Shown here piece by piece: positions 1 to 64,000 of a DNA stretch of 64,000 bases. This DNA comes from Ignavibacteriota bacterium (lineage in GTDB: Bacteria; Bacteroidota; Ignavibacteria; Tepidaquicellales; Tepidaquicellaceae): contig JACREY010000005.1 in the NCBI GenBank assembly GCA_016218085.1, forward strand, positions 62,001-126,000, given 5' to 3'. The notes beneath the pieces are model-generated. The model did not search any database and was not told where the DNA came from. It was given only the letters and a program-made list of their open reading frames with translations. Every line of letters starts with the position of its first letter. Within the stretch, counting starts at the first letter, position 1. The position numbers and the translations under genes are program-made.

Positions 1-97
1 ATATTCTTAAATTGAAATGAAAAGGGTCTAAGAATTCTGAATTATGAATGAAATGTGAGAATAAGTAATAAAAAGTTTTTGAATAGATTAAAAATAA

Positions 98-658
98 TTA
101 TTTCCTTATTTCAGGAAGATTAAAATTCAAACCTCCTAAAAAAGTAAAAAACAATTTTCCGTGCCATTTTGCTTTTGTTGAAAACTCGAGAGATTTTGTT
201 ATTGAATATTTTGCCCCGAGTCCAATGCTTATATCTGCTGCAATATCGCCAAAGTTAAATTCTGTTGTAGGTGGTTCATCTAGACTTTTTTGAGTACCTG
301 CTCCAAGTTGTGTCTGCCCAAAAATTCCAAATTTATTATTTATATTATATGTGTATCTAAAACCTAAATAAAAAATCTTGTAATGTGATAAGTACGTTTT
401 ATCTCCGAAAAACTCTTTTTTTCTTATATTACTCAAATCAAAATTAAAAAATACGGCAAAGCTTCTGTTTATATTAACCGCAGCTTCACACTCTAAAACA
501 GGATTGATGCTTGAAAAATACTCATTGGTTGGTTTTACATCAACTGCAATAATTCCACCATGAAGTCCGAAGGATAAATATGGATCGTTATTCTGAGCAA
601 AATCAGAAAAGGGTATAAAAATCAGCAATAATAAAAAAAACAAATAAATATTTTTCAT
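98..658 (-). CDS. Putative outer-membrane beta-barrel protein
   Basis: The 186-aa product starts with a hydrophobic signal peptide that ends near FAQ at residue 21. The rest is made of alternating polar and hydrophobic stretches with many Gly, Tyr and Phe, as in small outer-membrane barrels. A Gly-rich segment (QTQLGAGTQ, then a predicted strand with SIGLGAKYSI) fits this fold. No catalytic motif is visible and I cannot name a family. The gene lies 51 bp downstream of another barrel gene on the same strand, with a GC-rich hairpin between them, so they may be related in role but not fully co-transcribed. Function is unknown; a porin or surface protein is the likeliest reading. Confidence 0.6.
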   Translation of the reverse strand: MKNIYLFFLLLLIFIPFSDFAQNNDPYLSFGLHGGIIAVDVKPTNEYFSSINPVLECEAAVNINRSFAVFFNFDLSNIRKKEFFGDKTYLSHYKIFYLGFRYTYNINNKFGIFGQTQLGAGTQKSLDEPPTTEFNFGDIAADISIGLGAKYSITKSLEFSTKAKWHGKLFFTFLGGLNFNLPEIRK

Positions 659-675
659 ATTTTTATAATATAAAA

Positions 676-699
676 CCTGCCCGCATTCCTGCGGGCAGG
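676..699. terminator. GC-rich hairpin between two barrel genes
   Basis: A perfect 9-bp stem, CCTGCCCGC with GCGGGCAGG, encloses a 6-nt loop. Read on the minus strand it follows the stop of the 710-1363 gene by about 10 bases and is followed by TTTTATAT, so it can act as a weak intrinsic terminator or as an mRNA 3' stabiliser. Its GC content is far above the surroundings, which also fits a dispersed palindromic repeat. Confidence 0.55.
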
Positions 700-709
700 G
701 GAATGAATT

Positions 710-1363
710 TTAAAATCTTATACCTGTTTTAATTTCGAAGGTATAGTTTCTGACTGTATAGGAAAAATTATACCTGTCGGTTAATTCGCCCAGGTTAGTA
801 AAATCAGGATTGTAAGTTCCTTCAATGAAAGTAGTTAGTGATTTTAAAGGTATGAACTCCAATCCCATTCCAATCACCCCTCCGAAAGTCTTATTGTTAT
901 TTATCGGATAACTATAGAAAGATCGGGTTAATTCATCCCCGTCCAATGTATTTTTTGCTGAAATAAAAATATCCAATCTTAAGCCTGCTAAAATATATGG
1001 TGATAATTTATCCTTATTCCCGCCGTATTTTGTGAGTAATTCAATGGATGCCATATTTACTGTTCTGTGGAAATATTTTGTTTCTAAAAGTTGTCCGGTT
1101 TCAGATGTTACATAAAATGGTTCGAGTGCACCTTTTTGAATGAAATTTAATCCGACAATCAGGCTTAGATTCTCGATTAAGTCTGTTTCCTTAAAAACCC
1201 CTGCCGTAAATCCGAACTTGTATCTGAAATGACTTCCGTACAATTCGGTTTCCTGATTTGATATCGAAGTCCCGGCCTTCACTCCGAATCCCTTATAAAA
1301 CTGCGCATTTGAAAGATTTGAAACTAAAAAAACGAGGAAGAGCACAACAATTGTTCTTTTCAT
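710..1363 (-). CDS. Outer-membrane beta-barrel protein (OMP_b-brl_2/PorT-like)
   Basis: This 217-aa protein has a signal peptide (about residues 1-20, ending SNAQ) followed by a typical first strand of the Bacteroidota PorT-like barrel family (GFGVKAGTSISNQ). It has repeated amphipathic strands and ends in aromatic residue Phe, as expected for a barrel inserted by BamA. The size (about 200 aa) fits an eight-stranded barrel. The family is common in the FCB group and mostly uncharacterised. It sits between a bestrophin-like gene upstream and a second barrel gene downstream, all on the minus strand. Confidence 0.75.
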   Translation of the reverse strand: MKRTIVVLFLVFLVSNLSNAQFYKGFGVKAGTSISNQETELYGSHFRYKFGFTAGVFKETDLIENLSLIVGLNFIQKGALEPFYVTSETGQLLETKYFHRTVNMASIELLTKYGGNKDKLSPYILAGLRLDIFISAKNTLDGDELTRSFYSYPINNNKTFGGVIGMGLEFIPLKSLTTFIEGTYNPDFTNLGELTDRYNFSYTVRNYTFEIKTGIRF

Positions 1364-1389
1364 CTTATTAAAAGTTTAATTAATGAAAA

Positions 1390-1407
1390 TGCTTTGCCTG
1401 CAAAGCA
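1390..1407. other. Small hairpin upstream of the barrel gene
   Basis: TGCTTTG and CAAAGCA form a 7-bp stem with loop CCTG. It lies between the end of the 1537-2325 gene and the start of the 710-1363 gene, both on the minus strand. Followed on the minus strand by ATTTTCATT, it could be a weak terminator of the upstream gene. Confidence 0.35.
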
Positions 1408-1536
1408 GTAGAATATTCGATAACCCTTCTTTTTTTATTTGGTAAGATATTTGTCTATAATATGTTATAGTTGAATAAAACTATTTGATAATTTCATATA
1501 TTACAAGAGACAAATTATTGCACTATTCGAATGCCT

Positions 1537-2325
1537 TTAAATCTTTTCGAAGCTCTTAACGAGTTTTTCCACGTGCATAAATATATCATCCTCTCCGACC
1601 TGGTCAAAAGGTTTTTCGAGGTCGTCCTGAATGTTATCCAGTCCCACAAGTACCAGGCTCATAAGAACCGGAGTAACCATAGCAAGGTAAATGTTGATGT
1701 TCCTTCCGACATAAGCGAAGTAAGGGGAATAAATAATGGGTGTAAGGATTATAAAAATCCTGCTGTAAGCTCTCAGTGTAACCGGTGTGCGGTATTGCGC
1801 CACGTGCTTCATGCTTTCGAATCCCTCTATCATCTTGCTCAGGTACTGGTTCACACGTGAAAGCTCGCCAGCCTGCATTCCGCGAACGCGCAGTTTTTTT
1901 ATAAAAGCGGACAGCTCCGAAAAATTCCTGTAAACTTCATCCTCTTTATTTATTCTGTCTTTTTTTCTTCCCGAAAGAAATGCCCTGATGGACAGGAATA
2001 GCTTTTGTATAATTTCCCTTGCTTCCGTGAGCTGTTCGGGATTATCATCTTCAAACCAGTCCCTGACCGAAAGATAAATGGAGCGGCTGTGTGCTTTCAG
2101 GTTGCTGTAATCTTTCAGTGCTGTTTCCCTTCTCTGGAATGCGCTTCCAATTGAAAACACTATAGGAAATACTACCGCAATACCGATAACAGTCTGGGGC
2201 AGATCTGCAACGATTCCGAATTCAATGCACAGATATGTGGCAAGCACCGACAGGAAAGTCACTATCAGTGATTTTAAATTGAAAATCTGAATAAAACTTC
2301 TCAAAGCTTTTATGAATGTTCTCAT
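1537..2325 (-). CDS. Bestrophin-like four-helix membrane protein
   Basis: The 262-aa product has two hydrophobic helices near the N terminus (about residues 18-37 and 43-62), a charged central helical region, and two further helices (about 192-208 and 212-230). A motif close to the C terminus, LEKPFDQVGEDDI, resembles the E-x-PFG-x-D-x-(N/D)D motif after the last helix of bestrophin/RFP-TM chloride channels. Length is a little shorter than typical bacterial bestrophins (about 290-300 aa). The assignment rests on topology and this motif only; it could be an unrelated membrane protein of unknown function. Confidence 0.5.
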   Translation of the reverse strand: MRTFIKALRSFIQIFNLKSLIVTFLSVLATYLCIEFGIVADLPQTVIGIAVVFPIVFSIGSAFQRRETALKDYSNLKAHSRSIYLSVRDWFEDDNPEQLTEAREIIQKLFLSIRAFLSGRKKDRINKEDEVYRNFSELSAFIKKLRVRGMQAGELSRVNQYLSKMIEGFESMKHVAQYRTPVTLRAYSRIFIILTPIIYSPYFAYVGRNINIYLAMVTPVLMSLVLVGLDNIQDDLEKPFDQVGEDDIFMHVEKLVKSFEKI

Positions 2326-2593
2326 TTAACTTATTTATTTGAAAATGTTTGTTTCCTCTTCCTAAATATAAGAAGCGGTTTATTTATTTTAAACTGTAAA
2401 AAAAATAATTCAGCCGCAGGTTTTTCCCGTTAAGAAATTTAATTGAAACCAGATATGTTTATAGTATATTGATTGTCTCCGGCAAGCGGGCAGTCTGTTA
2501 TTACAGAATTTCGCAAATAATATATTGAAATATCTTTCTTTTATAAAAAGTAATAATTAATTTCAAAAAACATATAAAAATAATACTCTTATC

Positions 2594-3703
2594 ATGAAAA
2601 AAGCTAATTTGTATTTATCCTTTGTTTTTGTACTGATCTTTTTATTTGCAAATTCTTATTCGCAGGAATTAACAACAGTCAAAATCAATCCGCATCCCGA
2701 CGTAAAAAACCAGGGAATGAGCGGCACCTGCTGGTGCTTTTCGTCGCTGTCCATTCTTGAGTCAGGACTGATGAGCAAGGGAATTGATATTCCTGATTTA
2801 TCCGAAATGTTTATTGTGAGAAATGTCTATCTTGAAAAAGCCAGGAATTATCTGCTCAGGCAGGGATTCACGCGCTTCAGCGAAGGTGCTTTCGGTCACG
2901 ACATTTTTCCCGTAATAGTGAAATACGGACTCGTTCCTTTAAGCGTATATCCCAACACGCTGAGCGGAAGTATGATAAATCATGCAGGCTTCGATGCCAG
3001 ACTGAAGAAATTCCTCGACAGCGTTCTGGTGAAAACCCCTATTGCTCCGGGCTGGGAAAAGAATTACATAAAAATGCTCGATGATAAATTCGGAAAAGTG
3101 CCTGAAAAATTTTCATTTAACGGAAAAGAATATACGCCTGTCGAATTTGCTAATGACTATCTGAAATTCGACCCGAATGAATATATCGGACTGACATCTT
3201 TTACGCATCATCCTTATTACAAACCGTTTAATGTCGAAGTGCCTGATAATTATTCGGGAGGCTTGTTCTACAATCTTCCCATTCATGAACTTATCGACGC
3301 GGCGAAGTACGCAGTACTGAACGGATTTACAGTCGGCTGGGATGCAGATGTTTCGAATCCTTTCTTTGCTCAAAACGAAGGCTGGGCAATGAATCCTAAA
3401 GGAAAACAGGATTTAACCGGTACGATTAATCCCGATGCCGATGAAACCGAATACACGCAGGATTCAAGACAGGAACTTTTTGAAAACCTCACCACACAGG
3501 ACGACCACCTGATGCACCTTGTCGGGCTCAAGCAGACTGCAAACGGCAAGACTTTCTTTTACGTAAAAAATTCGTGGGGACAGGTTGGTCCGTTTAAGGG
3601 ATTTATAAATGTTTCCGAAACGTATTTTGGAATTAATACAATCACGCTGATTTTACCAACGGCAGGGCTCAGTCCTGAAATAAAAGCAAAACTGAAATTA
3701 TAA
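2594..3703 (+). CDS. Secreted papain-like peptidase (C1 family, bleomycin-hydrolase type)
   Basis: The protein (369 aa) has a signal peptide of about 23 residues (ending SYSQ) and then the papain-type active-site segment NQGMSGTCWCFSS, giving oxyanion Gln40 and catalytic Cys46. The catalytic His308 lies in HLMHLVGLK and Asn326 in YVKNSWG. The HxMxLVG and KNSWG spacing matches the C1B (PepC/bleomycin hydrolase) branch rather than papain itself. There is no visible inhibitory propeptide: the catalytic Cys comes only about 23 residues after the signal peptide. Likely a periplasmic or exported aminopeptidase. It converges with typA, with a hairpin between the two stops. Confidence 0.88.
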   Translation: MKKANLYLSFVFVLIFLFANSYSQELTTVKINPHPDVKNQGMSGTCWCFSSLSILESGLMSKGIDIPDLSEMFIVRNVYLEKARNYLLRQGFTRFSEGAFGHDIFPVIVKYGLVPLSVYPNTLSGSMINHAGFDARLKKFLDSVLVKTPIAPGWEKNYIKMLDDKFGKVPEKFSFNGKEYTPVEFANDYLKFDPNEYIGLTSFTHHPYYKPFNVEVPDNYSGGLFYNLPIHELIDAAKYAVLNGFTVGWDADVSNPFFAQNEGWAMNPKGKQDLTGTINPDADETEYTQDSRQELFENLTTQDDHLMHLVGLKQTANGKTFFYVKNSWGQVGPFKGFINVSETYFGINTITLILPTAGLSPEIKAKLKL

Positions 3704-3714
3704 TTTTTATATTC

Positions 3715-3739
3715 CTGCATCCGCCAAAGGCGGATGCAG
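3715..3739. terminator. Strong hairpin between convergent genes
   Basis: An 11-bp perfect stem (CTGCATCCGCC with GGCGGATGCAG) with an AAA loop lies between the convergent ends of the C1 peptidase gene and typA. On the plus strand it is followed by CTGTATTTTTA. It can serve as a bidirectional terminator; the same CCGCC-AAA-GGCGG style also occurs in REP-like repeats elsewhere in the window. Confidence 0.65.
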
Positions 3740-3747
3740 CTGTATTT

Positions 3748-5580
3748 TTAACCCTGAGGCTTAAAGAGCGTATATCTTGTCTGTGCCGAGAGAATTGCTT
3801 TTCTTAATCTTATGTTTTTCGGAGTCACTTCAACAAGCTCATCTTCATTAATAAATTCAATTGCCTTTTCAAGCGTAAGCGGAGTTACGGGCGTGAGTAT
3901 TATTCCCTCGTCCTTGCTGGATGCTCGCATATTGGAAAGTTTTTTCGGCTTGCAGGCATTTACGTTGATATCATTTTCGCGGTTATGCTCGCCGACTATC
4001 ATACCTTCATATACAGCTTCGCCCGGAGTAACAAACAGAGTTCCTCTCGGCTCAAGGTTAAACATTGCGTATCCTGTTGTTTCTCCTTGCCTGTCTGATA
4101 CGATAGAGCCCGTCAAGCGGAGCGGATAGTCGCCGCGGTATTCTTCATATCCCTGCAGGTAGCTGTTCATTATTCCCGTGCCCTTCGTATCCGTGAGAAA
4201 TTCATTCCTGTATCCTATCAGTCCGCGGGAGGGAATTGAAAATTCTATTCTTACCCTGCCCGTGCTGTGATTTACAAGATTTATCATTCTTCCTTTTCTC
4301 TGTGAGAGTTTATCCGTTACTATTCCGATAAAACTTTCCCCGCAGTCAATAAACAGATGCTCGATAGGTTCAAGTTTCTTCCTGTCTTTTTCCCTGAATA
4401 TTACGTGCGGTCTGCCTACGCTTAACTCATATCCTTCGCGCCTTAAAGTTTCAATCAGAATTACCATCTGAAATTCGCCGCGTCCTTTTACAATAAAGCT
4501 GTCCGCGTTTTCTGAGTCTTCGACCTTTAAAGCAACATTTCTAAGTGTTTCCTTGAATAATCTTTCACGGAGTTTTGTTGACTGAACATACTTGCCATCT
4601 TTTCCCGAAAAAGGTGAAGTGTTAATCGAAAAGAGCATCGATATTGTCGGCTCATCTACGGAGACACGCCTTAAAGCTTTTGGTGAAGCCTGCGTGCAGA
4701 TAGTATCGCCGATGTGAACTTTCTCAAAGCCAGCAAGAACGAGAATATCGCCCGGCTCTGCTGATTCTACTTCTTTAAGTGAAATTCCTTCATATACCTG
4801 AAGCTTCGATATTTTCAAAGGCACCGTTGCTTCTTCTTCGTTTATGCAGACAAGGTTGTCATTTATTTTTGCAACCCCGTTTGCCACTTTTCCTATTGCA
4901 AGCCTGCCTATGTAATCCGAATAGTCAAGGTCTGCAACCAGCATCTGGAAAGGGGTTTCGGGATTGTGAACAGGACCGGGAATTTCTTCCAGAATTTTAT
5001 CGAAGAGCGGCTGAAGGTCGGTTCCTTTTCCTTCTGCAGTATATTGCGCTATTCCTTCTTTTCCGATAGCATATAAAACGGGAAATTCAATCTGTACTTC
5101 CGTTGCATCGAGGTCTATGAATAAATCATAAATTTCATTCAGCACTTCCTGCGGACGGGCATCTTTTCTGTCGATTTTATTTATCACCACGATTATTTTC
5201 TTTCCCGATTCGAGAGCTTTTTTCAAAACAAATCTCGTCTGCGGAAGCGGTCCTTCCGATGCATCCACGAGGAGTATTGCGCCGTCCACCATCATCAGAG
5301 CGCGCTCAACCTCACCGCCGAAATCCGCATGCCCGGGCGTATCCAGGATATTTATTTTAACGCCTTTCCAGAAGACGGAGCAGTTCTTTGCGGCAATGGT
5401 TATCCCTCTTTCTTTTTCGAGGTCCATATTATCCATTAAACGCTCTTCCACTTCCTGATTCGAGCGGAACATTCCGCTCTGCCTGAACATAAAATCCACA
5501 AGAGTCGTTTTTCCGTGGTCAACGTGGGCTATTATGGCTATATTCCTCAGATTATTATTTATTTCTGTCTTTTTATTCAA
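3748..5580 (-). CDS. typA: Ribosome-associated GTPase TypA/BipA
   Basis: TypA/BipA is a translational GTPase of the EF-G family that binds the ribosome and supports 50S assembly and growth under stress. The 610-aa length is normal. The G1 P-loop is AHVDHGKTT (residues 18-26), followed by the switch region with RGITI, the DTPGHADFGGEVERAL segment (G3), and NKIDR (G4). The C-terminal half carries the TypA-specific GRGEFQM and SRGLIGYRNEF segments. It is a single gene, divergent from the small secreted-protein gene at 5752 and convergent with the C1 peptidase gene. Confidence 0.97.
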   Translation of the reverse strand: MNKKTEINNNLRNIAIIAHVDHGKTTLVDFMFRQSGMFRSNQEVEERLMDNMDLEKERGITIAAKNCSVFWKGVKINILDTPGHADFGGEVERALMMVDGAILLVDASEGPLPQTRFVLKKALESGKKIIVVINKIDRKDARPQEVLNEIYDLFIDLDATEVQIEFPVLYAIGKEGIAQYTAEGKGTDLQPLFDKILEEIPGPVHNPETPFQMLVADLDYSDYIGRLAIGKVANGVAKINDNLVCINEEEATVPLKISKLQVYEGISLKEVESAEPGDILVLAGFEKVHIGDTICTQASPKALRRVSVDEPTISMLFSINTSPFSGKDGKYVQSTKLRERLFKETLRNVALKVEDSENADSFIVKGRGEFQMVILIETLRREGYELSVGRPHVIFREKDRKKLEPIEHLFIDCGESFIGIVTDKLSQRKGRMINLVNHSTGRVRIEFSIPSRGLIGYRNEFLTDTKGTGIMNSYLQGYEEYRGDYPLRLTGSIVSDRQGETTGYAMFNLEPRGTLFVTPGEAVYEGMIVGEHNRENDINVNACKPKKLSNMRASSKDEGIILTPVTPLTLEKAIEFINEDELVEVTPKNIRLRKAILSAQTRYTLFKPQG

Positions 5581-5751
5581 TTTTTTACTTTAATTTTGAT
5601 TAAAATACCGATTATGCGGGTAAACTGATACTGAATAATACAACATAATAATTCCTGCTTTTTCTCCTTTCATTTGAACTTTTCTTTAAATTAAACTATT
5701 TTTATACTTAAATTGTCTAAAAAATATATATTAAAGCTAATTTATTAAAAG

Positions 5752-6147
5752 ATGAAAATAATAACTACAGTTTTTTCGGTTTTAATTTTTTTATTGCTGT
5801 TCGGCAGCAGTTCTTATGCGTCTTCAAGAGACTCCGTGCAGACAATTTCAAAAGAATCCCTTTGCAGGGAATGGGTATTGACGGAATATTATGAAAACGG
5901 AAAAATTCAGGATATTTATGATTATGAAATCGAATTCAAAAAAAACGGAAAGTATAAGGAAGAAGACGACGGAGAGGCGGGAAAAGGCACCTGGGAACTG
6001 AACGAAAACTCAACTTCTTTCATCTTCGATAAAAACACACTCGACCAGGACGAATGGATAATTGAAAGCTTTTCACCCGATAAGCTTGTTGTTAAGTTTT
6101 CCGATGAAGATAAGAATTATAAATTTGTGCTTGTTCCCTACAAATAG
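5752..6147 (+). CDS. Small secreted lipocalin-like protein
   Basis: The 131-aa product has a signal peptide of about 24 residues (ending SSYAS). The mature part has the pattern of single-domain lipocalin-like proteins: a strand with WVLTEYYENGK, then IEFKKNGKY, GTWELNENSTSFIF and a final strand KFVLVPYK. Such proteins fold as small barrels that sense or bind hydrophobic ligands, but function is unknown here. An intrinsic terminator follows at 6177-6213, so it is a single-gene unit. Confidence 0.55.
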   Translation: MKIITTVFSVLIFLLLFGSSSYASSRDSVQTISKESLCREWVLTEYYENGKIQDIYDYEIEFKKNGKYKEEDDGEAGKGTWELNENSTSFIFDKNTLDQDEWIIESFSPDKLVVKFSDEDKNYKFVLVPYK

Positions 6148-6176
6148 AAATAATTAATTATTTTTACCGGTTTTCC

Positions 6177-6213
6177 AAAAGCAGAGCTGAATTATCCGGC
6201 TTTGCTTTTTTTA
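6177..6213 (+). terminator. Intrinsic terminator
   Basis: AAAAGCAGAGC pairs with GCTTTGCTTTT (one mismatch) around an 11-nt loop and is followed by a T run. It lies 30 bp after the stop of the lipocalin-like gene. Confidence 0.7.
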
Positions 6214-6342
6214 TTCTTATTTTGAGACTGCCAAAAGCATTTTTAAACTTCCGCCAAGATATTTCCCTCTAAAATCCGCAATATTTAATTGTATTTTTCA
6301 GGCACCGGATTTGCAATATTAAAGTTAAAGATAAAATTATTT

Positions 6343-6516
6343 ATGAGATGTCTTCCTTCAAATAGAGTGATTCCGGTTAGCTTCGAAGAGTGCTGCCGCT
6401 GTCCGCATTATGAAAACTGCTCGGATAAAAGAGAGTTGAAGCGAATCGGACTGCTATGGTTGTTTGTGAGATTTCTCAAAAATAATTTTGCAAGAATAAG
6501 ACTAAAAAAAGCATAA
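6343..6516 (+). CDS. Small Cys-rich protein of unknown function
   Basis: The likely start is the ATG at 6343, giving 57 aa; the frame is open further upstream from a TTG at 6289 but that part is not convincing. The protein has five Cys in its first half: C3 and then a tight cluster SFEECCRCPHYENCSD, which could bind a metal or Fe-S cluster. The C-terminal half is basic and amphipathic (LLWLFVRFLKNNFARIRLKK), which suggests a membrane surface or nucleic-acid contact. I do not recognise the family. It is followed by a bidirectional terminator. Confidence 0.55.
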   Translation: MRCLPSNRVIPVSFEECCRCPHYENCSDKRELKRIGLLWLFVRFLKNNFARIRLKKA

Positions 6517-6561
6517 AAGATTTTCAACTAATTAACGGGTAATACTTATTGACAAAATAAA

Positions 6562-6593
6562 AAACCCCTTATCACCGAGGAGATAAGGGGTTT
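6562..6593. terminator. Bidirectional intrinsic terminator
   Basis: A 12-bp perfect stem (AAACCCCTTATC with GATAAGGGGTTT) with an 8-nt loop has A-rich DNA on the left and T-rich DNA on the right. It separates the convergent small Cys-rich gene and the M13 peptidase gene and can serve both. Confidence 0.88.
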
Positions 6594-6613
6594 GAAATTT
6601 AACTATAATTTTC

Positions 6614-8656
6614 TTACCAGATTAATGCTCTCTTATCCGGTGCAATAAATCTTTTTGCTGTAGGTTGAATATTAAAAGCTTCATAAAATTCGGGGACGTT
6701 ATATACAATTCCGTTTACTCTTGCTTCGGATGGCGAGTGTTCGTCTTCTCGCAGTCTTCTCATAAGTTCTTTTTCGCGGATGGTTCCTCTCCAGATTTGA
6801 GCAAACGACATAAAGAATCTCTGCATAGGAGTGAATCCGTCTATTTCTTTCTGCGGTTGATTTTTCTCCCACGCTTTTTTCAGCGCTTCGAGTGATATGC
6901 TTACTCCGCCAAGGTCTGCAATATTTTCTCCGAGCGTGAGCTTGCCGTCAACGTGGAGCGTATCGAGCATTTTGTAATTGTTATACTGGTCTATAAGAAC
7001 CTGAGATTTTTCATCGAAGTTTTTTCCGTCCTGCTCCGTCCACCAGTCTGTCATATTCCCGTCTTTATCGAACTGCCTGCCGTGATTATCGAATCCGTGA
7101 GAGATTTCGTGCGCTATTACAACACCGATGCCTCCATAGTTAACCGCATCATCGCCGTTTGCAAAGAAGAAAGGTGGCTGAAGTATTGCAGCGGGGAAAA
7201 CTATTTCGTTTCTCTTCGGGCTGTAATATGCATTCACGGTCTGCGGAGTCATTCCCCATTCAATTTTATCAACGGGCTTTCCGATTTTTTTAATATTCTG
7301 CAAAAACGAAAAGTGCCTTGCCCGCAATACGTTTTCAAAATAAGAATCTCTGTTAATTTCAAGTGCAGTGTAGTCTTTCCATTTATCGGGGTAACCGACT
7401 TTTACATTAATCTTTTCAAGCTTTGCAATTGCATTCTTTTTTGTCTCTTCTCCCATCCAGTCCAGTTTCATTATCCTGTCTTTAAGAGCAAGTTTAATAT
7501 TTGCTACAAGTTCAAATGCTCTTTTCTTTGAGGACTCGGGAAAATATTTTTCTACATAAAGCTCTCCGAGCAGTTCGCCGAGCGAACCGCTAACTGCATC
7601 CGTCATTCTTTTCCATCTCGGTCTCATTTCCTTGAGTCCCGACATAAACTTGCCCGTGAATTCGAAATTTTCCTGAACTATTGCGGAGCTTAAGCTTCCG
7701 ACATTATTCCTGAGAAGCGACCACTCCAGGAACATCTTCCAGTCTTCAAGACTTACATCGCTGAACACTTTTCCGAATCCTTCGAAAAATGGTTTCTGTG
7801 CTACGTTTATATCACCCGGATTTTCTAGTCCGTATTCCTTGTAAAATAATTTCCAGTCAAATCCATTCCCGATTTTTGCAAGTTCATCGAGCGGCATTTT
7901 ATTGTAATTCTTCGAGGGCTCCTGAAGGTCTGCCTTTGTATAGGATATTTCGGCAAACTTTAATTCAATTTCATAAATAATTTTTGCTTTTGTGTTCGCA
8001 GTGGCTTCATCATTTCCAATCAGCTTCAGCATCCTGCCGATATATTTAACGTATTCTTCCCTAACGGCTTTTGAGCGCTCGTCTTCTTTGAAGTAATAAT
8101 TCTTATCGGGAAGTCCGAGTCCGCCCTGGTACAGGAAAGCAATCACATAATTGCTGTTTTTATCATCTATCGTACCGCCCGCATAGAAAAGGGGATACAT
8201 TCCGTATGAATTCATATAAGCTATGAATTTAATCATATCAGTTTTCGATGAAAGCGATTTAATTTTATCGAGGTCTTTTTTAAGCGGCTCATATCCGAGA
8301 GCATCAATTTTTGCCTCATCCATTCCGCTTGAATAAAAGTCTCCGATTTTCTGCTTGCTTGTACCTTTTTTCAGGTTTGTTTCCTTTGCAGATTCTTCAA
8401 TGATTCCGTTTATCTGTTTTCTGTTGTTTTCGATAAGTTCATCGAATGAGCCGTACCTGCCGAGGTCGGGCGGGATGGGGTTATTTTTATTCCACGTTCC
8501 GTTTACGTAGTTGAAAAAATCATCACCGGGATTGACGGATAAATCCATATTGTTTTTATCGAGAGCAGGCTGTGAAAAAACGCCTGTTGTGATAAAAAAC
8601 AAAAATGCAAGTAGAAGAGAAAAAAATCCTGCGTTAAGTTGTTTTTGTAAAAGCAT
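6614..8656 (-). CDS. M13 family zinc metallopeptidase (neprilysin/PepO-like)
   Basis: The 680-aa protein has an N-terminal signal peptide (about 28 residues, ending GVFSQ), so it probably acts in the periplasm or outside the cell. The zinc site is HEISH at residues 516-520 with the third ligand Glu577 in GENIADLGG; Asp581 is also in place. The late H640 in the segment before ARVNG matches the transition-state His of neprilysin. The C terminus ends in IW rather than the CxVW of neprilysin, which still keeps the final Trp. The length is normal for bacterial M13 enzymes. These degrade short peptides. Confidence 0.95.
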   Translation of the reverse strand: MLLQKQLNAGFFSLLLAFLFFITTGVFSQPALDKNNMDLSVNPGDDFFNYVNGTWNKNNPIPPDLGRYGSFDELIENNRKQINGIIEESAKETNLKKGTSKQKIGDFYSSGMDEAKIDALGYEPLKKDLDKIKSLSSKTDMIKFIAYMNSYGMYPLFYAGGTIDDKNSNYVIAFLYQGGLGLPDKNYYFKEDERSKAVREEYVKYIGRMLKLIGNDEATANTKAKIIYEIELKFAEISYTKADLQEPSKNYNKMPLDELAKIGNGFDWKLFYKEYGLENPGDINVAQKPFFEGFGKVFSDVSLEDWKMFLEWSLLRNNVGSLSSAIVQENFEFTGKFMSGLKEMRPRWKRMTDAVSGSLGELLGELYVEKYFPESSKKRAFELVANIKLALKDRIMKLDWMGEETKKNAIAKLEKINVKVGYPDKWKDYTALEINRDSYFENVLRARHFSFLQNIKKIGKPVDKIEWGMTPQTVNAYYSPKRNEIVFPAAILQPPFFFANGDDAVNYGGIGVVIAHEISHGFDNHGRQFDKDGNMTDWWTEQDGKNFDEKSQVLIDQYNNYKMLDTLHVDGKLTLGENIADLGGVSISLEALKKAWEKNQPQKEIDGFTPMQRFFMSFAQIWRGTIREKELMRRLREDEHSPSEARVNGIVYNVPEFYEAFNIQPTAKRFIAPDKRALIW

Positions 8657-8820
8657 ATATTTTATTTTATTAGTTGAGAAGTTAAATTATTATTATATAC
8701 AGGTTAAAGGGGTAAAAAGTTACGTTTTTTTACATTAAAAGAAGCAGTAAATTCAAATTAATTTTATAGTAATTGATTTAATCAAAATAATATATAATAT
8801 TTATAAAAACAGCGAAATTT

Positions 8821-9876
8821 ATGAAGCATATTTTCTTATTTTTATTACTGGTTTTTATTGCATTTAATATAGCATACCCTCAGAACGCATCTACTTATTT
8901 CCCTGCTTCCACGGGATATAAATGGTTTTATAAAAACACTCCGCTGGATTCGAATAATAATCCTATAACAAATTTAATAAGGTACAGGGTGGATTCTTTT
9001 GCGGTGGTGCAGACTTATAACGGCCTTCAGGCGAGTGTTGTCAGAAAAAAAGATAATCTGATTTCTTTAAGTCAGAACACTCCGTATAACGATACAAACT
9101 GGCACAATTTTCAGACTACGAACGGGTATGAGTATATGAGTCTTTCTTTTATACCCGATACGAATATGCTTCCTATTGGATTTCTTAATTTCTTAAGGGG
9201 AATGCAGGCGTGGTATAATGTTTACAGGTTTGCGCAGACCGTGAATCAGGAATATGTAATTGTGCAGAAAGATACAACAATTTCTATTGATACGATTTCG
9301 GCTCCGATAAGAGTTAAGTTGAAAGCAAAAAGACTGAACGACGAAACAGTTTCTACTGTTAACGGAAATTACACGGCAAAGAAATTTATTGTTACTTACG
9401 GATTGTACCTTAGAATCCTCATACTCGAAATTCCAATCATCGAGCGTCCCGATACGATATGGCTTGCGCAGAATGTCTGGATGGTAAAGCAGGTAACTCC
9501 ATCTTCGAGCGTCAATCTGTCGCAATTCGGACTTCCAAATGTTTCCGTACCCGGACAGAAATACGAACTTACCCTGCCTGTGGGAATAAAATACATTTCA
9601 ACGGATGTGCCGGAAAGATTTTTCCTTTCACAGAACTATCCCAACCCGTTTAATCCAAACTCAATTATAAAATTTAAGATTAAAGATTCAAGATTTGTCT
9701 CGCTGAAAGTGTATGACGGAACAGGGAAGGAAGTTGCTGAACTTGTAAACAGTAAATTACAGCCCGGTGAATATGAAGCAAGGTTCGACGGCAGCAGGTT
9801 ATCTTCAGGGATTTATTTTTACAGGCTTTCTGCGGGTGATTTCTCCGAAACAAAAAAGATGATTTTAATTAAATAA
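8821..9876 (+). CDS. Secreted protein with type IX sorting domain
   Basis: This 351-aa protein has a signal peptide (about 20 residues, ending AYPQ) and a C-terminal sorting domain of type A (about residues 265-351) with SQNYPNPFNPNS, VYDGTGKEVAEL, SSGIYFYRL and the end KKMILIK. By family knowledge the domain directs export by the type IX system and is then cleaved. The middle region is beta-rich with no motif I recognise. It is the first of three plus-strand genes (with 9912 and 10546) that are closely spaced. Confidence 0.85.
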   Translation: MKHIFLFLLLVFIAFNIAYPQNASTYFPASTGYKWFYKNTPLDSNNNPITNLIRYRVDSFAVVQTYNGLQASVVRKKDNLISLSQNTPYNDTNWHNFQTTNGYEYMSLSFIPDTNMLPIGFLNFLRGMQAWYNVYRFAQTVNQEYVIVQKDTTISIDTISAPIRVKLKAKRLNDETVSTVNGNYTAKKFIVTYGLYLRILILEIPIIERPDTIWLAQNVWMVKQVTPSSSVNLSQFGLPNVSVPGQKYELTLPVGIKYISTDVPERFFLSQNYPNPFNPNSIIKFKIKDSRFVSLKVYDGTGKEVAELVNSKLQPGEYEARFDGSRLSSGIYFYRLSAGDFSETKKMILIK

Positions 9877-9911
9877 ATTTTTCGCTACACTAAAATTTTT
9901 AATAAATTTTT

Positions 9912-10541
9912 ATGAGAAAAGTATCAGTATTTTTCGCGGTAGTTTTTTTTGTTTCTTCATTTGCATTTTCCCAGAATGCATATGTGGATAAAGTTAATAA
10001 ATTTTGTTCGGAGCTGAACCAAAAAATATCCGCCGAGGGTGATTACAGAAATTACGTAATGATTCATACTGTAAATTATGAATCCAATGTGCGGGCAATA
10101 GGTAAGCAGAATACGGTCGTAAGCTTCTATTACACCCAGCCGGGCGATTCGGTGAAAGAGGAAAACGGTATTGCTGAGTTCATAGACATTTACAAACCTC
10201 CCATAAAAATTACAATCGAATATAATATTGCAGCGAGCCAGAAAGTTTTGATAGAATATTATCCCGATGAAAACGGGAAACTGATTTATTTCCACTACAG
10301 CACAAAAGGCGAATACACAAACGGGGAAGAGTTTTTTTATTTTAAAGACGGCAAGCCCGTAAAGATAAAATACATTGCTACGGATGAAGGAAAAGAAGTA
10401 CTGGAAAAATATAAAACACTCGATAAAGAAACGGGTTTTGCAAAAGAGGAGTTGAAAAAATGCGATTCAATTCTTAAAAAATTCGGAGAGTACAATAAAT
10501 TCTTCGATAATATGGTCAAAATAGAAAAAATGGATAAATAA
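9912..10541 (+). CDS. Secreted protein of unknown function
   Basis: The 209-aa product has a signal peptide of about 20 residues ending in FAFSQ. The mature part has long polar helices at both ends and a beta-rich centre (for example KITIEYNIAASQKVLIEYYPDENGK, broken here as two strands). A MORN-like alternation (GKLIYFHYSTKGEYTNG, EFFYFKDGKPVKIKY) is visible. No catalytic residues stand out. It is 35 bp after the sorting-domain gene and 4 bp before the cupin gene, so an operon with both is likely. Confidence 0.6.
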   Translation: MRKVSVFFAVVFFVSSFAFSQNAYVDKVNKFCSELNQKISAEGDYRNYVMIHTVNYESNVRAIGKQNTVVSFYYTQPGDSVKEENGIAEFIDIYKPPIKITIEYNIAASQKVLIEYYPDENGKLIYFHYSTKGEYTNGEEFFYFKDGKPVKIKYIATDEGKEVLEKYKTLDKETGFAKEELKKCDSILKKFGEYNKFFDNMVKIEKMDK

Positions 10542-10545
10542 TAAT

Positions 10546-10908
10546 ATGGCAATTGTAATCGAAAAACCTTCCGTTATAAAAGCGGCAGGAAACAAGGAAA
10601 AAATAATAAAAGAATTTTTCGGAGCGGTTAATTCCGGAAACAAAAATGTGAGCATTGCCGAAATGAAAAGTCCCGACGGCTGGCTGGAGCCGGGGCAGAC
10701 GCCCGGGTTCGACGAATACACCATAGTTCTCGATGGAGAGCTTCAGGTTGACACAAAAGAGAAGACCCATTTCATAAAAGCCGGACAGGCAATATTGATA
10801 CAAAAGGGGGAATGGGTAAGGTACAGCTCACCGAATGCAGATGGCGCGCATTACATTTCGGTTTGCATTCCTGCATTTTCACCTGATACCGTTCACAGGG
10901 ATGAATGA
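10546..10908 (+). CDS. Small cupin-domain protein
   Basis: A 120-aa single-domain cupin. The conserved beta-barrel strands are visible: YTIVLDGELQVDTKEKTHFIKAGQAILIQKGEW, which is the family pattern xxVLxGxxxxxx...xxxxGDxxxIxxGxxH with Trp-Val instead of the metal-binding His in the second motif. The first metal motif is also weak (PGFDEYT), so metal binding may be reduced. No signal peptide: cytoplasmic. Substrate is unknown. It starts 4 bp after the upstream secreted-protein gene. Confidence 0.75.
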   Translation: MAIVIEKPSVIKAAGNKEKIIKEFFGAVNSGNKNVSIAEMKSPDGWLEPGQTPGFDEYTIVLDGELQVDTKEKTHFIKAGQAILIQKGEWVRYSSPNADGAHYISVCIPAFSPDTVHRDE

Positions 10909-11011
10909 AGCATAAACATTAAAATTCTTTTATCTAACTGAAAAAATGAAACCTTAATGTTGTTTAACCGTTATAATCCTTATACGAATTTAATCAAATA
11001 AAATTATATAT

Positions 11012-11656
11012 ATGAAATTTGGAGAAACAGTAGAGGGATACAATATTCCTGTATTAAACGAAAGGGAAGTAAGGGCTTCCGCAGGAATTTTATTTATGAT
11101 GCTGATGATAGCAATAATGTCGGCAATACTAAAACAGGATTTTTTACTGCTGAAGTATTTTATCGTGATTTTCCTGGTTGATTTTACCGTAAGGCTCATT
11201 ATCAGCCCAAAGTATGCCCCGACATTGGTTATCGGCAGAATGATAGTACGCCGCCAGAATCCCGAATATGTAGGCGCCGCGCAGAAAAAATTTGCCTGGG
11301 TAATCGGGATATCGCTTGCAGTTATTATGTTTGTTCTTTCGATTGTAATGAATTCATTCAGTCCCATAACGGGAATCATATGCCTTATCTGCACGGTCTT
11401 CCTGCTTTTCGAATCCGCATTCGGCATCTGCCTCGGATGTCTTTTTTACAAATGGATAAAAAAAGAAAAAGCGCAGTACTGCCCCGGCGAAATCTGTGAA
11501 GTAAAATCCAGGCAGGATATTCAGAGGGTGTCAGGTGTGCAGGTTTTAATGGTAATTGGTTTTATAGTTCTGATTGTACTTGCCGCGTATTTCTTTAATG
11601 ATGCTTTCAAAATTCCCTCACACCCGCTGTGGGATTTTGGCGCACCGGGTAAGTAA
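11012..11656 (+). CDS. DUF4395 family membrane protein
   Basis: The 214-aa protein has about four hydrophobic helices (near residues 28-46, 48-64, 94-116 and 118-140) and a last one near 178-197. It carries the DUF4395 hallmarks: FGETVEGYNIPVLNEREVRA near the N terminus, ISPKYAPTLVIGR in the middle, and FGICLGCLFYKWI. The two Cys in the CLGC-type motif could be redox active, but this is inference. Function of the family is unknown; members often sit near rhodanese or thioredoxin genes, which is not the case here. It ends at a strong terminator. Confidence 0.85.
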   Translation: MKFGETVEGYNIPVLNEREVRASAGILFMMLMIAIMSAILKQDFLLLKYFIVIFLVDFTVRLIISPKYAPTLVIGRMIVRRQNPEYVGAAQKKFAWVIGISLAVIMFVLSIVMNSFSPITGIICLICTVFLLFESAFGICLGCLFYKWIKKEKAQYCPGEICEVKSRQDIQRVSGVQVLMVIGFIVLIVLAAYFFNDAFKIPSHPLWDFGAPGK

Positions 11657-11673
11657 AAATAATTTGTAGACAT

Positions 11674-11707
11674 AAAAAAATCCCCTTCACTGAAGGGGAT
11701 TTTTTTT
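11674..11707. terminator. Bidirectional intrinsic terminator
   Basis: AAAAAAA-TCCCCTT and AAGGGGA-TTTTTTT form a perfect stem around a 5-nt loop. It separates the convergent DUF4395 and Omp28-like genes. Confidence 0.92.
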
Positions 11708-11725
11708 ATTATATTTCTTTAATCT

Positions 11726-13612
11726 TTATTTTATCAAAATCATTTTTTTAGTATCATTGAACCCTTCTCCCTGCAGGGTATAGAAATAAACCCCGCTTGA
11801 AAGTTTTGTTCCGTCAATGTCAGCATTGTAAATACCTGCGCTTATATAGGAATCAAGGTAAGTGTCTACAAGTTTTCCTGTTATGTCAAAAATCCTGAAT
11901 GTATAATGTCCGTATTTCGGAACGCTGAATTTCACGTTAGTGGAAGGGTTGAAGGGGTTCGGATAGTTCTGGCTCAGTTCGAATTTCACAGGCGTTAAAA
12001 GAGGATCATTGATTCCAGTCATCATTACATTTGTTTGAATTGATTGTTGAATTTCTGCATTTGAGTTCAGGGGTGAGCCGTCTTTATAAACAAAGACAGT
12101 CAATTTGCAGTTTGCATCGACCCATCCTGCGTCAAGAACTGTAGAGAATGTTTTTGATATTACCTGACCGTTTGTCCATGTTCCGCCTGTATTCAGATTC
12201 TCTCCTGTTGCAGTGTTTACCATATTTCTAACTACCCATTTATGTACATAATTTGAACCTCCCGTACAGTATGAGTTGCCGGCTTGAGTGTAAACAAGGT
12301 TATCCTCGGTAATTACATAATTTATCTTATATTGACCGGTGAGATTGGTAAGCGCAGTATTGTTAAGCGTAACATTTAATGTTCTTGTCCCTGTATTATA
12401 GTTCTTTGAAACAACATCAATTTTTACCGGGGCAACGGGGGAGTTAAGATAGCGCATTATGGGACGTTCAACGAAATTGCTGTATCCGCAACTCCAAACG
12501 TCTATACCCCTGTCAACAGTTCCAAGAGGATACGCAGTCATTCCGAGCAGCGAGATAATATTGTTTCCGTTAAAGTTTATCCAGGGATCTGTGCCGCTAC
12601 CGTGATATGCGAGTACAATGGAATTAGGATAAATAGAAAGCAAATCATTTGCTCTTGTTTTTCCGCACGGGCACCACTGGCACCAGGTACCGGTACAGTA
12701 TTCAAGCAGAACATTTCTACCGTTATTTGATGCGACATAAAAATTATAAACAGTATCGTTTAAAATATTCTGATCTCCGCTGAGTGTGGAATATGCTTTC
12801 ATAGTGATATTTCCGCTTGAAGGAGCTGTATAAACAGGAAATGTCAACAGCATAGTAAAACCCGGAGCAACGCTTGCGGCAGTCATAGTCTGCGTGTAGC
12901 CGCCCGGTGTTATTGTAAGCGTGACAGGGATTGACTGTGTAGTTGTTCCATAATTTCTGACATAAACTTTCGGAGTATCAGGGGAATTTGGCATAATAGC
13001 TTTTACATATCTTCTGAATCCCACAGCACCCCCATCAATACCGTACCTTGTTCCGATTTTGATATTATCTAGGTACATATTATTTCCGTAAGCAGAGATA
13101 GCCGTGAATTTAATTTTATTCGTTCCGGCAGGAAGTGAATACCTCTTTGTAGCCCATTGTGAGGTAGTTGGAACAAATGCCTGACCTGTAGCCGGCGCAG
13201 TAACGAGTTCACCTGAAGTTCCCCCATTCAGGAGAACCAATTGTGTCCAGTTATTTCCGCCATCAGTTGAATACCAGATTTTCAGCTGGTCGTTAGCTGA
13301 GCCATACGTAGCGTATGCATGATCAAATATTAAAGAATCTCCCGCCCCAGCTGCGGTAAACTGCGGACTAATAATATCAAAAGTTAAACCTGCGCTTGCA
13401 TCAGAGCAGTTTCCTTTAATGGAACCAAATCCCTGTCCGTATCCGCTGCACATTACGGTCCAGTCCCAATTAAAAACATTTGTTGTATTTAATGTCCATC
13501 CAAGCGGCGGGTGGTTTGGATTATCAAAATCCTGCCAGATATAAAAAGAGTATGATTTATTATTTGGCAGTAAAAAAGAGAGTAAAAAAAGGAGAGTAAG
13601 TATTTTTTTCAT
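11726..13612 (-). CDS. Omp28-like secreted protein with type IX sorting domain
   Basis: The 628-aa protein has a signal peptide (about 22 residues) and an N-terminal jelly-roll-like region with an adhesin/MAM-like pattern (DSLIFDHAYATYG, KIWYSTDGGNNW, YLDNIKIG). A middle domain carries LLEYCTGTWCQWCPCGKT, followed by a thioredoxin-like continuation; this is the Omp28 type of domain with a redox-like CxWCPC motif. The C-terminal sorting domain has SQNYPNPFNPST and ends KKMILIK. Such proteins are probably exported by the type IX system. Whether the Cys motif is catalytic is not known. Confidence 0.85.
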   Translation of the reverse strand: MKKILTLLFLLSFLLPNNKSYSFYIWQDFDNPNHPPLGWTLNTTNVFNWDWTVMCSGYGQGFGSIKGNCSDASAGLTFDIISPQFTAAGAGDSLIFDHAYATYGSANDQLKIWYSTDGGNNWTQLVLLNGGTSGELVTAPATGQAFVPTTSQWATKRYSLPAGTNKIKFTAISAYGNNMYLDNIKIGTRYGIDGGAVGFRRYVKAIMPNSPDTPKVYVRNYGTTTQSIPVTLTITPGGYTQTMTAASVAPGFTMLLTFPVYTAPSSGNITMKAYSTLSGDQNILNDTVYNFYVASNNGRNVLLEYCTGTWCQWCPCGKTRANDLLSIYPNSIVLAYHGSGTDPWINFNGNNIISLLGMTAYPLGTVDRGIDVWSCGYSNFVERPIMRYLNSPVAPVKIDVVSKNYNTGTRTLNVTLNNTALTNLTGQYKINYVITEDNLVYTQAGNSYCTGGSNYVHKWVVRNMVNTATGENLNTGGTWTNGQVISKTFSTVLDAGWVDANCKLTVFVYKDGSPLNSNAEIQQSIQTNVMMTGINDPLLTPVKFELSQNYPNPFNPSTNVKFSVPKYGHYTFRIFDITGKLVDTYLDSYISAGIYNADIDGTKLSSGVYFYTLQGEGFNDTKKMILIK

Positions 13613-13813
13613 TTTAAAATTATTTAGTTAATTAAAATGCTTTTATTTGAAGGTTAGAAATTTTATTTTCTTTAAATATAGTTAAATTGTTTTAAAATTA
13701 TTAAGCAGAAAAATGAATAGCAATTACTTGCAAAATAAAATGCTGTTATATTGCAACTAATATTTGAAACACAATAGTGCAGCTTTCGTAAAAAGAAAAA
13801 GAAAACTAAAAAA

Positions 13814-14920
13814 ATGAAGAAATATTTATTTACTGTTTTATTTGTAACTTTCATATGTGGTTTCGGTTATTCCTTTGGATTGGGAAAAGACACGTTGAAA
13901 TTTGATCGTTCGAAAATATATGCATATGTACTGGATGCCGATTTAAAAAGTGTTCTTCCTCTTTTAAAAACAGACAGTTCCGATATTCTATCGGAAAGAG
14001 ATGTAAAACTAAAAAAAGAATTTGAAGAAAGATTCAGAAGTGATGAGGACAGAAGCGGTTATCTTGAAAGTAAAAAATCCGGAATAGATGAATTACTCAA
14101 AATATACTCAGTGTATTGGCGCGAATCTCTACTTAATCCCGAAAGAACTTATGATTCGGTTCTGTCGGCTGTGCTTCTGAATTTCTTTTCGAAAAAATTT
14201 AATTTAAACGGTTTATCAGTAACTGATTCATTAATATCAGATACCTTGAATTATTTTGTGACAAAGTATATCAGCGAATTTGCTTATTTCACTACCGGAT
14301 TTGGAAAAACCGGCAAGTTAATGGATTTGCTCGTCTGGAAAAAGCAGTCAGATACAACTTATAAATTTTCTTTTTTAAACGATGAATTAAAAGCAAGGGT
14401 GGTTTTTATGTATGATTTTGTTACACTCGGCTGGGAAGAATATGCAACACTCGGAATTTACTATCCGGGAGGCTGGGCTACCGATAAAGAACTATTTTGC
14501 GTGAAAGATGCTTATGATTTAAGCAGTGAGGATTTTAAAGTGAGTTACCTTGCTCACGAGAGCCGGCACATGTCCGATATCAAACTTTATTCGGGCAGGT
14601 TGTCCGGAGCAGAGCTGGAATACAGGGCGAAGATTACCGAAATATGCTTGGCGAAAGAATCTTTATTCGACTTGATTCAGAATTTTATTAATATGTCTAA
14701 TCCGAAAAGCGAGAATGCTCATCCGCTTGCAAATTATATTGTTGTACGTGACCTTTCAAAAAAATTATTCAATGTAGAATTTGAAAAGAATATAGATAAA
14801 TGGAAACAATTCAGCATAGAAAAAATCAATGAAGCCGGATACGTTTTATTAAAAGAAAATACTGAATTCCTCGAAAAACCCAAAAACGTAAAAGAACATT
14901 TTATTAAGAAAGTGGATTAA
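13814..14920 (+). CDS. Secreted protein with an HESRH motif, unknown function
   Basis: A 368-aa protein with a signal peptide of about 20 residues (ending GYSFG). It is mostly helical and polar. The segment LAHESRHMSD has HESRH at residues 248-252, which fits the HExxH zinc-protease pattern, and a Glu-rich helix (AELEYRAKITE) about 20 residues later could give a third ligand. I do not recognise the family. It may be a zinc metalloprotease or only a look-alike. It is a single gene, divergent from the Omp28-like gene. Confidence 0.55.
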   Translation: MKKYLFTVLFVTFICGFGYSFGLGKDTLKFDRSKIYAYVLDADLKSVLPLLKTDSSDILSERDVKLKKEFEERFRSDEDRSGYLESKKSGIDELLKIYSVYWRESLLNPERTYDSVLSAVLLNFFSKKFNLNGLSVTDSLISDTLNYFVTKYISEFAYFTTGFGKTGKLMDLLVWKKQSDTTYKFSFLNDELKARVVFMYDFVTLGWEEYATLGIYYPGGWATDKELFCVKDAYDLSSEDFKVSYLAHESRHMSDIKLYSGRLSGAELEYRAKITEICLAKESLFDLIQNFINMSNPKSENAHPLANYIVVRDLSKKLFNVEFEKNIDKWKQFSIEKINEAGYVLLKENTEFLEKPKNVKEHFIKKVD

Positions 14921-14994
14921 AAAATTCTCTGTTAATATTTCGGTGGCAGGTTAAAAGCATTAAGCATATTTTTGTATAAGATTAAATTAATTAT

Positions 14995-16032
14995 ATGCTG
15001 ACAGAAAGAATAATGTATAATGCGCTGCTGAAAAAAGACTCTTCATTCGAGGGTATCTTTTTCGTAGCAGTAAAAACAACAGGAATCTTCTGCCGCCCTA
15101 CCTGCACGGCAAGGAAACCGAAAAAAGAAAATGTGGAGTTTTTCGATACGTCGAAAGATGCAATTCTACACGGTTACAGACCCTGCAAGGTCTGCACTCC
15201 GCTGGAAAAATCGGGCTCGATGCCGGATTACATTAAAAAGCTGATTAAAGAAATAAATGATAAACCGGGAATAAAAATTAAAGACTGGCATTTAAGAGAA
15301 AGAGGGTTTGAACCGAATAAAATCCGCAGATGGTTTAAGAAAAATCATAATATGACATTCCAGTCCTACCAGAGAATGATGCGACTGAACAATGCATTTA
15401 CAAAAATTCAATCGGGAGGAAAAGTGACTGATGCGGCTTTCGATTCCGGATACGAGTCGCTGAGCGGATTTAATGATTCATTTAAAACAACTGTAGGAAA
15501 ATCACCTACCAAATCAATGGATAAAAAAGTAATTAATATAACAAGGATGGAAACTCCCGTCGGACCTATGTATGCCTGCGGAACGGAAAAAGGAATCTGC
15601 CTTTTCGATTTCACCGACAGGCGAATGCTGGAAACGGAATTCAAAGAGCTATCGAAATATCTGAATGCAGTAATTCTTCCGGGCGACAATAAATTTTTCT
15701 CCCTGCTTAAAAAGGAAGTCGGGGAGTATTTTGAAGGAAAAAGAAAATCCTTCACCGTTCCTCTTGACGCTCCCGGTACGGAGTTTCAGAAAGGCGTTTG
15801 GGAAGAGCTTAAAAAAATCCCATACGGTGAAACAATTTCTTATAAAACTCAAGCAGAGCGGCTGAAAAACCCGAAAGGCGTGCGTGCAGTGGCAAATGCA
15901 AACGGACATAACAGGATTTCAATCCTGATTCCCTGCCACCGTGTAATAGGGGAAAACGGAACACTCACAGGCTACGGCGGCGGTCTTTGGAGGAAAAAAT
16001 GGCTGCTGGATTTTGAAAAGAAAAATCTGTAA
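14995..16032 (+). CDS. ada: Ada-like DNA alkylation repair protein and transcription activator
   Basis: The 345-aa protein combines three domains, as in Ada. The N-terminal zinc domain has Cys33, Cys37, Cys64 and Cys67 (GIFCRPTC and RPCKVC); one Cys accepts methyl from DNA phosphotriesters. The middle is an AraC-type helix-turn-helix region (about 85-170, with DAAFDSGYESLSGFNDSFK and GKSPTK). The C-terminal methyltransferase domain has the IPCHRVIG active site with Cys314, which repairs O6-methylguanine. All key residues are present. Ada normally activates its own promoter after methylation of the N-terminal Cys. It is followed 18 bp later by the ygiD-like gene. Confidence 0.95.
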   Translation: MLTERIMYNALLKKDSSFEGIFFVAVKTTGIFCRPTCTARKPKKENVEFFDTSKDAILHGYRPCKVCTPLEKSGSMPDYIKKLIKEINDKPGIKIKDWHLRERGFEPNKIRRWFKKNHNMTFQSYQRMMRLNNAFTKIQSGGKVTDAAFDSGYESLSGFNDSFKTTVGKSPTKSMDKKVINITRMETPVGPMYACGTEKGICLFDFTDRRMLETEFKELSKYLNAVILPGDNKFFSLLKKEVGEYFEGKRKSFTVPLDAPGTEFQKGVWEELKKIPYGETISYKTQAERLKNPKGVRAVANANGHNRISILIPCHRVIGENGTLTGYGGGLWRKKWLLDFEKKNL

Positions 16033-16050
16033 ACTTGCAGAAAACACCCA

Positions 16051-16836
16051 ATGGAAACGACAGGACAAAATAAACCTGCTCCGGTTTTTTTTCTCGGCCA
16101 CGGGAATCCTATGAACGCAGTCTATGATAATAAGTTCACGAGGAGTTTATTGCAAATGGGAAGAACTTTAAAGATAAAACCCGGCGCGATACTCGTTATT
16201 TCGGCTCACTGGCTAACAAAAGGTTCATTTGTAAGTACAACCGATAAACCTGAAACAATATATGATTTTTACGGTTTTCCCGATGAACTCTACAAAGTTG
16301 TCTATCCTGCGCCGGGAGCAAGTAAATATGCAAAAAATTTATTGAAGGAATTTGATTTTTTAAATGAAGATAAACGGATGGGGCTCGACCACGGTGCGTG
16401 GTCAATGCTGGTTCATATGTTTCCTGAAGCAGATATTCCCGTCTTCCAGCTTAGTATCGATTTTCATAAACCCCTTCAGTATCATTTTGAACTTGGAAAA
16501 AAATTAATTCACCTGCGTGAAAAAAATATTCTCATTATAGGCAGCGGAAATATCGTACATAACCTGCGTTACGCCTTTCCGCTCGATAATCCGAATAAAT
16601 TCGACTGGGCATATGAATTTGACGAATGGATTAAAGATAAAATTGTAAAAAGGGATTTTAATAGCATAATTGATTTTCAAAAAGGCGGAAAAGCCGCCGA
16701 AATGTCCGTACCGACCACAGACCATTTCATACCGCTCCTTTATACTCTCGGTCTTGCAAAAGAAACCGATGAAATTAAATTTACTTATGAGGAAATAATC
16801 ACATCTCTCAGTATGCGCTGTATTAAAATCGGATAA
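16051..16836 (+). CDS. ygiD: 4,5-DOPA-extradiol-dioxygenase-like protein (YgiD family)
   Basis: This 261-aa enzyme belongs to the class III extradiol dioxygenase-like YgiD family. Hallmarks are FFLGHGNPMNAV near the start, ISAHWL, YPAPG, LDHGAWSMLVHMFPEADIPVFQLS and GSGNIVHNLR, which supply the metal-binding His residues. Length is normal. The E. coli enzyme can open the ring of DOPA in vitro, but the natural substrate is not known. It overlaps no gene and follows ada by 18 bp, so both could be in one transcript; I see no functional link. Confidence 0.9.
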   Translation: METTGQNKPAPVFFLGHGNPMNAVYDNKFTRSLLQMGRTLKIKPGAILVISAHWLTKGSFVSTTDKPETIYDFYGFPDELYKVVYPAPGASKYAKNLLKEFDFLNEDKRMGLDHGAWSMLVHMFPEADIPVFQLSIDFHKPLQYHFELGKKLIHLREKNILIIGSGNIVHNLRYAFPLDNPNKFDWAYEFDEWIKDKIVKRDFNSIIDFQKGGKAAEMSVPTTDHFIPLLYTLGLAKETDEIKFTYEEIITSLSMRCIKIG

Positions 16837-16896
16837 GTTAGTGCGGGAATTTTTTTCATATAAAATTAGTTGCTAATAGAAACTAATTTAAATTAT

Positions 16897-17100
16897 ATGA
16901 AGAAAAATATAGGAATAATAGATAAAGTAATAAGACTTTTTGTCGGATTATTTATAGTGATTTACATAGGATTTTTTCAAGGCAGCTGGTGGGGACTTAT
17001 AGGTGCAATCCCGCTTTTCACAGTGCTTTCGTCAAACTGCATGCTTTACCAGATATTCGGAATCAGTACCTGCAAAATCAAAGAAGAAAAACAGGGTTAA
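16897..17100 (+). CDS. DUF2892 (YgaP-like) inner-membrane protein
   Basis: The ATG at 16897 gives 67 aa and fits the family start MKKNIGIIDKVIRL. Two hydrophobic helices (about 11-28 and 32-47) are followed by SSNCMLYQIFGISTCK, with two Cys at the usual positions. DUF2892 is the membrane anchor of YgaP-type rhodaneses and also occurs alone, as here. Its stop codon overlaps that of the convergent gene 17097-18053 at TTAA. Confidence 0.85.
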   Translation: MKKNIGIIDKVIRLFVGLFIVIYIGFFQGSWWGLIGAIPLFTVLSSNCMLYQIFGISTCKIKEEKQG

Positions 17101-18053
17101 TATTCAATGTAATAAACGAAGTTAACTGTATAGACAGTAGAGCCCGGCGCGTTTTTTCCGAAGTTGTCTTTTGGCATAAACCATTTGAAAGTAGGTGTAA
17201 TTCTTAAATTCGGCATTGGGTAATAGGTATAAGAGCCGGAAAAATTAAGGCTGCCCTCATCCGAGTCGCCGCCTGTAATCCCGTTAATTTTGTAATTTCC
17301 CTGTCTGAATCCTCCGACCGATAGGGAAGCGGCGTGAATGTCATTTATCAGGTAAATCAAAGACAATCCGAAGTTCACCCTGTCACCGAGTTTTTTTGTC
17401 TGCTGTTCGCTCAGCGGCATGTTATAAATCTTATCGTAGGTCTTCTGAAAATTATGCTGCCAGTTTAAATCGAGCCCGACCTGAAGTTTTTTTTGTATGA
17501 GTGATTTTACTGCTGATAAACCTAGCAGTGTGGAAAAAACCCCCTTGCCCGTAATTTTAGTTTCCGTTTCCGCTGTTTCATCCGATTTGCCTGTCGGAAG
17601 TGTCAGTCCGAATGTCACCGCAAGATACGGTTTCCTGCTGTCGATTTTATAGCCGTCTCCTGATTTATATCTCTGATATTCGTGGAAAAGTTCAAACCTT
17701 CCCGAAAGCGTAAGATCTCCGATGCCTGATGCCTGAGGGTCCAGGCCCTGCAGGTTGTTTCTGTTTATCACAAATGGTATTGTTATACCTGCCTGCAGGA
17801 ATTTATTGAACCTGTATGCTCCTGCTATCACAGGTCTCATCTGCCAGGAAGTGTTGCTTAGCTTGTTCCACGTGCCTTTCTGATTCCAGGAACCGCTGAA
17901 ATTTTCATAGTTCACACCTGCATTGAATAAAGCGTGCTTGTCTAGAGAAAGCACTGCTATATCATAGAAGCTTCCTCCGCAGCAGCTCTGCGAAAAAACT
18001 CTGCACTGGAAAACCGATAAGAATAAAGCTGTTATTAAAATTATTTTCTTCAT
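17097..18053 (-). CDS. Outer-membrane barrel with N-terminal CCGG (phenol MetA-deg/transporter family-like)
   Basis: The ATG at 18053 is preferred because it starts with a clear signal peptide (ending VFSQ) and follows the upstream stop by one base; this gives 318 aa. Right after the signal peptide comes SCCGGSFYD, a Cys motif seen in a group of Bacteroidota outer-membrane transporter proteins. The remainder has many amphipathic strands (GIGDLTLSGRFELF, YLAVTFGLTLPTGKSDET) as in the MetA-pathway phenol degradation family, and ends in an aromatic residue two from the end. It is the last gene of a four-gene minus-strand cluster. A role in metal or small-molecule transport is inferred only. Confidence 0.65.
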   Translation of the reverse strand: MKKIILITALFLSVFQCRVFSQSCCGGSFYDIAVLSLDKHALFNAGVNYENFSGSWNQKGTWNKLSNTSWQMRPVIAGAYRFNKFLQAGITIPFVINRNNLQGLDPQASGIGDLTLSGRFELFHEYQRYKSGDGYKIDSRKPYLAVTFGLTLPTGKSDETAETETKITGKGVFSTLLGLSAVKSLIQKKLQVGLDLNWQHNFQKTYDKIYNMPLSEQQTKKLGDRVNFGLSLIYLINDIHAASLSVGGFRQGNYKINGITGGDSDEGSLNFSGSYTYYPMPNLRITPTFKWFMPKDNFGKNAPGSTVYTVNFVYYIEY

Positions 18054-18054
18054 A

Positions 18055-18867
18055 TTACTGCGCATTAAAAATAAATCTTGGCGGATCATTTTTAGTAACT
18101 ATTGTATTATTAATTTTTATGGTGTCGTAAACGTACCATTCGCCCTGCATATTAAAATTCACTTTTCCTTCATACCTGCCCGAGCCGAAGCTAATTGGGT
18201 TCACATTGCTGCTGGAGCCGTGTCCGTGCGCAGGCATCCAGGGCTTGATAGACATTACCGCGGAATCAATTTCAGCGTAAAGATTGTTCCCGATGTATTT
18301 ATGAAAAAGAACTTCGAATGTGTTAATTCCCAGCCGTGGTGTTTTCGGTTTGAGAAGTGTCAGCACATACGTATTAGAGCCTACTATATCATCCCATTCG
18401 ATAAGCTGGTTATCGGAATACAGAACCGTAAACGGAATCGAATCTACAAAGCTGGCATTATTGTAATTATAATATCCTGTCCATTGACCGTTTGATGCCG
18501 AATCTGATATCATCGAAAAGCATGCATATCCGGTGAAAAGTTTCTTACTGCTGTTATAATAAAACGCGGATGAAACTGGACACGAGTGGCCTGTCTGTCC
18601 GATGAAATGGTACATTACGGGCTTGTACTTTACAAAGCCATCTGTTTTTTCAGTGCCGTTAATAAATACTTTGAAACCGATTTCATTATATCCGTATGCA
18701 AGCACGGAGCCTGTTGCGCTCCACAGTTCGAATTTAGTATTGCCTGATTCGGCAGTAAGTAATTTTACATAGGCGGATGTTTCGGTATTGCTTTCCACAG
18801 CATTATCCGAATTGCAGGAATAAAATATTATTCCAGATAAAAGAAAAACAAATAAAATATATTTCAT
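18055..18867 (-). CDS. Lipoprotein with YtkA/FixH-like domain
   Basis: A 270-aa lipoprotein with lipobox GIIFYSC (Cys at about 18). The C-terminal part holds a YtkA-like beta-sandwich pattern: SIKPWMPAHGHGSSSNVNP followed by GRYEGKVNFNMQGEWYVYD. The His-Gly-His-Gly stretch and the Met and Trp around it suit copper or another metal, but this is inference from related proteins. The middle part has GQTGHSCPVSSAFYY with an extra His-Cys. Its stop is one base from the start of the CCGG barrel gene, so translation is probably coupled. Confidence 0.7.
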   Translation of the reverse strand: MKYILFVFLLSGIIFYSCNSDNAVESNTETSAYVKLLTAESGNTKFELWSATGSVLAYGYNEIGFKVFINGTEKTDGFVKYKPVMYHFIGQTGHSCPVSSAFYYNSSKKLFTGYACFSMISDSASNGQWTGYYNYNNASFVDSIPFTVLYSDNQLIEWDDIVGSNTYVLTLLKPKTPRLGINTFEVLFHKYIGNNLYAEIDSAVMSIKPWMPAHGHGSSSNVNPISFGSGRYEGKVNFNMQGEWYVYDTIKINNTIVTKNDPPRFIFNAQ

Positions 18868-18959
18868 TTCTTAATTCAAATTAAAGAAAGGTAAAAATAA
18901 GAATAAATTTGCTATCTAACAAGCAGGTAAGTCAAAATATCGTAAAAATTCTGAGAGCG

Positions 18960-19985
18960 CTAAAACCTCAGTATCAGCAGTCCGTATGTCCCGTTGGCGA
19001 TTAAAATCTTGCCTTTAAAGTAACTTACATCGTAACAGTATCCCTGTGCGTCGTAATAACCTATATCGTTCGGATATGCAGGATTGAATACATTAAATAC
19101 CTCTGCTCCCATATTATATTCGGCAGTGAAAAGAAAATTGGGAGAGTAATCAATTCCCCTGATATCAGAGTGAGTATTCAGTCCGCTTACAAAATATGGC
19201 TGCATTGGATTTCCGATATTCACAACAGTAAGTCCTGCGGGACCGTCCGCAATATATGCGAGGTTATCCGCGATTTTCAGATTGTAGCAGGTTCCTGATG
19301 TTGTAAAAAGTGACTGGATAGAGGGCAATACAGGATTGTTAATATTTGCTATTTCCACCCCGTTTGTTTTTTCGAGAAGGTACATAGTGCTTCCGGAAAT
19401 TTCAATATGTTCAGCAGCATTTTGCGGCGAGTATGCACCCGCTTCATAAACCGAATCCGGAAGTGAATTTGCATTAAATATTTTTATATCCCCCTGTCTT
19501 AACGCCGCATAGAGATATCCGTTTTTCAAATAACAGGAATTTACTCCCTGCGGATAGGATAAAAGCGTATCGAGATAAACTGCATTTGGATTGGTAACAT
19601 TTAAAATGAAAAGCCCTTTTGATTCATCCGAAATAAAAACATATATATTCGACCTTAATGTGTCTATTAATACTTCTTTGGCAAAACCGCCTGTCTGGTA
19701 ATTAAAAACAAGCTGAGGAGATTTCGGATTTGTAATATCAATCACCTCCAGCCCTTTCTGCCCGTCTGCCAGAAAAGCATACTGCATTCCGTTTATTATC
19801 CAACCCTTTACGTATCTTGCATCGCCGTTTGTTTTCAGATTTCCGACATAATACATTCCCGTTTCGTAAGTGTAATTCGGAATTTCGTATTCGGGTTCAT
19901 CCGGCAGTTTGCAGCCCTGTTGACTTTGCAGGAGCGCCGCTGTTATCAGTACGCTTAATATTTTTAAGAATTTTTTTGGCTTCAT
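18960..19985 (-). CDS. LVIVD-repeat lipoprotein (beta-propeller)
   Basis: The 341-aa lipoprotein has a signal sequence with lipobox QSQQGC (Cys25). The mature part consists of LVIVD repeats: LEVIDITNPKSPQLV, LFILNVTNPNAVYL, VEIANINNPVLPSI, LTVVNIGNPMQPYF and others, which form a surface-exposed beta-propeller. No enzymatic site is known in this family. Its first 89 bp overlap the end of the upstream lipoprotein gene in another frame. The overlap is unusual but both ends look genuine. Part of the four-gene cluster 17097-20706. Confidence 0.8.
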   Translation of the reverse strand: MKPKKFLKILSVLITAALLQSQQGCKLPDEPEYEIPNYTYETGMYYVGNLKTNGDARYVKGWIINGMQYAFLADGQKGLEVIDITNPKSPQLVFNYQTGGFAKEVLIDTLRSNIYVFISDESKGLFILNVTNPNAVYLDTLLSYPQGVNSCYLKNGYLYAALRQGDIKIFNANSLPDSVYEAGAYSPQNAAEHIEISGSTMYLLEKTNGVEIANINNPVLPSIQSLFTTSGTCYNLKIADNLAYIADGPAGLTVVNIGNPMQPYFVSGLNTHSDIRGIDYSPNFLFTAEYNMGAEVFNVFNPAYPNDIGYYDAQGYCYDVSYFKGKILIANGTYGLLILRF

Positions 19986-20706
19986 CCGTTGATATCCTTG
20001 AGTACGGTATTGTACCCGAAGGTCCGTTAATTATTAAAGAATTTTTATTTTCAAATGTCATACTTGCGCGCTGGTATTCAGGACCTCCGCCAAGCGAATC
20101 GCGCGCCAGGTCCGATATATTGCATCCGTTTATGTCGAAGTCTATCCATTTCAAATCGCCGATTGGAAACCTGCATCCGGGCGGAGTATATATCACTTCG
20201 CCGACTCCGTTCCTGAATTCAATTTTCAGGCCCCTGCAGTTCGGGCAGGGTCCGTCTGCTGTGCGGTTCCATACTCCGTCAAGCGTGTAGCATCCGACAT
20301 ATCCTCCGCTGCAATTTGTGTAGTCAAGTATTTTGCATTTACGCTCTTCCACATTCACGTTGTAATTGCAGAGAAAAATATTTCCTTCTATTCTTACCGA
20401 GTAGTTTCCTGCCTTGAGTATCTGTGATGTAATAATATTAGTATCGCAGGAAGGGGAAACATTCCAGACTATGGTGTCGTTAATCTGCTTGTTGGATATA
20501 TAAATTATCACAGATCCGTCTATCTGCTGTGTCCTGATAAATGAAATTTTCCCATTTCCCTCGCCGTACGGATTAGGCGGCGGCGGAGGAGGATTCACAA
20601 TCACGCTTTCGGTAGAGCCGCCTTTTGAATCACAGGCGGAAATATATGCAAGCGCAAAAATCAAAAATATTCCGAATATATATGTAATGTATTTTTCCGG
20701 CTTCAT
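19897..20706 (-). CDS. Lipoprotein of unknown function
   Basis: A 269-aa lipoprotein with a hydrophobic signal and lipobox YISAC (Cys25), followed by a flexible Pro-rich linker (NPPPPPPNPYGEG). The mature domain is beta-rich with several Cys (SPSCDTN, IFLCNYN, CKILDYTNC, GYVGCYTLDG, PCPNCRG, GCRFP, GCNISD), which suggests disulfides. Two of these form a CPxC motif (PCPNCRG). I do not recognise the family. It begins the four-gene surface cluster and its 3' end overlaps the LVIVD gene by 89 bp. Confidence 0.65.
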   Translation of the reverse strand: MKPEKYITYIFGIFLIFALAYISACDSKGGSTESVIVNPPPPPPNPYGEGNGKISFIRTQQIDGSVIIYISNKQINDTIVWNVSPSCDTNIITSQILKAGNYSVRIEGNIFLCNYNVNVEERKCKILDYTNCSGGYVGCYTLDGVWNRTADGPCPNCRGLKIEFRNGVGEVIYTPPGCRFPIGDLKWIDFDINGCNISDLARDSLGGGPEYQRASMTFENKNSLIINGPSGTIPYSRISTDEAKKILKNIKRTDNSGAPAKSTGLQTAG

Positions 20707-20914
20707 TCCTGCTTTATTTTTATGGAAAAATATTAAATTTTTGCACTAAAATAAGTTTAAATATTATACTCAAAAATCTGATTTTTGTTTCCCGTATCAT
20801 TAATAATTAACTGAAAATCATATATTAATAAAATATTGTAATTTTACTCTTCATTTGTTTTCTCTTATAAATTAATTATCTTTATTTGAATTATCTGAAA
20901 AAAGGATAATAATT

Positions 20915-21904
20915 ATGAAAAAGCAAATTCCCTTATATATAGTAATATTTACATTTCTCACTGCGGTTTTTTATTCCTGCGAAATAAAAGATAAAACAAC
21001 ATCACCCGAAAACAACGGCTCTACAGGAAAAAGCGGCTGGACTATTCAGTCAAGCGGAATTATAAATACTTTATTTTGCGTATCGTTTGTAAATGCAAAT
21101 TATGGAATGGCGGCGGGAGAAAACGGCAAGGTTTTAAGAACCACAAACGGAGGAATTAACTGGACAGTTGTTCACGCAGGATTTAGTTACTGGCTAAAGA
21201 GTATCAAGTGCATAGACGAAAACATCACGGTTGCCGCGGGAAGCAATGGAACGATAATAAAAACTACTGACGGCGGAAGCACGTGGTTTGACCAACTTTC
21301 AGGCACGACGAACCAGATAAACGGAATTACTTTTGTCGGTCCCGATGTAGGTTATCTGGCGGGATATGCCGGCTCGGTATTTATGACTACAAACGGCGGA
21401 GTAAACTGGTACAATGAAATTCAGGTGCAGACTTCGATACACGGTTTATATTTCGTAGATTACGTTTACGGCTTGCTGTGCGGAAGCGGCGGATTGATTT
21501 ACAGAACCTGGGACGGCGGGTATAACTGGGTAACCGCTCCAAGCGGTACGGGAGTTGATTTAAACGGAATTGCTTTTATAAATGCTAACACAGGTGTCGT
21601 GGTCGGCAATGCAGGAACAATAAAAATGTCCATAGACGGCGGGCAGGGCTGGTATAATGCAGGCACAAGCCCTACCACCAATACGCTCTTCTCAGTATCG
21701 ATGCCGAATATAAACAGAATCACCGCTGTCGGCGGAAGCGGCTCGATTGTATCTTCCACCGACTGGGGAGGAACCTGGCATTACCAGTACACGGATTTCA
21801 AAGGAATACTTTATGGAGTCTGTTTTACCGATGCAAATAACGGCGTAGCAGTAGGAGAGTCGGGATTAATTATGACCACCACAAACGGCGGCGAGAACTG
21901 GTAG
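20915..21904 (+). CDS. YCF48-like repeat lipoprotein
   Basis: The 329-aa product has a lipobox (VFYSC, Cys22) and six to seven Asp-box/BNR-like repeats: TTNGGINWT, TTDGGSTWF, TTNGGVNWY, WDGGYNWV, IDGGQGWYN, TDWGGTWHY and TTNGGENW at the very end. Each repeat also has GMAAGENGK-type turns. This is the fold of the YCF48/HCF136 beta-propeller; in bacteria outside cyanobacteria such proteins are extracellular with unknown function. It ends exactly at the last repeat, so no sorting domain is present. A terminator follows. Confidence 0.85.
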   Translation: MKKQIPLYIVIFTFLTAVFYSCEIKDKTTSPENNGSTGKSGWTIQSSGIINTLFCVSFVNANYGMAAGENGKVLRTTNGGINWTVVHAGFSYWLKSIKCIDENITVAAGSNGTIIKTTDGGSTWFDQLSGTTNQINGITFVGPDVGYLAGYAGSVFMTTNGGVNWYNEIQVQTSIHGLYFVDYVYGLLCGSGGLIYRTWDGGYNWVTAPSGTGVDLNGIAFINANTGVVVGNAGTIKMSIDGGQGWYNAGTSPTTNTLFSVSMPNINRITAVGGSGSIVSSTDWGGTWHYQYTDFKGILYGVCFTDANNGVAVGESGLIMTTTNGGENW

Positions 21905-21929
21905 GGAAAAGAATAAAATTTTTGAACAT

Positions 21930-21967
21930 AAAAAAAGCCCCTCGATATACATCGGAGGGCTTTTTTT
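21930..21967. terminator. Bidirectional intrinsic terminator
   Basis: AAAAAAAGCCCCTCGAT and ATCGGAGGGCTTTTTTT pair with one mismatch and one G-U around a short loop, with A and T runs on the two sides. It serves the convergent genes ending at 21904 and 21993. Confidence 0.85.
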
Positions 21968-21992
21968 ATTACATAGGTATTACATTAGGGGT

Positions 21993-23702
21993 TTATTTAA
22001 TTAGAACTAATTTCTTCACATCAGAAAAATCACCTGCGGTAATTTTATAAAAATACATTCCCGACGAAAGATTTTCGCCGCTCCAGTTCACTTCATATAT
22101 TCCTGCACTCATATTCTCACTTATAAGAGAAGCTACTTCTTTTCCGAGCATATCATAAATTTTTAAGGACACAAATCTTGAATCTTTAATCTGAAATTTT
22201 ATAATCGTATTCGGATTAAACGGATTCGGGTAATTCTGGTAGAGTTCGAATTTGTCAACTGCGATTCCGTTGTTTATAATGCCTGTCGGGGTACCGAATG
22301 AGCCGTTATAGTTTATATTCTGAACATAAATTCCGCCGACATCATTTCTTGCATCACCGAATGCAATTACAGACATATTATTCTGGTTCACTCCCACAAC
22401 CATTCTGCCCTTGCCGCTTGTATTGCTTCCGGGAGTTAAAATTCCTGTTCCCCACGTGAAAGCTCCGCTTCTGTTTACCTTGAAAGCTTTTATTAATCCG
22501 CCTCCGCTTGTGATAAGTTCAGTGTAATAAACCATTGCATTTGTATCTCTTGAGTGTGCCCAGAGCGAATTGAATGAATTTCCGTCCATAGGCTTGAAAA
22601 TAAATCCGGTAGTGGGCCATAGTTTTGCGCCTGTCGAAGAAAGCTTCTGACCATAAACACCTATCTGTGACTGACTTGAATTTTTTTCCTGCCAGAATAC
22701 AAAAGTCTCGCCTGTCGAAGGCATATAACAAGCTGCAGGCATAAATCTTAAATCCGTATTTACATCTGCAACCGCAACTCCGTTTACGGGGAACTGTATC
22801 TGTCCCGATGAATTTTTTCTCTGCACATAGCAGTTGGTTGGTCCGGAAACGTAACTCTGCCAGACGTAAATTGCTCCGTTATTGCCGTCGGATATTATCT
22901 GCGGCTGGTATGTGCCCTGTGCGCTGCCGAGACTCCATATTGTATCCTGCGGGTTTCCCCAGAGGCGTGTTCCCGCTGATGAAAATTTTTGTGTGTACGT
23001 TTTGTAATTTGCAGGACTGATGAATGAGCCTGTGTAACCCATCCAGTAAAGTATAAAGCTTGCACTGTCAGATTTAACACCAGTCGGGAAATTAAATTTT
23101 TCTCCTATCGAGGGATTGCCAATTACCATAAGAGGCGTGCTTCCCCAGACTTTTGTTCCTGCCTTGTTAATTTTAACTATACCGATTTTATTATTGTACT
23201 GCCAGGGGATAACCGCATTGCCGTCCGAAGTGATTATTACTTTCGGATTTGCCTGATAAATGTTTACAGAATCCGTTAATGCAATGCCGTTTGCGCCCCA
23301 GAGAAATTGTCCCGTCGGGCTGATGCGGTATGCATACGGATTAATCGAACTTCCTGCGCGCGTATCCGTGAATGCAAGCACGCAGCAGTTAGAATCGTCC
23401 ACGGCTAAATCCCAGTCAACAAGTGATGAGCTTTGCGGATTATTGCTTACCAGCAGTCCGCCTGCTGGAAACTGCTTTTCACCCTGTGCGTTCAGTCTCT
23501 GCAGGTAAACCGCATAACCGCCGGCTCTTGAATCGAACCAGCCGATATAGCATCCGCCGTCGGATGTCATTCCGATTTTCGGAAGAAGCTGCTCGCCGGT
23601 TGTATCGCAAACGACTGTATTCACTGCCGTGTTAGCCGACCATTGTGCAGAAGCATAGCCTGCCAATAAAATGAATATAAATAATAAAAAGAAATTTTTC
23701 AT
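21993..23702 (-). CDS. Secreted beta-propeller-like protein with type IX sorting domain
   Basis: The 569-aa protein starts with a signal peptide (ending GYASAQ). The body has repeats of the type GxxxYxQRLNAxGxxxWxxxGxxV (for example YLQRLNAQGEKQFPAGG, YVQRKNSSGQIQFPVNG, YGQKLSSTGAKLWPTTG), which look like a propeller of about six blades. The type A sorting domain (about residues 480-569) has YQNYPNPFNPNT, IYDMLGKEVASL, SSGMYFYKI and the end KKLVLIK. The function of the propeller is unknown; it is likely displayed or released through the type IX system. Confidence 0.85.
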   Translation of the reverse strand: MKNFFLLFIFILLAGYASAQWSANTAVNTVVCDTTGEQLLPKIGMTSDGGCYIGWFDSRAGGYAVYLQRLNAQGEKQFPAGGLLVSNNPQSSSLVDWDLAVDDSNCCVLAFTDTRAGSSINPYAYRISPTGQFLWGANGIALTDSVNIYQANPKVIITSDGNAVIPWQYNNKIGIVKINKAGTKVWGSTPLMVIGNPSIGEKFNFPTGVKSDSASFILYWMGYTGSFISPANYKTYTQKFSSAGTRLWGNPQDTIWSLGSAQGTYQPQIISDGNNGAIYVWQSYVSGPTNCYVQRKNSSGQIQFPVNGVAVADVNTDLRFMPAACYMPSTGETFVFWQEKNSSQSQIGVYGQKLSSTGAKLWPTTGFIFKPMDGNSFNSLWAHSRDTNAMVYYTELITSGGGLIKAFKVNRSGAFTWGTGILTPGSNTSGKGRMVVGVNQNNMSVIAFGDARNDVGGIYVQNINYNGSFGTPTGIINNGIAVDKFELYQNYPNPFNPNTIIKFQIKDSRFVSLKIYDMLGKEVASLISENMSAGIYEVNWSGENLSSGMYFYKITAGDFSDVKKLVLIK

Positions 23703-23875
23703 TTTTGTGTTTTATAAATTCTGTAATATTTAATGCAAATTAATATTTTGCGAGATATTTAACAAAGAAAAAATTATATCATTCTACCCATAATAGAATT
23801 GTAACATTTTTATATCTTATATATTTTATATATAGTTATATTTTTTGTAAATACCCAATAAATTTAAGATCATAT

Positions 23876-25354
23876 ATGCTTAATAAATACTTATTTTCGG
23901 TTTTAAAGTCATTCACAGAAGAGGAATGGAAGAAATTTAAAATCCATATAAAATCTCAGGATGCAATTTCGGGAAGGAAATATTTTCCGCTCGTGAATCT
24001 TCTTTCGAAATATTCCCGGGAAATGGATACTCTTGGCAGAATACCTGCGCATAAATTATTCGAAAAAGCTTATAAAACAAAATACGGCAAGCAGACCTTG
24101 CTGAACAGGCAGACGGAACTTCTAAATCACGCAAAGGAATACTTGATTAATATTTCTGTAAGAAAAAACGATGCCAGCAGGAAAAACTCTTACTTCAGCG
24201 AACTGCTGGGAAGGAGACTTCTTGATTTGTATTCAAGGGATATGGCGGCAACGGAAGAGCTGATAAATGAAAATTTATTCGATTCGGATTTATACAGATA
24301 TATTCAGGAAAATGTTCTTCTGAATGCCTCTTACCACCAGCAGAATAAAGAGAAGAAAGTCGCTCTGGATGTGTATTTCAGGCACAGCAGGATTCTGCTT
24401 GCCGATATTCTCTGCAGTCTGTACAGAACCGGACAGGAACTGCTCATACAAAAATATGAAAACATTGAGCACGGGGAAAATCCTGTGATAGGTTTGACAG
24501 ATTTGGTTAACCCGGATTTATTTTTTAAAGAACTTATAAAAAAGAATGACAGGCAATTTATTATCCCTGCGATAAGGTATTATCTTTTTAAGTGCATTCA
24601 GAATCCCAACGATAAAAAATATTCGGCCAGGGCAATTAAGCTGTTTTATTTAAACGAAAAATATTTCACTGAAGATTTCAGAACGGATATTTACAGGACA
24701 CTGATGACATATTACATAATGAAGCTGAACAGTGGTGAGACGGAATATAACAACGAACTGTTCCGGCTTTATAAACGCAAGCTTAGCCAGAACCTGGTTT
24801 CAGATTTAAGAATGTCGGGCTATCCCGCCAATGTTTTCAGGGAATATATAGTTACCGGACTGAAGGTCAGGCAGTATAAATGGGTGGAAATGGTTATCCG
24901 CAAATATGCTCCGCTTCTTCCCGAACATCTCAGGGATGATGAAGTGAATCTTGCAACTATAAGGCTTTGCTTCAACCGCAGGGAATTCGGAAAGGCGCTT
25001 GCGCTGATAAACAGGCATAAAACAAAAAACAATCTTCACCATCTTGATTCGATGAGATATAAACTGATGTGCTGTTACGAACTGAAGCGGTATGAGGAAG
25101 CATATATAGAAGTGGATAAATCAAAACACTATTTAAAATACAACAGGAGCAGAATACCCGAAATACACCGTGAATTTTTCAAAAAATTTCTTGATAAGGT
25201 TTTAAAAATTCTAAACTTCCTTGCAAACCCGTATAAAAAAGACCCGGATATGATTTTGTATGAAATTGAAAATGACGAATCCAACTATATGATGAAAGAA
25301 TGGATAGCTGTGAAAGCCCATGAACTGATTTTGCAGTATCGGAAATTAAAATAA
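23876..25354 (+). CDS. Large helical (TPR-like) protein of unknown family
   Basis: The protein has 492 aa, no signal peptide and no membrane segment. It is almost all helical and very basic (many Lys, Arg). The N terminus (LFSVLKSFTEEEWKKFKIHIKS) is a helix seen in large lineage-specific families of the FCB group. The middle and C-terminal parts have helical hairpins with TPR-like features (ALALINRHKTKN, ELKRYEEAYIEVDKSKHYLKYN). I cannot name a function. The gene stands alone, is followed by a 15-bp-stem terminator, and precedes the OPT transporter in convergent orientation. Confidence 0.65.
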   Translation: MLNKYLFSVLKSFTEEEWKKFKIHIKSQDAISGRKYFPLVNLLSKYSREMDTLGRIPAHKLFEKAYKTKYGKQTLLNRQTELLNHAKEYLINISVRKNDASRKNSYFSELLGRRLLDLYSRDMAATEELINENLFDSDLYRYIQENVLLNASYHQQNKEKKVALDVYFRHSRILLADILCSLYRTGQELLIQKYENIEHGENPVIGLTDLVNPDLFFKELIKKNDRQFIIPAIRYYLFKCIQNPNDKKYSARAIKLFYLNEKYFTEDFRTDIYRTLMTYYIMKLNSGETEYNNELFRLYKRKLSQNLVSDLRMSGYPANVFREYIVTGLKVRQYKWVEMVIRKYAPLLPEHLRDDEVNLATIRLCFNRREFGKALALINRHKTKNNLHHLDSMRYKLMCCYELKRYEEAYIEVDKSKHYLKYNRSRIPEIHREFFKKFLDKVLKILNFLANPYKKDPDMILYEIENDESNYMMKEWIAVKAHELILQYRKLK

Positions 25355-25387
25355 AACAGGTGAATCCGTTTTACGGATTCACCTGTT
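25355..25387. terminator. Strong intrinsic terminator
   Basis: A 15-bp perfect stem, AACAGGTGAATCCGT with ACGGATTCACCTGTT, has loop TTT and is followed by AATATTTTTT on the plus strand. It starts at the stop of the 492-aa gene. Confidence 0.93.
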
Positions 25388-25397
25388 AATATTTTTT

Positions 25398-27461
25398 CTA
25401 CTCTTCTTTCTTTTTAAGAGGAACCATTATAAGGAATAAACCTATAACAAAAATTGCTATCAGGCTTCCTATAAAAGATGGCTGCTCGAACATGTGGAAA
25501 ATCTTGATATCGGCAAATGCAAGTCCGGCAAAAAGCAGGCCTATCAGCGCTTCTCCTGCAATCAGTCCCGAAGAGAGCAGGATTCCTATGTTTGATATTT
25601 TTTCCTTCTGCTTTTCATCATACTTTCTTTTTTCAATCACCTTGTCAATAATTCCTTTCATCAGTCCTCCTATAAAAATCGCAAATGATGTGTCTATAGG
25701 CAGATACATTCCCACGCTTATCAGCATCGGGCTTTTCACTTGCATCATTATCAGTGCCGCACCCATAAACATTCCAATTATAATAAGAATCAGTTCCGTT
25801 TTTCCTTCCACTATGCCTCGCGCCATTATAGCCATCAGGCTTGCCTGGGGAGCGGGAAGTTTTTCCCCTCCGAACCCGGCATTTGTTCCCAGAATGTCAT
25901 TCTGAGCTTCGGGAGGCATTGCTTTCACTTCGTCTAGCGTGAATGTTTTTCCCGTGAGCTCGGGATTCTTTCCTTTATATGTTACTGTTGCAGTGTTATT
26001 GCTTTTTAATTTATCGATTTCATTTCCGGTTGACTGCTTTATGTCTCCAAGGTGAAGCAGCGAAAGAATGAAGAACATTATTATGGATGCCGAAACAACT
26101 CCGAATATGTCTCCGACCTGCATTTTCCAGGGAGTGCAGCCGAGTATATGTCCTGCCTTTAAATCCTGCATCATTTCTCCTGCAACAGAAACCGATACGC
26201 AGGTAAATGCAGCAACTCCAAGAACCGCTGCAATGCCCGCCGTTCCTGTCATTCCAAGCGCAATCATCAGGAATGCAACCACTATCAGCACAGAAACCGT
26301 AAGTCCGCTCGTGGGATTATTGCTTACTCCGATTATTCCCACAAGGTATCCTGACACTGCGGCGAAAACGAAACCGAGAAATATCATTACAACAGTTGCG
26401 ACTGCTGCAGGGAATGCAGAGCCCGTGAAATAATTAAAAATGAAAAACATCACAACCGCAATTCCGGATAACACAGGTAAAACTACTTTCATATTCAGGT
26501 CTTTGTCTGTTCTTTCAAGCACTACCCCGCCGCCTGCTGTTTTCTTTATGTTTGCAAAAGAGCGGGAAATTCCCTCGAAAAGGCTCTTACGCATTTTATA
26601 TAATGTGTAAAATGCACCGACAAGCATGCCGCCAATGGCAATATATCGCACATATGCTTTCCACACTCTTGTAATTTCAACTGCCCAGTCTGAAACGCCT
26701 GCCGGATTATTGTAATTCAGAAAATATGCAATTGCCGGTGCAAGAAGTCCCCAGGCAAGCAATCCGCCGCTGAAGTTGATAGCGCCTAGTTTCGGACCGA
26801 TTATGTATCCGACACCGAAGTATGCGGGTGCCATTCCCGGCGAGCGCAAAAGCAGGCTTCCTTTTGTGAATGAAACAATTTTCTGCCAGCTTGCTGCAAT
26901 GAATTTAAATTCGACGAGTGCGGTGAAAAGTGCTCCCAGTCCCATACCCGATAATAAAAATTTCGAGCCTCCTGTTCCTTTCTGTCCTGATTTATGAATT
27001 TCGGCCGCGGCAATCGATTCCGGGAAGGGAAGTTCCGCATCTTCCACTAATACTCTGCGCAGAAGCGTAACGAACATAATTCCGAGAACTCCGGCAACCG
27101 ATAAAATAATTGTCGAGATAATGTAATGGGAAGTTGAATAAAACGGGTCCCATATTGAAGAAATGAAAAATGCAGGAAGAACAAAGATTGCTCCTGATGC
27201 AATATTTCCGCCGATAGAGCCGACTGTTCTGGCGGTATTTTCTTCAAGGATTGTTCCTTTAAGGGCTTTCAGCACTGCCATTGCTATGACGGCAGTTGTA
27301 TAAGTTGCGGCAATTGTCATTCCTGCTTTCAGGCCAAGGTATGCATTTGCGGCTCCCATAAGCATTGCCATCAGTGCGCCGAGAAAAACCGCGCGGAAGG
27401 AAAATTCCTTCATCTCCGCTGAAGCAGATACAAACGGTACAAAATTTTTAGTTTCAGACAT
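25398..27461 (-). CDS. OPT family oligopeptide transporter
   Basis: The 687-aa polytopic membrane protein matches the OPT/YSL family: about 14-16 hydrophobic helices, the N-terminal FRAVFLGALMAMLMGAANAYLGLKAGMTIAATYTTAV helices (quoted in part only: GAANAYLGLKAGMT), the ELPFPESIAAAEIHKSGQ motif, and the late GLIAGEALIGLLFA. OPT proteins import oligopeptides or metal-chelate complexes by proton symport. A charged insertion at about 480-520 lies between helices. A small lipoprotein gene lies directly upstream on the same strand (27 bp), so an operon of two is likely. Confidence 0.93.
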   Translation of the reverse strand: MSETKNFVPFVSASAEMKEFSFRAVFLGALMAMLMGAANAYLGLKAGMTIAATYTTAVIAMAVLKALKGTILEENTARTVGSIGGNIASGAIFVLPAFFISSIWDPFYSTSHYIISTIILSVAGVLGIMFVTLLRRVLVEDAELPFPESIAAAEIHKSGQKGTGGSKFLLSGMGLGALFTALVEFKFIAASWQKIVSFTKGSLLLRSPGMAPAYFGVGYIIGPKLGAINFSGGLLAWGLLAPAIAYFLNYNNPAGVSDWAVEITRVWKAYVRYIAIGGMLVGAFYTLYKMRKSLFEGISRSFANIKKTAGGGVVLERTDKDLNMKVVLPVLSGIAVVMFFIFNYFTGSAFPAAVATVVMIFLGFVFAAVSGYLVGIIGVSNNPTSGLTVSVLIVVAFLMIALGMTGTAGIAAVLGVAAFTCVSVSVAGEMMQDLKAGHILGCTPWKMQVGDIFGVVSASIIMFFILSLLHLGDIKQSTGNEIDKLKSNNTATVTYKGKNPELTGKTFTLDEVKAMPPEAQNDILGTNAGFGGEKLPAPQASLMAIMARGIVEGKTELILIIIGMFMGAALIMMQVKSPMLISVGMYLPIDTSFAIFIGGLMKGIIDKVIEKRKYDEKQKEKISNIGILLSSGLIAGEALIGLLFAGLAFADIKIFHMFEQPSFIGSLIAIFVIGLFLIMVPLKKKEE

Positions 27462-27488
27462 AAATTATATTAAATTTAAAAAATACTT

Positions 27489-27932
27489 TTATCTTGTTTT
27501 CCAGATTACTTTTCCGTCGAGGCAGGTCAGCTCTATTATTTCAGGTAATCCGAAGTTATCATCTTTTATTCCGAATAATGAATAGTTGTCATAATTCGGT
27601 CCGAATATTACGGTTGCACTTTCTCCGGTCTTTATCATCGATGTCTGGGGCTTTCCTTCCCAGTCTTCGGTTATGCAGAACAGGCCTTCCAGCTGGTGTT
27701 CGTATTTATCGTTAAGTTTAATTTTGCATCTGCCCAGGTCCCGCTCTCCTGTGTTTATGAACCTTAGGGAAAATCCGGCTTTTCCTCCTGATGTGCTTTC
27801 ACCGGAAATTTCCAGTTTCACCTTTACGCTGTCAGGGTTTGAGTATACTGCAATTTCCCTGTACTTTTCAGCACACGAAGAAAAAATCAAAACAAGAGCA
27901 ATAATTAAATATTTCAAATATTTCTTCTTCAT
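27489..27932 (-). CDS. Small lipoprotein of unknown function
   Basis: The Met codon at 27932 is chosen because it opens a proper lipoprotein signal (MKKKYLKYLIIALVLIFSSC, Cys20); this gives 147 aa. The rest is beta-rich, with GGKAGFSLRFINTGERDLGRCKIKLNDK, parts of which resemble an immunoglobulin-like or DUF4352-type domain. No catalytic residues are seen. It lies 27 bp upstream of the OPT transporter gene on the same strand and may act with it. Confidence 0.6.
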   Translation of the reverse strand: MKKKYLKYLIIALVLIFSSCAEKYREIAVYSNPDSVKVKLEISGESTSGGKAGFSLRFINTGERDLGRCKIKLNDKYEHQLEGLFCITEDWEGKPQTSMIKTGESATVIFGPNYDNYSLFGIKDDNFGLPEIIELTCLDGKVIWKTR

Positions 27933-28010
27933 TTGTATTTGACTTGTAATTAAAATCACTGTTCCGAATTTTTATATACTTAAATTATAAATTTTTTCGG
28001 ACTTAAATAA

Positions 28011-28718
28011 GTGCATAATAAGGAATATAAATACGAATATAAGCTTAAGGAAAAATCTTCCGAATTTATCAGCCATCTTAGCGGGAAAAATATTCTTGCC
28101 GATATAATCAGCGGCTCGGTGCGTGAATATTCCGTGAAACTTAAAGCCATCGATATCGGAGTCATCAATCTTTATTACAGTCCGAATCAGGATGCTTATA
28201 AAATCACATTGCAGGAAATTCCCGATGAGGGGGATAAACTGATTATTCAGAACTGCTGGAACGAGCTTCACGGAATTAAAGAAGAAATAATTTACAAGGA
28301 TAAGGGAATAGAAATAGATGTTGACGGCTCTTACAGGAAAGGCGTCACTTCTTACGGGGCGGTAATAAGAAAGAACGGAAAAATTATTTCGGAGTTATCA
28401 GGAATAGTGGAAGCCCCGCTGGTAAAGGGTTCCCACCAGATTGCAGGTGAAATCAAAGCCGTAACGGAGTCAATAAACTGGTGCAATGAAAACGGAGTGA
28501 AAGAAGTGACAATTTATTATGATTATAAAGGACTTGAAAAATGGGCAAGCGGAAAATGGAAAACCAAAAAAGCCGTATCGCAGGAATATTACGGGTTTAT
28601 GAAAAACAACAGCCTGAAAATTCACTGGGTTAAAATAGAAAGCCATACCGGAAAGAAGTGGAACGAATATGCGGACAGGCTTGCCGCAAAAGCGGCAGAT
28701 GGGCACAAGCAGAACTAA
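28011..28718 (+). CDS. RNase H1-like protein with an unassigned N-terminal domain
   Basis: The start is a GTG. The C-terminal ~135 residues are an RNase H domain: first catalytic Asp in IDVDGSYRKG, Glu in AGEIKAV, Asp in IYYDYKGLEKWASG, and the last Asp in YADRLAAKA, with a KIESHTG His region. All residues needed to cut the RNA of RNA-DNA hybrids are present. The N-terminal ~95 residues are polar and mixed alpha/beta, with no domain I can name; viroplasmin-type hybrid-binding modules sit at this place in many RNase H1 proteins but their motifs are not visible. Total 235 aa. It overlaps no neighbour. Confidence 0.88.
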   Translation: MHNKEYKYEYKLKEKSSEFISHLSGKNILADIISGSVREYSVKLKAIDIGVINLYYSPNQDAYKITLQEIPDEGDKLIIQNCWNELHGIKEEIIYKDKGIEIDVDGSYRKGVTSYGAVIRKNGKIISELSGIVEAPLVKGSHQIAGEIKAVTESINWCNENGVKEVTIYYDYKGLEKWASGKWKTKKAVSQEYYGFMKNNSLKIHWVKIESHTGKKWNEYADRLAAKAADGHKQN

Positions 28719-28773
28719 TGTAAAAAGTTATTTGTTTCATATGAAAAAAATGAACAATTATTTTACAAATAAT

Positions 28774-28986
28774 ATGAGTACGCTAAAATTTAAAACCAAT
28801 ATAAAGTGCAACAACTGCGTTGCAAAAGTTTCACAGTATCTTGATGAAAGCTATAAGATAAAAGAATGGAGCGTTGACCTTGAAGATCCCGACAGGGTTC
28901 TTACCGTTACCGGGGAAGAAATATCGGGAGAGTATATAAAAGAAACTGTAATGAAAGCCGGCTATAAGGCCGAAGAAATTATTTAA
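28774..28986 (+). CDS. Small heavy-metal-associated (HMA) domain protein
   Basis: The start at 28774 gives 70 aa beginning MSTLKFKTN, which fits a free-standing HMA domain; the ATGs at 28741 and 28750 would add 8-11 residues. The metal site is KCNNCVAKV (CxxC), followed by the beta-alpha-beta pattern ending YIKETVMKAGYKAEEI. It lacks the usual Met before the CxxC (GMxCxxC). Such proteins carry copper or other soft metals, or have a structural role. Its stop overlaps that of the convergent PAP2 gene at TTAA. Confidence 0.8.
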   Translation: MSTLKFKTNIKCNNCVAKVSQYLDESYKIKEWSVDLEDPDRVLTVTGEEISGEYIKETVMKAGYKAEEII

Positions 28987-30116
28987 AAATTCAGCCCGAC
29001 ATCCGCACCGTAGTTTTGCGGCGCCAAAACAGGCTTTACCGAAAAAGAAACTGTTTTTTTGTTTATCTTAAAATCGTGAGGTTTATAAAAATTAATAACT
29101 GCCTGACCGCACAAATATCCGATAACCCCTCCGAGAAATACATCTGACGCCCAGTGAGTATGCTCAATCATTCTTGATATTCCGACGAGAGTTGCAAACG
29201 AATAACAGAATACAGGTACGACAGGTATGTCCTTATACTGTTCTGCAAATACAGTTGCTATTGAAAAAATTGTTGCCGTGTGTCCGGATGGAAAAGCATC
29301 ATAAGAAGCGACGCTTCTTTTTTCTTCATTGATAATCTGGTGTATTGGTCCCCTCCATATTCCCGACGGATGCTTTGAATATTCATAGGAGGCGCTGGGT
29401 CTTTCCCTACCTGCAAGAAGCTTACCGAATCTTATCCATAAACCCGAAGTGAGCATTGCTTCAAATGCGTAAAGAGATGTTTGCAGACCCTTGCTGCTTC
29501 TGAATATTATACTTAATCCTGCAAAGCCTGCAACCGTATAAATTCCCTTGCTTGCACCGAACTCTGTAATGAATTCGCTTGTGGCATTAACTACACTCGA
29601 ATTATCATCAAGGTTAGTTACATTTTTATCAATCCTTGCATCAAGAGCAAATAAACCGAGAGTAATTCCGGTAACTGCCGCTATGTATGGTAAATCTTTT
29701 TTCTTAATCGAAAAAACAGATGAAACCTGGTCTTCCATGCAGCCAAGCGTATTGACTAAAATTGTTTTTGAACTGTTATTTTCTCCGAATTTCGATTTTC
29801 CCGTAATTTCCTGCTTTACCGTGTACCTGTAATGCGAGCTCCAGATATTACTCGTACTTTTACCGATTACAGAATTTTGTTTCGGTGCCTCGCTTATGTT
29901 TTTTATTTTCTTATTCCTGTAAATGTGTCCCGTAAGCAGAAGTTGTTGCGAGTGACCTTTTTCAATAGAGATTTTTTTTATATTGGAAAAATAAGCCATT
30001 GAATTATCGTTCTGGCATTTTGTTATTTCAGGTATCAGTAACAGCAAAATAAAGGTTAAAATTGTTTTTCCCGAGAAGGGAATCCTTGAATGAATTGTCT
30101 TCAGCATAATCGACAT
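28983..30116 (-). CDS. PAP2-type phosphatase, membrane-anchored
   Basis: The 377-aa product has the three PAP2 motifs: GRERPSAS (motif 1), FPSGHTAT (motif 2) and SRMIEHTHWASDVFLGG (motif 3) with all conserved Arg, His and Asp. An N-terminal signal/anchor segment, then a long polar stretch of about 90 residues, precede the domain, which has about six helices. PAP2 enzymes dephosphorylate lipids such as undecaprenyl diphosphate or phosphatidate. Start at 30116 is used; the Met at residue 4 is an alternative. A sigma-54-like promoter lies about 50 bp upstream. Confidence 0.88.
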   Translation of the reverse strand: MSIMLKTIHSRIPFSGKTILTFILLLLIPEITKCQNDNSMAYFSNIKKISIEKGHSQQLLLTGHIYRNKKIKNISEAPKQNSVIGKSTSNIWSSHYRYTVKQEITGKSKFGENNSSKTILVNTLGCMEDQVSSVFSIKKKDLPYIAAVTGITLGLFALDARIDKNVTNLDDNSSVVNATSEFITEFGASKGIYTVAGFAGLSIIFRSSKGLQTSLYAFEAMLTSGLWIRFGKLLAGRERPSASYEYSKHPSGIWRGPIHQIINEEKRSVASYDAFPSGHTATIFSIATVFAEQYKDIPVVPVFCYSFATLVGISRMIEHTHWASDVFLGGVIGYLCGQAVINFYKPHDFKINKKTVSFSVKPVLAPQNYGADVGLNF

Positions 30117-30164
30117 TTAATGTTTTTATGGAAAAAGTAATATTACTAAAAACATTAATTAAAC

Positions 30165-30180
30165 CTCAATTAATATGCCA
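30165..30180 (-). promoter_or_regulatory. Sigma-54-like promoter candidate
   Basis: On the minus strand the sequence is TGGCATATTAATTGAG, close to the sigma-54 consensus TGGCAYRNNNNTTGCW; the -24 GG is perfect and the -12 position has GA for GC. It is 49 bp from the start of the PAP2 gene. The 22 bases before it (TTTTAGGGCTTTTCTTC) nearly match those in front of the candidate at 53006. Confidence 0.4.
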
Positions 30181-30269
30181 GAAGAAAAGCCCTAAAATTT
30201 AAAAATCTAAGGATGATAAGATAAGTTTTGTATCAATTTGAGACCGGTAAGTCTTGTTTTTTTAATTTT

Positions 30270-30632
30270 TTACAGGAATCCGAGCTCAAGTTTTGCCTCT
30301 TCGCTCATTCTGTCGAGTCCCCAAGGCGGGTCAAAAGTAATTTCTACTCTTGCATCGTGAATCATCGGATGCTCTTTTAATTTCTCCTGAACTTCTATAG
30401 GCAGTGTGCCTGCTACGGGACAGGCGGGTGAAGTTAAAGTCATAATCACAAGAACATCTCCATTCGTGGCAATTTTGACATCATATATCAAACCAAGGTC
30501 GTATATATTGACCGGTATTTCCGGATCGTAACACATTTTCAGAACTTTTATTACTTCTTCTTTAAGTTCATCCGGATTTATTTCTTTTTTTGTGTTGTTT
30601 TCCTGATCTGCGTTTATAATTTCTTTGCCCAA
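30270..30632 (-). CDS. sufT: SufT-like Fe-S assembly factor (MIP18/DUF59)
   Basis: The 120-aa protein matches the DUF59/MIP18 family, with VLKMCYDPEIPVNIYDLGLIY near the start, MTLTSPACPVAGTLP with the conserved Cys, and VEITFDPPWG. In Fe-S assembly this family helps mature clusters or deliver them to targets. It is the last gene of the suf cluster, 109 bp after sufE. The region between has no strong terminator, so it may be transcribed with the operon. The PaaD-like branch is a distant alternative; the suf context makes SufT more likely. Confidence 0.88.
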   Translation of the reverse strand: MGKEIINADQENNTKKEINPDELKEEVIKVLKMCYDPEIPVNIYDLGLIYDVKIATNGDVLVIMTLTSPACPVAGTLPIEVQEKLKEHPMIHDARVEITFDPPWGLDRMSEEAKLELGFL

Positions 30633-30741
30633 ATTTTCTGATATTAAAAAAGTTATATGAAAAAAGAAAAATGAAAATGGTATTGTTGCTTCCGTTATTT
30701 TCTGTTTTCTTTTTTCAATTTTCTAAAATTATTTTTATAAT

Positions 30742-31182
30742 TTAATTTTTGTTAATCAAGGATGAAGCATTTAATTTCATGTGTTTTATCATTGCCACCA
30801 GTCCGTTCGCCCTGTTGGGTGAAAGATGTTCCTTCATTCCGATTTTATCGATGAATCCGAGTTTTGCATTTATCACATCTTCGGGTCTTTGTCCCGACAA
30901 AACCCTTACCAGCAAACCGACAAGTCCCTTTGTTATTATCGCATCGCTGTCAGCTTCAAATAAGACTTTTCCGTTTTCGGATTTTGTATTCAGCCACACC
31001 TGTGACTGGCAACCCGAAACTTTTCTGTCTTCTGTCTTTAAGTTCTCATCCATCGAAGGAAGATTCTTTCCAAGTTCGATAATGTATTCATACTTGTCCA
31101 TCCATTCATCGAAAAGAGAAAACTCCTCGACAATTTCATCTTCAATTTCTTCAATACTTTTATTCATATCATTAATTTTCAT
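30742..31182 (-). CDS. sufE: SufE sulfur acceptor
   Basis: SufE takes sulfur from SufS and passes it to the SufBCD scaffold. The 146-aa length is typical; the acceptor Cys58 is in DRKVSGCQSQVWL, and the rest fits the SufE fold (DAIITKGLVGLLVRVLSG, LSPNRANGL). Its ATG overlaps the stop of sufS by 4 bases, a sign of coupled translation. Confidence 0.96.
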   Translation of the reverse strand: MKINDMNKSIEEIEDEIVEEFSLFDEWMDKYEYIIELGKNLPSMDENLKTEDRKVSGCQSQVWLNTKSENGKVLFEADSDAIITKGLVGLLVRVLSGQRPEDVINAKLGFIDKIGMKEHLSPNRANGLVAMIKHMKLNASSLINKN

Positions 31183-32402
31183 ATCAGCATGCTGATTGCG
31201 CGTTTTATTCCGTTTGTTAAAATGTCGATTTCTTCTTTCGTATTATAAAACGCAAACGATGCTCTAACTGTTCCCGGTATTTTCAGGAATTTCATAAGCG
31301 GCTCCGTGCAGTGAACGCCGGTTCTCACGGCAATTCCAAGCTGGTCAAGCAGGGTGCCTAAATCATAAGGATGCGTTTTTCCTGCAAGAAAGGAAATAAC
31401 GCTTGCCTTTTCCTTTGCTGTACCAATAATTCTCATTCCTTCTATTTCCATCATTTTTTCTGTTCCGTATTTGAGAAGCCCGTGCTCGTATTCTGCAATC
31501 CTTTCTATCCCGATATCTTCAACATAATTCAGTGCCGCAGCAAGCCCTATGCTTCCGGCAATGTTTGGTGTTCCTGCCTCGAATTTATACGGCAGTTCGT
31601 TATAAGTCGTTCTTTCGAAAGTGACATTCTTTATCATATCACCGCCTCCCTGGTAAGGGGGCATTTCATTTAGAAAACTTTCTTTTCCGTAAAGCACTCC
31701 TATTCCGGTCGGGCCGTAAATTTTGTGCCCGGAAAAAGCAAAAAAGTCACAGTCAAGTTCCTTTACGTCAATCTTAACGTGCTGTACCGCCTGAGCGCCG
31801 TCCAGCATTACAGGAATATTTTTCGAGCGGGCTAGGGAGATAATATTTTTTACGGGATTTATTGTTCCAAGTGAATTTGAAATATAAGCTATCGATATAA
31901 ATTTTGTCTTATCTGATATCATTTTTTCGAATTCCCCGAAAATTATTTCACCGTCCCGGTTTATGGGAATCACTTTCAGTTTTGCCCCTGTTCTTTCGCA
32001 GAGCATCTGCCAAGGAACTATATTCGAATGGTGCTCGAGTGTGGATATTATTATCTCGTCGTTATCCTTTATATGCTTCTGACCGTAAGAGTTTGCAACA
32101 AGATTTATTGCTTCGGATGTTCCGCGAACAAATATTATTTCTTCCGCCTTTTCAGCGTTGATGAATTTCTGAACGGTTTTTCTTGAAGCTTCGTAAGCAT
32201 TTGTGGCTTTCTCGCTGAGGGAATGTACTCCGCGGTGAACGTTGCTGTTTATTTCGGAATAGTATTTTACAAGCGCATCAATTACTGCCGTTGGCTTTTG
32301 AGTCGTGGCTGCATTATCAAAATATATAAGCGGCTTTCCGTTTACGCTTGTATGGAGTATCGGAAAATCCTGCCTTATTTTATTTACATCAAAATGACTC
32401 AT
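31179..32402 (-). CDS. sufS: Cysteine desulfurase SufS
   Basis: SufS is a PLP-dependent enzyme that releases sulfur from cysteine. The 407-aa protein starts IRQDFPILHTSVNGKPLIYFDNAATTQKP; PLP is bound at the Lys in FSGHKIYGPTGIGVLYG, and the persulfide-forming Cys365 lies in RTGVHCTEP. The group II signature fits SufS (not IscS). It is the fourth gene of the suf cluster, 28 bp after sufD. Confidence 0.97.
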   Translation of the reverse strand: MSHFDVNKIRQDFPILHTSVNGKPLIYFDNAATTQKPTAVIDALVKYYSEINSNVHRGVHSLSEKATNAYEASRKTVQKFINAEKAEEIIFVRGTSEAINLVANSYGQKHIKDNDEIIISTLEHHSNIVPWQMLCERTGAKLKVIPINRDGEIIFGEFEKMISDKTKFISIAYISNSLGTINPVKNIISLARSKNIPVMLDGAQAVQHVKIDVKELDCDFFAFSGHKIYGPTGIGVLYGKESFLNEMPPYQGGGDMIKNVTFERTTYNELPYKFEAGTPNIAGSIGLAAALNYVEDIGIERIAEYEHGLLKYGTEKMMEIEGMRIIGTAKEKASVISFLAGKTHPYDLGTLLDQLGIAVRTGVHCTEPLMKFLKIPGTVRASFAFYNTKEEIDILTNGIKRAISMLI

Positions 32403-32430
32403 AACTTATTTACTTCCTCCTGAAATTTAT

Positions 32431-33738
32431 TTACAGTTTTTCGAGCTTTTCGTTTAACCTGTTAACAAGATATTCTTTCAGTTCAGGTACTTCGATGTCC
32501 TCTATTATTTCATTTGCGAAAGCGAATATTAATAGCTTCTTTCCTTCCTTTTCTCCAATCCCTCTTGCTTTCAGATAGAAAAGCTGCTCCTTGTCAATCT
32601 GTCCTGTTGTAGCTCCATGGCTGCATTTCACGTCGTCCGCAAAAATTTCAAGCTGTGGCTTTGAATTGATGGATGCAGTATCGGATAATAAAATATTCTT
32701 GTTCATCTGGTATGCATTTGTTTTCTGCGCATCCTGCCTTACCATTATTTTGCCGTTGAATACGCCGTTTGATTCATCCGCAAGTATTCCTTTGTAAAGT
32801 TCATTGCTGTTGCAGTTCGGATTTGCGTGGTCTGCAAGCGTATGGTTATCCACGTGCTGTTTTCCTGTCAGGAAATATAATCCTTTGAAGTTGCATTCGA
32901 TTCCTTCACTGTTCATGTATGAATTAAGGTTATTTCTTGTTACACTTCCACCCCAGCTGAGGGTGATTGAAGTGAAAATGCTGTTTCTTTCCTGGAATAC
33001 CTGTGTAGTGCCTACGTGAAAGGCGTTTGCCTCTTCGTTCTGAATCTTGTAATACTGAACATTTGCATTTTCGTCAGTATGAATTTCTGTTACGACATTC
33101 GAAAAAACGTCGTTTTCCCCGATTGAGTAATATTCCTCAATAATATGTACATCGCTGTTTGCTTCTGCAATAATAATATTTCTCGGCTGTCCGAGTACTT
33201 TTGATTTTCTCGAGTCGAGGATATTAAGTATTATCACCGGGTCTTTCAGTAAATTTCCCTTCGGAATATAAATGAAAGCTCCGTCCGGTGCGAAGGCAGT
33301 GTTCAGTGCCGTGAATCCGTCTGCATTGTAATCAGCATATTTCGCAAAATATTTTCCTAAAATATAAGGTTTCGTTTTCATCCCTTCTTTCAGGCTTCCG
33401 ATGAATAAATTCTTGCGCTCGGTTATTATCTGTGAATTTTCCTTTGAATATTCACCGTTAATCAGCACAATCAGGTTTGCTTTTAAATCCTGTATGAGAA
33501 AATTATTTAAAACACTTTTTTCAATTTCCTGCTTTTCTGTAACTAATTTAAAATCATTTGTGATTATCGGTTTTGAATCGAAGAACTTCCAGTCTTCCAT
33601 TTTCCTGTTCGGGAAGCCGAATGTCCTGAAATATTCTTTCGCTTTATCCCTGATATGCTTTATTTCAACCGGCTCGCCGTTATTTAAATTTTCTGTGCTT
33701 GTGTATTTTTCTATTATTTTGTCTTTTAATTCTGCCAT
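32431..33738 (-). CDS. sufD: Fe-S scaffold subunit SufD
   Basis: SufD forms the SufBC2D scaffold on which Fe-S clusters are built. The 435-aa product has the SufBD core, with FAPDGAFIYIPKGNLLKDPVII, the helix of parallel strands and KCSHGATTGQIDKEQLFYLKARGI, which is the conserved C-terminal segment with the His of the SufB-SufD interface. It lies between sufC and sufS; gap to sufC is 42 bp. Confidence 0.95.
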   Translation of the reverse strand: MAELKDKIIEKYTSTENLNNGEPVEIKHIRDKAKEYFRTFGFPNRKMEDWKFFDSKPIITNDFKLVTEKQEIEKSVLNNFLIQDLKANLIVLINGEYSKENSQIITERKNLFIGSLKEGMKTKPYILGKYFAKYADYNADGFTALNTAFAPDGAFIYIPKGNLLKDPVIILNILDSRKSKVLGQPRNIIIAEANSDVHIIEEYYSIGENDVFSNVVTEIHTDENANVQYYKIQNEEANAFHVGTTQVFQERNSIFTSITLSWGGSVTRNNLNSYMNSEGIECNFKGLYFLTGKQHVDNHTLADHANPNCNSNELYKGILADESNGVFNGKIMVRQDAQKTNAYQMNKNILLSDTASINSKPQLEIFADDVKCSHGATTGQIDKEQLFYLKARGIGEKEGKKLLIFAFANEIIEDIEVPELKEYLVNRLNEKLEKL

Positions 33739-33780
33739 TACTTTATTAATTATAAAATATTATTCATTACTGATTGCTCA

Positions 33781-34527
33781 TTAATCATTGTTTGTAACCC
33801 AGTCGTATCCCATTTCTTCAAGCTTGTATGCAAGTTCTTTTCCGCCCGAAGTCACAATCTGACCGTCGCTGAGCACGTGAACGTAATCGGGTACTATGTA
33901 ATTCAGCAGCCTCTGGTAGTGTGTAATCACAACAAAGGCGTTCTTTGAGTTTCTGACCTTGTTAACTCCTTCGGAAACTATTCTCAGTGCATCTATATCG
34001 AGCCCCGAATCGGTTTCATCTAGAACGGAAAGTTTTGGCTCCATCATTGCAAGCTGAAAAATTTCATTTCTCTTCTTTTCTCCTCCCGAGAAGCCCACAT
34101 TGACGGCACGGCTTGTCATTGCCATATCAAGCTCGACAAGTTTTGCCTTGGCTTTCATTAATTTAAGGAACTCAACCGAGCTAATCGGCTCAAGCCCTCT
34201 GTATTTTCTGATTTCGTTTAAGGACGTCTTCATAAAATTTGTTGTGGATACGCCGGGAATCTCTACGGGATACTGAAACGCAAGGAATATTCCTTCCCTT
34301 GCCCTGTCCTCAGGGGAAAAGTCAAGCAGGTTCTTTCCTTCGAATATCACTTCGCCGCCGGTCACTTCATATCCGGGCTTGCCTGATAATACCGAAGCCA
34401 GTGTTGACTTACCCGAGCCGTTCGGTCCCATTATTGCGTGAACTTCACCGGCCTTAACCTCAAGGTTAATTCCCTTCAAGATTTCTTTTCCGTCTATGGT
34501 TGCTTTTAAATTCTTTATCTGTAACAT
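33781..34527 (-). CDS. sufC: ATPase SufC of the Fe-S assembly complex
   Basis: SufC is the ABC-type ATPase of the SufBCD complex. The 248-aa protein has Walker A GPNGSGKST, the signature FSGGEKKRNEI, and Walker B with LSVLDETDSGLD. All are canonical, including the KKRNE and DETDSGLD variants typical of SufC. It follows sufB after 124 bp of AT-rich DNA with short repeats of GTTAAAT type. Confidence 0.97.
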   Translation of the reverse strand: MLQIKNLKATIDGKEILKGINLEVKAGEVHAIMGPNGSGKSTLASVLSGKPGYEVTGGEVIFEGKNLLDFSPEDRAREGIFLAFQYPVEIPGVSTTNFMKTSLNEIRKYRGLEPISSVEFLKLMKAKAKLVELDMAMTSRAVNVGFSGGEKKRNEIFQLAMMEPKLSVLDETDSGLDIDALRIVSEGVNKVRNSKNAFVVITHYQRLLNYIVPDYVHVLSDGQIVTSGGKELAYKLEEMGYDWVTNND

Positions 34528-34651
34528 TTCTATCTAATTTAATTAAATTATATTTTTAAAATTATTCTTATTTATTAGTGGTAAAATGTAAATAGTAAAT
34601 CGTAAATAAATTAACTGTTTGATAATTTAACATTTACAATTTAACATTGCT

Positions 34652-36103
34652 CTACCCAACGCTTCCTTCCAGAGAAATTGCCAGAAGCTTCTGTGCCTCT
34701 ACCGCAAATTCCATCGGAAGCTGGTTCAGTACTTCCTTTGCATAACCGTTTACAATCAAAGCTACTGCATCTTCCTGCGAAATTCCGCGCTGGTTGCAAT
34801 AAAACATTATCTCTTCGCTGATTTTCGAAGTCGTTGCTTCGTGTTCGATGGTTGAGGTGTTATTCTTTATGTCAAAATACGGAAAAGTATGCGCGCCGCA
34901 TTTATCACCCATCAGCAGAGAATCACACTGCGAGTAGTTTCTGGAGTTTTCGGCATTGGGAGAAACTTTTACAAGTCCGCGGTAGCTGTTCTGGCTGAAT
35001 CCCGCTGAAATTCCTTTCGATACAATTCTGCTCTTTGTGTTTTTTCCGAGGTGAATCATCTTGGTTCCCGTATCCGCCTGCTGGTAATTATTTGTCATTG
35101 CAACCGAATAAAATTCTCCGATTGAGTTGTCACCTCTTAAAATACAGCTCGGGTATTTCCAGGTAATAGAAGAACCGGTTTCCACCTGTGTCCAGGAAAT
35201 TTTTGCATTCTTGTAGCAGATTCCTCTCTTCGTAACAAAATTATAAATTCCGCCCTTTCCTTCTTTGTCTCCGGGATACCAGTTTTGTACAGTAGAATAT
35301 TTTATTTCTCCGTTATCAAGGGCGACTAATTCCACGACTGCAGCGTGAAGCTGATTCTCGTCTCTCATAGGTGCCGTGCATCCTTCGAGGTAGCTAACAT
35401 ATGCGCCTTCATCTGCAATGATTAATGTTCTTTCGAACTGTCCTGTGTTTGCCGCGTTGATTCTGAAGTATGTTGAAAGCTCCATCGGGCATCTTACGCC
35501 TTTGGGAATGTAGACAAATGAGCCGTCGCTGAAAACTGCAGAGTTAAGTGCCGCAAAATAATTATCCTGCGCAGGAACGACTGAGCCCAGATATTTTTTA
35601 ATCAGTTCAGGGTGAAACTGCACCGCCTCGCTAATCGAACAAAAAATAATTCCGAGGTCGTTAAGCTTTTCTTTGTAAGTCGTTGCTACCGACACGCTGT
35701 CAAGCACAGCATCCACTGCAACACCTGCAAGGAAATTCTGTTCCACAAGTGGGATACCAAGCCTGTCATAAGTCTTTTTTATTTCTGGGTCGAGTTCATC
35801 AAGTGAATTTAATTTCTTCGCTTTTTTCGGAGCGGCATAATAAATTATATCCTGATAATCTATCGGGGGATATTTCACGTTCGGCCATTTGGGTTCTTCC
35901 ATAGTCAGCCAGTGCCTGTATGCCTTCAGCCTCCACTCGAGCATGAATTCAGGTTCTTCCTTCTTCTTCGAAATGAATCTTACTACATCTTCGTTCAAAC
36001 CTTTTGGCAAGGTATCCAGCTCAAAGTTGTCGGTAAATCCGTATTTATATTCACCATCTACTAACTGCTCGAGAATTTCGTCGTTTTCGTTGTTTTCTGC
36101 CAT
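34652..36103 (-). CDS. sufB: Fe-S scaffold subunit SufB
   Basis: SufB is the main scaffold subunit. The 483-aa length is typical; the C-terminal core [31 protein letters not shown] is present in parts ([15 protein letters not shown]) and carries the conserved Cys and His. It is the first gene of the suf operon and is preceded by an IscR-like palindrome and, further up, by the terminator of the 36245-37096 gene. Confidence 0.97.
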
Positions 36104-36143
36104 TATTATAAAGCTTTGTTTTATTTCCTTGTTTATTAAACTG

Positions 36144-36156
36144 GACTAAATTAGTC
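36144..36156. promoter_or_regulatory. IscR/Rrf2-type operator candidate upstream of sufB
   Basis: GACTAAATTAGTC is a perfect palindrome with a single central base. It fits the core of the IscR type 1 motif, GACTRWWWYAGTC, at all 13 positions; the flanks match only partly. It lies 41-53 bp upstream of the sufB start, where it could overlap the promoter. No regulator gene is in the window. Confidence 0.6.
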
Positions 36157-36164
36157 GTATTTCC

Positions 36165-36201
36165 TTTCAAAAAAAAGCCAGAAATATGTGTTCTGACTTT
36201 T
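36165..36201 (-). terminator. Intrinsic terminator (minus strand)
   Basis: On the minus strand AAAAGTCAGAA pairs with TTCTGGCTTTT (one G-U) around a 7-nt loop and is followed by a run of T. It terminates the lipoprotein gene 36245-37096, just before the suf promoter region. Confidence 0.82.
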
Positions 36202-36244
36202 CTTAATTTCTAAAACAGCTAAAACAAGCTAAAAGTTCAATATT

Positions 36245-37096
36245 CTAGTACTTTGATAAATTTATTACTTTACTGGTAAATGCAGGCGGAATATTAATGG
36301 TCATATTCTGACTGCTCTTGGTTACCGTTGCTTCAATAAAGTTTTCCACGACACTGTTATTGGTTCTTTTATAATTTACAACCCATAGGTCATTTGGAAA
36401 GTTAATCAATCCCGAAATATAAGCCGGTAAATTTAAAGTTCCGAGAGCAGGAATCAGGAACATGTTCACGGTCTTATTGGTGCCTGTTGCAAAAAAAGAC
36501 TGACCGTTGTTTGAACTTGAAACCGGAATGTATGATGAATTAAACTTGATTGTCGGATTTGATGAATAAGAATATCCGTATGCAACATCACTGTTTACAA
36601 TTTCATTTGATGATGTGCTGATAAAAAAGTTCGTGTTGTTAATCATAGATAAAGCACCTGATACAATATTTCTGGCAGATGTATCCGAAATCAGGTTTAT
36701 TACCGTATTAAAACTGAAAAGTGCAGTCAGCTCTATGCAGTCTCTTGCTCCCGGGGTTGGATTCGGAGTATAAACGGCGAGCGTGTCCGTTCCCGGCTTC
36801 TTGAATATGTACAGCCATGCGCCGATATTGTTCGGGTCAGATAAAATTGTAAGCCCTGTTATATCAGTTTTTCCGACATCGGTTCCTTCGAATAATACGT
36901 TCTTTCCGAAAATCATCACAAGCTTAACGCTTGAACTGTATTTTCTCTGTGCCTGCGCAAATGCCGAATCCAGCCGGTCTTTAGCCGTTACCTTGTTTGA
37001 TACAATGTCGTTAATCACATTAACTGCATTTTCCGAGCAGGAATAAAAAGATAAAGACACAAACAGCAATAAAACGGGAATTAATATTTTCTTCAT
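36245..37096 (-). CDS. Lipoprotein of unknown function
   Basis: A 283-aa protein with a lipobox (LSFYSC, Cys20). The mature part is beta-rich with short helices; segments such as DRLDSAFAQAQRKYSSSVKLVMIFGKNVLFEG are characteristic of no domain I know. The C-terminal half has many Ser, Asn and Thr (surface-like). It ends at a terminator ahead of the suf operon. Confidence 0.6.
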   Translation of the reverse strand: MKKILIPVLLLFVSLSFYSCSENAVNVINDIVSNKVTAKDRLDSAFAQAQRKYSSSVKLVMIFGKNVLFEGTDVGKTDITGLTILSDPNNIGAWLYIFKKPGTDTLAVYTPNPTPGARDCIELTALFSFNTVINLISDTSARNIVSGALSMINNTNFFISTSSNEIVNSDVAYGYSYSSNPTIKFNSSYIPVSSSNNGQSFFATGTNKTVNMFLIPALGTLNLPAYISGLINFPNDLWVVNYKRTNNSVVENFIEATVTKSSQNMTINIPPAFTSKVINLSKY

Positions 37097-37198
37097 AAGA
37101 CTAATTTTTGTTTTTATTAATTTAAAATAAATATATTTAATTTCATAAACTATATATTTTACACGGAAATTTTTGCTTGTAATTGCGTAATATTCTCC

Positions 37199-37243
37199 TT
37201 GATTTATACGTATTTATATTTTATATTTATACGTATAAATCAA
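37199..37243. promoter_or_regulatory. Inverted-repeat operator of the toxin-antitoxin pair
   Basis: TTGATTTATACGTAT (37199-37213) and ATACGTATAAATCAA (37229-37243) are perfect reverse complements of 15 bp, separated by 15 AT bases. Each arm also contains the palindrome ATACGTAT, so the two half-operators are centred 23 bp apart, about two helical turns. It ends 4 bp before the antitoxin start, so the antitoxin probably blocks its own promoter here. Confidence 0.8.
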
Positions 37244-37247
37244 AAAT

Positions 37248-37496
37248 ATGCAAACTAAATTAACACTTAAATTAAACAAAGATTCTATTTCACGGGCTAA
37301 AAATTATGCATATAAAAACAGCCGAAGCCTATCAAAAATAGTCGAAGATTATTTCGATAATCTTACCGTTAAAAAAGACATAAACCAAAAAAACACATCG
37401 AAATTAGTCAGGGAACTTAAAGGTGTGATATCCTTGCCGAAAAATTACAACAGAAAGAAAGATTATACCGAATTTTTATTAAAAAAATACAAATAA
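37248..37496 (+). CDS. Antitoxin, DUF6364-like
   Basis: The 82-aa protein starts MQTKLTLKLNKDSISRAKNYAYKN, matching the DUF6364 antitoxin type: a short beta strand (TKLTLKLN) and helices as in ribbon-helix-helix proteins, and a basic C-terminal tail that would wrap the toxin. No SD is visible. Its stop codon TAA overlaps the ATG of the toxin gene by one base. It should bind the palindromic operator directly upstream. Confidence 0.82.
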   Translation: MQTKLTLKLNKDSISRAKNYAYKNSRSLSKIVEDYFDNLTVKKDINQKNTSKLVRELKGVISLPKNYNRKKDYTEFLLKKYK

Positions 37497-37915
37497 TGGT
37501 TGAAGTTTTTGTTGATACGGATATAATACTGGATTTACTGACGGACAGAAAACCTTTCAGCTCGCATTCCGAGAAATTGTTTGGGCTTGCAGATAAAAAA
37601 GCCATTAAAATTTTTGTTTCCTCGTTATCCTTTTCCAATATTTATTATGTTCTGAGAAAATTCGAAAGTTCAAAAAAAGCTTATGATATTTTAAGAAAAT
37701 TAAAAACAATTGTAAGTTTGCTGCCTGTTGACGAAAAAATCATTGAATTGTCCCTGAATTCAGGATTTAACGATTTCGAGGACGCTATCCAGTATTATAC
37801 CGCAAAGGAAAACGGAATAGACTTTCTGCTGACAAGAAATATCAAAGATTACAGGAAAGCGCAGATTAAAGTCCTGTCTGCAGATGAATTTTTAAAATTA
37901 AATAATATGATTTAA
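37496..37915 (+). CDS. PIN-domain toxin, VapC-like
   Basis: A 139-aa PIN-domain RNase. Asp7 (VFVDTDIILDLL), the Glu in SHSEKLFG, and the Asp in FNDFEDAIQYYTA and following TRNIKDY give the acidic site that binds Mg2+ and cuts RNA. The order antitoxin-toxin with one-base overlap is typical of TA operons. The target RNA cannot be told. Confidence 0.88.
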   Translation: MVEVFVDTDIILDLLTDRKPFSSHSEKLFGLADKKAIKIFVSSLSFSNIYYVLRKFESSKKAYDILRKLKTIVSLLPVDEKIIELSLNSGFNDFEDAIQYYTAKENGIDFLLTRNIKDYRKAQIKVLSADEFLKLNNMI

Positions 37916-37933
37916 TAAATATAACTTCTTAAT

Positions 37934-40105
37934 ATGAAAAAATATTTTTGCTTTTTATTCGCTTTTATCTTTACGGCAGTTTCATTTGCACAGAACAGCG
38001 ACATTACGCTGGAAGATTTGCTTATCAAGGGAAAATACCGCACGCAGGGCATCGGAAAAGTCACGCATCTAAAAGACGGTGAACATTTCGTGATGCTGGA
38101 TTCGGCAAAGAATATTGTTGAATATGAATACAAAACATATTCACAGACAAAGGTAATACTCGACCTTGGTGAATTTGCAAAAATATCCGGAATGTCTCCC
38201 GATGATATCGAGGAATACATCTTCAGTCCCGACGAAAACTACCTGCTTATCGGCACAGAATCTGTCACGATTTTCCGGTATTCTACAATGGCAAAATATT
38301 ATATATGGGATATAAAAAATAAATCGATAATACCCTTGTCTGAAAAGGGTTTACAGAAACTGCCCGCATTTTCTCCGAACGGGGATAAAATTGCATTTAT
38401 CAGAGATAATAATATTTATATAAAGGATTTGAAAAGTAACAGCGAAGAGCAAATAACAAAAGACGGGGCATATAATAAAATAATCAACGGCTCACCCGAC
38501 TGGGTGTACGAAGAAGAGTTCGGATTTACAAAAGGATTTGAATGGTCTGCAGACGGAAAAAATATTGCTTATATGAAATTCGACGAAAGCAGGGTAAAAG
38601 AGTTTGAATTCAGCATGTACGGGGAAACATATCCCGAGAGCTTTAAATATAAATACCCGAAACCCGGTGAGGATAATTCTATTGTATCCGTCTGGATTTA
38701 TAATATTGAAAATAAATCAACGGTAAAAGTCGATACGGGAAACGAAACCGACCAGTACATACCGAGAATAAAATGGACGAAAGACGCAAACCGGCTTTCG
38801 TTACTGCGCATGAACCGCCTTCAGAATAAACTGGAAGTGCTTTTGGCAGATGCATCTTCGGGAAAATCGAGTGTAATTCTCACAGACGAAAATAAGTATT
38901 ACATTGACAGAACTCTCGATATTACATTTTTAAAAGATGATAAATTCATCTGCTTCAGCGAGGCAGACGGATTCAAGCACCTTTACCTTTATGATATGAA
39001 CGGAAAGCTTGTAAACCAGATTACAAAAGGAAGCTGGGAAGTCGGGACGCTTTGCAGCGTGGACGAAGCAAACGGAATTGTATATTATACATCTACCGAG
39101 CAGTCTCCGCTGGAAAGGGAATTGTATTCCGTCAGATTAGACGGCTCGGATAAAAAATGTCTTTCGGAAAAGAAAGGATATTACTTTGCGGATTTCAGCA
39201 AGAATTCGAAATATGCTTTTATAAGCTATAGCAATGCCAACTCTCCAGGGGAAATCTGGCTTCAAAAATCTTCCGGTGAAATTATCAGTCTGCTTAAAGA
39301 AAACAAAAAATTCAAAGCCCTGATGGAAGAAAAACAGTTTGTAAAAAAAGAATTTTTCACCTTTAAAACTTCCGACGGATGGGACCTGAACGGCTGGATG
39401 ATGAAGCCTGATAAAATGGAGCCCGGGAAAAAATATCCCGTACTTATGTATGTTTACGGCGGTCCCGGCTCACAGTCAGTTCTCGATGCATACGGCAGGG
39501 CGGATTATGTCTGGTATCAGATGCTCGTGAAAAAAGGATATATCGTTGCCTGCGTGGATAACCGCGGTACCGGCGGACGCGGCGAGGCATTCGGAAAATG
39601 CACATATATGCACCTGGGCACAACGGATGTCGGCGACCAGATTGAAGGCGCAAAATATCTCGGCTCGCTGGATTATATAGATAAAGACAGAATTGGAATC
39701 TGGGGCTGGAGCGGCGGAGGTTATTTCACTCTTATGTGCCTGGCAAAAGGCGCCAATGTTTTCAAAATGGGCATGGCGGTTGCGCCTGTTACAGACTGGA
39801 AATATTACGATAATATATATACCGAAAGATTTATGAGAACTCCGAAGGAAAATCCTACCGGCTACGAAGAAGGCTCTGTAATATCTTATGTCGAAAATAT
39901 GAAAGGAAAGCTTCTTATCGTCCACGGGACTGCGGATGATAACGTTCACTTCCAGAATACCATGGAACTGATTGATGCAATGATTAAAGCTGATAAATAT
40001 TATGAAATGCTTGCGTATCCGAACAAAAATCATTTTATGCTCGGACCTAATGCAAGGTATCATTTATATAAAAATATGACGGAGTTTATTTATAAGAATT
40101 TGTAA
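37934..40105 (+). CDS. Secreted S9 family dipeptidyl-peptidase (DPP4-like)
   Basis: The 723-aa protein has a signal peptide of about 19 residues (ending FAQ), an N-terminal beta-propeller (about 40-440) and a C-terminal alpha/beta-hydrolase domain (about 480-723). Catalytic Ser593 is in GWSGGGYF, the Asp in GTADDNVHF (668 or 669), and His700 in NKNHF. The exopeptidase anchor is the pair of Glu residues in VYEEEFG. This is the DPP4 branch, which removes dipeptides after Pro or Ala from the N terminus. It follows the toxin gene by 18 bp; no functional link is implied. Confidence 0.94.
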   Translation: MKKYFCFLFAFIFTAVSFAQNSDITLEDLLIKGKYRTQGIGKVTHLKDGEHFVMLDSAKNIVEYEYKTYSQTKVILDLGEFAKISGMSPDDIEEYIFSPDENYLLIGTESVTIFRYSTMAKYYIWDIKNKSIIPLSEKGLQKLPAFSPNGDKIAFIRDNNIYIKDLKSNSEEQITKDGAYNKIINGSPDWVYEEEFGFTKGFEWSADGKNIAYMKFDESRVKEFEFSMYGETYPESFKYKYPKPGEDNSIVSVWIYNIENKSTVKVDTGNETDQYIPRIKWTKDANRLSLLRMNRLQNKLEVLLADASSGKSSVILTDENKYYIDRTLDITFLKDDKFICFSEADGFKHLYLYDMNGKLVNQITKGSWEVGTLCSVDEANGIVYYTSTEQSPLERELYSVRLDGSDKKCLSEKKGYYFADFSKNSKYAFISYSNANSPGEIWLQKSSGEIISLLKENKKFKALMEEKQFVKKEFFTFKTSDGWDLNGWMMKPDKMEPGKKYPVLMYVYGGPGSQSVLDAYGRADYVWYQMLVKKGYIVACVDNRGTGGRGEAFGKCTYMHLGTTDVGDQIEGAKYLGSLDYIDKDRIGIWGWSGGGYFTLMCLAKGANVFKMGMAVAPVTDWKYYDNIYTERFMRTPKENPTGYEEGSVISYVENMKGKLLIVHGTADDNVHFQNTMELIDAMIKADKYYEMLAYPNKNHFMLGPNARYHLYKNMTEFIYKNL

Positions 40106-40172
40106 GAAAGTAGTAAATTAAGGCAATACACGTAACAGGAAATATCCAACAATAAATTAAGAGGAGGACAAA

Positions 40173-40781
40173 ATGAAATATTTATTAGTTGTATTTCTCT
40201 GGACTTTGTATGTTTCGCTTCACAGTTACCTGATTAGTACCCGGTTCACAAACCTGATGAACCGTCTTTTAAAGGAGTACTATGCTTTTTACAGGCTTTT
40301 TTATATTCTTATATCCTTAATCTTACTTATTCCTTTAATTAATTTCGCAAATCAAATTGACGATAAAGTCATTATTGTCTATGAGTCTCCCTTCTCTGTT
40401 ATCAGGTATATAATGACGGGGTTTTCATTGCTTATTTTCTTTTATGCTTTTTTCTTTAATTATGATTCTTTATCGTTTTTTGGTATTCGCCAGATTATGA
40501 ACTTCAAAAAGGAAGTGAAAATTAATCCAACTGATACAATAAAAAGGAATGGACTGCTTGGCTTAATCAGGCACCCAATGTATTTTGCTCTCATAATATA
40601 TCTCTGGTGCCAGACTTTCAGGATGATGGATATATATGTAAATGTATTGTTGACTCTCTATGTTATTATAGGAACAATTCTCGAAGAAAAGAAACTTGTA
40701 CTCGAATTTGGCAATGCCTATGTCAAATATCAGAAAGAAGTTCCAATGCTGATACCGTTTACTAAGAAAATATTTAAATAG
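40173..40781 (+). CDS. Membrane methyltransferase-like protein (ICMT/PEMT/NnrU type)
   Basis: The 202-aa protein has five hydrophobic helices. The C-terminal part matches the isoprenylcysteine methyltransferase/PEMT family: NGLLGLIRHPMYFALIIYLW, then a helix, then EEKKLVLEFGNAYVKYQKEVPML, with the RHPxY and EExxLxxxFGxxYxxYxxxVP motifs that hold S-adenosylmethionine. The substrate is unknown. It has one of the best Shine-Dalgarno sequences in the window (AAGAGGAGG, about 6 bp before ATG). Confidence 0.82.
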   Translation: MKYLLVVFLWTLYVSLHSYLISTRFTNLMNRLLKEYYAFYRLFYILISLILLIPLINFANQIDDKVIIVYESPFSVIRYIMTGFSLLIFFYAFFFNYDSLSFFGIRQIMNFKKEVKINPTDTIKRNGLLGLIRHPMYFALIIYLWCQTFRMMDIYVNVLLTLYVIIGTILEEKKLVLEFGNAYVKYQKEVPMLIPFTKKIFK

Positions 40782-40806
40782 GCTTTAATATAGTTTTTTC
40801 AACCTC

Positions 40807-40851
40807 TTTCCCAACGTCTTGAAAATCCGCTGTGGCGGGCCCGTTGGGAAA
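40807..40851. repeat. Nested GC-rich hairpin before the acetyltransferase gene
   Basis: TTTCCCAACG (40807-40816) pairs perfectly with CGTTGGGAAA (40842-40851). Inside lies a second stem, CCGC-TGTG-GCGG. It begins 26 bp after the stop of the methyltransferase-like gene. It could be a terminator or a REP-like repeat related to those at 41.4 kb. Confidence 0.6.
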
Positions 40852-40884
40852 AAGATAAAGAGTGAATTATTAATATATTATAAT

Positions 40885-41316
40885 ATGAATAATAAAATAG
40901 ATATTATACTGAAAGACGGTTTTGGAGAAATGGATTTCGACAAAATAACATTTATGTTAAAAGATGCTTTCTGGAGTATCGGTATAAAGAAAGAAGAGGT
41001 TATTAATGGAGCAAAAAATTCAGCTCTTCTTGTTGGGGCATTTACTAATGAAAATATTCAGATAGGTTTTTCAAGAGTGATTTCGGATAAAACCCGGTTT
41101 GCTTATATTTTGGATGTAATCGTTGATGAAAAATTTCGAAAGCAAGGAGTCGGGCATGATATGATGAATTATATTTTAAATCACCCTGATTTAAAAGATG
41201 TTTATCAATGGCTCTTAATTACAAAAGATGCGCACGGAGTGTATCAAAAAGTCGGATTCAATTCTATAAGCAGACCAAAAGACTGGATGGAAATTTGGCA
41301 TAAAAGACCAAATTGA
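40885..41316 (+). CDS. GNAT family N-acetyltransferase
   Basis: The ATG at 40885 gives 143 aa; the upstream TTG at 40819 would begin inside the hairpin repeat and is unlikely. Motif A for acetyl-CoA is VDEKFRKQGVGHDMMNYIL, with the pyrophosphate-binding RKQGVG. The start of the fold (ALLVGAFTNENIQIGFSRV) and the end (GVYQKVGFNSISRPKDWMEIW) also match. The final W-x-E-I pattern resembles small-molecule acetyltransferases. Substrate unknown. Confidence 0.9.
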   Translation: MNNKIDIILKDGFGEMDFDKITFMLKDAFWSIGIKKEEVINGAKNSALLVGAFTNENIQIGFSRVISDKTRFAYILDVIVDEKFRKQGVGHDMMNYILNHPDLKDVYQWLLITKDAHGVYQKVGFNSISRPKDWMEIWHKRPN

Positions 41317-41393
41317 TATAATATTGAAATAATATACCGATTATTATTCGTTTCGGGGAAAAAATATATTTGTAGCTTAGAAGTCTGTGATTT

Positions 41394-41761
41394 TCTTTCT
41401 CCGCAGGAATATAAACATTTTTTTCAGTAGCCACGAGCTTTAGATGCTGTGTGATTATTCGAATTTGTAAATCCCGTAGGGATGAAATTATTATAGAAAG
41501 CAAAATAGTAACCAGCATTTACCCGCTCCGCAGGAGCGAAATATTTATAGCAAATAAGAACCAGCATTTCTCCCGCTCCAGCGGAGCGGAATATAAAATT
41601 TAGATTTTTTTCAATAGCCACGAGCTTTAGCTCGTGGAAAGAGTATCCTAAGATTTTAGCTTTAGCCGATAATTTTTAACTTTGGGGCTAAAGCCCAAAA
41701 AGTTTGAAAGTTTTCCACGACTTATCCGCCACGGAGGATGTAATGAGCGCAAAAGTCGTGG
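41394..41761. repeat. Cluster of REP-like palindromes
   Basis: At least seven short GC-rich hairpins lie in a row: ATCCC-GTA-GGGAT (41471-41483), CGCTCC-GCA-GGAGCG (41524-41538), CCGCTCC-AGC-GGAGCGG (41573-41589), CCACGAGC-TTTA-GCTCGTGG (41618-41637), GGGC-TAAA-GCCC (41685-41696), and CCACGACTT ... AAGTCGTGG (41715-41761) around TCCG-CCA-CGGA (41725-41735). A longer unit, ending in TAGCCACGAGCTTTAG, occurs twice (41398-41444 and 41580-41631). ACCAGCATTT precedes two of the hairpins. Confidence 0.85.
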
Positions 41762-41820
41762 CTATTGAGTTTTCTTTTCCCAACACTTCTGATTCTTTTC
41801 CCCTTGCTTTTTAATTTTAT

Positions 41821-41862
41821 ATACCATATATTTATATGGGTATACTGTTCTTTGAAATATGC
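41821..41862 (-). repeat. Dispersed 42-bp element, copy A
   Basis: Read on the minus strand this sequence starts with GCATATTTCAAAGAACAG and ends with AATATATGGTAT. It matches the plus-strand copy at 58361-58404 at about 36 of 42 positions. Both contain ATTTCAAAGA and a TATACCC ... TAT hairpin. Confidence 0.75.
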
Positions 41863-42002
41863 AGTAGGAATTTTTTAAATTGCATCGAAATAAACGTGTT
41901 GCCCGCGTTGCCGAAAAGTGCAACAAAAAACCGCTGAAAATGCAAAAATAAATATAAATAAAACAGTGATTAAAAAGAGAGGGAAACAAAAGTGCTACGT
42001 AC

Positions 42003-42029
42003 TGCAACGCAACAACGTTGCAATTTTTT
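42003..42029 (+). terminator. Terminator-like hairpin in the repeat stretch
   Basis: TGCAACG and CGTTGCA form a 7-bp stem with loop CAACAA, followed by ATTTTTTG. No gene ends just upstream, so it may close a small RNA of unknown extent. Confidence 0.4.
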
Positions 42030-42212
42030 GTTTGTTTATTAAAACAATAACTTATTTTTTGAAATTTATAGGGGCGTTTCCGCTCTTGCTCTTAACGTAT
42101 AAAAAAACTCTATCTGCGAACATCTGCTTTTTTCCGGTCTTTCCGTGTACCAATGCTTTTAAGCCAAAATATCCCCCTTTAAAAATTTATATATCTCTGT
42201 TAATTTAACTTT

Positions 42213-43265
42213 ATGGCTAAATCAAACCAGGGCAAAGAGTATTTAATAAAATATTCCGATTTGCTTGCAAAAGCAAAAAGCGGCAAGCTTCAGCAGAATA
42301 TTTTTCTTTTTCTGAACGAGAAAAGCCTGCTGGAAGAACTGCTTTCCGAAACAGGGCAGAAGTTCGTGGGTAAGTCATACGATGCAAAACAACATATCAG
42401 AAAATTTTTCTCGGGTGACAAGCAAATTGAAGACGTAATCAATGAATGCAGTAATCTCGGATTTTTCTCCGAAAAAAAAATCGTGCTGTACAGAGTTGAA
42501 AAGCGCACGGGTGTGAAAGGCTTATCCAAAGACGATAAGCAGGCATTGATAAATTATTTCAGGAATTCAAATCCCGATACGCTCCTGATTCTTCACGTTC
42601 AGGATACCGAATACACTCTGTCCAACTTCGATGACTTCAGGGGCGAGAATATAACTTTTTATATTAAAGAAGAAACTAATTCCGCCGAAATAGAAAAATG
42701 GATAAAGGAAAAACTTGAAGGTTATGAAGTGAGCGAAGAGGCAATTACTCTTTTGCTCAGATATGTGAATCCCTCTTTCGATGAGGTAATCACGGAGCTT
42801 GAAAAGCTGAAAACATACTGCGCAGTTTCGAAAAAAATAAATGTGGAAGATGTGAATCTGTGTGTAGGACTTACACGCGACTTCAACGAAAATGATTTCA
42901 TTATGGCTGTAATGTCGCGCGATATGAATAAGGCATTAAAAATATATGATTTGCTGAGTCTGAAAGAAGAAATAGAAATCAGACTGGTCAGTTATTTAAT
43001 TTCTGCTTTTATATCGGTTTATAAGATGTTCGACCCGAAAATAGTGGGATTTGACCAATGGGGGAAAAGAAAAGAACTTAAAATTTGGGGTAAAAATGCA
43101 GATAAAATGATGGAGATATACGAAAACTACAAAAATGCTACAAATGAACTTAAAATTATGAAAGCATTTGATTATATTTACAGAGCTGACAAGGCATTCA
43201 AAACGTCTTCACCGGACAAAAGAGCAATATTTACTGCATTAATCAGCAACTTAGCGAGTTTGTAA
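42213..43265 (+). CDS. holA: DNA polymerase III delta subunit
   Basis: The delta subunit loads the sliding clamp on DNA as part of the clamp loader. The 350-aa length is typical. Visible hallmarks are the N-terminal start YLIKYSDLLAKAKSGKL, with NIFLFLNEKSLLEELL (the HolA nucleotide-fold start), the inter-domain FGFFSEKKIVLYRVE, IKEKLEGYEVSEEAITLLLRYVNPSFDEVITELEKL and a C-terminal helical collar ending in DKRAIFTALISNL. It is the first gene of a plus-strand run of genes up to tatA. Confidence 0.85.
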   Translation: MAKSNQGKEYLIKYSDLLAKAKSGKLQQNIFLFLNEKSLLEELLSETGQKFVGKSYDAKQHIRKFFSGDKQIEDVINECSNLGFFSEKKIVLYRVEKRTGVKGLSKDDKQALINYFRNSNPDTLLILHVQDTEYTLSNFDDFRGENITFYIKEETNSAEIEKWIKEKLEGYEVSEEAITLLLRYVNPSFDEVITELEKLKTYCAVSKKINVEDVNLCVGLTRDFNENDFIMAVMSRDMNKALKIYDLLSLKEEIEIRLVSYLISAFISVYKMFDPKIVGFDQWGKRKELKIWGKNADKMMEIYENYKNATNELKIMKAFDYIYRADKAFKTSSPDKRAIFTALISNLASL

Positions 43266-43323
43266 GTTATTAAATATTTTTAGGAACTAATTTTAAAATA
43301 AAAAGTTTAAAAAGAGCGGAAAA

Positions 43324-43917
43324 GTGTCTTTAGATAAAAGTAGCTATAAAAAATTATCCGATGAAGAACTGATTATCGAGTTTCAAAAAGAGAAGGTTGA
43401 AGCTTTTAATGAACTCGTAATCAGGTACAAAGACAAAGTCGTGAATTTTTTATACAGGTACACGGGGGATAGAGACGAGGCAGAAGATCTTGCTCAGGAT
43501 GCATTTGTAAAGCTGTACCGCTCTAAACATCTTTACAAAGAAATCGCCAAGTTTTCTACCTGGTTTTACACGATAGCTATAAACACTGCTAAAACAGATG
43601 CGCGGAAAAAAAGCCGCTATAATGCTCTGTCCATCAGCGATTACGACCCCGAAAACGAAAAAGACTACGAAATTCCCGCAAACGTTCTCGCACCTGATGA
43701 AGTTGCCAATGCAAAAATTGAAAACTACTATATACAGAAAGCAATAGATTCACTGGAGGACTCTTTTAAAGAAGTGATAATATTAAGAGATATCGAAGAT
43801 ATGGATTACGAGGAAATAGCACAGCTTACTGGTCTGCCTCTGGGTACTGTGAAATCAAGAATAAACAGGGGCAGGGAAAAACTTAAAAAACTATTAAGCG
43901 AAATTTACAAAACATAG
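43324..43917 (+). CDS. ECF-type RNA polymerase sigma factor
   Basis: The start is GTG, with a purine-rich stretch in front. The 197-aa protein has sigma region 2 (FNELVIRYKDKVVNFLYRYTGDRDEAEDLAQDAFVKLYR) shown by EAEDLAQDAFVKLYR, and region 4 (FKEVIILRDIEDMDYEEIAQLTGLPLGTVKSRINRGREKL) shown by TGLPLGTVKSRINRGREKL. It belongs to the extracytoplasmic-function group. It is followed 4 bp later by a one-helix membrane protein that is probably its anti-sigma factor. Confidence 0.95.
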   Translation: MSLDKSSYKKLSDEELIIEFQKEKVEAFNELVIRYKDKVVNFLYRYTGDRDEAEDLAQDAFVKLYRSKHLYKEIAKFSTWFYTIAINTAKTDARKKSRYNALSISDYDPENEKDYEIPANVLAPDEVANAKIENYYIQKAIDSLEDSFKEVIILRDIEDMDYEEIAQLTGLPLGTVKSRINRGREKLKKLLSEIYKT

Positions 43918-43921
43918 AGTT

Positions 43922-44776
43922 TTGCACGAAGAAGAAAAACATATTGACGTAAGGGAAAAACTTCTCAAACTGCCGAAAGTAAAGGCGGGAGATGACTTTA
44001 TGAACTCCTTGCAGAGGAAAATAAACCTCGCAGAAGCGGAAATTAGTCAAAAAAAAGCTCCTGAACCGGTTAAGGTTTCAATCTGGGTAAAACTATTCGG
44101 CAAGAACAGGAATCCCTGGCTTATTCCTTCTTTAAGTCTTACTGTCGTTGCTATTTTTGTTGTATCTGTTTTTGTACTTAATTCAAAAAAGATAACGGAC
44201 GTTCCGCAAATTTCGGATTATCAGAAAAATGAAAAGACCAACGGACTGACTCCTGAAGATAAAAGTACCGGGACTCTTTCGAAAGAGCAGACTGAATCGA
44301 AAGATATTGCCGGCGACCTGAAAAAAGACCCCGGGAAAATATCGGATGAATTTATTGGAAAAACCTCAACAAAAACAAGTACTGACGAGCAGCCGGTAAC
44401 TCCTTCTCCAACTTTATCTCCGAAAATGGAAATGAAACTTGAAGAAGTTATAAGACCATCAAGCAGCGACCCGGTAAAAACAGAATCAGGAAAGGTTGAC
44501 AGAAAAGGTGAAGAAAGATTTTACCAGGAAAACGGAAAGAATATTGAAACACTTTCCCCAAAGGAAAAAGAGAAAAAAGTAGAAGATATTGAGCAGAGGA
44601 TAACCGATGATAAGTCCGGAAATATTGATGCGATTAACTCAAAGGGCTTGATAGAAAAGAAAGACAAAAAAGAATCAAAGGCAATGCCGAAATCAAAAAA
44701 AACATCGCTAGATTCCACAAAGATAGACCAGAAAGTCCTGGAAAAAATTAAAGAAGAAATTAATAAAGAAAAATAG
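43922..44776 (+). CDS. Putative anti-sigma factor, single-pass membrane protein
   Basis: The start is TTG at 43922, 4 bp after the sigma factor gene. The 284-aa protein has a cytoplasmic N-terminal region of about 65 residues (DVREKLLKLPKVKAGDDFMNSL, a helical segment), one membrane helix (about 66-87) and a periplasmic, very Lys/Glu-rich tail of about 190 residues that looks disordered. The N-terminal region lacks the His-x3-Cys-x2-Cys zinc site of classical ZAS anti-sigma factors. The anti-sigma role rests on gene order and topology. Confidence 0.65.
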   Translation: MHEEEKHIDVREKLLKLPKVKAGDDFMNSLQRKINLAEAEISQKKAPEPVKVSIWVKLFGKNRNPWLIPSLSLTVVAIFVVSVFVLNSKKITDVPQISDYQKNEKTNGLTPEDKSTGTLSKEQTESKDIAGDLKKDPGKISDEFIGKTSTKTSTDEQPVTPSPTLSPKMEMKLEEVIRPSSSDPVKTESGKVDRKGEERFYQENGKNIETLSPKEKEKKVEDIEQRITDDKSGNIDAINSKGLIEKKDKKESKAMPKSKKTSLDSTKIDQKVLEKIKEEINKEK

Positions 44777-44803
44777 TTATATTACCTAAAAATAATTTTC
44801 CCA

Positions 44804-45046
44804 ATGTTTACCGCAAAAATAAAAGTTACGCTGAGAAAAACGATTCTTGACCCTCAGGGCAAAACTGTCGAGCATTCGCTCAAATCCCTCGGATACGATA
44901 ACATATCCGGCACCAGGATAGGCAAATACGTAGAAATGAAAATCGACGCAAAATCGAAAGAAGAAGCAAATAAGATTGCAGAAGAATCCTGCAAAAGACT
45001 TCTTTCCAATCCAGTAATGGAAGATTACGAATTTGAAATAATTTAA
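44804..45046 (+). CDS. purS: FGAM synthase subunit PurS
   Basis: PurS is a small subunit of the PurSQL formylglycinamidine synthetase, which converts FGAR to FGAM in purine synthesis. The 80-aa protein has the signature [26 protein letters not shown] and [12 protein letters not shown], typical of PurS, as seen in its repeats of beta strands. purQ follows at 19 bp; purL is not in the window. Confidence 0.96.
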
Positions 45047-45065
45047 ATTCCGGAGAAGAAAAAGG

Positions 45066-45734
45066 ATGAACGCAAAAGTAGGTGTGGTTGTTTTTCCCGG
45101 CTCAAACTGCGACCACGACGCATACCATGTATTCAAGGAAATAATTAAAGCCGACACAAAATTCCTCTGGCATAAAGAGGGGAGCATCGGCGACAGGAAT
45201 ATTATAATCCTGCCGGGCGGATTCTCATACGGTGACTATTTAAGATGCGGAGCTATTTCAAGGTTTTCAAATATTATGCAGGATGTCGTCAGGTTTGCGG
45301 ATAACGGGGGCATTGTAATCGGAATATGCAACGGCTTCCAGATATTGTGCGAATCAGGACTGCTTCCGGGAGCGCTTCTAAGAAACGTGAACCTCAAATT
45401 TGTCTGTAAAACTGTATCCTTGAAAGTGGAAAATAATAAGAGTATCTTTACGAGTAATTACGGAATCAAAGAGGATATCGAGATTCCGATTGCGCACGGA
45501 GAAGGAAATTATTTCTGTGACGAGGATACACTGACGGATCTGGTAAGCAATAACCAGATTCTTTTCAGGTACAATGATAATCCTAACGGCTCTATTTCTG
45601 ATATAGCCGGTATACAGAATAAAAAACGTAATGTTCTTGGTATGATGCCTCATCCGGAACGCGTTTCGGATTCATCACTTGGTAATACCGACGGCTTAAA
45701 ACTTCTGAAAAGTGTTGCAGAATCCGTAATGTGA
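45066..45734 (+). CDS. purQ: FGAM synthase subunit PurQ (glutaminase)
   Basis: PurQ supplies ammonia from glutamine. The 222-aa protein has [51 protein letters not shown] (nucleophile Cys in ICNGFQ) and MPHPERVSD with the catalytic His and Glu. An SD (GGAGAAG) precedes the start. It overlaps the upstream part of the tatA frame, but the tatA start is downstream of its stop. Confidence 0.96.
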
Positions 45735-45769
45735 AAAATTTTTATAGAAAATTTTTAAGGAGAAATAAA

Positions 45770-45973
45770 ATGTTTGGCTTAGGAACCCCGGAAATTATAT
45801 TAATAGTTATAGTAATTCTTGTGCTTTTCGGAGCAAAGAAAATTCCCGAACTTATGCAGGGAATAGGAAAGGGCGTAAAGGAATTCAAAAAGGCAACCAC
45901 CGATATTGAAAAGGAAATAACCGAAACTCCGAAGAAACCCGAATCAAAACCCAACGAACCGGGAACTAAATAA
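45770..45973 (+). CDS. tatA: Twin-arginine translocase subunit TatA/E
   Basis: TatA forms the translocation pore for folded proteins. The ATG at 45770 gives 67 aa and fits the family start [21 protein letters not shown], followed by [20 protein letters not shown], the amphipathic helix. An AAGGAG Shine-Dalgarno sits 8 bp before. The Pro/Lys-rich tail is normal. It is the last gene of the holA-purQ-tatA run. Confidence 0.93.
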
Positions 45974-46090
45974 ATGTTAAATTTAAAATGTTAAATGATA
46001 AATTAAACATTTAAAAATTGATATTTCTTATTCATCTCAATTGATTTTTGCCCTAAAACTTTATAAACCTTATAAACTTTCTACTCAGGT

Positions 46091-47104
46091 TTAGCTTGGC
46101 AGGTTAAATTCGAATTTTGTTCCTTTGCCTTCTTCGCTTTCCACTCTGATAGTGCTGTTATGAAGCTCGAGTATGTGTTTTACGATTGAAAGTCCAAGCC
46201 CGCTGCCTCCCATATCACGCGAACGTGTTTTATCAACACGGTAAAACCTTTCGAATATTCTCGGCAGGTCTTCTTTCGGTATGCCCACACCGTTATCTTT
46301 TACGCTGATAATCACATCTTTTTCGGTGTTCCTGATCCCGATTATTATTTCTCCGTTTTCGGCGGCATATTTTGTTGCATTGTCTATTAAGTTTACAAAA
46401 ACCTGTTTCAGTCTTTCTTCATCGCCAAATGCCATCGTTTTATCGCTTACTCCGGATTCAATTTTTATTACAACATTCCTTTTTTCCGACAGACCGGAGA
46501 GTTCCGTTACGACGTCTTTAATAAACCTGTTAATCTCAAAATATCTCTTGCTGATTTTCATTCCTGCCTCGAGTTTTGAAATATTAATCAGGTCATCTAC
46601 GAGCTCGCGAAGGCGCTCTGTTTGCTTTAATGCGCGGTTGAGAAAATCCATACTGACATTTTCGTCGTTAACAGCACCGTCTATCAGGGTTTCCAGAGAA
46701 AGCTGAATAGCAAAAATCGGTGTGCGGAGTTCGTGAGAAACATTTCCCAGGAATTCATTCCTGTTAATCTTGAAAACCTTTGCAGTGTTCAGCTCGTCTA
46801 TGAGTCTTTTTATCACGGTCAATAGTCTGGCCTGAAGTTCTGATACTTCTTTGTTTGCTCCGAGAAAAAATTTCTTTTCTTCAAGCTCCCTTGTAATCCC
46901 GCACAGTTCGAATAATTTTTCTTCGTAATTATTTTCGCTCAGTGAGTATTTTTCATCCGATATTTTATCCATTTCCTTCTTCATAAAATCGATTTTATCA
47001 GACAATTCTAATCTTAGGAAGATAAAAATGAAAAAAGTATAAGCAACCGAAACTATAATGGCAGTTACAATTATTTCGGGTTTAGTTCTGAATAGAAAAA
47101 GCAA
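46091..47104 (-). CDS. Sensor histidine kinase (PhoR-like)
   Basis: The kinase part shows the H-box LGNVSHELRTPIFAIQ, then the N-box DNATKYAAENGEI, G1 DNGVGIPKEDLPRIFERFYRVD (F-box) and G2 GGSGLGLSIVKHI. The start codon is uncertain: TTG at 47104 is the only usual start, but it falls inside a membrane helix. The frame stays open to about 47211, and the extra 28 residues from 47188 add a basic segment and complete the first of two membrane helices, so the true start may be an ATT or ATC codon. It is paired with the response-regulator gene upstream. Confidence 0.85.
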   Translation of the reverse strand: MLFLFRTKPEIIVTAIIVSVAYTFFIFIFLRLELSDKIDFMKKEMDKISDEKYSLSENNYEEKLFELCGITRELEEKKFFLGANKEVSELQARLLTVIKRLIDELNTAKVFKINRNEFLGNVSHELRTPIFAIQLSLETLIDGAVNDENVSMDFLNRALKQTERLRELVDDLINISKLEAGMKISKRYFEINRFIKDVVTELSGLSEKRNVVIKIESGVSDKTMAFGDEERLKQVFVNLIDNATKYAAENGEIIIGIRNTEKDVIISVKDNGVGIPKEDLPRIFERFYRVDKTRSRDMGGSGLGLSIVKHILELHNSTIRVESEEGKGTKFEFNLPS

Positions 47105-47183
47105 TAAGACTAAAATTACGGTTAATAATAAAAAAAAGAGAATGGTTTTATATGTTATGCTCAGTTTTTTGATAGGCGCATAG

Positions 47184-47897
47184 TTAATCGTTATTGAATC
47201 GGTATCCCAGTCCCTTTATTGTTTCCAAATAAACCGAATATTCCCCAAGCTTTTCCCTTACCTTTGCAATATGAACATCTATTGTTCTGTCAACAACGTA
47301 TATATTTTCTCCCCATATCTGGTTAAGAAGTACTTCTCTCGAAAGCACTTTGCCCCTGTTTGAAAGAAGAAAATGCAGAAGCTGGAATTCCTTCTTAGGG
47401 AAGAAAACTTCTTCGTCGTTTATCTTTACGCAGTGTGCAATAGTATCAATTTCGAGTTTTCTGAATTTTACATATCCATCTGTTTTTATCATTTGATCCG
47501 GCTCTGAATATGTTCTTCGTATAACCGACTTCACCCTTGCAATTACTTTTCGCGGAGAAATAGGTTTTTGTATGTAATCATCTGCACCCAGCTCCAGTCC
47601 AATTATTTCATCAATTTCGTTTTCCTTTGCCGTAAGGAAGATTACGGGTATTTTTGTTGTTTCGGGGTAGGTTTTTAATCTCTTGCATACTTCAAAACCG
47701 TTAAGCTCCGGCATCATAATATCAAGTAAAATCAGATTTGGCTTTTCATAAACTGCCTTATCAATAGCTTCTTTTCCGTCAGATGCAGTTATTACGGTGA
47801 ATTCATTTTCTTTTTCCAGATTGTATTTAAGTATATCTACAATGTCTTTTTCGTCATCTACAACTAATATTTTATAAACCATTTTCTTTTTTGCCAT
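47184..47897 (-). CDS. OmpR/PhoB-family response regulator
   Basis: The 237-aa protein has a receiver domain (phosphorylated Asp in LLDIMMPELNG, Lys in FLTAKENE) and a winged-helix DNA-binding domain (LLSNRGKVLSREVLLNQIWGEN, DRTIDVHIAKVREKLG, KGLGYRF). It directly precedes the histidine kinase gene, whose frame overlaps or follows its stop. PhoB-like control of phosphate or envelope stress genes is possible but not shown. Confidence 0.94.
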   Translation of the reverse strand: MAKKKMVYKILVVDDEKDIVDILKYNLEKENEFTVITASDGKEAIDKAVYEKPNLILLDIMMPELNGFEVCKRLKTYPETTKIPVIFLTAKENEIDEIIGLELGADDYIQKPISPRKVIARVKSVIRRTYSEPDQMIKTDGYVKFRKLEIDTIAHCVKINDEEVFFPKKEFQLLHFLLSNRGKVLSREVLLNQIWGENIYVVDRTIDVHIAKVREKLGEYSVYLETIKGLGYRFNND

Positions 47898-47943
47898 AAA
47901 GCTACCCCTGTTATATTAAGAAATTGTTTCCTAATTATTAACT

Positions 47944-48951
47944 TTATTTAAACATAATTTCTTTTCCGGATTTTGCCGATTTATAGACATTTTCCACGAC
48001 CTGCATTACGCTTAAAGCTTCTTTTCCCGAGGAAACAAGATTGTTCATCCCGTTTATCGTACTCAGAAAGTATTTCATTTGAAATTCGTAGCTGCTTTTC
48101 ACTTCATTAGGGGATTGCCTGAAACCCTTCGGGGTTATGTCGAAAAGTTCAGTATCCATTTTTTTCAGTATTCTGAGCGGATTTATGGATGTGCTTCCGT
48201 TTGTTCCGTAGACGTTGCAGTAATAAAACTCCTTGCTTCTTAAAAAGCTCCAGCTTACCTCAATCGTCAGCGCAGAGCCGTTCTTGAATTTTATCAGGGT
48301 GAAATTCGAATCCTCGACAGCCTTTGTGTTGTGAAAGTAGTTAATTGCCGATACGCTCTTCAGTTCAGGGAATCCCAGCATCCACATTCCCAGGTCCAGC
48401 ATTGCTATTCCATTATCCACAAATACTCCGCCGCCCGCCTTGTCTGCTTCCATGAACCATTTTTCCTTGGAGCTTTTCATCTTGAGCCATCCCGTTTTTA
48501 CATAGAAAACATTTCCTACCTCCTTGCTCTTGACAAATGTTCTCTGCATCATCACATCTGTCCTGAACCTGTTATTCATTCCGACCATTACTATTCTGTT
48601 GTTTCTTTCACCTGCCTCTACTATTTTTGCGGCTTCTTTGTGATCGAGGGCAATTGGCTTTTCCACCAATATGTTTTTTCCGGCTTCGAGGCACTTTATG
48701 GAAATTTCCATGTGAGTATCTGTGGGAGTTGCTATTATCACAGCATTTACTTCCGGGTTTTCCGAAAGCAGGTCCTCTGCATTTTTATAAAACTTTTTGA
48801 TAGAAAACTTTTTTGCAATGTTCTTTGCCTTGCCAATGTCCATATCGCATATGGCTTCTATTTCAGCTTCTCTGAGCTTTTGCAGGGCTGGTAAGTGCAT
48901 TATCTGAGAAATTCCTCCCAGACCGATTACTGCAACTTTTGTCTTTCCCAT
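47944..48951 (-). CDS. Gfo/Idh/MocA family oxidoreductase
   Basis: The 335-aa product has an N-terminal NAD(P)-binding motif, VIGLGGISQIMHLPAL, and the family motif EKPIALDHKEAAKIV. The C-terminal part is the beta-sheet dimer domain with GGGVFVDNGIAMLDLGMW. Such enzymes oxidise or reduce sugars and related polyols with NAD(P). Substrate unknown. It is 36 bp from the SRP RNA gene and on the same strand. Confidence 0.9.
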   Translation of the reverse strand: MGKTKVAVIGLGGISQIMHLPALQKLREAEIEAICDMDIGKAKNIAKKFSIKKFYKNAEDLLSENPEVNAVIIATPTDTHMEISIKCLEAGKNILVEKPIALDHKEAAKIVEAGERNNRIVMVGMNNRFRTDVMMQRTFVKSKEVGNVFYVKTGWLKMKSSKEKWFMEADKAGGGVFVDNGIAMLDLGMWMLGFPELKSVSAINYFHNTKAVEDSNFTLIKFKNGSALTIEVSWSFLRSKEFYYCNVYGTNGSTSINPLRILKKMDTELFDITPKGFRQSPNEVKSSYEFQMKYFLSTINGMNNLVSSGKEALSVMQVVENVYKSAKSGKEIMFK

Positions 48952-48987
48952 AAAAATTTGTATGAATTAAGTTTTATATAAAAAAAA

Positions 48988-49083
48988 TGTCAAGACACCC
49001 GAATCACATAAAATAATTACTTACCGCTGCTTTCTTCCGAACCTGACGGGGTTGGGTAACATTCTATTGTCCGGGGCTTGACA
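48988..49083 (-). ncRNA. ffs: Signal recognition particle RNA, small bacterial type
   Basis: On the minus strand the conserved apical loop CGTCAGGTTCGGAAGAAAGCAGC is present, seen as CAGGTTCGGAAG and AAGCAGC. The ends TGTCAAG and CTTGACA pair perfectly to close a 96-nt hairpin, and an inner CCCGGA/TTCGGG-type pairing continues it. A run of seven T follows at the 3' end, so the RNA ends in its own terminator. This is the FCB-type 4.5S-like RNA that binds Ffh. Confidence 0.95.
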
Positions 49084-49153
49084 AAAATCTATTATCGTTT
49101 GCCGGTTTTCAATATTGAAAAAATTGACAAAGAATTTATTTACTGCAATATAG

Positions 49154-50497
49154 CTAAGAAGATTTAAACATTAAATACAATCCGAATATTCCGAGAATTA
49201 TGTTTACAATCCACATTCCCCAGAACGGAGAGACAATGTCCCTGTCCGCGAGCTTTTCCCCTCCAATTAGCGATGCCCAGTAAAGCAGGAAAAAGAATAA
49301 TGATAATCCTGCGGCAATTCCAAATCCGCCGCGCCTTACCTTGTAGCCCAGTGGAGCGCCTATCAGCGTGAAAATCAGACAGGCAAAAGGAATAGAATAT
49401 TTCTTGTAAATCTCAACATTATACATATCTACTTGCTTATCGAGCTGCAGCTCGGTCTGCGGACGCGTATTATACTGCCCCATTCTTGCCATAAAGTTAT
49501 TGAATGCCGCAGGAACGGAATCGTAAGACATATATCCGCCCGCTGATGCCGAATCATTCGTATAACTTTTTAATACCGGAGTGTTTCTCATTAAAAGCGT
49601 ATCTTTGAATTTTATTCTGAACAGCTGGGCAGAACTGGTCAAAATTCCGTCGAGAAAATCTTTTCTCGATTTTATCCTCATAAAGTTAATGCTGTCAATC
49701 AACCTGTTCATTGCCTGTGCCGAGAGCTCCCTGTCTCCCCGGATGAATGCATTGTCCGATGACTGGTGGAATCCGAATCCCGCCGCATCGAGGATTATCC
49801 TGTGCTTTGTAAACTCTACCTTTCTGTATTTATTTACAAAGTCGAGATTATTGAGCTGGTGGATTTCCCCGTTTTCGAGATTCATTACTATGTTCCTGAA
49901 ATCATTAGTGAAAGCTATGTCGCCTTTTTTAGCCGTAATGAGGTTCTTATTATTTGGATTTGCAAAGTCGTAAATGTAAACACCCTCAAGCTCATTGCTG
50001 TTTTCAAATGTCTTCCTTACAAAAATTTTCGCTCCGCCTATATCATCGGAAAACTTTCCCGATTCGAGCAGAAAAGTGGGTTTTGTCTTTGATATGTCCT
50101 GAAGCAGAACCCTTGCTTTATGGTTTGCTTCGGGAAGTACATCGTTGTTGAATAAAATCATCAGGTATGTAATTATAATCGAGCAGGCAACTACGGGCAG
50201 CATCAGCTTCATCAGGCTTATTCCGCTTGCCTTCATTATCGTTACCTCGTTGTTGGAAGATAGTGAGCCGAAAGCCATAAGAGTTGCCACCAGCACCGAC
50301 ATCGGCACTGCCAGCGTCAGCATCCACGCCAGGTTCAGCACTATCAGCTGAACTATTATCCAGATGCTGAGCCCTTTGCCAATCAGCTGGTCTATTGATT
50401 TCATCAGGAACTGAAACAGGAATAAAAATATCAGCGTCCCGAGTGAAAACACAAAAGGTCCGATGTGACTTTTTAATATGTATCTGTAAATTAACAA
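49154..50497 (-). CDS. LptF/LptG-family permease
   Basis: This 447-aa protein matches the YjgP/YjgQ family, which with LptB forms the ABC transporter that extracts lipopolysaccharide from the inner membrane. It has three N-terminal helices (within about residues 12-115), a periplasmic beta-jellyroll domain (about 120-380) and three C-terminal helices (about 370-445). Start MLIYRYILKSHIGPFVFSLG is typical. Whether it is LptF or LptG cannot be decided. The next gene upstream, kbl-like, ends 3 bp before it, so they may be co-transcribed. Confidence 0.9.
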   Translation of the reverse strand: MLIYRYILKSHIGPFVFSLGTLIFLFLFQFLMKSIDQLIGKGLSIWIIVQLIVLNLAWMLTLAVPMSVLVATLMAFGSLSSNNEVTIMKASGISLMKLMLPVVACSIIITYLMILFNNDVLPEANHKARVLLQDISKTKPTFLLESGKFSDDIGGAKIFVRKTFENSNELEGVYIYDFANPNNKNLITAKKGDIAFTNDFRNIVMNLENGEIHQLNNLDFVNKYRKVEFTKHRIILDAAGFGFHQSSDNAFIRGDRELSAQAMNRLIDSINFMRIKSRKDFLDGILTSSAQLFRIKFKDTLLMRNTPVLKSYTNDSASAGGYMSYDSVPAAFNNFMARMGQYNTRPQTELQLDKQVDMYNVEIYKKYSIPFACLIFTLIGAPLGYKVRRGGFGIAAGLSLFFFLLYWASLIGGEKLADRDIVSPFWGMWIVNIILGIFGLYLMFKSS

Positions 50498-50500
50498 AAA

Positions 50501-51763
50501 TTAAATTACTTTTAGTTTTTTACCTACTTTCTCAAAAGCTGCTATGCATTTTTCTATATCCGCTTTCGAGTGCGCCGCGGAAATCTGCGTCCTGATTCTC
50601 GCCTGTCCTTTCGGAACCACGGGGAAGGAGAATCCGACTACGTATATTCCTTCGTCGTAAAGCTCTTTTGCCATTGTCTGTGCAAGCTTTGCATCATTAT
50701 CGAATTTCCTGAAAAGCACGGGGGTTATGGGGTGCACGCTTTCGATAATGTCAAATCCAAGTTCCTTCATTCTTTTTCTGAAGAATAAAGTATTATCCAT
50801 AAGTTTTTCTCTAAGGTCGTTGCTCTTATCCAGCAGGTCAAAAGCCGCAATTGCCGCTCCGGCAACAGAAGGAGCAAGCGTGTTCGAAAAAAGGTACGGT
50901 CTCGAGCGCTGCCTAAGCATATCTACAATCTCCTTTTTCGATGCCGTGAATCCTCCAGTTGCCCCGCCCATCGCTTTTCCGAGAGTTGAAGTGATAATGT
51001 CAATTTCCCCAAGAACATCCCTGTATTCTATCGAGCCTCTTCCTGTCTTACCGAAAAATCCGGTCGCGTGCGAGTCGTCAACCATCACCATTGCATCGTA
51101 AGTCTTTCCGAGCTCAACTATATCTTTAAGGTTTGCAATATCACCGTCCATCGAAAATACACCGTCCGTAGCAATTATTATATTCTTAGCGGGCTTCGGC
51201 TCGTGTGCAAGCCCCGTGTGCTCCCAGATGTCCATACCTTCCCTCGCCATTACAAGTTTCTGCTCGAGCGATTTCATATCCGAATGCTTGTAAATGAATC
51301 TCTTTGCCTTGCAAAGCCTTATGCCGTCTATAATGCTTGCGTGATTCAGCTCATCTGTTATTATCACATCGTCCTGTCCCAGTATGCTTTCAAAAAGTCC
51401 TCCGTTTGCATCAAAGCACGATGAATATAAAATGGCATCTTCAGTCTGGTAGAAATTCGAGATTTTCTCCTCAAGCTCCTTATGTATATCCTGAGTGCCG
51501 CAGATAAACCTCACCGATGCCAGCCCGAATCCGTATTTATCCAGCGCCTTTTTTGCCGCATCTATAATTTCAGGATGGTTTGCAAGCCCCAGGTAATTAT
51601 TCGAGCAGAAGTTCATCACTTCCTTCGGCTTAGAGCCGGGGGGATAGCTTACATTGATATTTGCCTTCTGGTCTGAAAGGATTATTCTTTCATCCTTGAA
51701 AAGGCCTGATTCCTTTATAAGGTTAAGTTCCTGTTTTAAATCGTATTTTGTTCTTCTGTACAT
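50501..51763 (-). CDS. kbl: Glycine C-acetyltransferase-like PLP enzyme
   Basis: The 420-aa enzyme belongs to the alpha-oxoamine synthase group. FCSNNYLGLANHPEI, the PLP-contact HASIIDG and the PLP Lys in TSTLGKAMGGATGG are in place, as is the VDDSHATGFFG motif. Kbl (2-amino-3-ketobutyrate CoA ligase) makes 2-amino-3-ketobutyrate from glycine and acetyl-CoA, or the reverse. The sequence is closest to Kbl, but serine palmitoyltransferase or BioF cannot be fully excluded. No tdh gene is next to it. Confidence 0.85.
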   Translation of the reverse strand: MYRRTKYDLKQELNLIKESGLFKDERIILSDQKANINVSYPPGSKPKEVMNFCSNNYLGLANHPEIIDAAKKALDKYGFGLASVRFICGTQDIHKELEEKISNFYQTEDAILYSSCFDANGGLFESILGQDDVIITDELNHASIIDGIRLCKAKRFIYKHSDMKSLEQKLVMAREGMDIWEHTGLAHEPKPAKNIIIATDGVFSMDGDIANLKDIVELGKTYDAMVMVDDSHATGFFGKTGRGSIEYRDVLGEIDIITSTLGKAMGGATGGFTASKKEIVDMLRQRSRPYLFSNTLAPSVAGAAIAAFDLLDKSNDLREKLMDNTLFFRKRMKELGFDIIESVHPITPVLFRKFDNDAKLAQTMAKELYDEGIYVVGFSFPVVPKGQARIRTQISAAHSKADIEKCIAAFEKVGKKLKVI

Positions 51764-51845
51764 AACTTTGTTCCCTTGATTATTGCATAAAAATACGAAA
51801 TAATAATATAAGATTTGATTTAATAAAAAATGCCGTAAAATAAAA

Positions 51846-51872
51846 AAAGCCGGCTGAAGTACCGCCGGCTTT
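51846..51872 (-). terminator. Intrinsic terminator
   Basis: AAAGCCGGC and GCCGGCTTT form a perfect 9-bp stem with a 9-nt loop; read on the minus strand it is followed by a T run (TTTTTTTA). It ends the sorting-domain gene 51901-52953. Confidence 0.9.
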
Positions 51873-51900
51873 CGACTAATTAAAGGGTATTACAAACTTA

Positions 51901-52953
51901 TTATTTTATTACTGTCATTTTCTTTGTGTCTGTGAAGCTTCCTGCTGTCATTTTGAAGAAGTATGTTCCTGAGGACAGACTGCTCTTGAATTCTACCGTG
52001 TGATATCCCGCTGTCTGCATTCCGTTTACCAGTGTTGCAACTTCTTTTCCTGTGTTATCATAAATCTTCAGTGTTACGAATTCATCCTTTGAAATCTGGT
52101 AGCTGATTTTTGTCGAAGGATTGAAAGGATTCGGATAATTCTGTGACAGTGAATATTTTGAAGGTGCTCCAATGTTTACTGTTGTGTTCAGTGTGTGATA
52201 TTCGAAGTTGCCGTTGAAATCTATCTGTTTCAGTCTGTACTGGTATGTGCCGCTCTGTACGCTGTTGTCGCTGTAGCTGTAAACTCTTGATGTATTTGCA
52301 TTTACGAATCCCAGTGTCATCCATCCGTTATTTGAATTTCTCTGCACTTCAAAACCCTTGTTGTTTGTTTCCGATACGGTCTTCCAGTTCAGCTTTACGT
52401 TGTTCCCGTTTACACTGCTTGTGAATGATTCCATTTCGACCGGCATCGGGAAGTTTGAATTCACGTCGTCTATATAAACTTTATCGTTGCCGTTTCCGAT
52501 TTTATTGATTACTAAGAAAATCTTATTGTTTACCGTGTTCTGGTATGCCTGCGGGAACTGTACGTCAGTTGTTTTCCAGCTTGATGAACCGGGTGTTAAT
52601 AATGTTACCAGTACCGAGTCACCGCCGTTAATATTGTTGTTTTTTACGTAAACTGATATTCTTGTGTTTTTATTGCCGTTGTGGCTGATGTATGATACTG
52701 TAAATGATGCGCTTGAACTGAAAATAACGTCTTCGATTACCATATAATTTTCATTACCGTTCTTATTGTTCTGCGAGGACATTGCCGAGTAGTTGCCGCT
52801 TTTTTTCTTGTTATTGCTCTTTGCAAAGCCATTTCCGTTCCATCCTGTCGGATAGAAGTTGTTTTCGAAGCTTTCCGAATACTGTGCCGAGGCGAAACTG
52901 AAACTGATTGCTGTGATTACTGCGATTGTGATTACTTTTATTGCGTTTTTCAT
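51901..52953 (-). CDS. Secreted protein with type IX sorting domain
   Basis: The 350-aa protein has a signal peptide (about 23 residues, ending FASAQ), an N-terminal domain rich in Asn and Lys (KSGNYSAMSSQNNKNGN), which resembles a MAM or carbohydrate-binding fold (YSESFENNFYPTGWNGNGF, and SSWKTTDVQF), a fibronectin-like domain (about 170-255; PVEMESFTSSVNGNNVKLNW) and the type A sorting domain (SQNYPNPFNPST to KKMTVIK). The N-terminal sugar or polymer binding is inference. A sigma-54-like promoter lies upstream. Confidence 0.85.
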   Translation of the reverse strand: MKNAIKVITIAVITAISFSFASAQYSESFENNFYPTGWNGNGFAKSNNKKKSGNYSAMSSQNNKNGNENYMVIEDVIFSSSASFTVSYISHNGNKNTRISVYVKNNNINGGDSVLVTLLTPGSSSWKTTDVQFPQAYQNTVNNKIFLVINKIGNGNDKVYIDDVNSNFPMPVEMESFTSSVNGNNVKLNWKTVSETNNKGFEVQRNSNNGWMTLGFVNANTSRVYSYSDNSVQSGTYQYRLKQIDFNGNFEYHTLNTTVNIGAPSKYSLSQNYPNPFNPSTKISYQISKDEFVTLKIYDNTGKEVATLVNGMQTAGYHTVEFKSSLSSGTYFFKMTAGSFTDTKKMTVIK

Positions 52954-53005
52954 TTTTGTTTACCCTTTAATTTTTTAATGTTCCTTGCTTAGTCACTATT
53001 CTTAT

Positions 53006-53021
53006 TACAAACTCCGTGCCA
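53006..53021 (-). promoter_or_regulatory. Sigma-54-like promoter candidate
   Basis: The minus strand reads TGGCACGGAGTTTGTA, matching TGGCAYRNNNNTTGCW at all fixed positions but one (GT for GC at -12). It lies 53 bp upstream of the 51901-52953 start. The preceding TTTTTAGCGTTTTTCTTC nearly matches the sequence before the candidate at 30165. Confidence 0.45.
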
Positions 53022-53083
53022 GAAGAAAAACGCTAAAAACAAAGAAATTTAGGGGTTTTCAATAAATAAAAGGCAGTATTTAT

Positions 53084-53108
53084 ACTATGCATAGTGTGGA
53101 CACACTAT
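53084..53108. promoter_or_regulatory. Overlapping palindromes upstream of a sorting-domain gene
   Basis: ACTATGCATAGT (53084-53095) is a perfect palindrome, and ATAGTGTG (53091-53098) pairs with CACACTAT (53101-53108). Three half-sites ATAGT/ACTAT result. It lies about 130 bp upstream of 52953 and could be a regulator site, such as for an activator of the sigma-54-like promoter. Confidence 0.4.
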
Positions 53109-53205
53109 TCTGGGTTTTTTGAATGACTTAAATATTGATAAAACAATTATATAGAATAAATACTAAGTAGGTCTACATTATGAGAGCAGAGACACTACCT
53201 GATTT

Positions 53206-56010
53206 TTAAAAATCCCAGCCGAAGAATACCTGATGATACAGGTTGCCTTGCAGTTTGGTGAAGTTTTCCTCGATTCGCTTTCCGAGGTCGTAGCGCAGTA
53301 CTATTACTCCGAAGATATTCATTCGCACTCCGCCTCCTATGCTTCCGCGTGTGTAACCGTAGTTTTCTTTTGTATCCCAGCAGTTTCCGGCATCGAAGTA
53401 AAGCGCGCCTCTGATTTGCGGAAAACCAAGGTTGAATCCGACCGGAGTCCTGAAGTTGATTTCATCGAACAACGGAAAACGGAGTTCGGCATTTGTCTGC
53501 CATAGCTTCCTGCCGTGTATCGAAATCCACGGCCAGCCCCTCAACGACCAGCTTCCGCCTGTAAAATATCTTCTCGCGTAGTTTCCTTCGTTGATAAAAA
53601 ACTGTCCGCGAAAAGCCAGCGAAGAGAGCTTGCCCAGTCTGAAGTATTTTCTGTAGTCGAATAAAAAGCTGAAGTAATTTTCATTCGAGTTCTCAAGGTC
53701 GGTTGTGTATCCCAGTGTGATGTTAAGCCGTTCCCCGTCTATCGGTCCCGTGTACCACCAGAGGGAATTATCTTTAACATAGGAAATAGAATTTGATAAA
53801 ATCAGTGAGCGGCGGTTGTTTATGAAATCAATATCCTTCTGTGATGAAGACAGGTTTGTGTTCGTCTCTATCCTTCTGAAAAATGACAGCGGGTAAGAGA
53901 AACTGATAAATCCTCCGTACATTCTTTCGTAATACGCAAAGTCAGATTCCATCAAATCATATCGCAATCCGGAGAGGTGATAAATCCCGTATGCATAGTT
54001 CAGTCTTTTTTCGAGCGAGATTCTCGATACGGCGACATTGAAGCTTTTCCAGAATTCGGATTCATAGTTGGAATTATTGTATAGCAAAAGGTTGTACCTG
54101 TCGTTTCCCAGCATATCGCTCAAGGAGAGCATTCCCCCTGCAAAGCTTCCGAATACCGGGTCCGTAACCAGCGCAGTAGTGGCAAGGTCAAACGAATACC
54201 TCTTTTTGTAAACAGGGCTTTTGTTTCCGGTTGTATGTGTTATTTTATCCAGGTGCCTGCCGTTTATGTACTGCGAAGATGTTAACTGCTCCGATGTATT
54301 CGATTTTTCTGTTCTTGCATTTACATTTTCAAGCAGTTTAATTGTGATTCTTCCGTTGTCGTATGTGGTGAATACAATTTTATCCTTTCCGCACCATTTC
54401 GGGTCGAATGCCGCAGATGTGAAGCTTGTCACTCTTTTCATTTCAGCGGAGCAGGATACAGAATCTATGCACCAGATGTTCTTCGAGCCGCCGAGGTCCG
54501 ATGTAAAAATCAGCTTCCCTTCTTCCGAAAAGTGAGGGGATGAAATGACTGCATCCGAATTCGTGATTTTTGTAATTGCGTTTGCGGATAATTCGTAAAG
54601 GAATAAATTGTATGTGTTCTTATCGGAAGAGGAAGACCTGTCAGAAGAGAACACAATATATTTTCCGTCGGGCGAAAAGCACGGGTCGGTATCGTCGTAA
54701 TAATCGTTTGTGAGCCTTGTCAGTTTTTCCGAGTGTGTGTCGAAAATGTATATATCGGATTTTCCTGAAAATTCCATACCCGAGAAAGCAATATACCTTG
54801 AGTCACCGCTCCAGGCAGGCGCGCCGATGCCTGTTATGTTTTTGAAGGAGTAATCGGAATAGTATTTATTTTTTTTAATGTCGTAAATGAAAAGAGCATC
54901 TGCGCTTCCTTTCTGAGTTACAAATGCAAGGAATCCGCTTCGTGAAATATCAAGCCCTGTCCTGAAATAATGAAATGCTTCGTGCATATCCGAAGATTCT
55001 CCCTCTACCACCAGCTCCGTGCCGGAATTCTCATTAGGATTCAGTTTGAATATGCTTGTATAACCGATTCTGTTTCCTATGAAATATATTTCCTCTTTAT
55101 TTCCGTTCCAGTAACAGACAGGCTTGTGAGCAAATCCATCTGAAAGAATATTCCTGCATACCTGGGAGGGACTGTCGAATTCAGTCAGCATTGGAAAGTA
55201 CTTCTTCTTCAGCGAGTATAAAAACTCCTTGTCGAATTCTTCGTAATCCTTTCCGATTGTAATCTTCATTACATTTTCAAAATTATCATCATACCAGATG
55301 TTTTCCATCAGCTCGGTAATTTTCTCTTCGCCGTACTTTTCGGCAATGTACATCAGAACTCTTTGCCCGAGTTTGTACATAAAAAATGTTCCGTAAACCA
55401 TTTCCCAGTCATTCAGTCCTATCATATATCCGTTCAGCACGGCATCTCTCAACACCATTTCCGCCTGAGCGTCCCATTCGGTGGAATAGAATTCCGCAAG
55501 CCCTTCCGTAAACCATAGGGGCGGGGGATAATCCACAATTTTTCCGTGAATCCTGAGTTCGCTGGCTATCTTGCTGGTGCTGAATACGTGCGTAAGCTCG
55601 TGGCGGATTACGTGTCTGAAATTGAAAAGCGAGCCGTCGAATGGAATTACGACTCTGCCTTTTATAAATTCAAAAAATCCTCCGACTCCGTCGGGTATAA
55701 GCCCGGGAATTGTATTGGTCTGCTTGAAGTGAGTAGGAGATGAATAGAAAATAAGCGGAACGGTGTCAATCAGGCTGTGCCTGAATCTCTGCTGAAGAAT
55801 CCTGTAGCTGTCTTCCGCAAAATATGCCCCCTGCTCGGCCAGTTCTTTTTCCTCTTCATAATAGTAAATCTGGAAGTGCTCTGTGTATAGAACTTTCCAG
55901 GTGAAATCCGAATACTGAACCTTGTTCCTGCCGAAATCGACAAACTGCGCTCCTGCCTGTGCGCATATAAGAAAAAGAATAAAGAATAATATTTTATGCC
56001 GCATATTCAT
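53206..56010 (-). CDS. Peptidase MA/beta-propeller/outer-membrane barrel fusion
   Basis: The 934-aa protein has a signal peptide (about 22 residues). A gluzincin peptidase domain follows (about 40-280) with HELTH at residues 137-141 and the third ligand Glu169 in WFTEGLAEFYS. Next is a TolB-like PD40 beta-propeller (about 290-590), with blades such as DPCFSPDGKYIVFSSDRS and SPHFSEEGKLIFTSDLGG. The last third is a surface-antigen (BamA-like) barrel: FTGGSWSLRGWPW, GGVRMNIFG and the final Phe. It lies between two terminator-bounded neighbours as a single gene. Function is unknown; it may process or fold surface proteins. Confidence 0.85.
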   Translation of the reverse strand: MNMRHKILFFILFLICAQAGAQFVDFGRNKVQYSDFTWKVLYTEHFQIYYYEEEKELAEQGAYFAEDSYRILQQRFRHSLIDTVPLIFYSSPTHFKQTNTIPGLIPDGVGGFFEFIKGRVVIPFDGSLFNFRHVIRHELTHVFSTSKIASELRIHGKIVDYPPPLWFTEGLAEFYSTEWDAQAEMVLRDAVLNGYMIGLNDWEMVYGTFFMYKLGQRVLMYIAEKYGEEKITELMENIWYDDNFENVMKITIGKDYEEFDKEFLYSLKKKYFPMLTEFDSPSQVCRNILSDGFAHKPVCYWNGNKEEIYFIGNRIGYTSIFKLNPNENSGTELVVEGESSDMHEAFHYFRTGLDISRSGFLAFVTQKGSADALFIYDIKKNKYYSDYSFKNITGIGAPAWSGDSRYIAFSGMEFSGKSDIYIFDTHSEKLTRLTNDYYDDTDPCFSPDGKYIVFSSDRSSSSDKNTYNLFLYELSANAITKITNSDAVISSPHFSEEGKLIFTSDLGGSKNIWCIDSVSCSAEMKRVTSFTSAAFDPKWCGKDKIVFTTYDNGRITIKLLENVNARTEKSNTSEQLTSSQYINGRHLDKITHTTGNKSPVYKKRYSFDLATTALVTDPVFGSFAGGMLSLSDMLGNDRYNLLLYNNSNYESEFWKSFNVAVSRISLEKRLNYAYGIYHLSGLRYDLMESDFAYYERMYGGFISFSYPLSFFRRIETNTNLSSSQKDIDFINNRRSLILSNSISYVKDNSLWWYTGPIDGERLNITLGYTTDLENSNENYFSFLFDYRKYFRLGKLSSLAFRGQFFINEGNYARRYFTGGSWSLRGWPWISIHGRKLWQTNAELRFPLFDEINFRTPVGFNLGFPQIRGALYFDAGNCWDTKENYGYTRGSIGGGVRMNIFGVIVLRYDLGKRIEENFTKLQGNLYHQVFFGWDF

Positions 56011-56072
56011 CGCAGATTAAATATTGCAATGAATATGTTATGATGCAATTCAATTTATTAGGTGGATTATGC

Positions 56073-56113
56073 AAAAAAAAACCGTTGCGAAGTATGAGCT
56101 CCGTAACGATTTT
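56073..56113 (-). terminator. Intrinsic terminator of the 511-aa glutamine synthetase gene
   Basis: On the minus strand AATCGTTACGG and CGCAACGGTT pair with one mismatch and one G-U, and a T run follows. It lies between the glutamine synthetase gene (ending 56162) and the fusion-protein gene. Confidence 0.65.
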
Positions 56114-56161
56114 AAAATTCACTTTCATTTTTTTTCTGCTGACTACTATCTTCTACTGCTC

Positions 56162-57697
56162 TTAATGCTTATGCAAATCTTTCTGCACCATCTTGTCAAT
56201 GAATTTCGTTTTTGCGGTTCCTTTCAGCTTTGCCAGCTTTTTATGCAGGTCGGCATCTTTTTCGGATTTCAGTGATTCTATTGTATAGTCAATTATGCTT
56301 GGCGTGAAAATATTTTCTCTTTCGTATTCCGCTCTCTTCTGATTCAGGATGTCCGCTGATGCAGAGCAGGTTGCGGGCAATGACGGCAGTTCATTGAATA
56401 ATTTCTTGTCTTTGAAAATATTTCCTTTTACGTAAAGTTTTTCCGCAAGCTGATGTGCTTTTTCATTTGTGAGTCCCCATTCGGCGGCAAGAGTCAGTCC
56501 GGCAAGAAGCAGGTGAGCGTTTGCGCTTCCGTCCGGCGTGCGGATTTCGACTGTCTGCATGCTTGCTATATCCAGCGGACTGAAATTAATTCCCGGATTC
56601 ACGAATGATGCAAGGTTTCTTGTTTTTGACCAGCCGAGCGGCACGCGGATCATCGAGCTTCTGTTCGAGTCGCTCCAGCATACCTTTGTCGGGGCTTCCT
56701 GGTCGGGCACGAGCCTTAAGTAAGATGAGCTTACTGTGTTTCCGAAAGCCGTCAGGGTATTTGCATATCTGCAAAGTCCGCCAATTAATCCTCTTGCATG
56801 CTGTGTCAGCACTCCATCTGAATCCACCATTACATTTTTCCCGTCTTTGAACAGTTTCATATGCACGTGCATTCCGTTTCCTGCATCCCCGTCTTCAATT
56901 TTCGGAGCAAACGTAACCAGCATTCCGTGCCTGTAAGCGATGTTTCTGATGAGCCATTTAGCAAGCACTATATTATCTGCTGCTTCATCTATTGGAGTTG
57001 CAAGAAGCTCTATTTCAAGCTGTTCGCCTGTTTTGCCATTGAGTTCTTTATTATCCGATTTAATGTTTTCAATATATCCAACTTCGTTATGCGCATATTT
57101 TACCGCGCCCACAATCTGGGTAAGATTTTTCAGCATTTCTGCCAGCACAGCGCTTGTCTTTGAATACGGTGCCGAAAGGTGATATGCCTTCTGTCTTCCC
57201 GGCAGATACATTTTATTATCATCATTGTAAAAGAGATAAAACTCAAGCTCACCGAGCGCATACATATCCAGTCCTGTATTTTTCTTCAAAAGCCTGTGAG
57301 CGTTTCCGAGTATATTATCGGGTGCGAATGGTGCAGGTTCCCCTGTTGCAGTCAGATAGCGGCAGACAAAATCAAGGCTTCCCGGGTTGAACGGATTTAT
57401 GAAAGCCGATTTGAATACGGGAACAATATATAAATCAGACAATCCCGTATCTATCAATCCCTTGAAAAGCGAGGAACCGTCAGCCCTTTCGCCTTCTGTA
57501 AGAACTATTTCAGCATTTATTCTTGCGGGAATGGGAATTTTAAGTTCTTTCATTTTTCCGTCGAGTGCGGTATAGTGAAACGTGATTCTCTCTATCTGTT
57601 TTTCTTCAATAACTTTCAACAAGTCTTCTCTTGTAAAATCCTCTTTGGGCTTATCGAGCAATATCGATAAAGGATTTGATAATGCGTATTTATTCAT
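56162..57697 (-). CDS. Glutamine synthetase family protein (second type)
   Basis: The 511-aa protein has the GS core: DGSSLFKG region, ELEFYLFYN (GS Glu residues), GNGMHVHMKLFKDGKN (the metal-binding NGMHxHxS segment with Lys for Ser), RLVPDQEAPTKVCWSDSNRSSMIRVP (ATP-binding) and VEIRTPDGSANAHL. It is longer than the adjacent GlnA, and the C-terminal adenylylation segment NLYxLPPEE is not present. It may be a GS of another substrate range, for example acting on polyamines, or a variant glutamine synthetase. It stands next to the repeat island. Confidence 0.88.
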   Translation of the reverse strand: MNKYALSNPLSILLDKPKEDFTREDLLKVIEEKQIERITFHYTALDGKMKELKIPIPARINAEIVLTEGERADGSSLFKGLIDTGLSDLYIVPVFKSAFINPFNPGSLDFVCRYLTATGEPAPFAPDNILGNAHRLLKKNTGLDMYALGELEFYLFYNDDNKMYLPGRQKAYHLSAPYSKTSAVLAEMLKNLTQIVGAVKYAHNEVGYIENIKSDNKELNGKTGEQLEIELLATPIDEAADNIVLAKWLIRNIAYRHGMLVTFAPKIEDGDAGNGMHVHMKLFKDGKNVMVDSDGVLTQHARGLIGGLCRYANTLTAFGNTVSSSYLRLVPDQEAPTKVCWSDSNRSSMIRVPLGWSKTRNLASFVNPGINFSPLDIASMQTVEIRTPDGSANAHLLLAGLTLAAEWGLTNEKAHQLAEKLYVKGNIFKDKKLFNELPSLPATCSASADILNQKRAEYERENIFTPSIIDYTIESLKSEKDADLHKKLAKLKGTAKTKFIDKMVQKDLHKH

Positions 57698-57792
57698 ACA
57701 TTAATTTTTTTTTATAATAACTTTTTCACTTTGATGTAACAGAGTACAAAAATAGTTTTAATAAAATATATTTTCTATACGAAAGAAAATCC

Positions 57793-58157
57793 AAAGAGCG
57801 AAGAGCATTGACCGCAGATGACACTGATTTGAACGGATAACCGCTGAATTTCTTTGAGTTAAAGAGCTAAGAGCATTGACCGCAGATAACACTGATTTGA
57901 ACGGATAACCGCTGATTTTCTTGAGTTAAAGAGCTAAGAGCATTGACCGCAGATGACACTGATTTGAACGGATAACCGCTGAATTTTTTGAGTTAAAGAG
58001 CTAAGAACATTGACCGCAGATAACACTGATTTGAACTGATAACCGCTGATTTTTTTGAGTTAAAGAGCTAAGAACATTGACCGCAGATAACACTGATTTG
58101 AACGGATAACCGCTGAATTTTTTTGAGTTAAAGAGCAAAGAGCATTAACTGCGGTGG
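57793..58157. repeat. Tandem array of a 67-68 bp unit, five full copies and a partial
   Basis: Units start at 57793, 57861, 57928, 57995, 58062 and 58130 (the last is partial). Each contains AAAGAGCTAAGAGCATTG, ACCGCAGATAACACTGATTTG, AACGGATAACCGCTGA and a T-rich end. Copies differ by few bases. The unit ends and begins with AAAGAGC, which also occurs in the dispersed element at 58371. Confidence 0.95.
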
Positions 58158-58360
58158 AAATTAATTAGGATAATTGTATCGGTACTCTTAATTTTTAGAA
58201 TAAACAACTGATAAATAACAAGTAAGGGGTTTCAGATAAAAGTGATACAGTTTTGATACAGTTTTGGTACAATTATCCGGTTTTAAGCGGGAAACGCGAT
58301 TTTTTCCAAAAAAAAATTGTACCTTTTGTACTCTTGCAGATATTTCGGTATAACTTAATA

Positions 58361-58404
58361 AAAAATATTTCAAAGAGCATATACCCGTATTAATATATGG
58401 GTAT
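58361..58404 (+). repeat. Dispersed 42-bp element, copy B
   Basis: AAAAATATTTCAAAGAGCAT is followed by TATACCCGTATTAATATATGG and GTAT in this order. It matches the reverse complement of 41821-41862 at about 36 of 42 positions. It can fold into a hairpin ATACCC ... GGGTAT. Confidence 0.75.
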
Positions 58405-58460
58405 TTCTTTTAATTGTCAATGGGGAATTTAAGAGCACGGCACAAAGAGACAAGGAGAAG

Positions 58461-58580
58461 AATTTTCACGAGAGTCCTCCGATTAAGAACATCGGAGAGA
58501 CTCTCCGAGACGGAAAGAAGAATATTCACGAGAGTCCTCCGATTAAGAACATCGGAGAGACTCTCCGAGACAGGGGAAGA
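58461..58580. repeat. Direct duplication of a 60-bp hairpin unit
   Basis: Two copies start at 58461 and 58521. Each has a 14-bp stem, GAGAGTC-CTCCGAT with ATCGGAG-A-GACTCTC, around loop TAAGAAC (hairpins 58470-58505 and 58530-58565). The rest of the unit is purine-rich. Only a few bases differ. Confidence 0.95.
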
Positions 58581-58649
58581 GGAGCACGGAGAAGATCATT
58601 TCACGAAGGAACACGAAGGATGCACGAAGAGAGGTGTTTGAAAATAAAA

Positions 58650-58673
58650 AAACCCCTCAAGTATGAGGGGTTT
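58650..58673. terminator. Bidirectional intrinsic terminator at the end of glnA
   Basis: AAACCCCTCA and TGAGGGGTTT form a perfect 10-bp stem with loop AGTA; read on the minus strand it is followed by a T run. It ends glnA transcription 29 bp after its stop. Confidence 0.92.
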
Positions 58674-58701
58674 AATTTTTATTATAATTATTACAGTTTA
58701 A

Positions 58702-60153
58702 TTACACTTCGTAGTAGAGGTGGAATTCATATGGGTGCGGGCGCAGCTGGACTTCTTTTACTTCCTTATTCATTTTATAGTCAATCCAGGTTTTCAGTAA
58801 TTCATCAGTAAATACATTACCCTGTTTCAGGTATTCGTTATCGTGCTCGAGGTTGTGCAGTGCAATTTCAAAGCTTTCCGGAGCCTGTCTGATTTTGCTG
58901 TGCTCTTCAGGGCTGAGGTGGTAGATGTCTTTATCTATCGGATCTCCGGGTTCAATTTTATTTATAATTCCGTCGAGACCTGCCAGAAGCATAGCGGAGA
59001 ATGCCAGATAGGGATTTGCCGTTCCGTCGGGACATCTGAATTCAACTCTTTTTGCTTTCGGGCTGTCTGAATACATAGGAATTCTAATTGCCGCACTGCG
59101 ATTGCTCTTTGAATATACAAGGTTCACGGGCGCTTCATATCCCGGTACGAGCCGTTTATAAGAATTTGTAGTCGGATTTGTAAGGGCAAGAAGGGATGGA
59201 GCGTGTTTAAGGAGACCGCCTATAAAGTATAATCCAATTTCGCTAAGACCTGCGTATTTATCTCCCGCAAAAAGCGGTTTGCCGTCTTTCCATAAGCTAA
59301 TATGAGTATGCATACCGCTTCCGTTATCTCCGAAGATCGGCTTGGGCATAAATGTAGCAGTTTTGCCTGCTTCGCGCGCGGTATTTTTTATTATATATTT
59401 GAACATTTGAAGGTTATCACAGCAATCGAGCATCGGGCAGTATTTGAAATCAATTTCGGCCTGCCCGGCGGTTGCAACTTCGTGATGCTGGAGCTCGACA
59501 TCCATTCCTGCTTCTATCAGGTGCTGAACCATCACGTTTCTAAGGTCATTTGTAGAATCCGAAGGGGGAACGGGGAAGTAACCCTCTTTAATCCTGATTT
59601 TATGTCCGAGGTTAGCTTCATTTTCACTGCCTGTATTCCAGAAACCTTCGCGCGAGTCAATCCTGTACCAGCTCGAGTATTCGTTTATGTTGTATGCAAC
59701 GTGGTCGAGTATAAAAAATTCAGCTTCGGGTCCGTAGTAAGCCGTATCAGCAAGTCCTGTTGAATGCAGGTAATCGATTGCTTTTTTTGCAATCACTCTC
59801 GGGTCGTGGTCATAATATTGCTTTGTCTGGGGGTCCATAATATCGCAGAGCATGGAAAGCGTTTTCGTCTTCATAAACGGGTCAATATGCGCGGTGGAAG
59901 GGTCGGGAATTGCGAGCATATCGGATTCATTAATTGCTTTCCATCCCCTGATGGATGAACCGTCAAAGCCGAAACCTTCATAGAAATGTTCCTGCTTCAG
60001 GTTTGAAACCGGCGCTGAAAAATGCTGCCACTGTCCCGGTAAGTCGGTAAATCTCAGGTCTATCATTTTAATTTCTTTTTCTTTTATCAGCTTGAAAACG
60101 TCGTTGATTTTTTTAAGCTTTTCTTTCTGCTCTTCGATTGGATTTTTTGCCAT
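58702..60153 (-). CDS. glnA: Glutamine synthetase type I
   Basis: GlnA joins glutamate and ammonia. The 483-aa protein has all GSI features: [30 protein letters not shown] (catalytic and metal residues), [26 protein letters not shown] and [14 protein letters not shown]. The segment DIYHLSPEE holds the Tyr of the adenylylation loop, so regulation by adenylylation is possible. It is divergent from the Fnr-like gene; the 199 bp between them carries a palindrome. Confidence 0.97.
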
Positions 60154-60251
60154 TTTAATAAAGTTTTTTAAGTGTTATTTGTTTTTTTAACCGGTTATAA
60201 AAATCAGATTTAAAATACTAAATTTTTTTTGAATATATAGTAATGAAAAAT

Positions 60252-60265
60252 ATGACAATTGTCAT
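60252..60265. promoter_or_regulatory. Palindromic operator candidate between glnA and the Fnr-like gene
   Basis: ATGACAATTGTCAT is a perfect 14-bp palindrome in an otherwise AT-rich 199-bp divergent promoter region. It lies 99 bp from the glnA start and 88 bp from the Fnr-like start. A second, shorter palindrome TAACCGGTTA lies at 60188-60197. The binding protein is unknown. Confidence 0.45.
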
Positions 60266-60352
60266 TTTTTTATGTGCCTGCAGTCATACAGTGTTGCCTC
60301 AAAAATGCTTATTTTTGTATAAAGATATTTTAAAAAATAAAGTTTTGAAAAA

Positions 60353-60796
60353 GTGAACTGTCTAACCTGCAAGAACAGAACTTGTTTTATCCAAAACAAT
60401 TTTTCTGCCAAACAAATTTCAGAAATCAGCAAAATCAAGAAAGTCGTGAAGTTCAAGAAGGGCGATTTGCTTTATAAAAAAGGAAGCCGCCCGAAAAGCG
60501 CCTATATTCTGCTCGACGGCTGTATCGAAATAATAAAGAAAGACAGCCGGGGCGGCAAGAAGGATTTTTATTTTGTCGAGCCGGGCGAGCTGTTCGGGTA
60601 CCGTTCGCTTTTAACTGAAGAGCCTCACAATACCACTGTCAAGATTTACAAGAATTCGAAGATATGCATCTTCGACAAGGAAGATTTTTTCGAGCTTTTT
60701 ATCAGCACAAAAGGGTTCGCAAAAAAATTCATGATATTTCTGTCAGACCAGTTAAAAAGAAGACAGAAAAGACTGGACGAAAAAACAAAAATCTAA
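60353..60796 (+). CDS. Crp/Fnr-like sensor domain protein without HTH
   Basis: The start is GTG. The 147-aa protein has an N-terminal Cys cluster, MNCLTCKNRTCF (Cys 3, 6 and 11), resembling the Fe-S ligands of Fnr, then the cyclic-nucleotide-binding fold: KFKKGDLLYKKGSRPKSAYILLDGCIEI, VEPGELFGYRSLLTEEPHNTTVK and the dimer helix ending DQLKRRQKRLDEKTKI. It stops where the C-terminal winged helix of Crp/Fnr proteins would begin. The next 33 bp to nifJ show no frameshifted HTH. It could be an inactive remnant or a free sensor that acts on another protein. Confidence 0.8.
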   Translation: MNCLTCKNRTCFIQNNFSAKQISEISKIKKVVKFKKGDLLYKKGSRPKSAYILLDGCIEIIKKDSRGGKKDFYFVEPGELFGYRSLLTEEPHNTTVKIYKNSKICIFDKEDFFELFISTKGFAKKFMIFLSDQLKRRQKRLDEKTKI

Positions 60797-60829
60797 ATTT
60801 ATATTTTAATAAAATAACACATTATTATT

Positions 60830-63800
60830 ATGCAAAGAAAAAAAGTTACAATTGACGGAAACGAAGCTGCTGCGTATGTTGCGCACCAGACGAATGAAGT
60901 GATTGCAATATATCCTATTACCCCGTCATCACCGATGGGAGAGCTTTCGGATGCGTGGTCGGCCGTAAATAAAAAGAACATCTGGGGAACGATTCCGGTC
61001 GTAGTTGAAATGCAGAGTGAAGGCGGTGCAGCAGGCGCCGTACACGGCTCGCTGCAGAGCGGTTCACTTACAACAACTTTCACCGCATCACAGGGACTCC
61101 TGCTTATGATTCCCAATATGTATAAAATTGCAGGTGAACTCACGCCTACTGTTTTTCACGTTACCGCACGCTCGCTCTCCGCACAGGCACTTTCGATTTT
61201 CGGAGACCACAGCGACGTAATGTCGACAAGGCAGACGGGTTTTGCGTTAATCTGCTCGAACTCGGTTCAGGAAGTAATGGACTTTGCTCTCATTTCGCAG
61301 AGGGCGACTCTGGAATCAAGAATTCCGTTCCTGCATTTCTTCGACGGATTCAGAACATCGCACGAAGTTATGAAAATTGAACAGCTAAACGTGGAAGATA
61401 TAAGAGCAATGATAGACGACAGTAAAGTAAAAGAACACCGCAAGCGGGCGATGACTCCGGATAATCCGTTTATTAGGGGAACCGCACAGAATCCCGATGT
61501 ATATTTTCAGGGCAGGGAAACGGTAAATAAATTTTACATGGCTTGTCCCGATATGGTACAAAGCGCAATGAATAAATTTGCCGAAATAACAGGAAGACAG
61601 TATCACCTTTTCGATTACTACGGGGCAAAGGATGCAGACAGGCTTATTATAATGATGGGTTCGGGTGCAGAGACAGCAGAGGAGACGGTTGATTATTTGC
61701 TAAGCAAGGGTGAAAAAGTCGGCTTAATAAAGGTGAGACTTTTCAGGCCCTTCTCAGTAAAGGATTTTATCGGAGCAATTCCGAAAACAGTAAAAGAAAT
61801 CGCAGTACTGGACAGAACAAAGGAACCCGGAAGCATTGGCGAGCCGCTTTATCAGGATGTCATCACAGCATTAAACGAAAACATGTCGGAAAGCAAACCG
61901 CTTTTTGCAAAGATGCCGAGAATCATCGGAGGCAGGTACGGATTATCTTCAAAAGAATTTACACCTACAATGGTGAAAGCTGTTTATGATGAGCTGAAAA
62001 AAGACAATCCTAAAAACCATTTCACGATTGGAATTAATGATGATGTTACAAATACGAGTCTTGATTATGATAAGGATTTTGTGATTTCGGAATCAGGACA
62101 GGTGAGCGCACTCTTTTACGGACTCGGTGCAGACGGTACGGTAGGTGCAAACAAGAACTCAATTAAAATCATCGGCGAAGAAACCGAAAATTTTGCACAG
62201 GGATATTTCGTTTACGACTCGAAGAAATCAGGAACATCAACAGTATCGCATTTAAGGTTCGGAAAGAAGCCCATCAAGTCAACTTATCTTGTAACAAAAG
62301 CAGACTTTATCGGATGTCACTTTTTCGGACTTCTGGAAAAATTCGATATACTAAAAAATATCAAAGACGGCGGAACGTTTTTACTTAATACGCCATATTC
62401 AAAAGAAGAAACTCTAACAAAGATTCCGAGAAAAGTTTTAGAGCAGATAACGGCAAAGAAGCTGAACTTCTATGTAATAGACGGATTCACAGTAGCAAAG
62501 AATACAGGAATGGGTACGAGGGTTAACACAATCATGCAGACCTGTTTCTTTGCGATTTCCGGGGTATTACCGAAAGATGAAGCAATTGCAAAGATTAAAG
62601 AATCAATCAAGAAAACATACGGAGCAAAGGGCGATGAAATTGTAAAGATGAATTATAATGCAGTCGATAAAACTCTCGAAAACCTCTTCAAGGTTGAGCT
62701 TTCGGAAATCAAGCCTTCAAAGGTTGAGATTCCTCCGATAGTATCGGATAAATCTCCCGAATACGTGAAGAATACTCTCGCAACAATTATGGAAGGACGC
62801 GGAGATGAGGTGCCTGTAAGCCAGATGCCGGTTGACGGAACATTCCCATCGGCAACTACAATGTGGGAAAAGAGAAATATCGCTCTCGAAGTTCCTGTAT
62901 GGGATTCGGAGTGGTGCATACAGTGCGGCAAGTGCGCACTTATTTGCCCTCACGCATCGATAAGAATAAAAGCATACGATGAAAAATTATTAAAAGACGC
63001 TCCTGCAACATTCAAGCACATGACTGCAAAGGGAAAAGAATTTGAGCCAAACACAGCATATACAATTCAGGTAGCGGTAGAAGACTGCACAGGTTGCGGA
63101 CTTTGCGTTGAAATTTGTCCTGCAAAGAACAAGAAAGAAACGAAGTATAAAGCTCTTAATATGGCAGACCAGATGTCTATTCGCGAAACCGAAAGAGAAA
63201 ATTTTGAATTCTTCTACAATCTTCCCGAATTCGACAGACAGAAAGCAAACGTTACTACAATTAAAGGAAGCCAGTTCCTGCAGCCTCTGTTTGAATTCTC
63301 CGGAGCCTGCACCGGATGCGGCGAAACGCCTTATGTGAAATTAGTTTCACAGCTTTTTGGTGACAGGGCAATAATAGCAAACGCAACAGGTTGTTCCTCG
63401 ATATACGGAGGAAATCTGCCAACAACTCCGTGGTCAAAGAATAAAGACGGAAGAGGTCCGGCGTGGAATAACTCGCTTTTCGAAGACAATGCTGAATTTG
63501 GAATGGGAATGAGGCTTTCTGTTGATAAGCACAATGAATATGCAAGAGAACTTTTAATAAGGTTAAAAGATAAAGTTGGCGGTGAACTTGTTGACGGTAT
63601 TTTAAAAGCAGACCAGAAAGATGAAACAGGAATTTATGAACAAAGAGAAAGAGTAGCAAAACTCAAAGACGCACTTGTTAAAATCAAGACAGATGAATCG
63701 GAAGATTTATTAAGCATAGCGGATTACTTAGTCAAGAAGTCCGTTTGGATAATGGGCGGTGACGGATGGGCTTATGATATCGGATACGGCGGACTTGATC

Positions 63801-64000
63801 ACGTGCTTGCATCGGGACAGAATGTAAATATCCTTGTGCTTGATACGGAAGTATATTCCAACACAGGCGGACAGATGTCAAAATCCACGGGACTTGCGGC
63901 GGTAGCAAAGTTCGCAGCATCGGGCAAGCCGAGACCTAAAAAAGATTTAGCATTGATGGCATTGAATTATGAAAACGTCTATGTAGCAAAAGTAGCAATG
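60830..64000 (+). CDS. nifJ: Pyruvate:ferredoxin oxidoreductase, partial at the window end
   Basis: The ATG at 60830 opens a frame that runs through the end of the window, giving 1057 residues of a protein usually about 1170-1190 aa long. PFOR decarboxylates pyruvate to acetyl-CoA and passes electrons to ferredoxin. Visible are the N-terminal PITPSSPMGELSD, two 4Fe-4S motifs (CIQCGKCALICPHASI and CTGCGLCVEICPAK), and GACTGCGETPYVKL and GDGWAYDIGYGGLDHVLASG of the thiamine-diphosphate-binding part. It follows the Fnr-like gene by 33 bp. Confidence 0.96.
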   Translation, partial: MQRKKVTIDGNEAAAYVAHQTNEVIAIYPITPSSPMGELSDAWSAVNKKNIWGTIPVVVEMQSEGGAAGAVHGSLQSGSLTTTFTASQGLLLMIPNMYKIAGELTPTVFHVTARSLSAQALSIFGDHSDVMSTRQTGFALICSNSVQEVMDFALISQRATLESRIPFLHFFDGFRTSHEVMKIEQLNVEDIRAMIDDSKVKEHRKRAMTPDNPFIRGTAQNPDVYFQGRETVNKFYMACPDMVQSAMNKFAEITGRQYHLFDYYGAKDADRLIIMMGSGAETAEETVDYLLSKGEKVGLIKVRLFRPFSVKDFIGAIPKTVKEIAVLDRTKEPGSIGEPLYQDVITALNENMSESKPLFAKMPRIIGGRYGLSSKEFTPTMVKAVYDELKKDNPKNHFTIGINDDVTNTSLDYDKDFVISESGQVSALFYGLGADGTVGANKNSIKIIGEETENFAQGYFVYDSKKSGTSTVSHLRFGKKPIKSTYLVTKADFIGCHFFGLLEKFDILKNIKDGGTFLLNTPYSKEETLTKIPRKVLEQITAKKLNFYVIDGFTVAKNTGMGTRVNTIMQTCFFAISGVLPKDEAIAKIKESIKKTYGAKGDEIVKMNYNAVDKTLENLFKVELSEIKPSKVEIPPIVSDKSPEYVKNTLATIMEGRGDEVPVSQMPVDGTFPSATTMWEKRNIALEVPVWDSEWCIQCGKCALICPHASIRIKAYDEKLLKDAPATFKHMTAKGKEFEPNTAYTIQVAVEDCTGCGLCVEICPAKNKKETKYKALNMADQMSIRETERENFEFFYNLPEFDRQKANVTTIKGSQFLQPLFEFSGACTGCGETPYVKLVSQLFGDRAIIANATGCSSIYGGNLPTTPWSKNKDGRGPAWNNSLFEDNAEFGMGMRLSVDKHNEYARELLIRLKDKVGGELVDGILKADQKDETGIYEQRERVAKLKDALVKIKTDESEDLLSIADYLVKKSVWIMGGDGWAYDIGYGGLDHVLASGQNVNILVLDTEVYSNTGGQMSKSTGLAAVAKFAASGKPRPKKDLALMALNYENVYVAKVAM

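Follow-up and report, generated by a model that had tools for sequence, protein, structure and literature searches.

A short Fnr-like sensor protein without a helix-turn-helix domain, encoded between glnA and nifJ in Ignavibacteriota

What might an Fnr-type sensor do if it has no domain with which to contact DNA? The question is raised by a small gene in the stretch of 64,000 nucleotides analysed here (the window), which lies between glnA and nifJ and codes for an Fnr-like protein that ends without a helix-turn-helix (HTH) domain. A sequence-only reading of the window had offered two answers: a free sensor acting through protein contacts, or the decay of an ordinary Fnr. We asked how far either answer is consistent with the conservation of the gene, the predicted fold of its product and the other Crp/Fnr proteins of the order.

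A short gene between glnA and nifJ

The short gene occupies positions 60353–60796 on the plus strand, starts with GTG and encodes 147 amino acids, with cysteines at positions 3, 6, 11, 57 and 105; its description draws on the open reading frame, Pfam matches, an alignment and a structural model. Thirty-three base pairs after its stop codon, on the same strand, begins nifJ (60830–64000, running off the end of the window), which encodes pyruvate:ferredoxin oxidoreductase (PFOR) with POR_N, POR, EKR and Fer4 domains. The divergent neighbour is glnA, for glutamine synthetase (58702–60153, minus strand; PF00120/PF03951). The 147-residue frame with C3, C6 and C11 that the sequence-only reading had described is thus present, and the Pfam domains of both neighbours bear out the flanking genes that it had named. 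C105, which corresponds to FNR C122, had gone unmentioned there.

PF00027, the cNMP-binding domain, is the sole Pfam match listed for the short protein at E ≤ 10 (E = 2.2e-18, residues 32–116). A Crp-type C-terminal HTH gave no listed match at the same cutoff, although most matches with E above 0.1 are filtered out of the listing. As the stop codon is only 33 bp from nifJ, no HTH is encoded directly 3′ of the short gene, and an HTH encoded elsewhere close by was ruled out by this gap and by the divergent orientation of glnA. With PF00027 alone and nifJ following so closely, the protein does stop before a DNA-binding domain, as had been read from the letters. The short gene and nifJ form a putative operon.

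Two glutamine-synthetase-like genes lie in the same orientation in this part of the window, at 56162–57697 (assigned by likeness only) and at 58702–60153. The gap between them contains, at 58414–58641, a short repeated unit, read as a repeated peptide; the frame that carries it is probably non-coding.

Among the 44 genomes of the order, three have the short form: our own (G000), a second species of the same genus (G001; protein 74–75% identical) and a member of another genus of the same family (G005; 56–58% identical). All three have the same gene order, with glnA divergent and the short gene followed by nifJ. Because a second species and a second genus code for it in the same gene order, the short gene is not a chance open reading frame. 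All five cysteines are invariant in the three proteins, which end at residues 147, 147 and 149–150; the start codons are GTG, TTG and GTG, and nifJ follows after 33 bp in two of the genomes and after 111 bp in the other. G005 also has, next to its short gene and nifJ, a glutamine-synthetase-like pair similar to that of the window (L157).

Between G000 and G001, the short gene gave dN/dS values of 0.088 (NG86) and 0.27 (YN00), and the other two pairs gave 0.26 and 0.34 (YN00, with high dS); dS is near saturation for this gene and two of the NG86 values were not computable. For nifJ, the G000–G001 values were 0.062 (NG86, N-terminal part) and 0.033 (YN00), while the glnA value with G001 is unreliable, there being an assembly gap inside the G001 glnA frame. 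The short gene is under purifying selection, weaker than that on nifJ, and the short form is probably older than the split of the two genera and has been retained by selection. The comparison with homologues that the sequence-only reading had suggested therefore found the short form kept beside nifJ with its cysteines intact, in 3/44 genomes. Where that reading had set relatives that all carry an HTH, a relaxed dN/dS and lost cysteines against its own proposal, the nearest relatives are HTH-less, none of the cysteines varies and dN/dS stays far below 1.

The short gene has decayed in a neighbouring genus, but decay of the copy in our own genome is not supported. In G006 (L087:1116–1501), a frame between glnA and nifJ matches residues 1–31 only; it retains the C-x2-C-x4-C motif, lacks a start codon where the intact genes have theirs and stops 34 bp 5′ of the nifJ ATG. 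The element found upstream of the intact short genes (TATGAC-N26-GTCATA; see below) was not found at this locus. A PF00027 protein was not found in G006 at E ≤ 0.001 (a MAG that is 98% complete, in 630 contigs). In the same search over nine genomes, four had a match and five, G006 included, had none, which shows that Crp/Fnr proteins are lost independently of the short gene. The nifJ tree groups G006 with G000, G001 and G005, weakly (supports of 0.66 and 0.52); it holds 15 of 21 intended sequences, six having been dropped by a motif filter, the outgroup among them, and G006 is represented by 305 residues. We infer that the common ancestor of genera g1, g5 and g6 probably had the short gene and that g6 lost it. 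At three loci of genus g8 where glnA adjoins nifJ there was no trace of the short gene; of the other two g8 loci, one shows another gene within 1.2 kb and one is cut.

Across the order, nifJ was found in 36 of the 44 genomes (loci read upstream in 30 of the 36, several cut by contig ends). The short gene stands beside it in just three of the 36, and is therefore not a general nifJ partner. A sample of 395 genomes from the phylum (E ≤ 1e-10) yielded, among the matches listed, just one of comparable length besides our own. It is an interrupted longer gene in G280, with a 158-codon frame and a TGA within the matched part. A sample of 391 genomes from the class (E ≤ 1e-16) contained no short frames other than the three already known, and a search of the contig database returned only the two known relatives. 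The N-terminal Cys cluster was absent from the other short CNB frames examined (G029, G040, G060 and G009). These searches measure likeness to this particular short family, and unrelated HTH-less sensors would escape them.

Sensor fold, resident Fnr and upstream element

The AlphaFold2 model of the short protein, built from a 21-row alignment, has a mean pLDDT of 85 and a pTM of 0.76, and its last helix spans residues 120–146. VIA-align placed residues 1–147 on residues 18–164 of A. fischeri holo-FNR (Z 18.5, 146 residues aligned, 2.1 Å), in line with the earlier claim that the sensor fold is complete. The best Foldseek matches of the model were CRP-family regulators, and the CRP-type proteins GlxR and Clr scored Z 19 against 18.5 for FNR. 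This is a tie; therefore the fold by itself does not point to FNR specifically. What the model predicts is the sensor-half fold of FNR/CRP proteins.

One FNR study identifies C20, C23, C29 and C122 as the residues that hold the cluster, and assigns Asp154 and Ile151 to the dimer switch (PMC4214427). In our profile alignment, C3, C6 and C105 fall on the columns of C20, C23 and C122, and C11 falls one residue before C29. Judged by its end points, the superposition has an offset of 17; C3, C6 and C105 then come to lie at 20, 23 and 122, in agreement with the profile alignment. All 21 aligned proteins have C3, C6 and C105; C11 is absent from 17 of the 18 full-length proteins, the sole exception being the protein of locus L134. 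Residue L134 of the short protein aligns with FNR I151 and R137 with D154, both being invariant. The short protein is like FNR of E. coli and A. fischeri in its sensor beta-roll, N-terminal Cys loop, cysteine at the C122 place and dimerisation helix. Unlike FNR it has no HTH, has an arginine at the Asp154 place and has a cysteine loop that is one residue shorter (C-x2-C-x4-C, as against C-x2-C-x5-C).

The Glu and Arg of the phosphate-binding cassette have a role in cyclic-nucleotide binding. In an alignment to PKG these positions correspond to Y83 and N93 of the short protein, invariant in all three genomes, and judging by these residues cyclic-nucleotide binding is unlikely.

In our own genome, the short-protein query returns, apart from itself, a single full-length Crp/Fnr protein; a search with PF00027 finds these two and a third protein of 254 aa. 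The full-length protein is the resident Fnr-like regulator (G000:C3; L034, 1384–2088; 235 aa, PF00027 and HTH PF13545). It shares with the short protein a CxxC motif, a cysteine at the C122 place and PF00027, and differs in having the HTH, in having no cysteine at the C11/C29 place, in its sequence (24% identity) and in lying in a separate clade. Without the C11/C29 cysteine, it may not switch as FNR does. A full-length Fnr is present in all three genomes with the short gene (for G001, an internal ATG was taken as the start, by likeness to the G000 protein).

Origin of the short gene as a recent truncated copy of the resident fnr is unsupported, as the short clade is separate (support 1.0, midpoint-rooted); in the tree it shows no specific grouping with the resident Fnr. 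A 24-residue segment of the dimer helix has a charge of +5 in the short protein as against 0 in Fnr, in all three genomes. This contrast was noticed after the fact; the +5 charge might disfavour homodimers of the short protein.

Upstream of the short gene is the element TATGAC-N26-GTCATA (60251–60288, no strand assigned), which consists of a full ATGAC-N4-GTCAT box and a half box. The full box is the palindrome ATGACAATTGTCAT at 60252–60265, inside the interval that the sequence-only reading had flagged. TATGAC and GTCATA are exactly 26 bp apart upstream of all three short genes. When 161 loci, chosen around Fnr and nifJ genes, were scanned for other spacings, none was found at 20–25 or 27–32 bp; the 26 bp spacing occurred only at the three short loci and at the fnr locus of G014, a related genus, where it begins 136 bp upstream of the ATG of a full-length fnr.

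Genome-wide, the spaced element was not in excess across the 44 genomes, with 15 sites (in 11 genomes) against 21 for a reversed-pattern control. By our own reading, ten of the 15 sites lie outside long genes (L168 being judged by the domain start). In both G010 and G040 a site precedes a gene for a heavy-metal P-type ATPase, which we take to be CcoI-like, and a second site in G014 lies between a gene for a multihaem NapC/NirT-type cytochrome and another gene. The others include sites before genes for a pyridine-nucleotide oxidoreductase (G013) and Hsp20 (G017), and one in a stretch in G039. Judged by eye, five of the seven sites that lie outside long genes and away from the short genes have two ATGAC-N4-GTCAT-like boxes 22 bp apart. 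We regard the spaced element as a putative Fnr-type operator.

A single-box regulon in our own genome was rejected, neither box pattern being enriched over its control: WTGAC-N4-GTCAW gave 8 sites against 18, and ATGAY-N4-RTCAT gave 14 against 13, with 12 of the 14 inside genes. A related sequence, TTGAC-N4-GTCAA, is found in our own genome just 5′ of three genes (L137, L139 and L140, each at 1501–1514). These encode a 4Fe-4S protein, a protein whose gene is beside that of the 254-aa Crp-like protein and is presumably of the RIC/YtfE type, and a membrane protein. TTGAC-N4-GTCAA may be the box of the 254-aa regulator.

A partner for the sensor half

With a conserved sensor half and dimerisation helix and no DNA contact, the short protein most likely has another protein as its target. 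The gene is probably not broken but codes for a functional sensor that works through protein contact. Our best reading, to which we give a little less than an even chance, is a four-Cys Fnr-type sensor without an HTH, encoded in a putative operon with nifJ, that heterodimerises with the resident Fnr.

Under this proposal, the short protein would correspond to about FNR residues 18–164, that is, the cysteine loop, beta-roll and dimerisation helix. C3, C6, C11 and C105 would hold an O2-labile [4Fe-4S] cluster, and a promoter with an Fnr-type operator would drive the gene together with nifJ. With its cluster in place, the protein would pair, via the dimerisation helix, with the resident full-length Fnr. 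Such a heterodimer would have only one HTH and bind DNA poorly; in this way the short protein would damp or tune Fnr under anoxia, a feedback exerted by one of the target operons. In the presence of O2 the cluster would dissolve, and with it the effect on Fnr would end. Id-type proteins, which are dominant-negative partners of eukaryotic bHLH factors, likewise have a dimeriser without a DNA-binding part; the analogy would extend to the logic only, the fold being unrelated.

The resident Fnr appears the most likely partner and PFOR a less likely one. We favour Fnr because it is present wherever the short gene is intact, because G006, which has only a relic, has no PF00027 match, because the upstream element looks Fnr-type and because there is a precedent for heterodimers. 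Fnr1 and Fnr3 of Herbaspirillum seropedicae pair via the dimerisation helix (PMC5934665). That system is like the proposed one in its tuning by heterodimers of Fnr proteins, and unlike it in that both partners are DNA-binding regulators (PMC5934665).

As a local PFOR partner, the short protein would bind the enzyme, or feed or shield its clusters, and alter its activity or stability upon O2. The conserved order and short gaps of the two genes fit this, as do the Fe-S domains of PFOR, which is O2-labile, and the complete sensor domain of the short protein. We nevertheless find it rather doubtful, given that nifJ is so much more widespread in the order than the intact short gene, that three glnA–nifJ loci of g8 have nothing similar in the gap and that G006 retains nifJ with the sensor only as a relic.

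It is unlikely that the short protein is an independent sensor of redox state or of a ligand that acts on some other target (a kinase, GlnA or a cluster-repair factor), or a cluster-less cysteine thiol switch. Divergent glnA is a constant neighbour, cysteines are able to form disulfides, and the same order has standalone HTH-less CNB proteins (L150, L151); however, Y83 and N93 at the cassette positions speak against a cyclic-nucleotide ligand and the four-Cys arrangement matches that of FNR.

We consider it very unlikely that the short protein is a co-activator and not an inhibitor, stabilising Fnr dimers or tuning them where only half of the operator is good. The short gene's own element does combine a full box with a half box, but the short subunit has no HTH.

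Decay, in the form of a truncated fnr pseudogene on its way to being lost, does occur in G006 and is most improbable for the copy in the window, which has an intact frame in three genomes, the same end point, five invariant cysteines, 56–75% identity and, where computable, dN/dS of 0.09–0.34.

HTH-less proteins beside fnr and their meaning

HTH-less PF00027 frames of 137–143 codons lie directly 3′ of fnr in five further genomes of the family, G009, G010, G012, G021 and G022, which represent four genera (L161:1652–2080; L017:2197–2607; L021:816–1229; L022:805–1233; L077:809–1225). The encoded proteins have no N-terminal Cys cluster and stop in the helix region, earlier than the short protein. 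They form a clade of their own (0.998). Its link to the second Crp-like protein found in family f2 is weak (0.68), and the nifJ-linked short protein lies elsewhere in the tree. Further short frames are close to fnr in G065 and G287, and a second Crp-like frame of 213–232 codons follows fnr at eight loci. The fnr loci examined were 40 distinct ones (41 were chosen, L023 being the same as L073), other fnr loci, mostly of family f2, being left out. The three genomes with the nifJ-linked form and the five with the fnr-adjacent form do not overlap, the numbers being very small. From the tree and the domain content, this family has probably seen at least two independent losses of the HTH. Family f2 has another standalone CNB protein of 163–168 codons, with no Cys cluster (L150:1393–1896; L151:961–1449).

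More speculatively, and with considerable doubt, the order may have repeatedly made HTH-less Fnr/Crp 'half-regulators', four-Cys in the nifJ operon and Cys-less after fnr, which would be dominant-negative-like and would reset the Fnr oxygen set-point via O2-dependent heterodimers. Our search, which mostly did not extend to subscription papers, found no title or abstract on an Fnr that lacks the HTH and retains its Cys cluster, and a PFOR-protecting peptide gave no hit in it. In the accessible part of PMC8510549, Ignavibacteria Crp/Fnr homologues are treated as MalR- or Flp-like, with no HTH-less form mentioned there.

If the cluster and the Fnr partner are both true, the short protein would add an extra layer to Fnr oxygen control, in which a sensor subunit without DNA contact comes from an operon that itself has an Fnr-type upstream element. 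It would also provide a small, natural Fnr sensor half for the study of cluster-driven dimerisation without DNA binding. As an HTH-less form is found beside fnr in four sister genera, the idea can be tested in more than one lineage.
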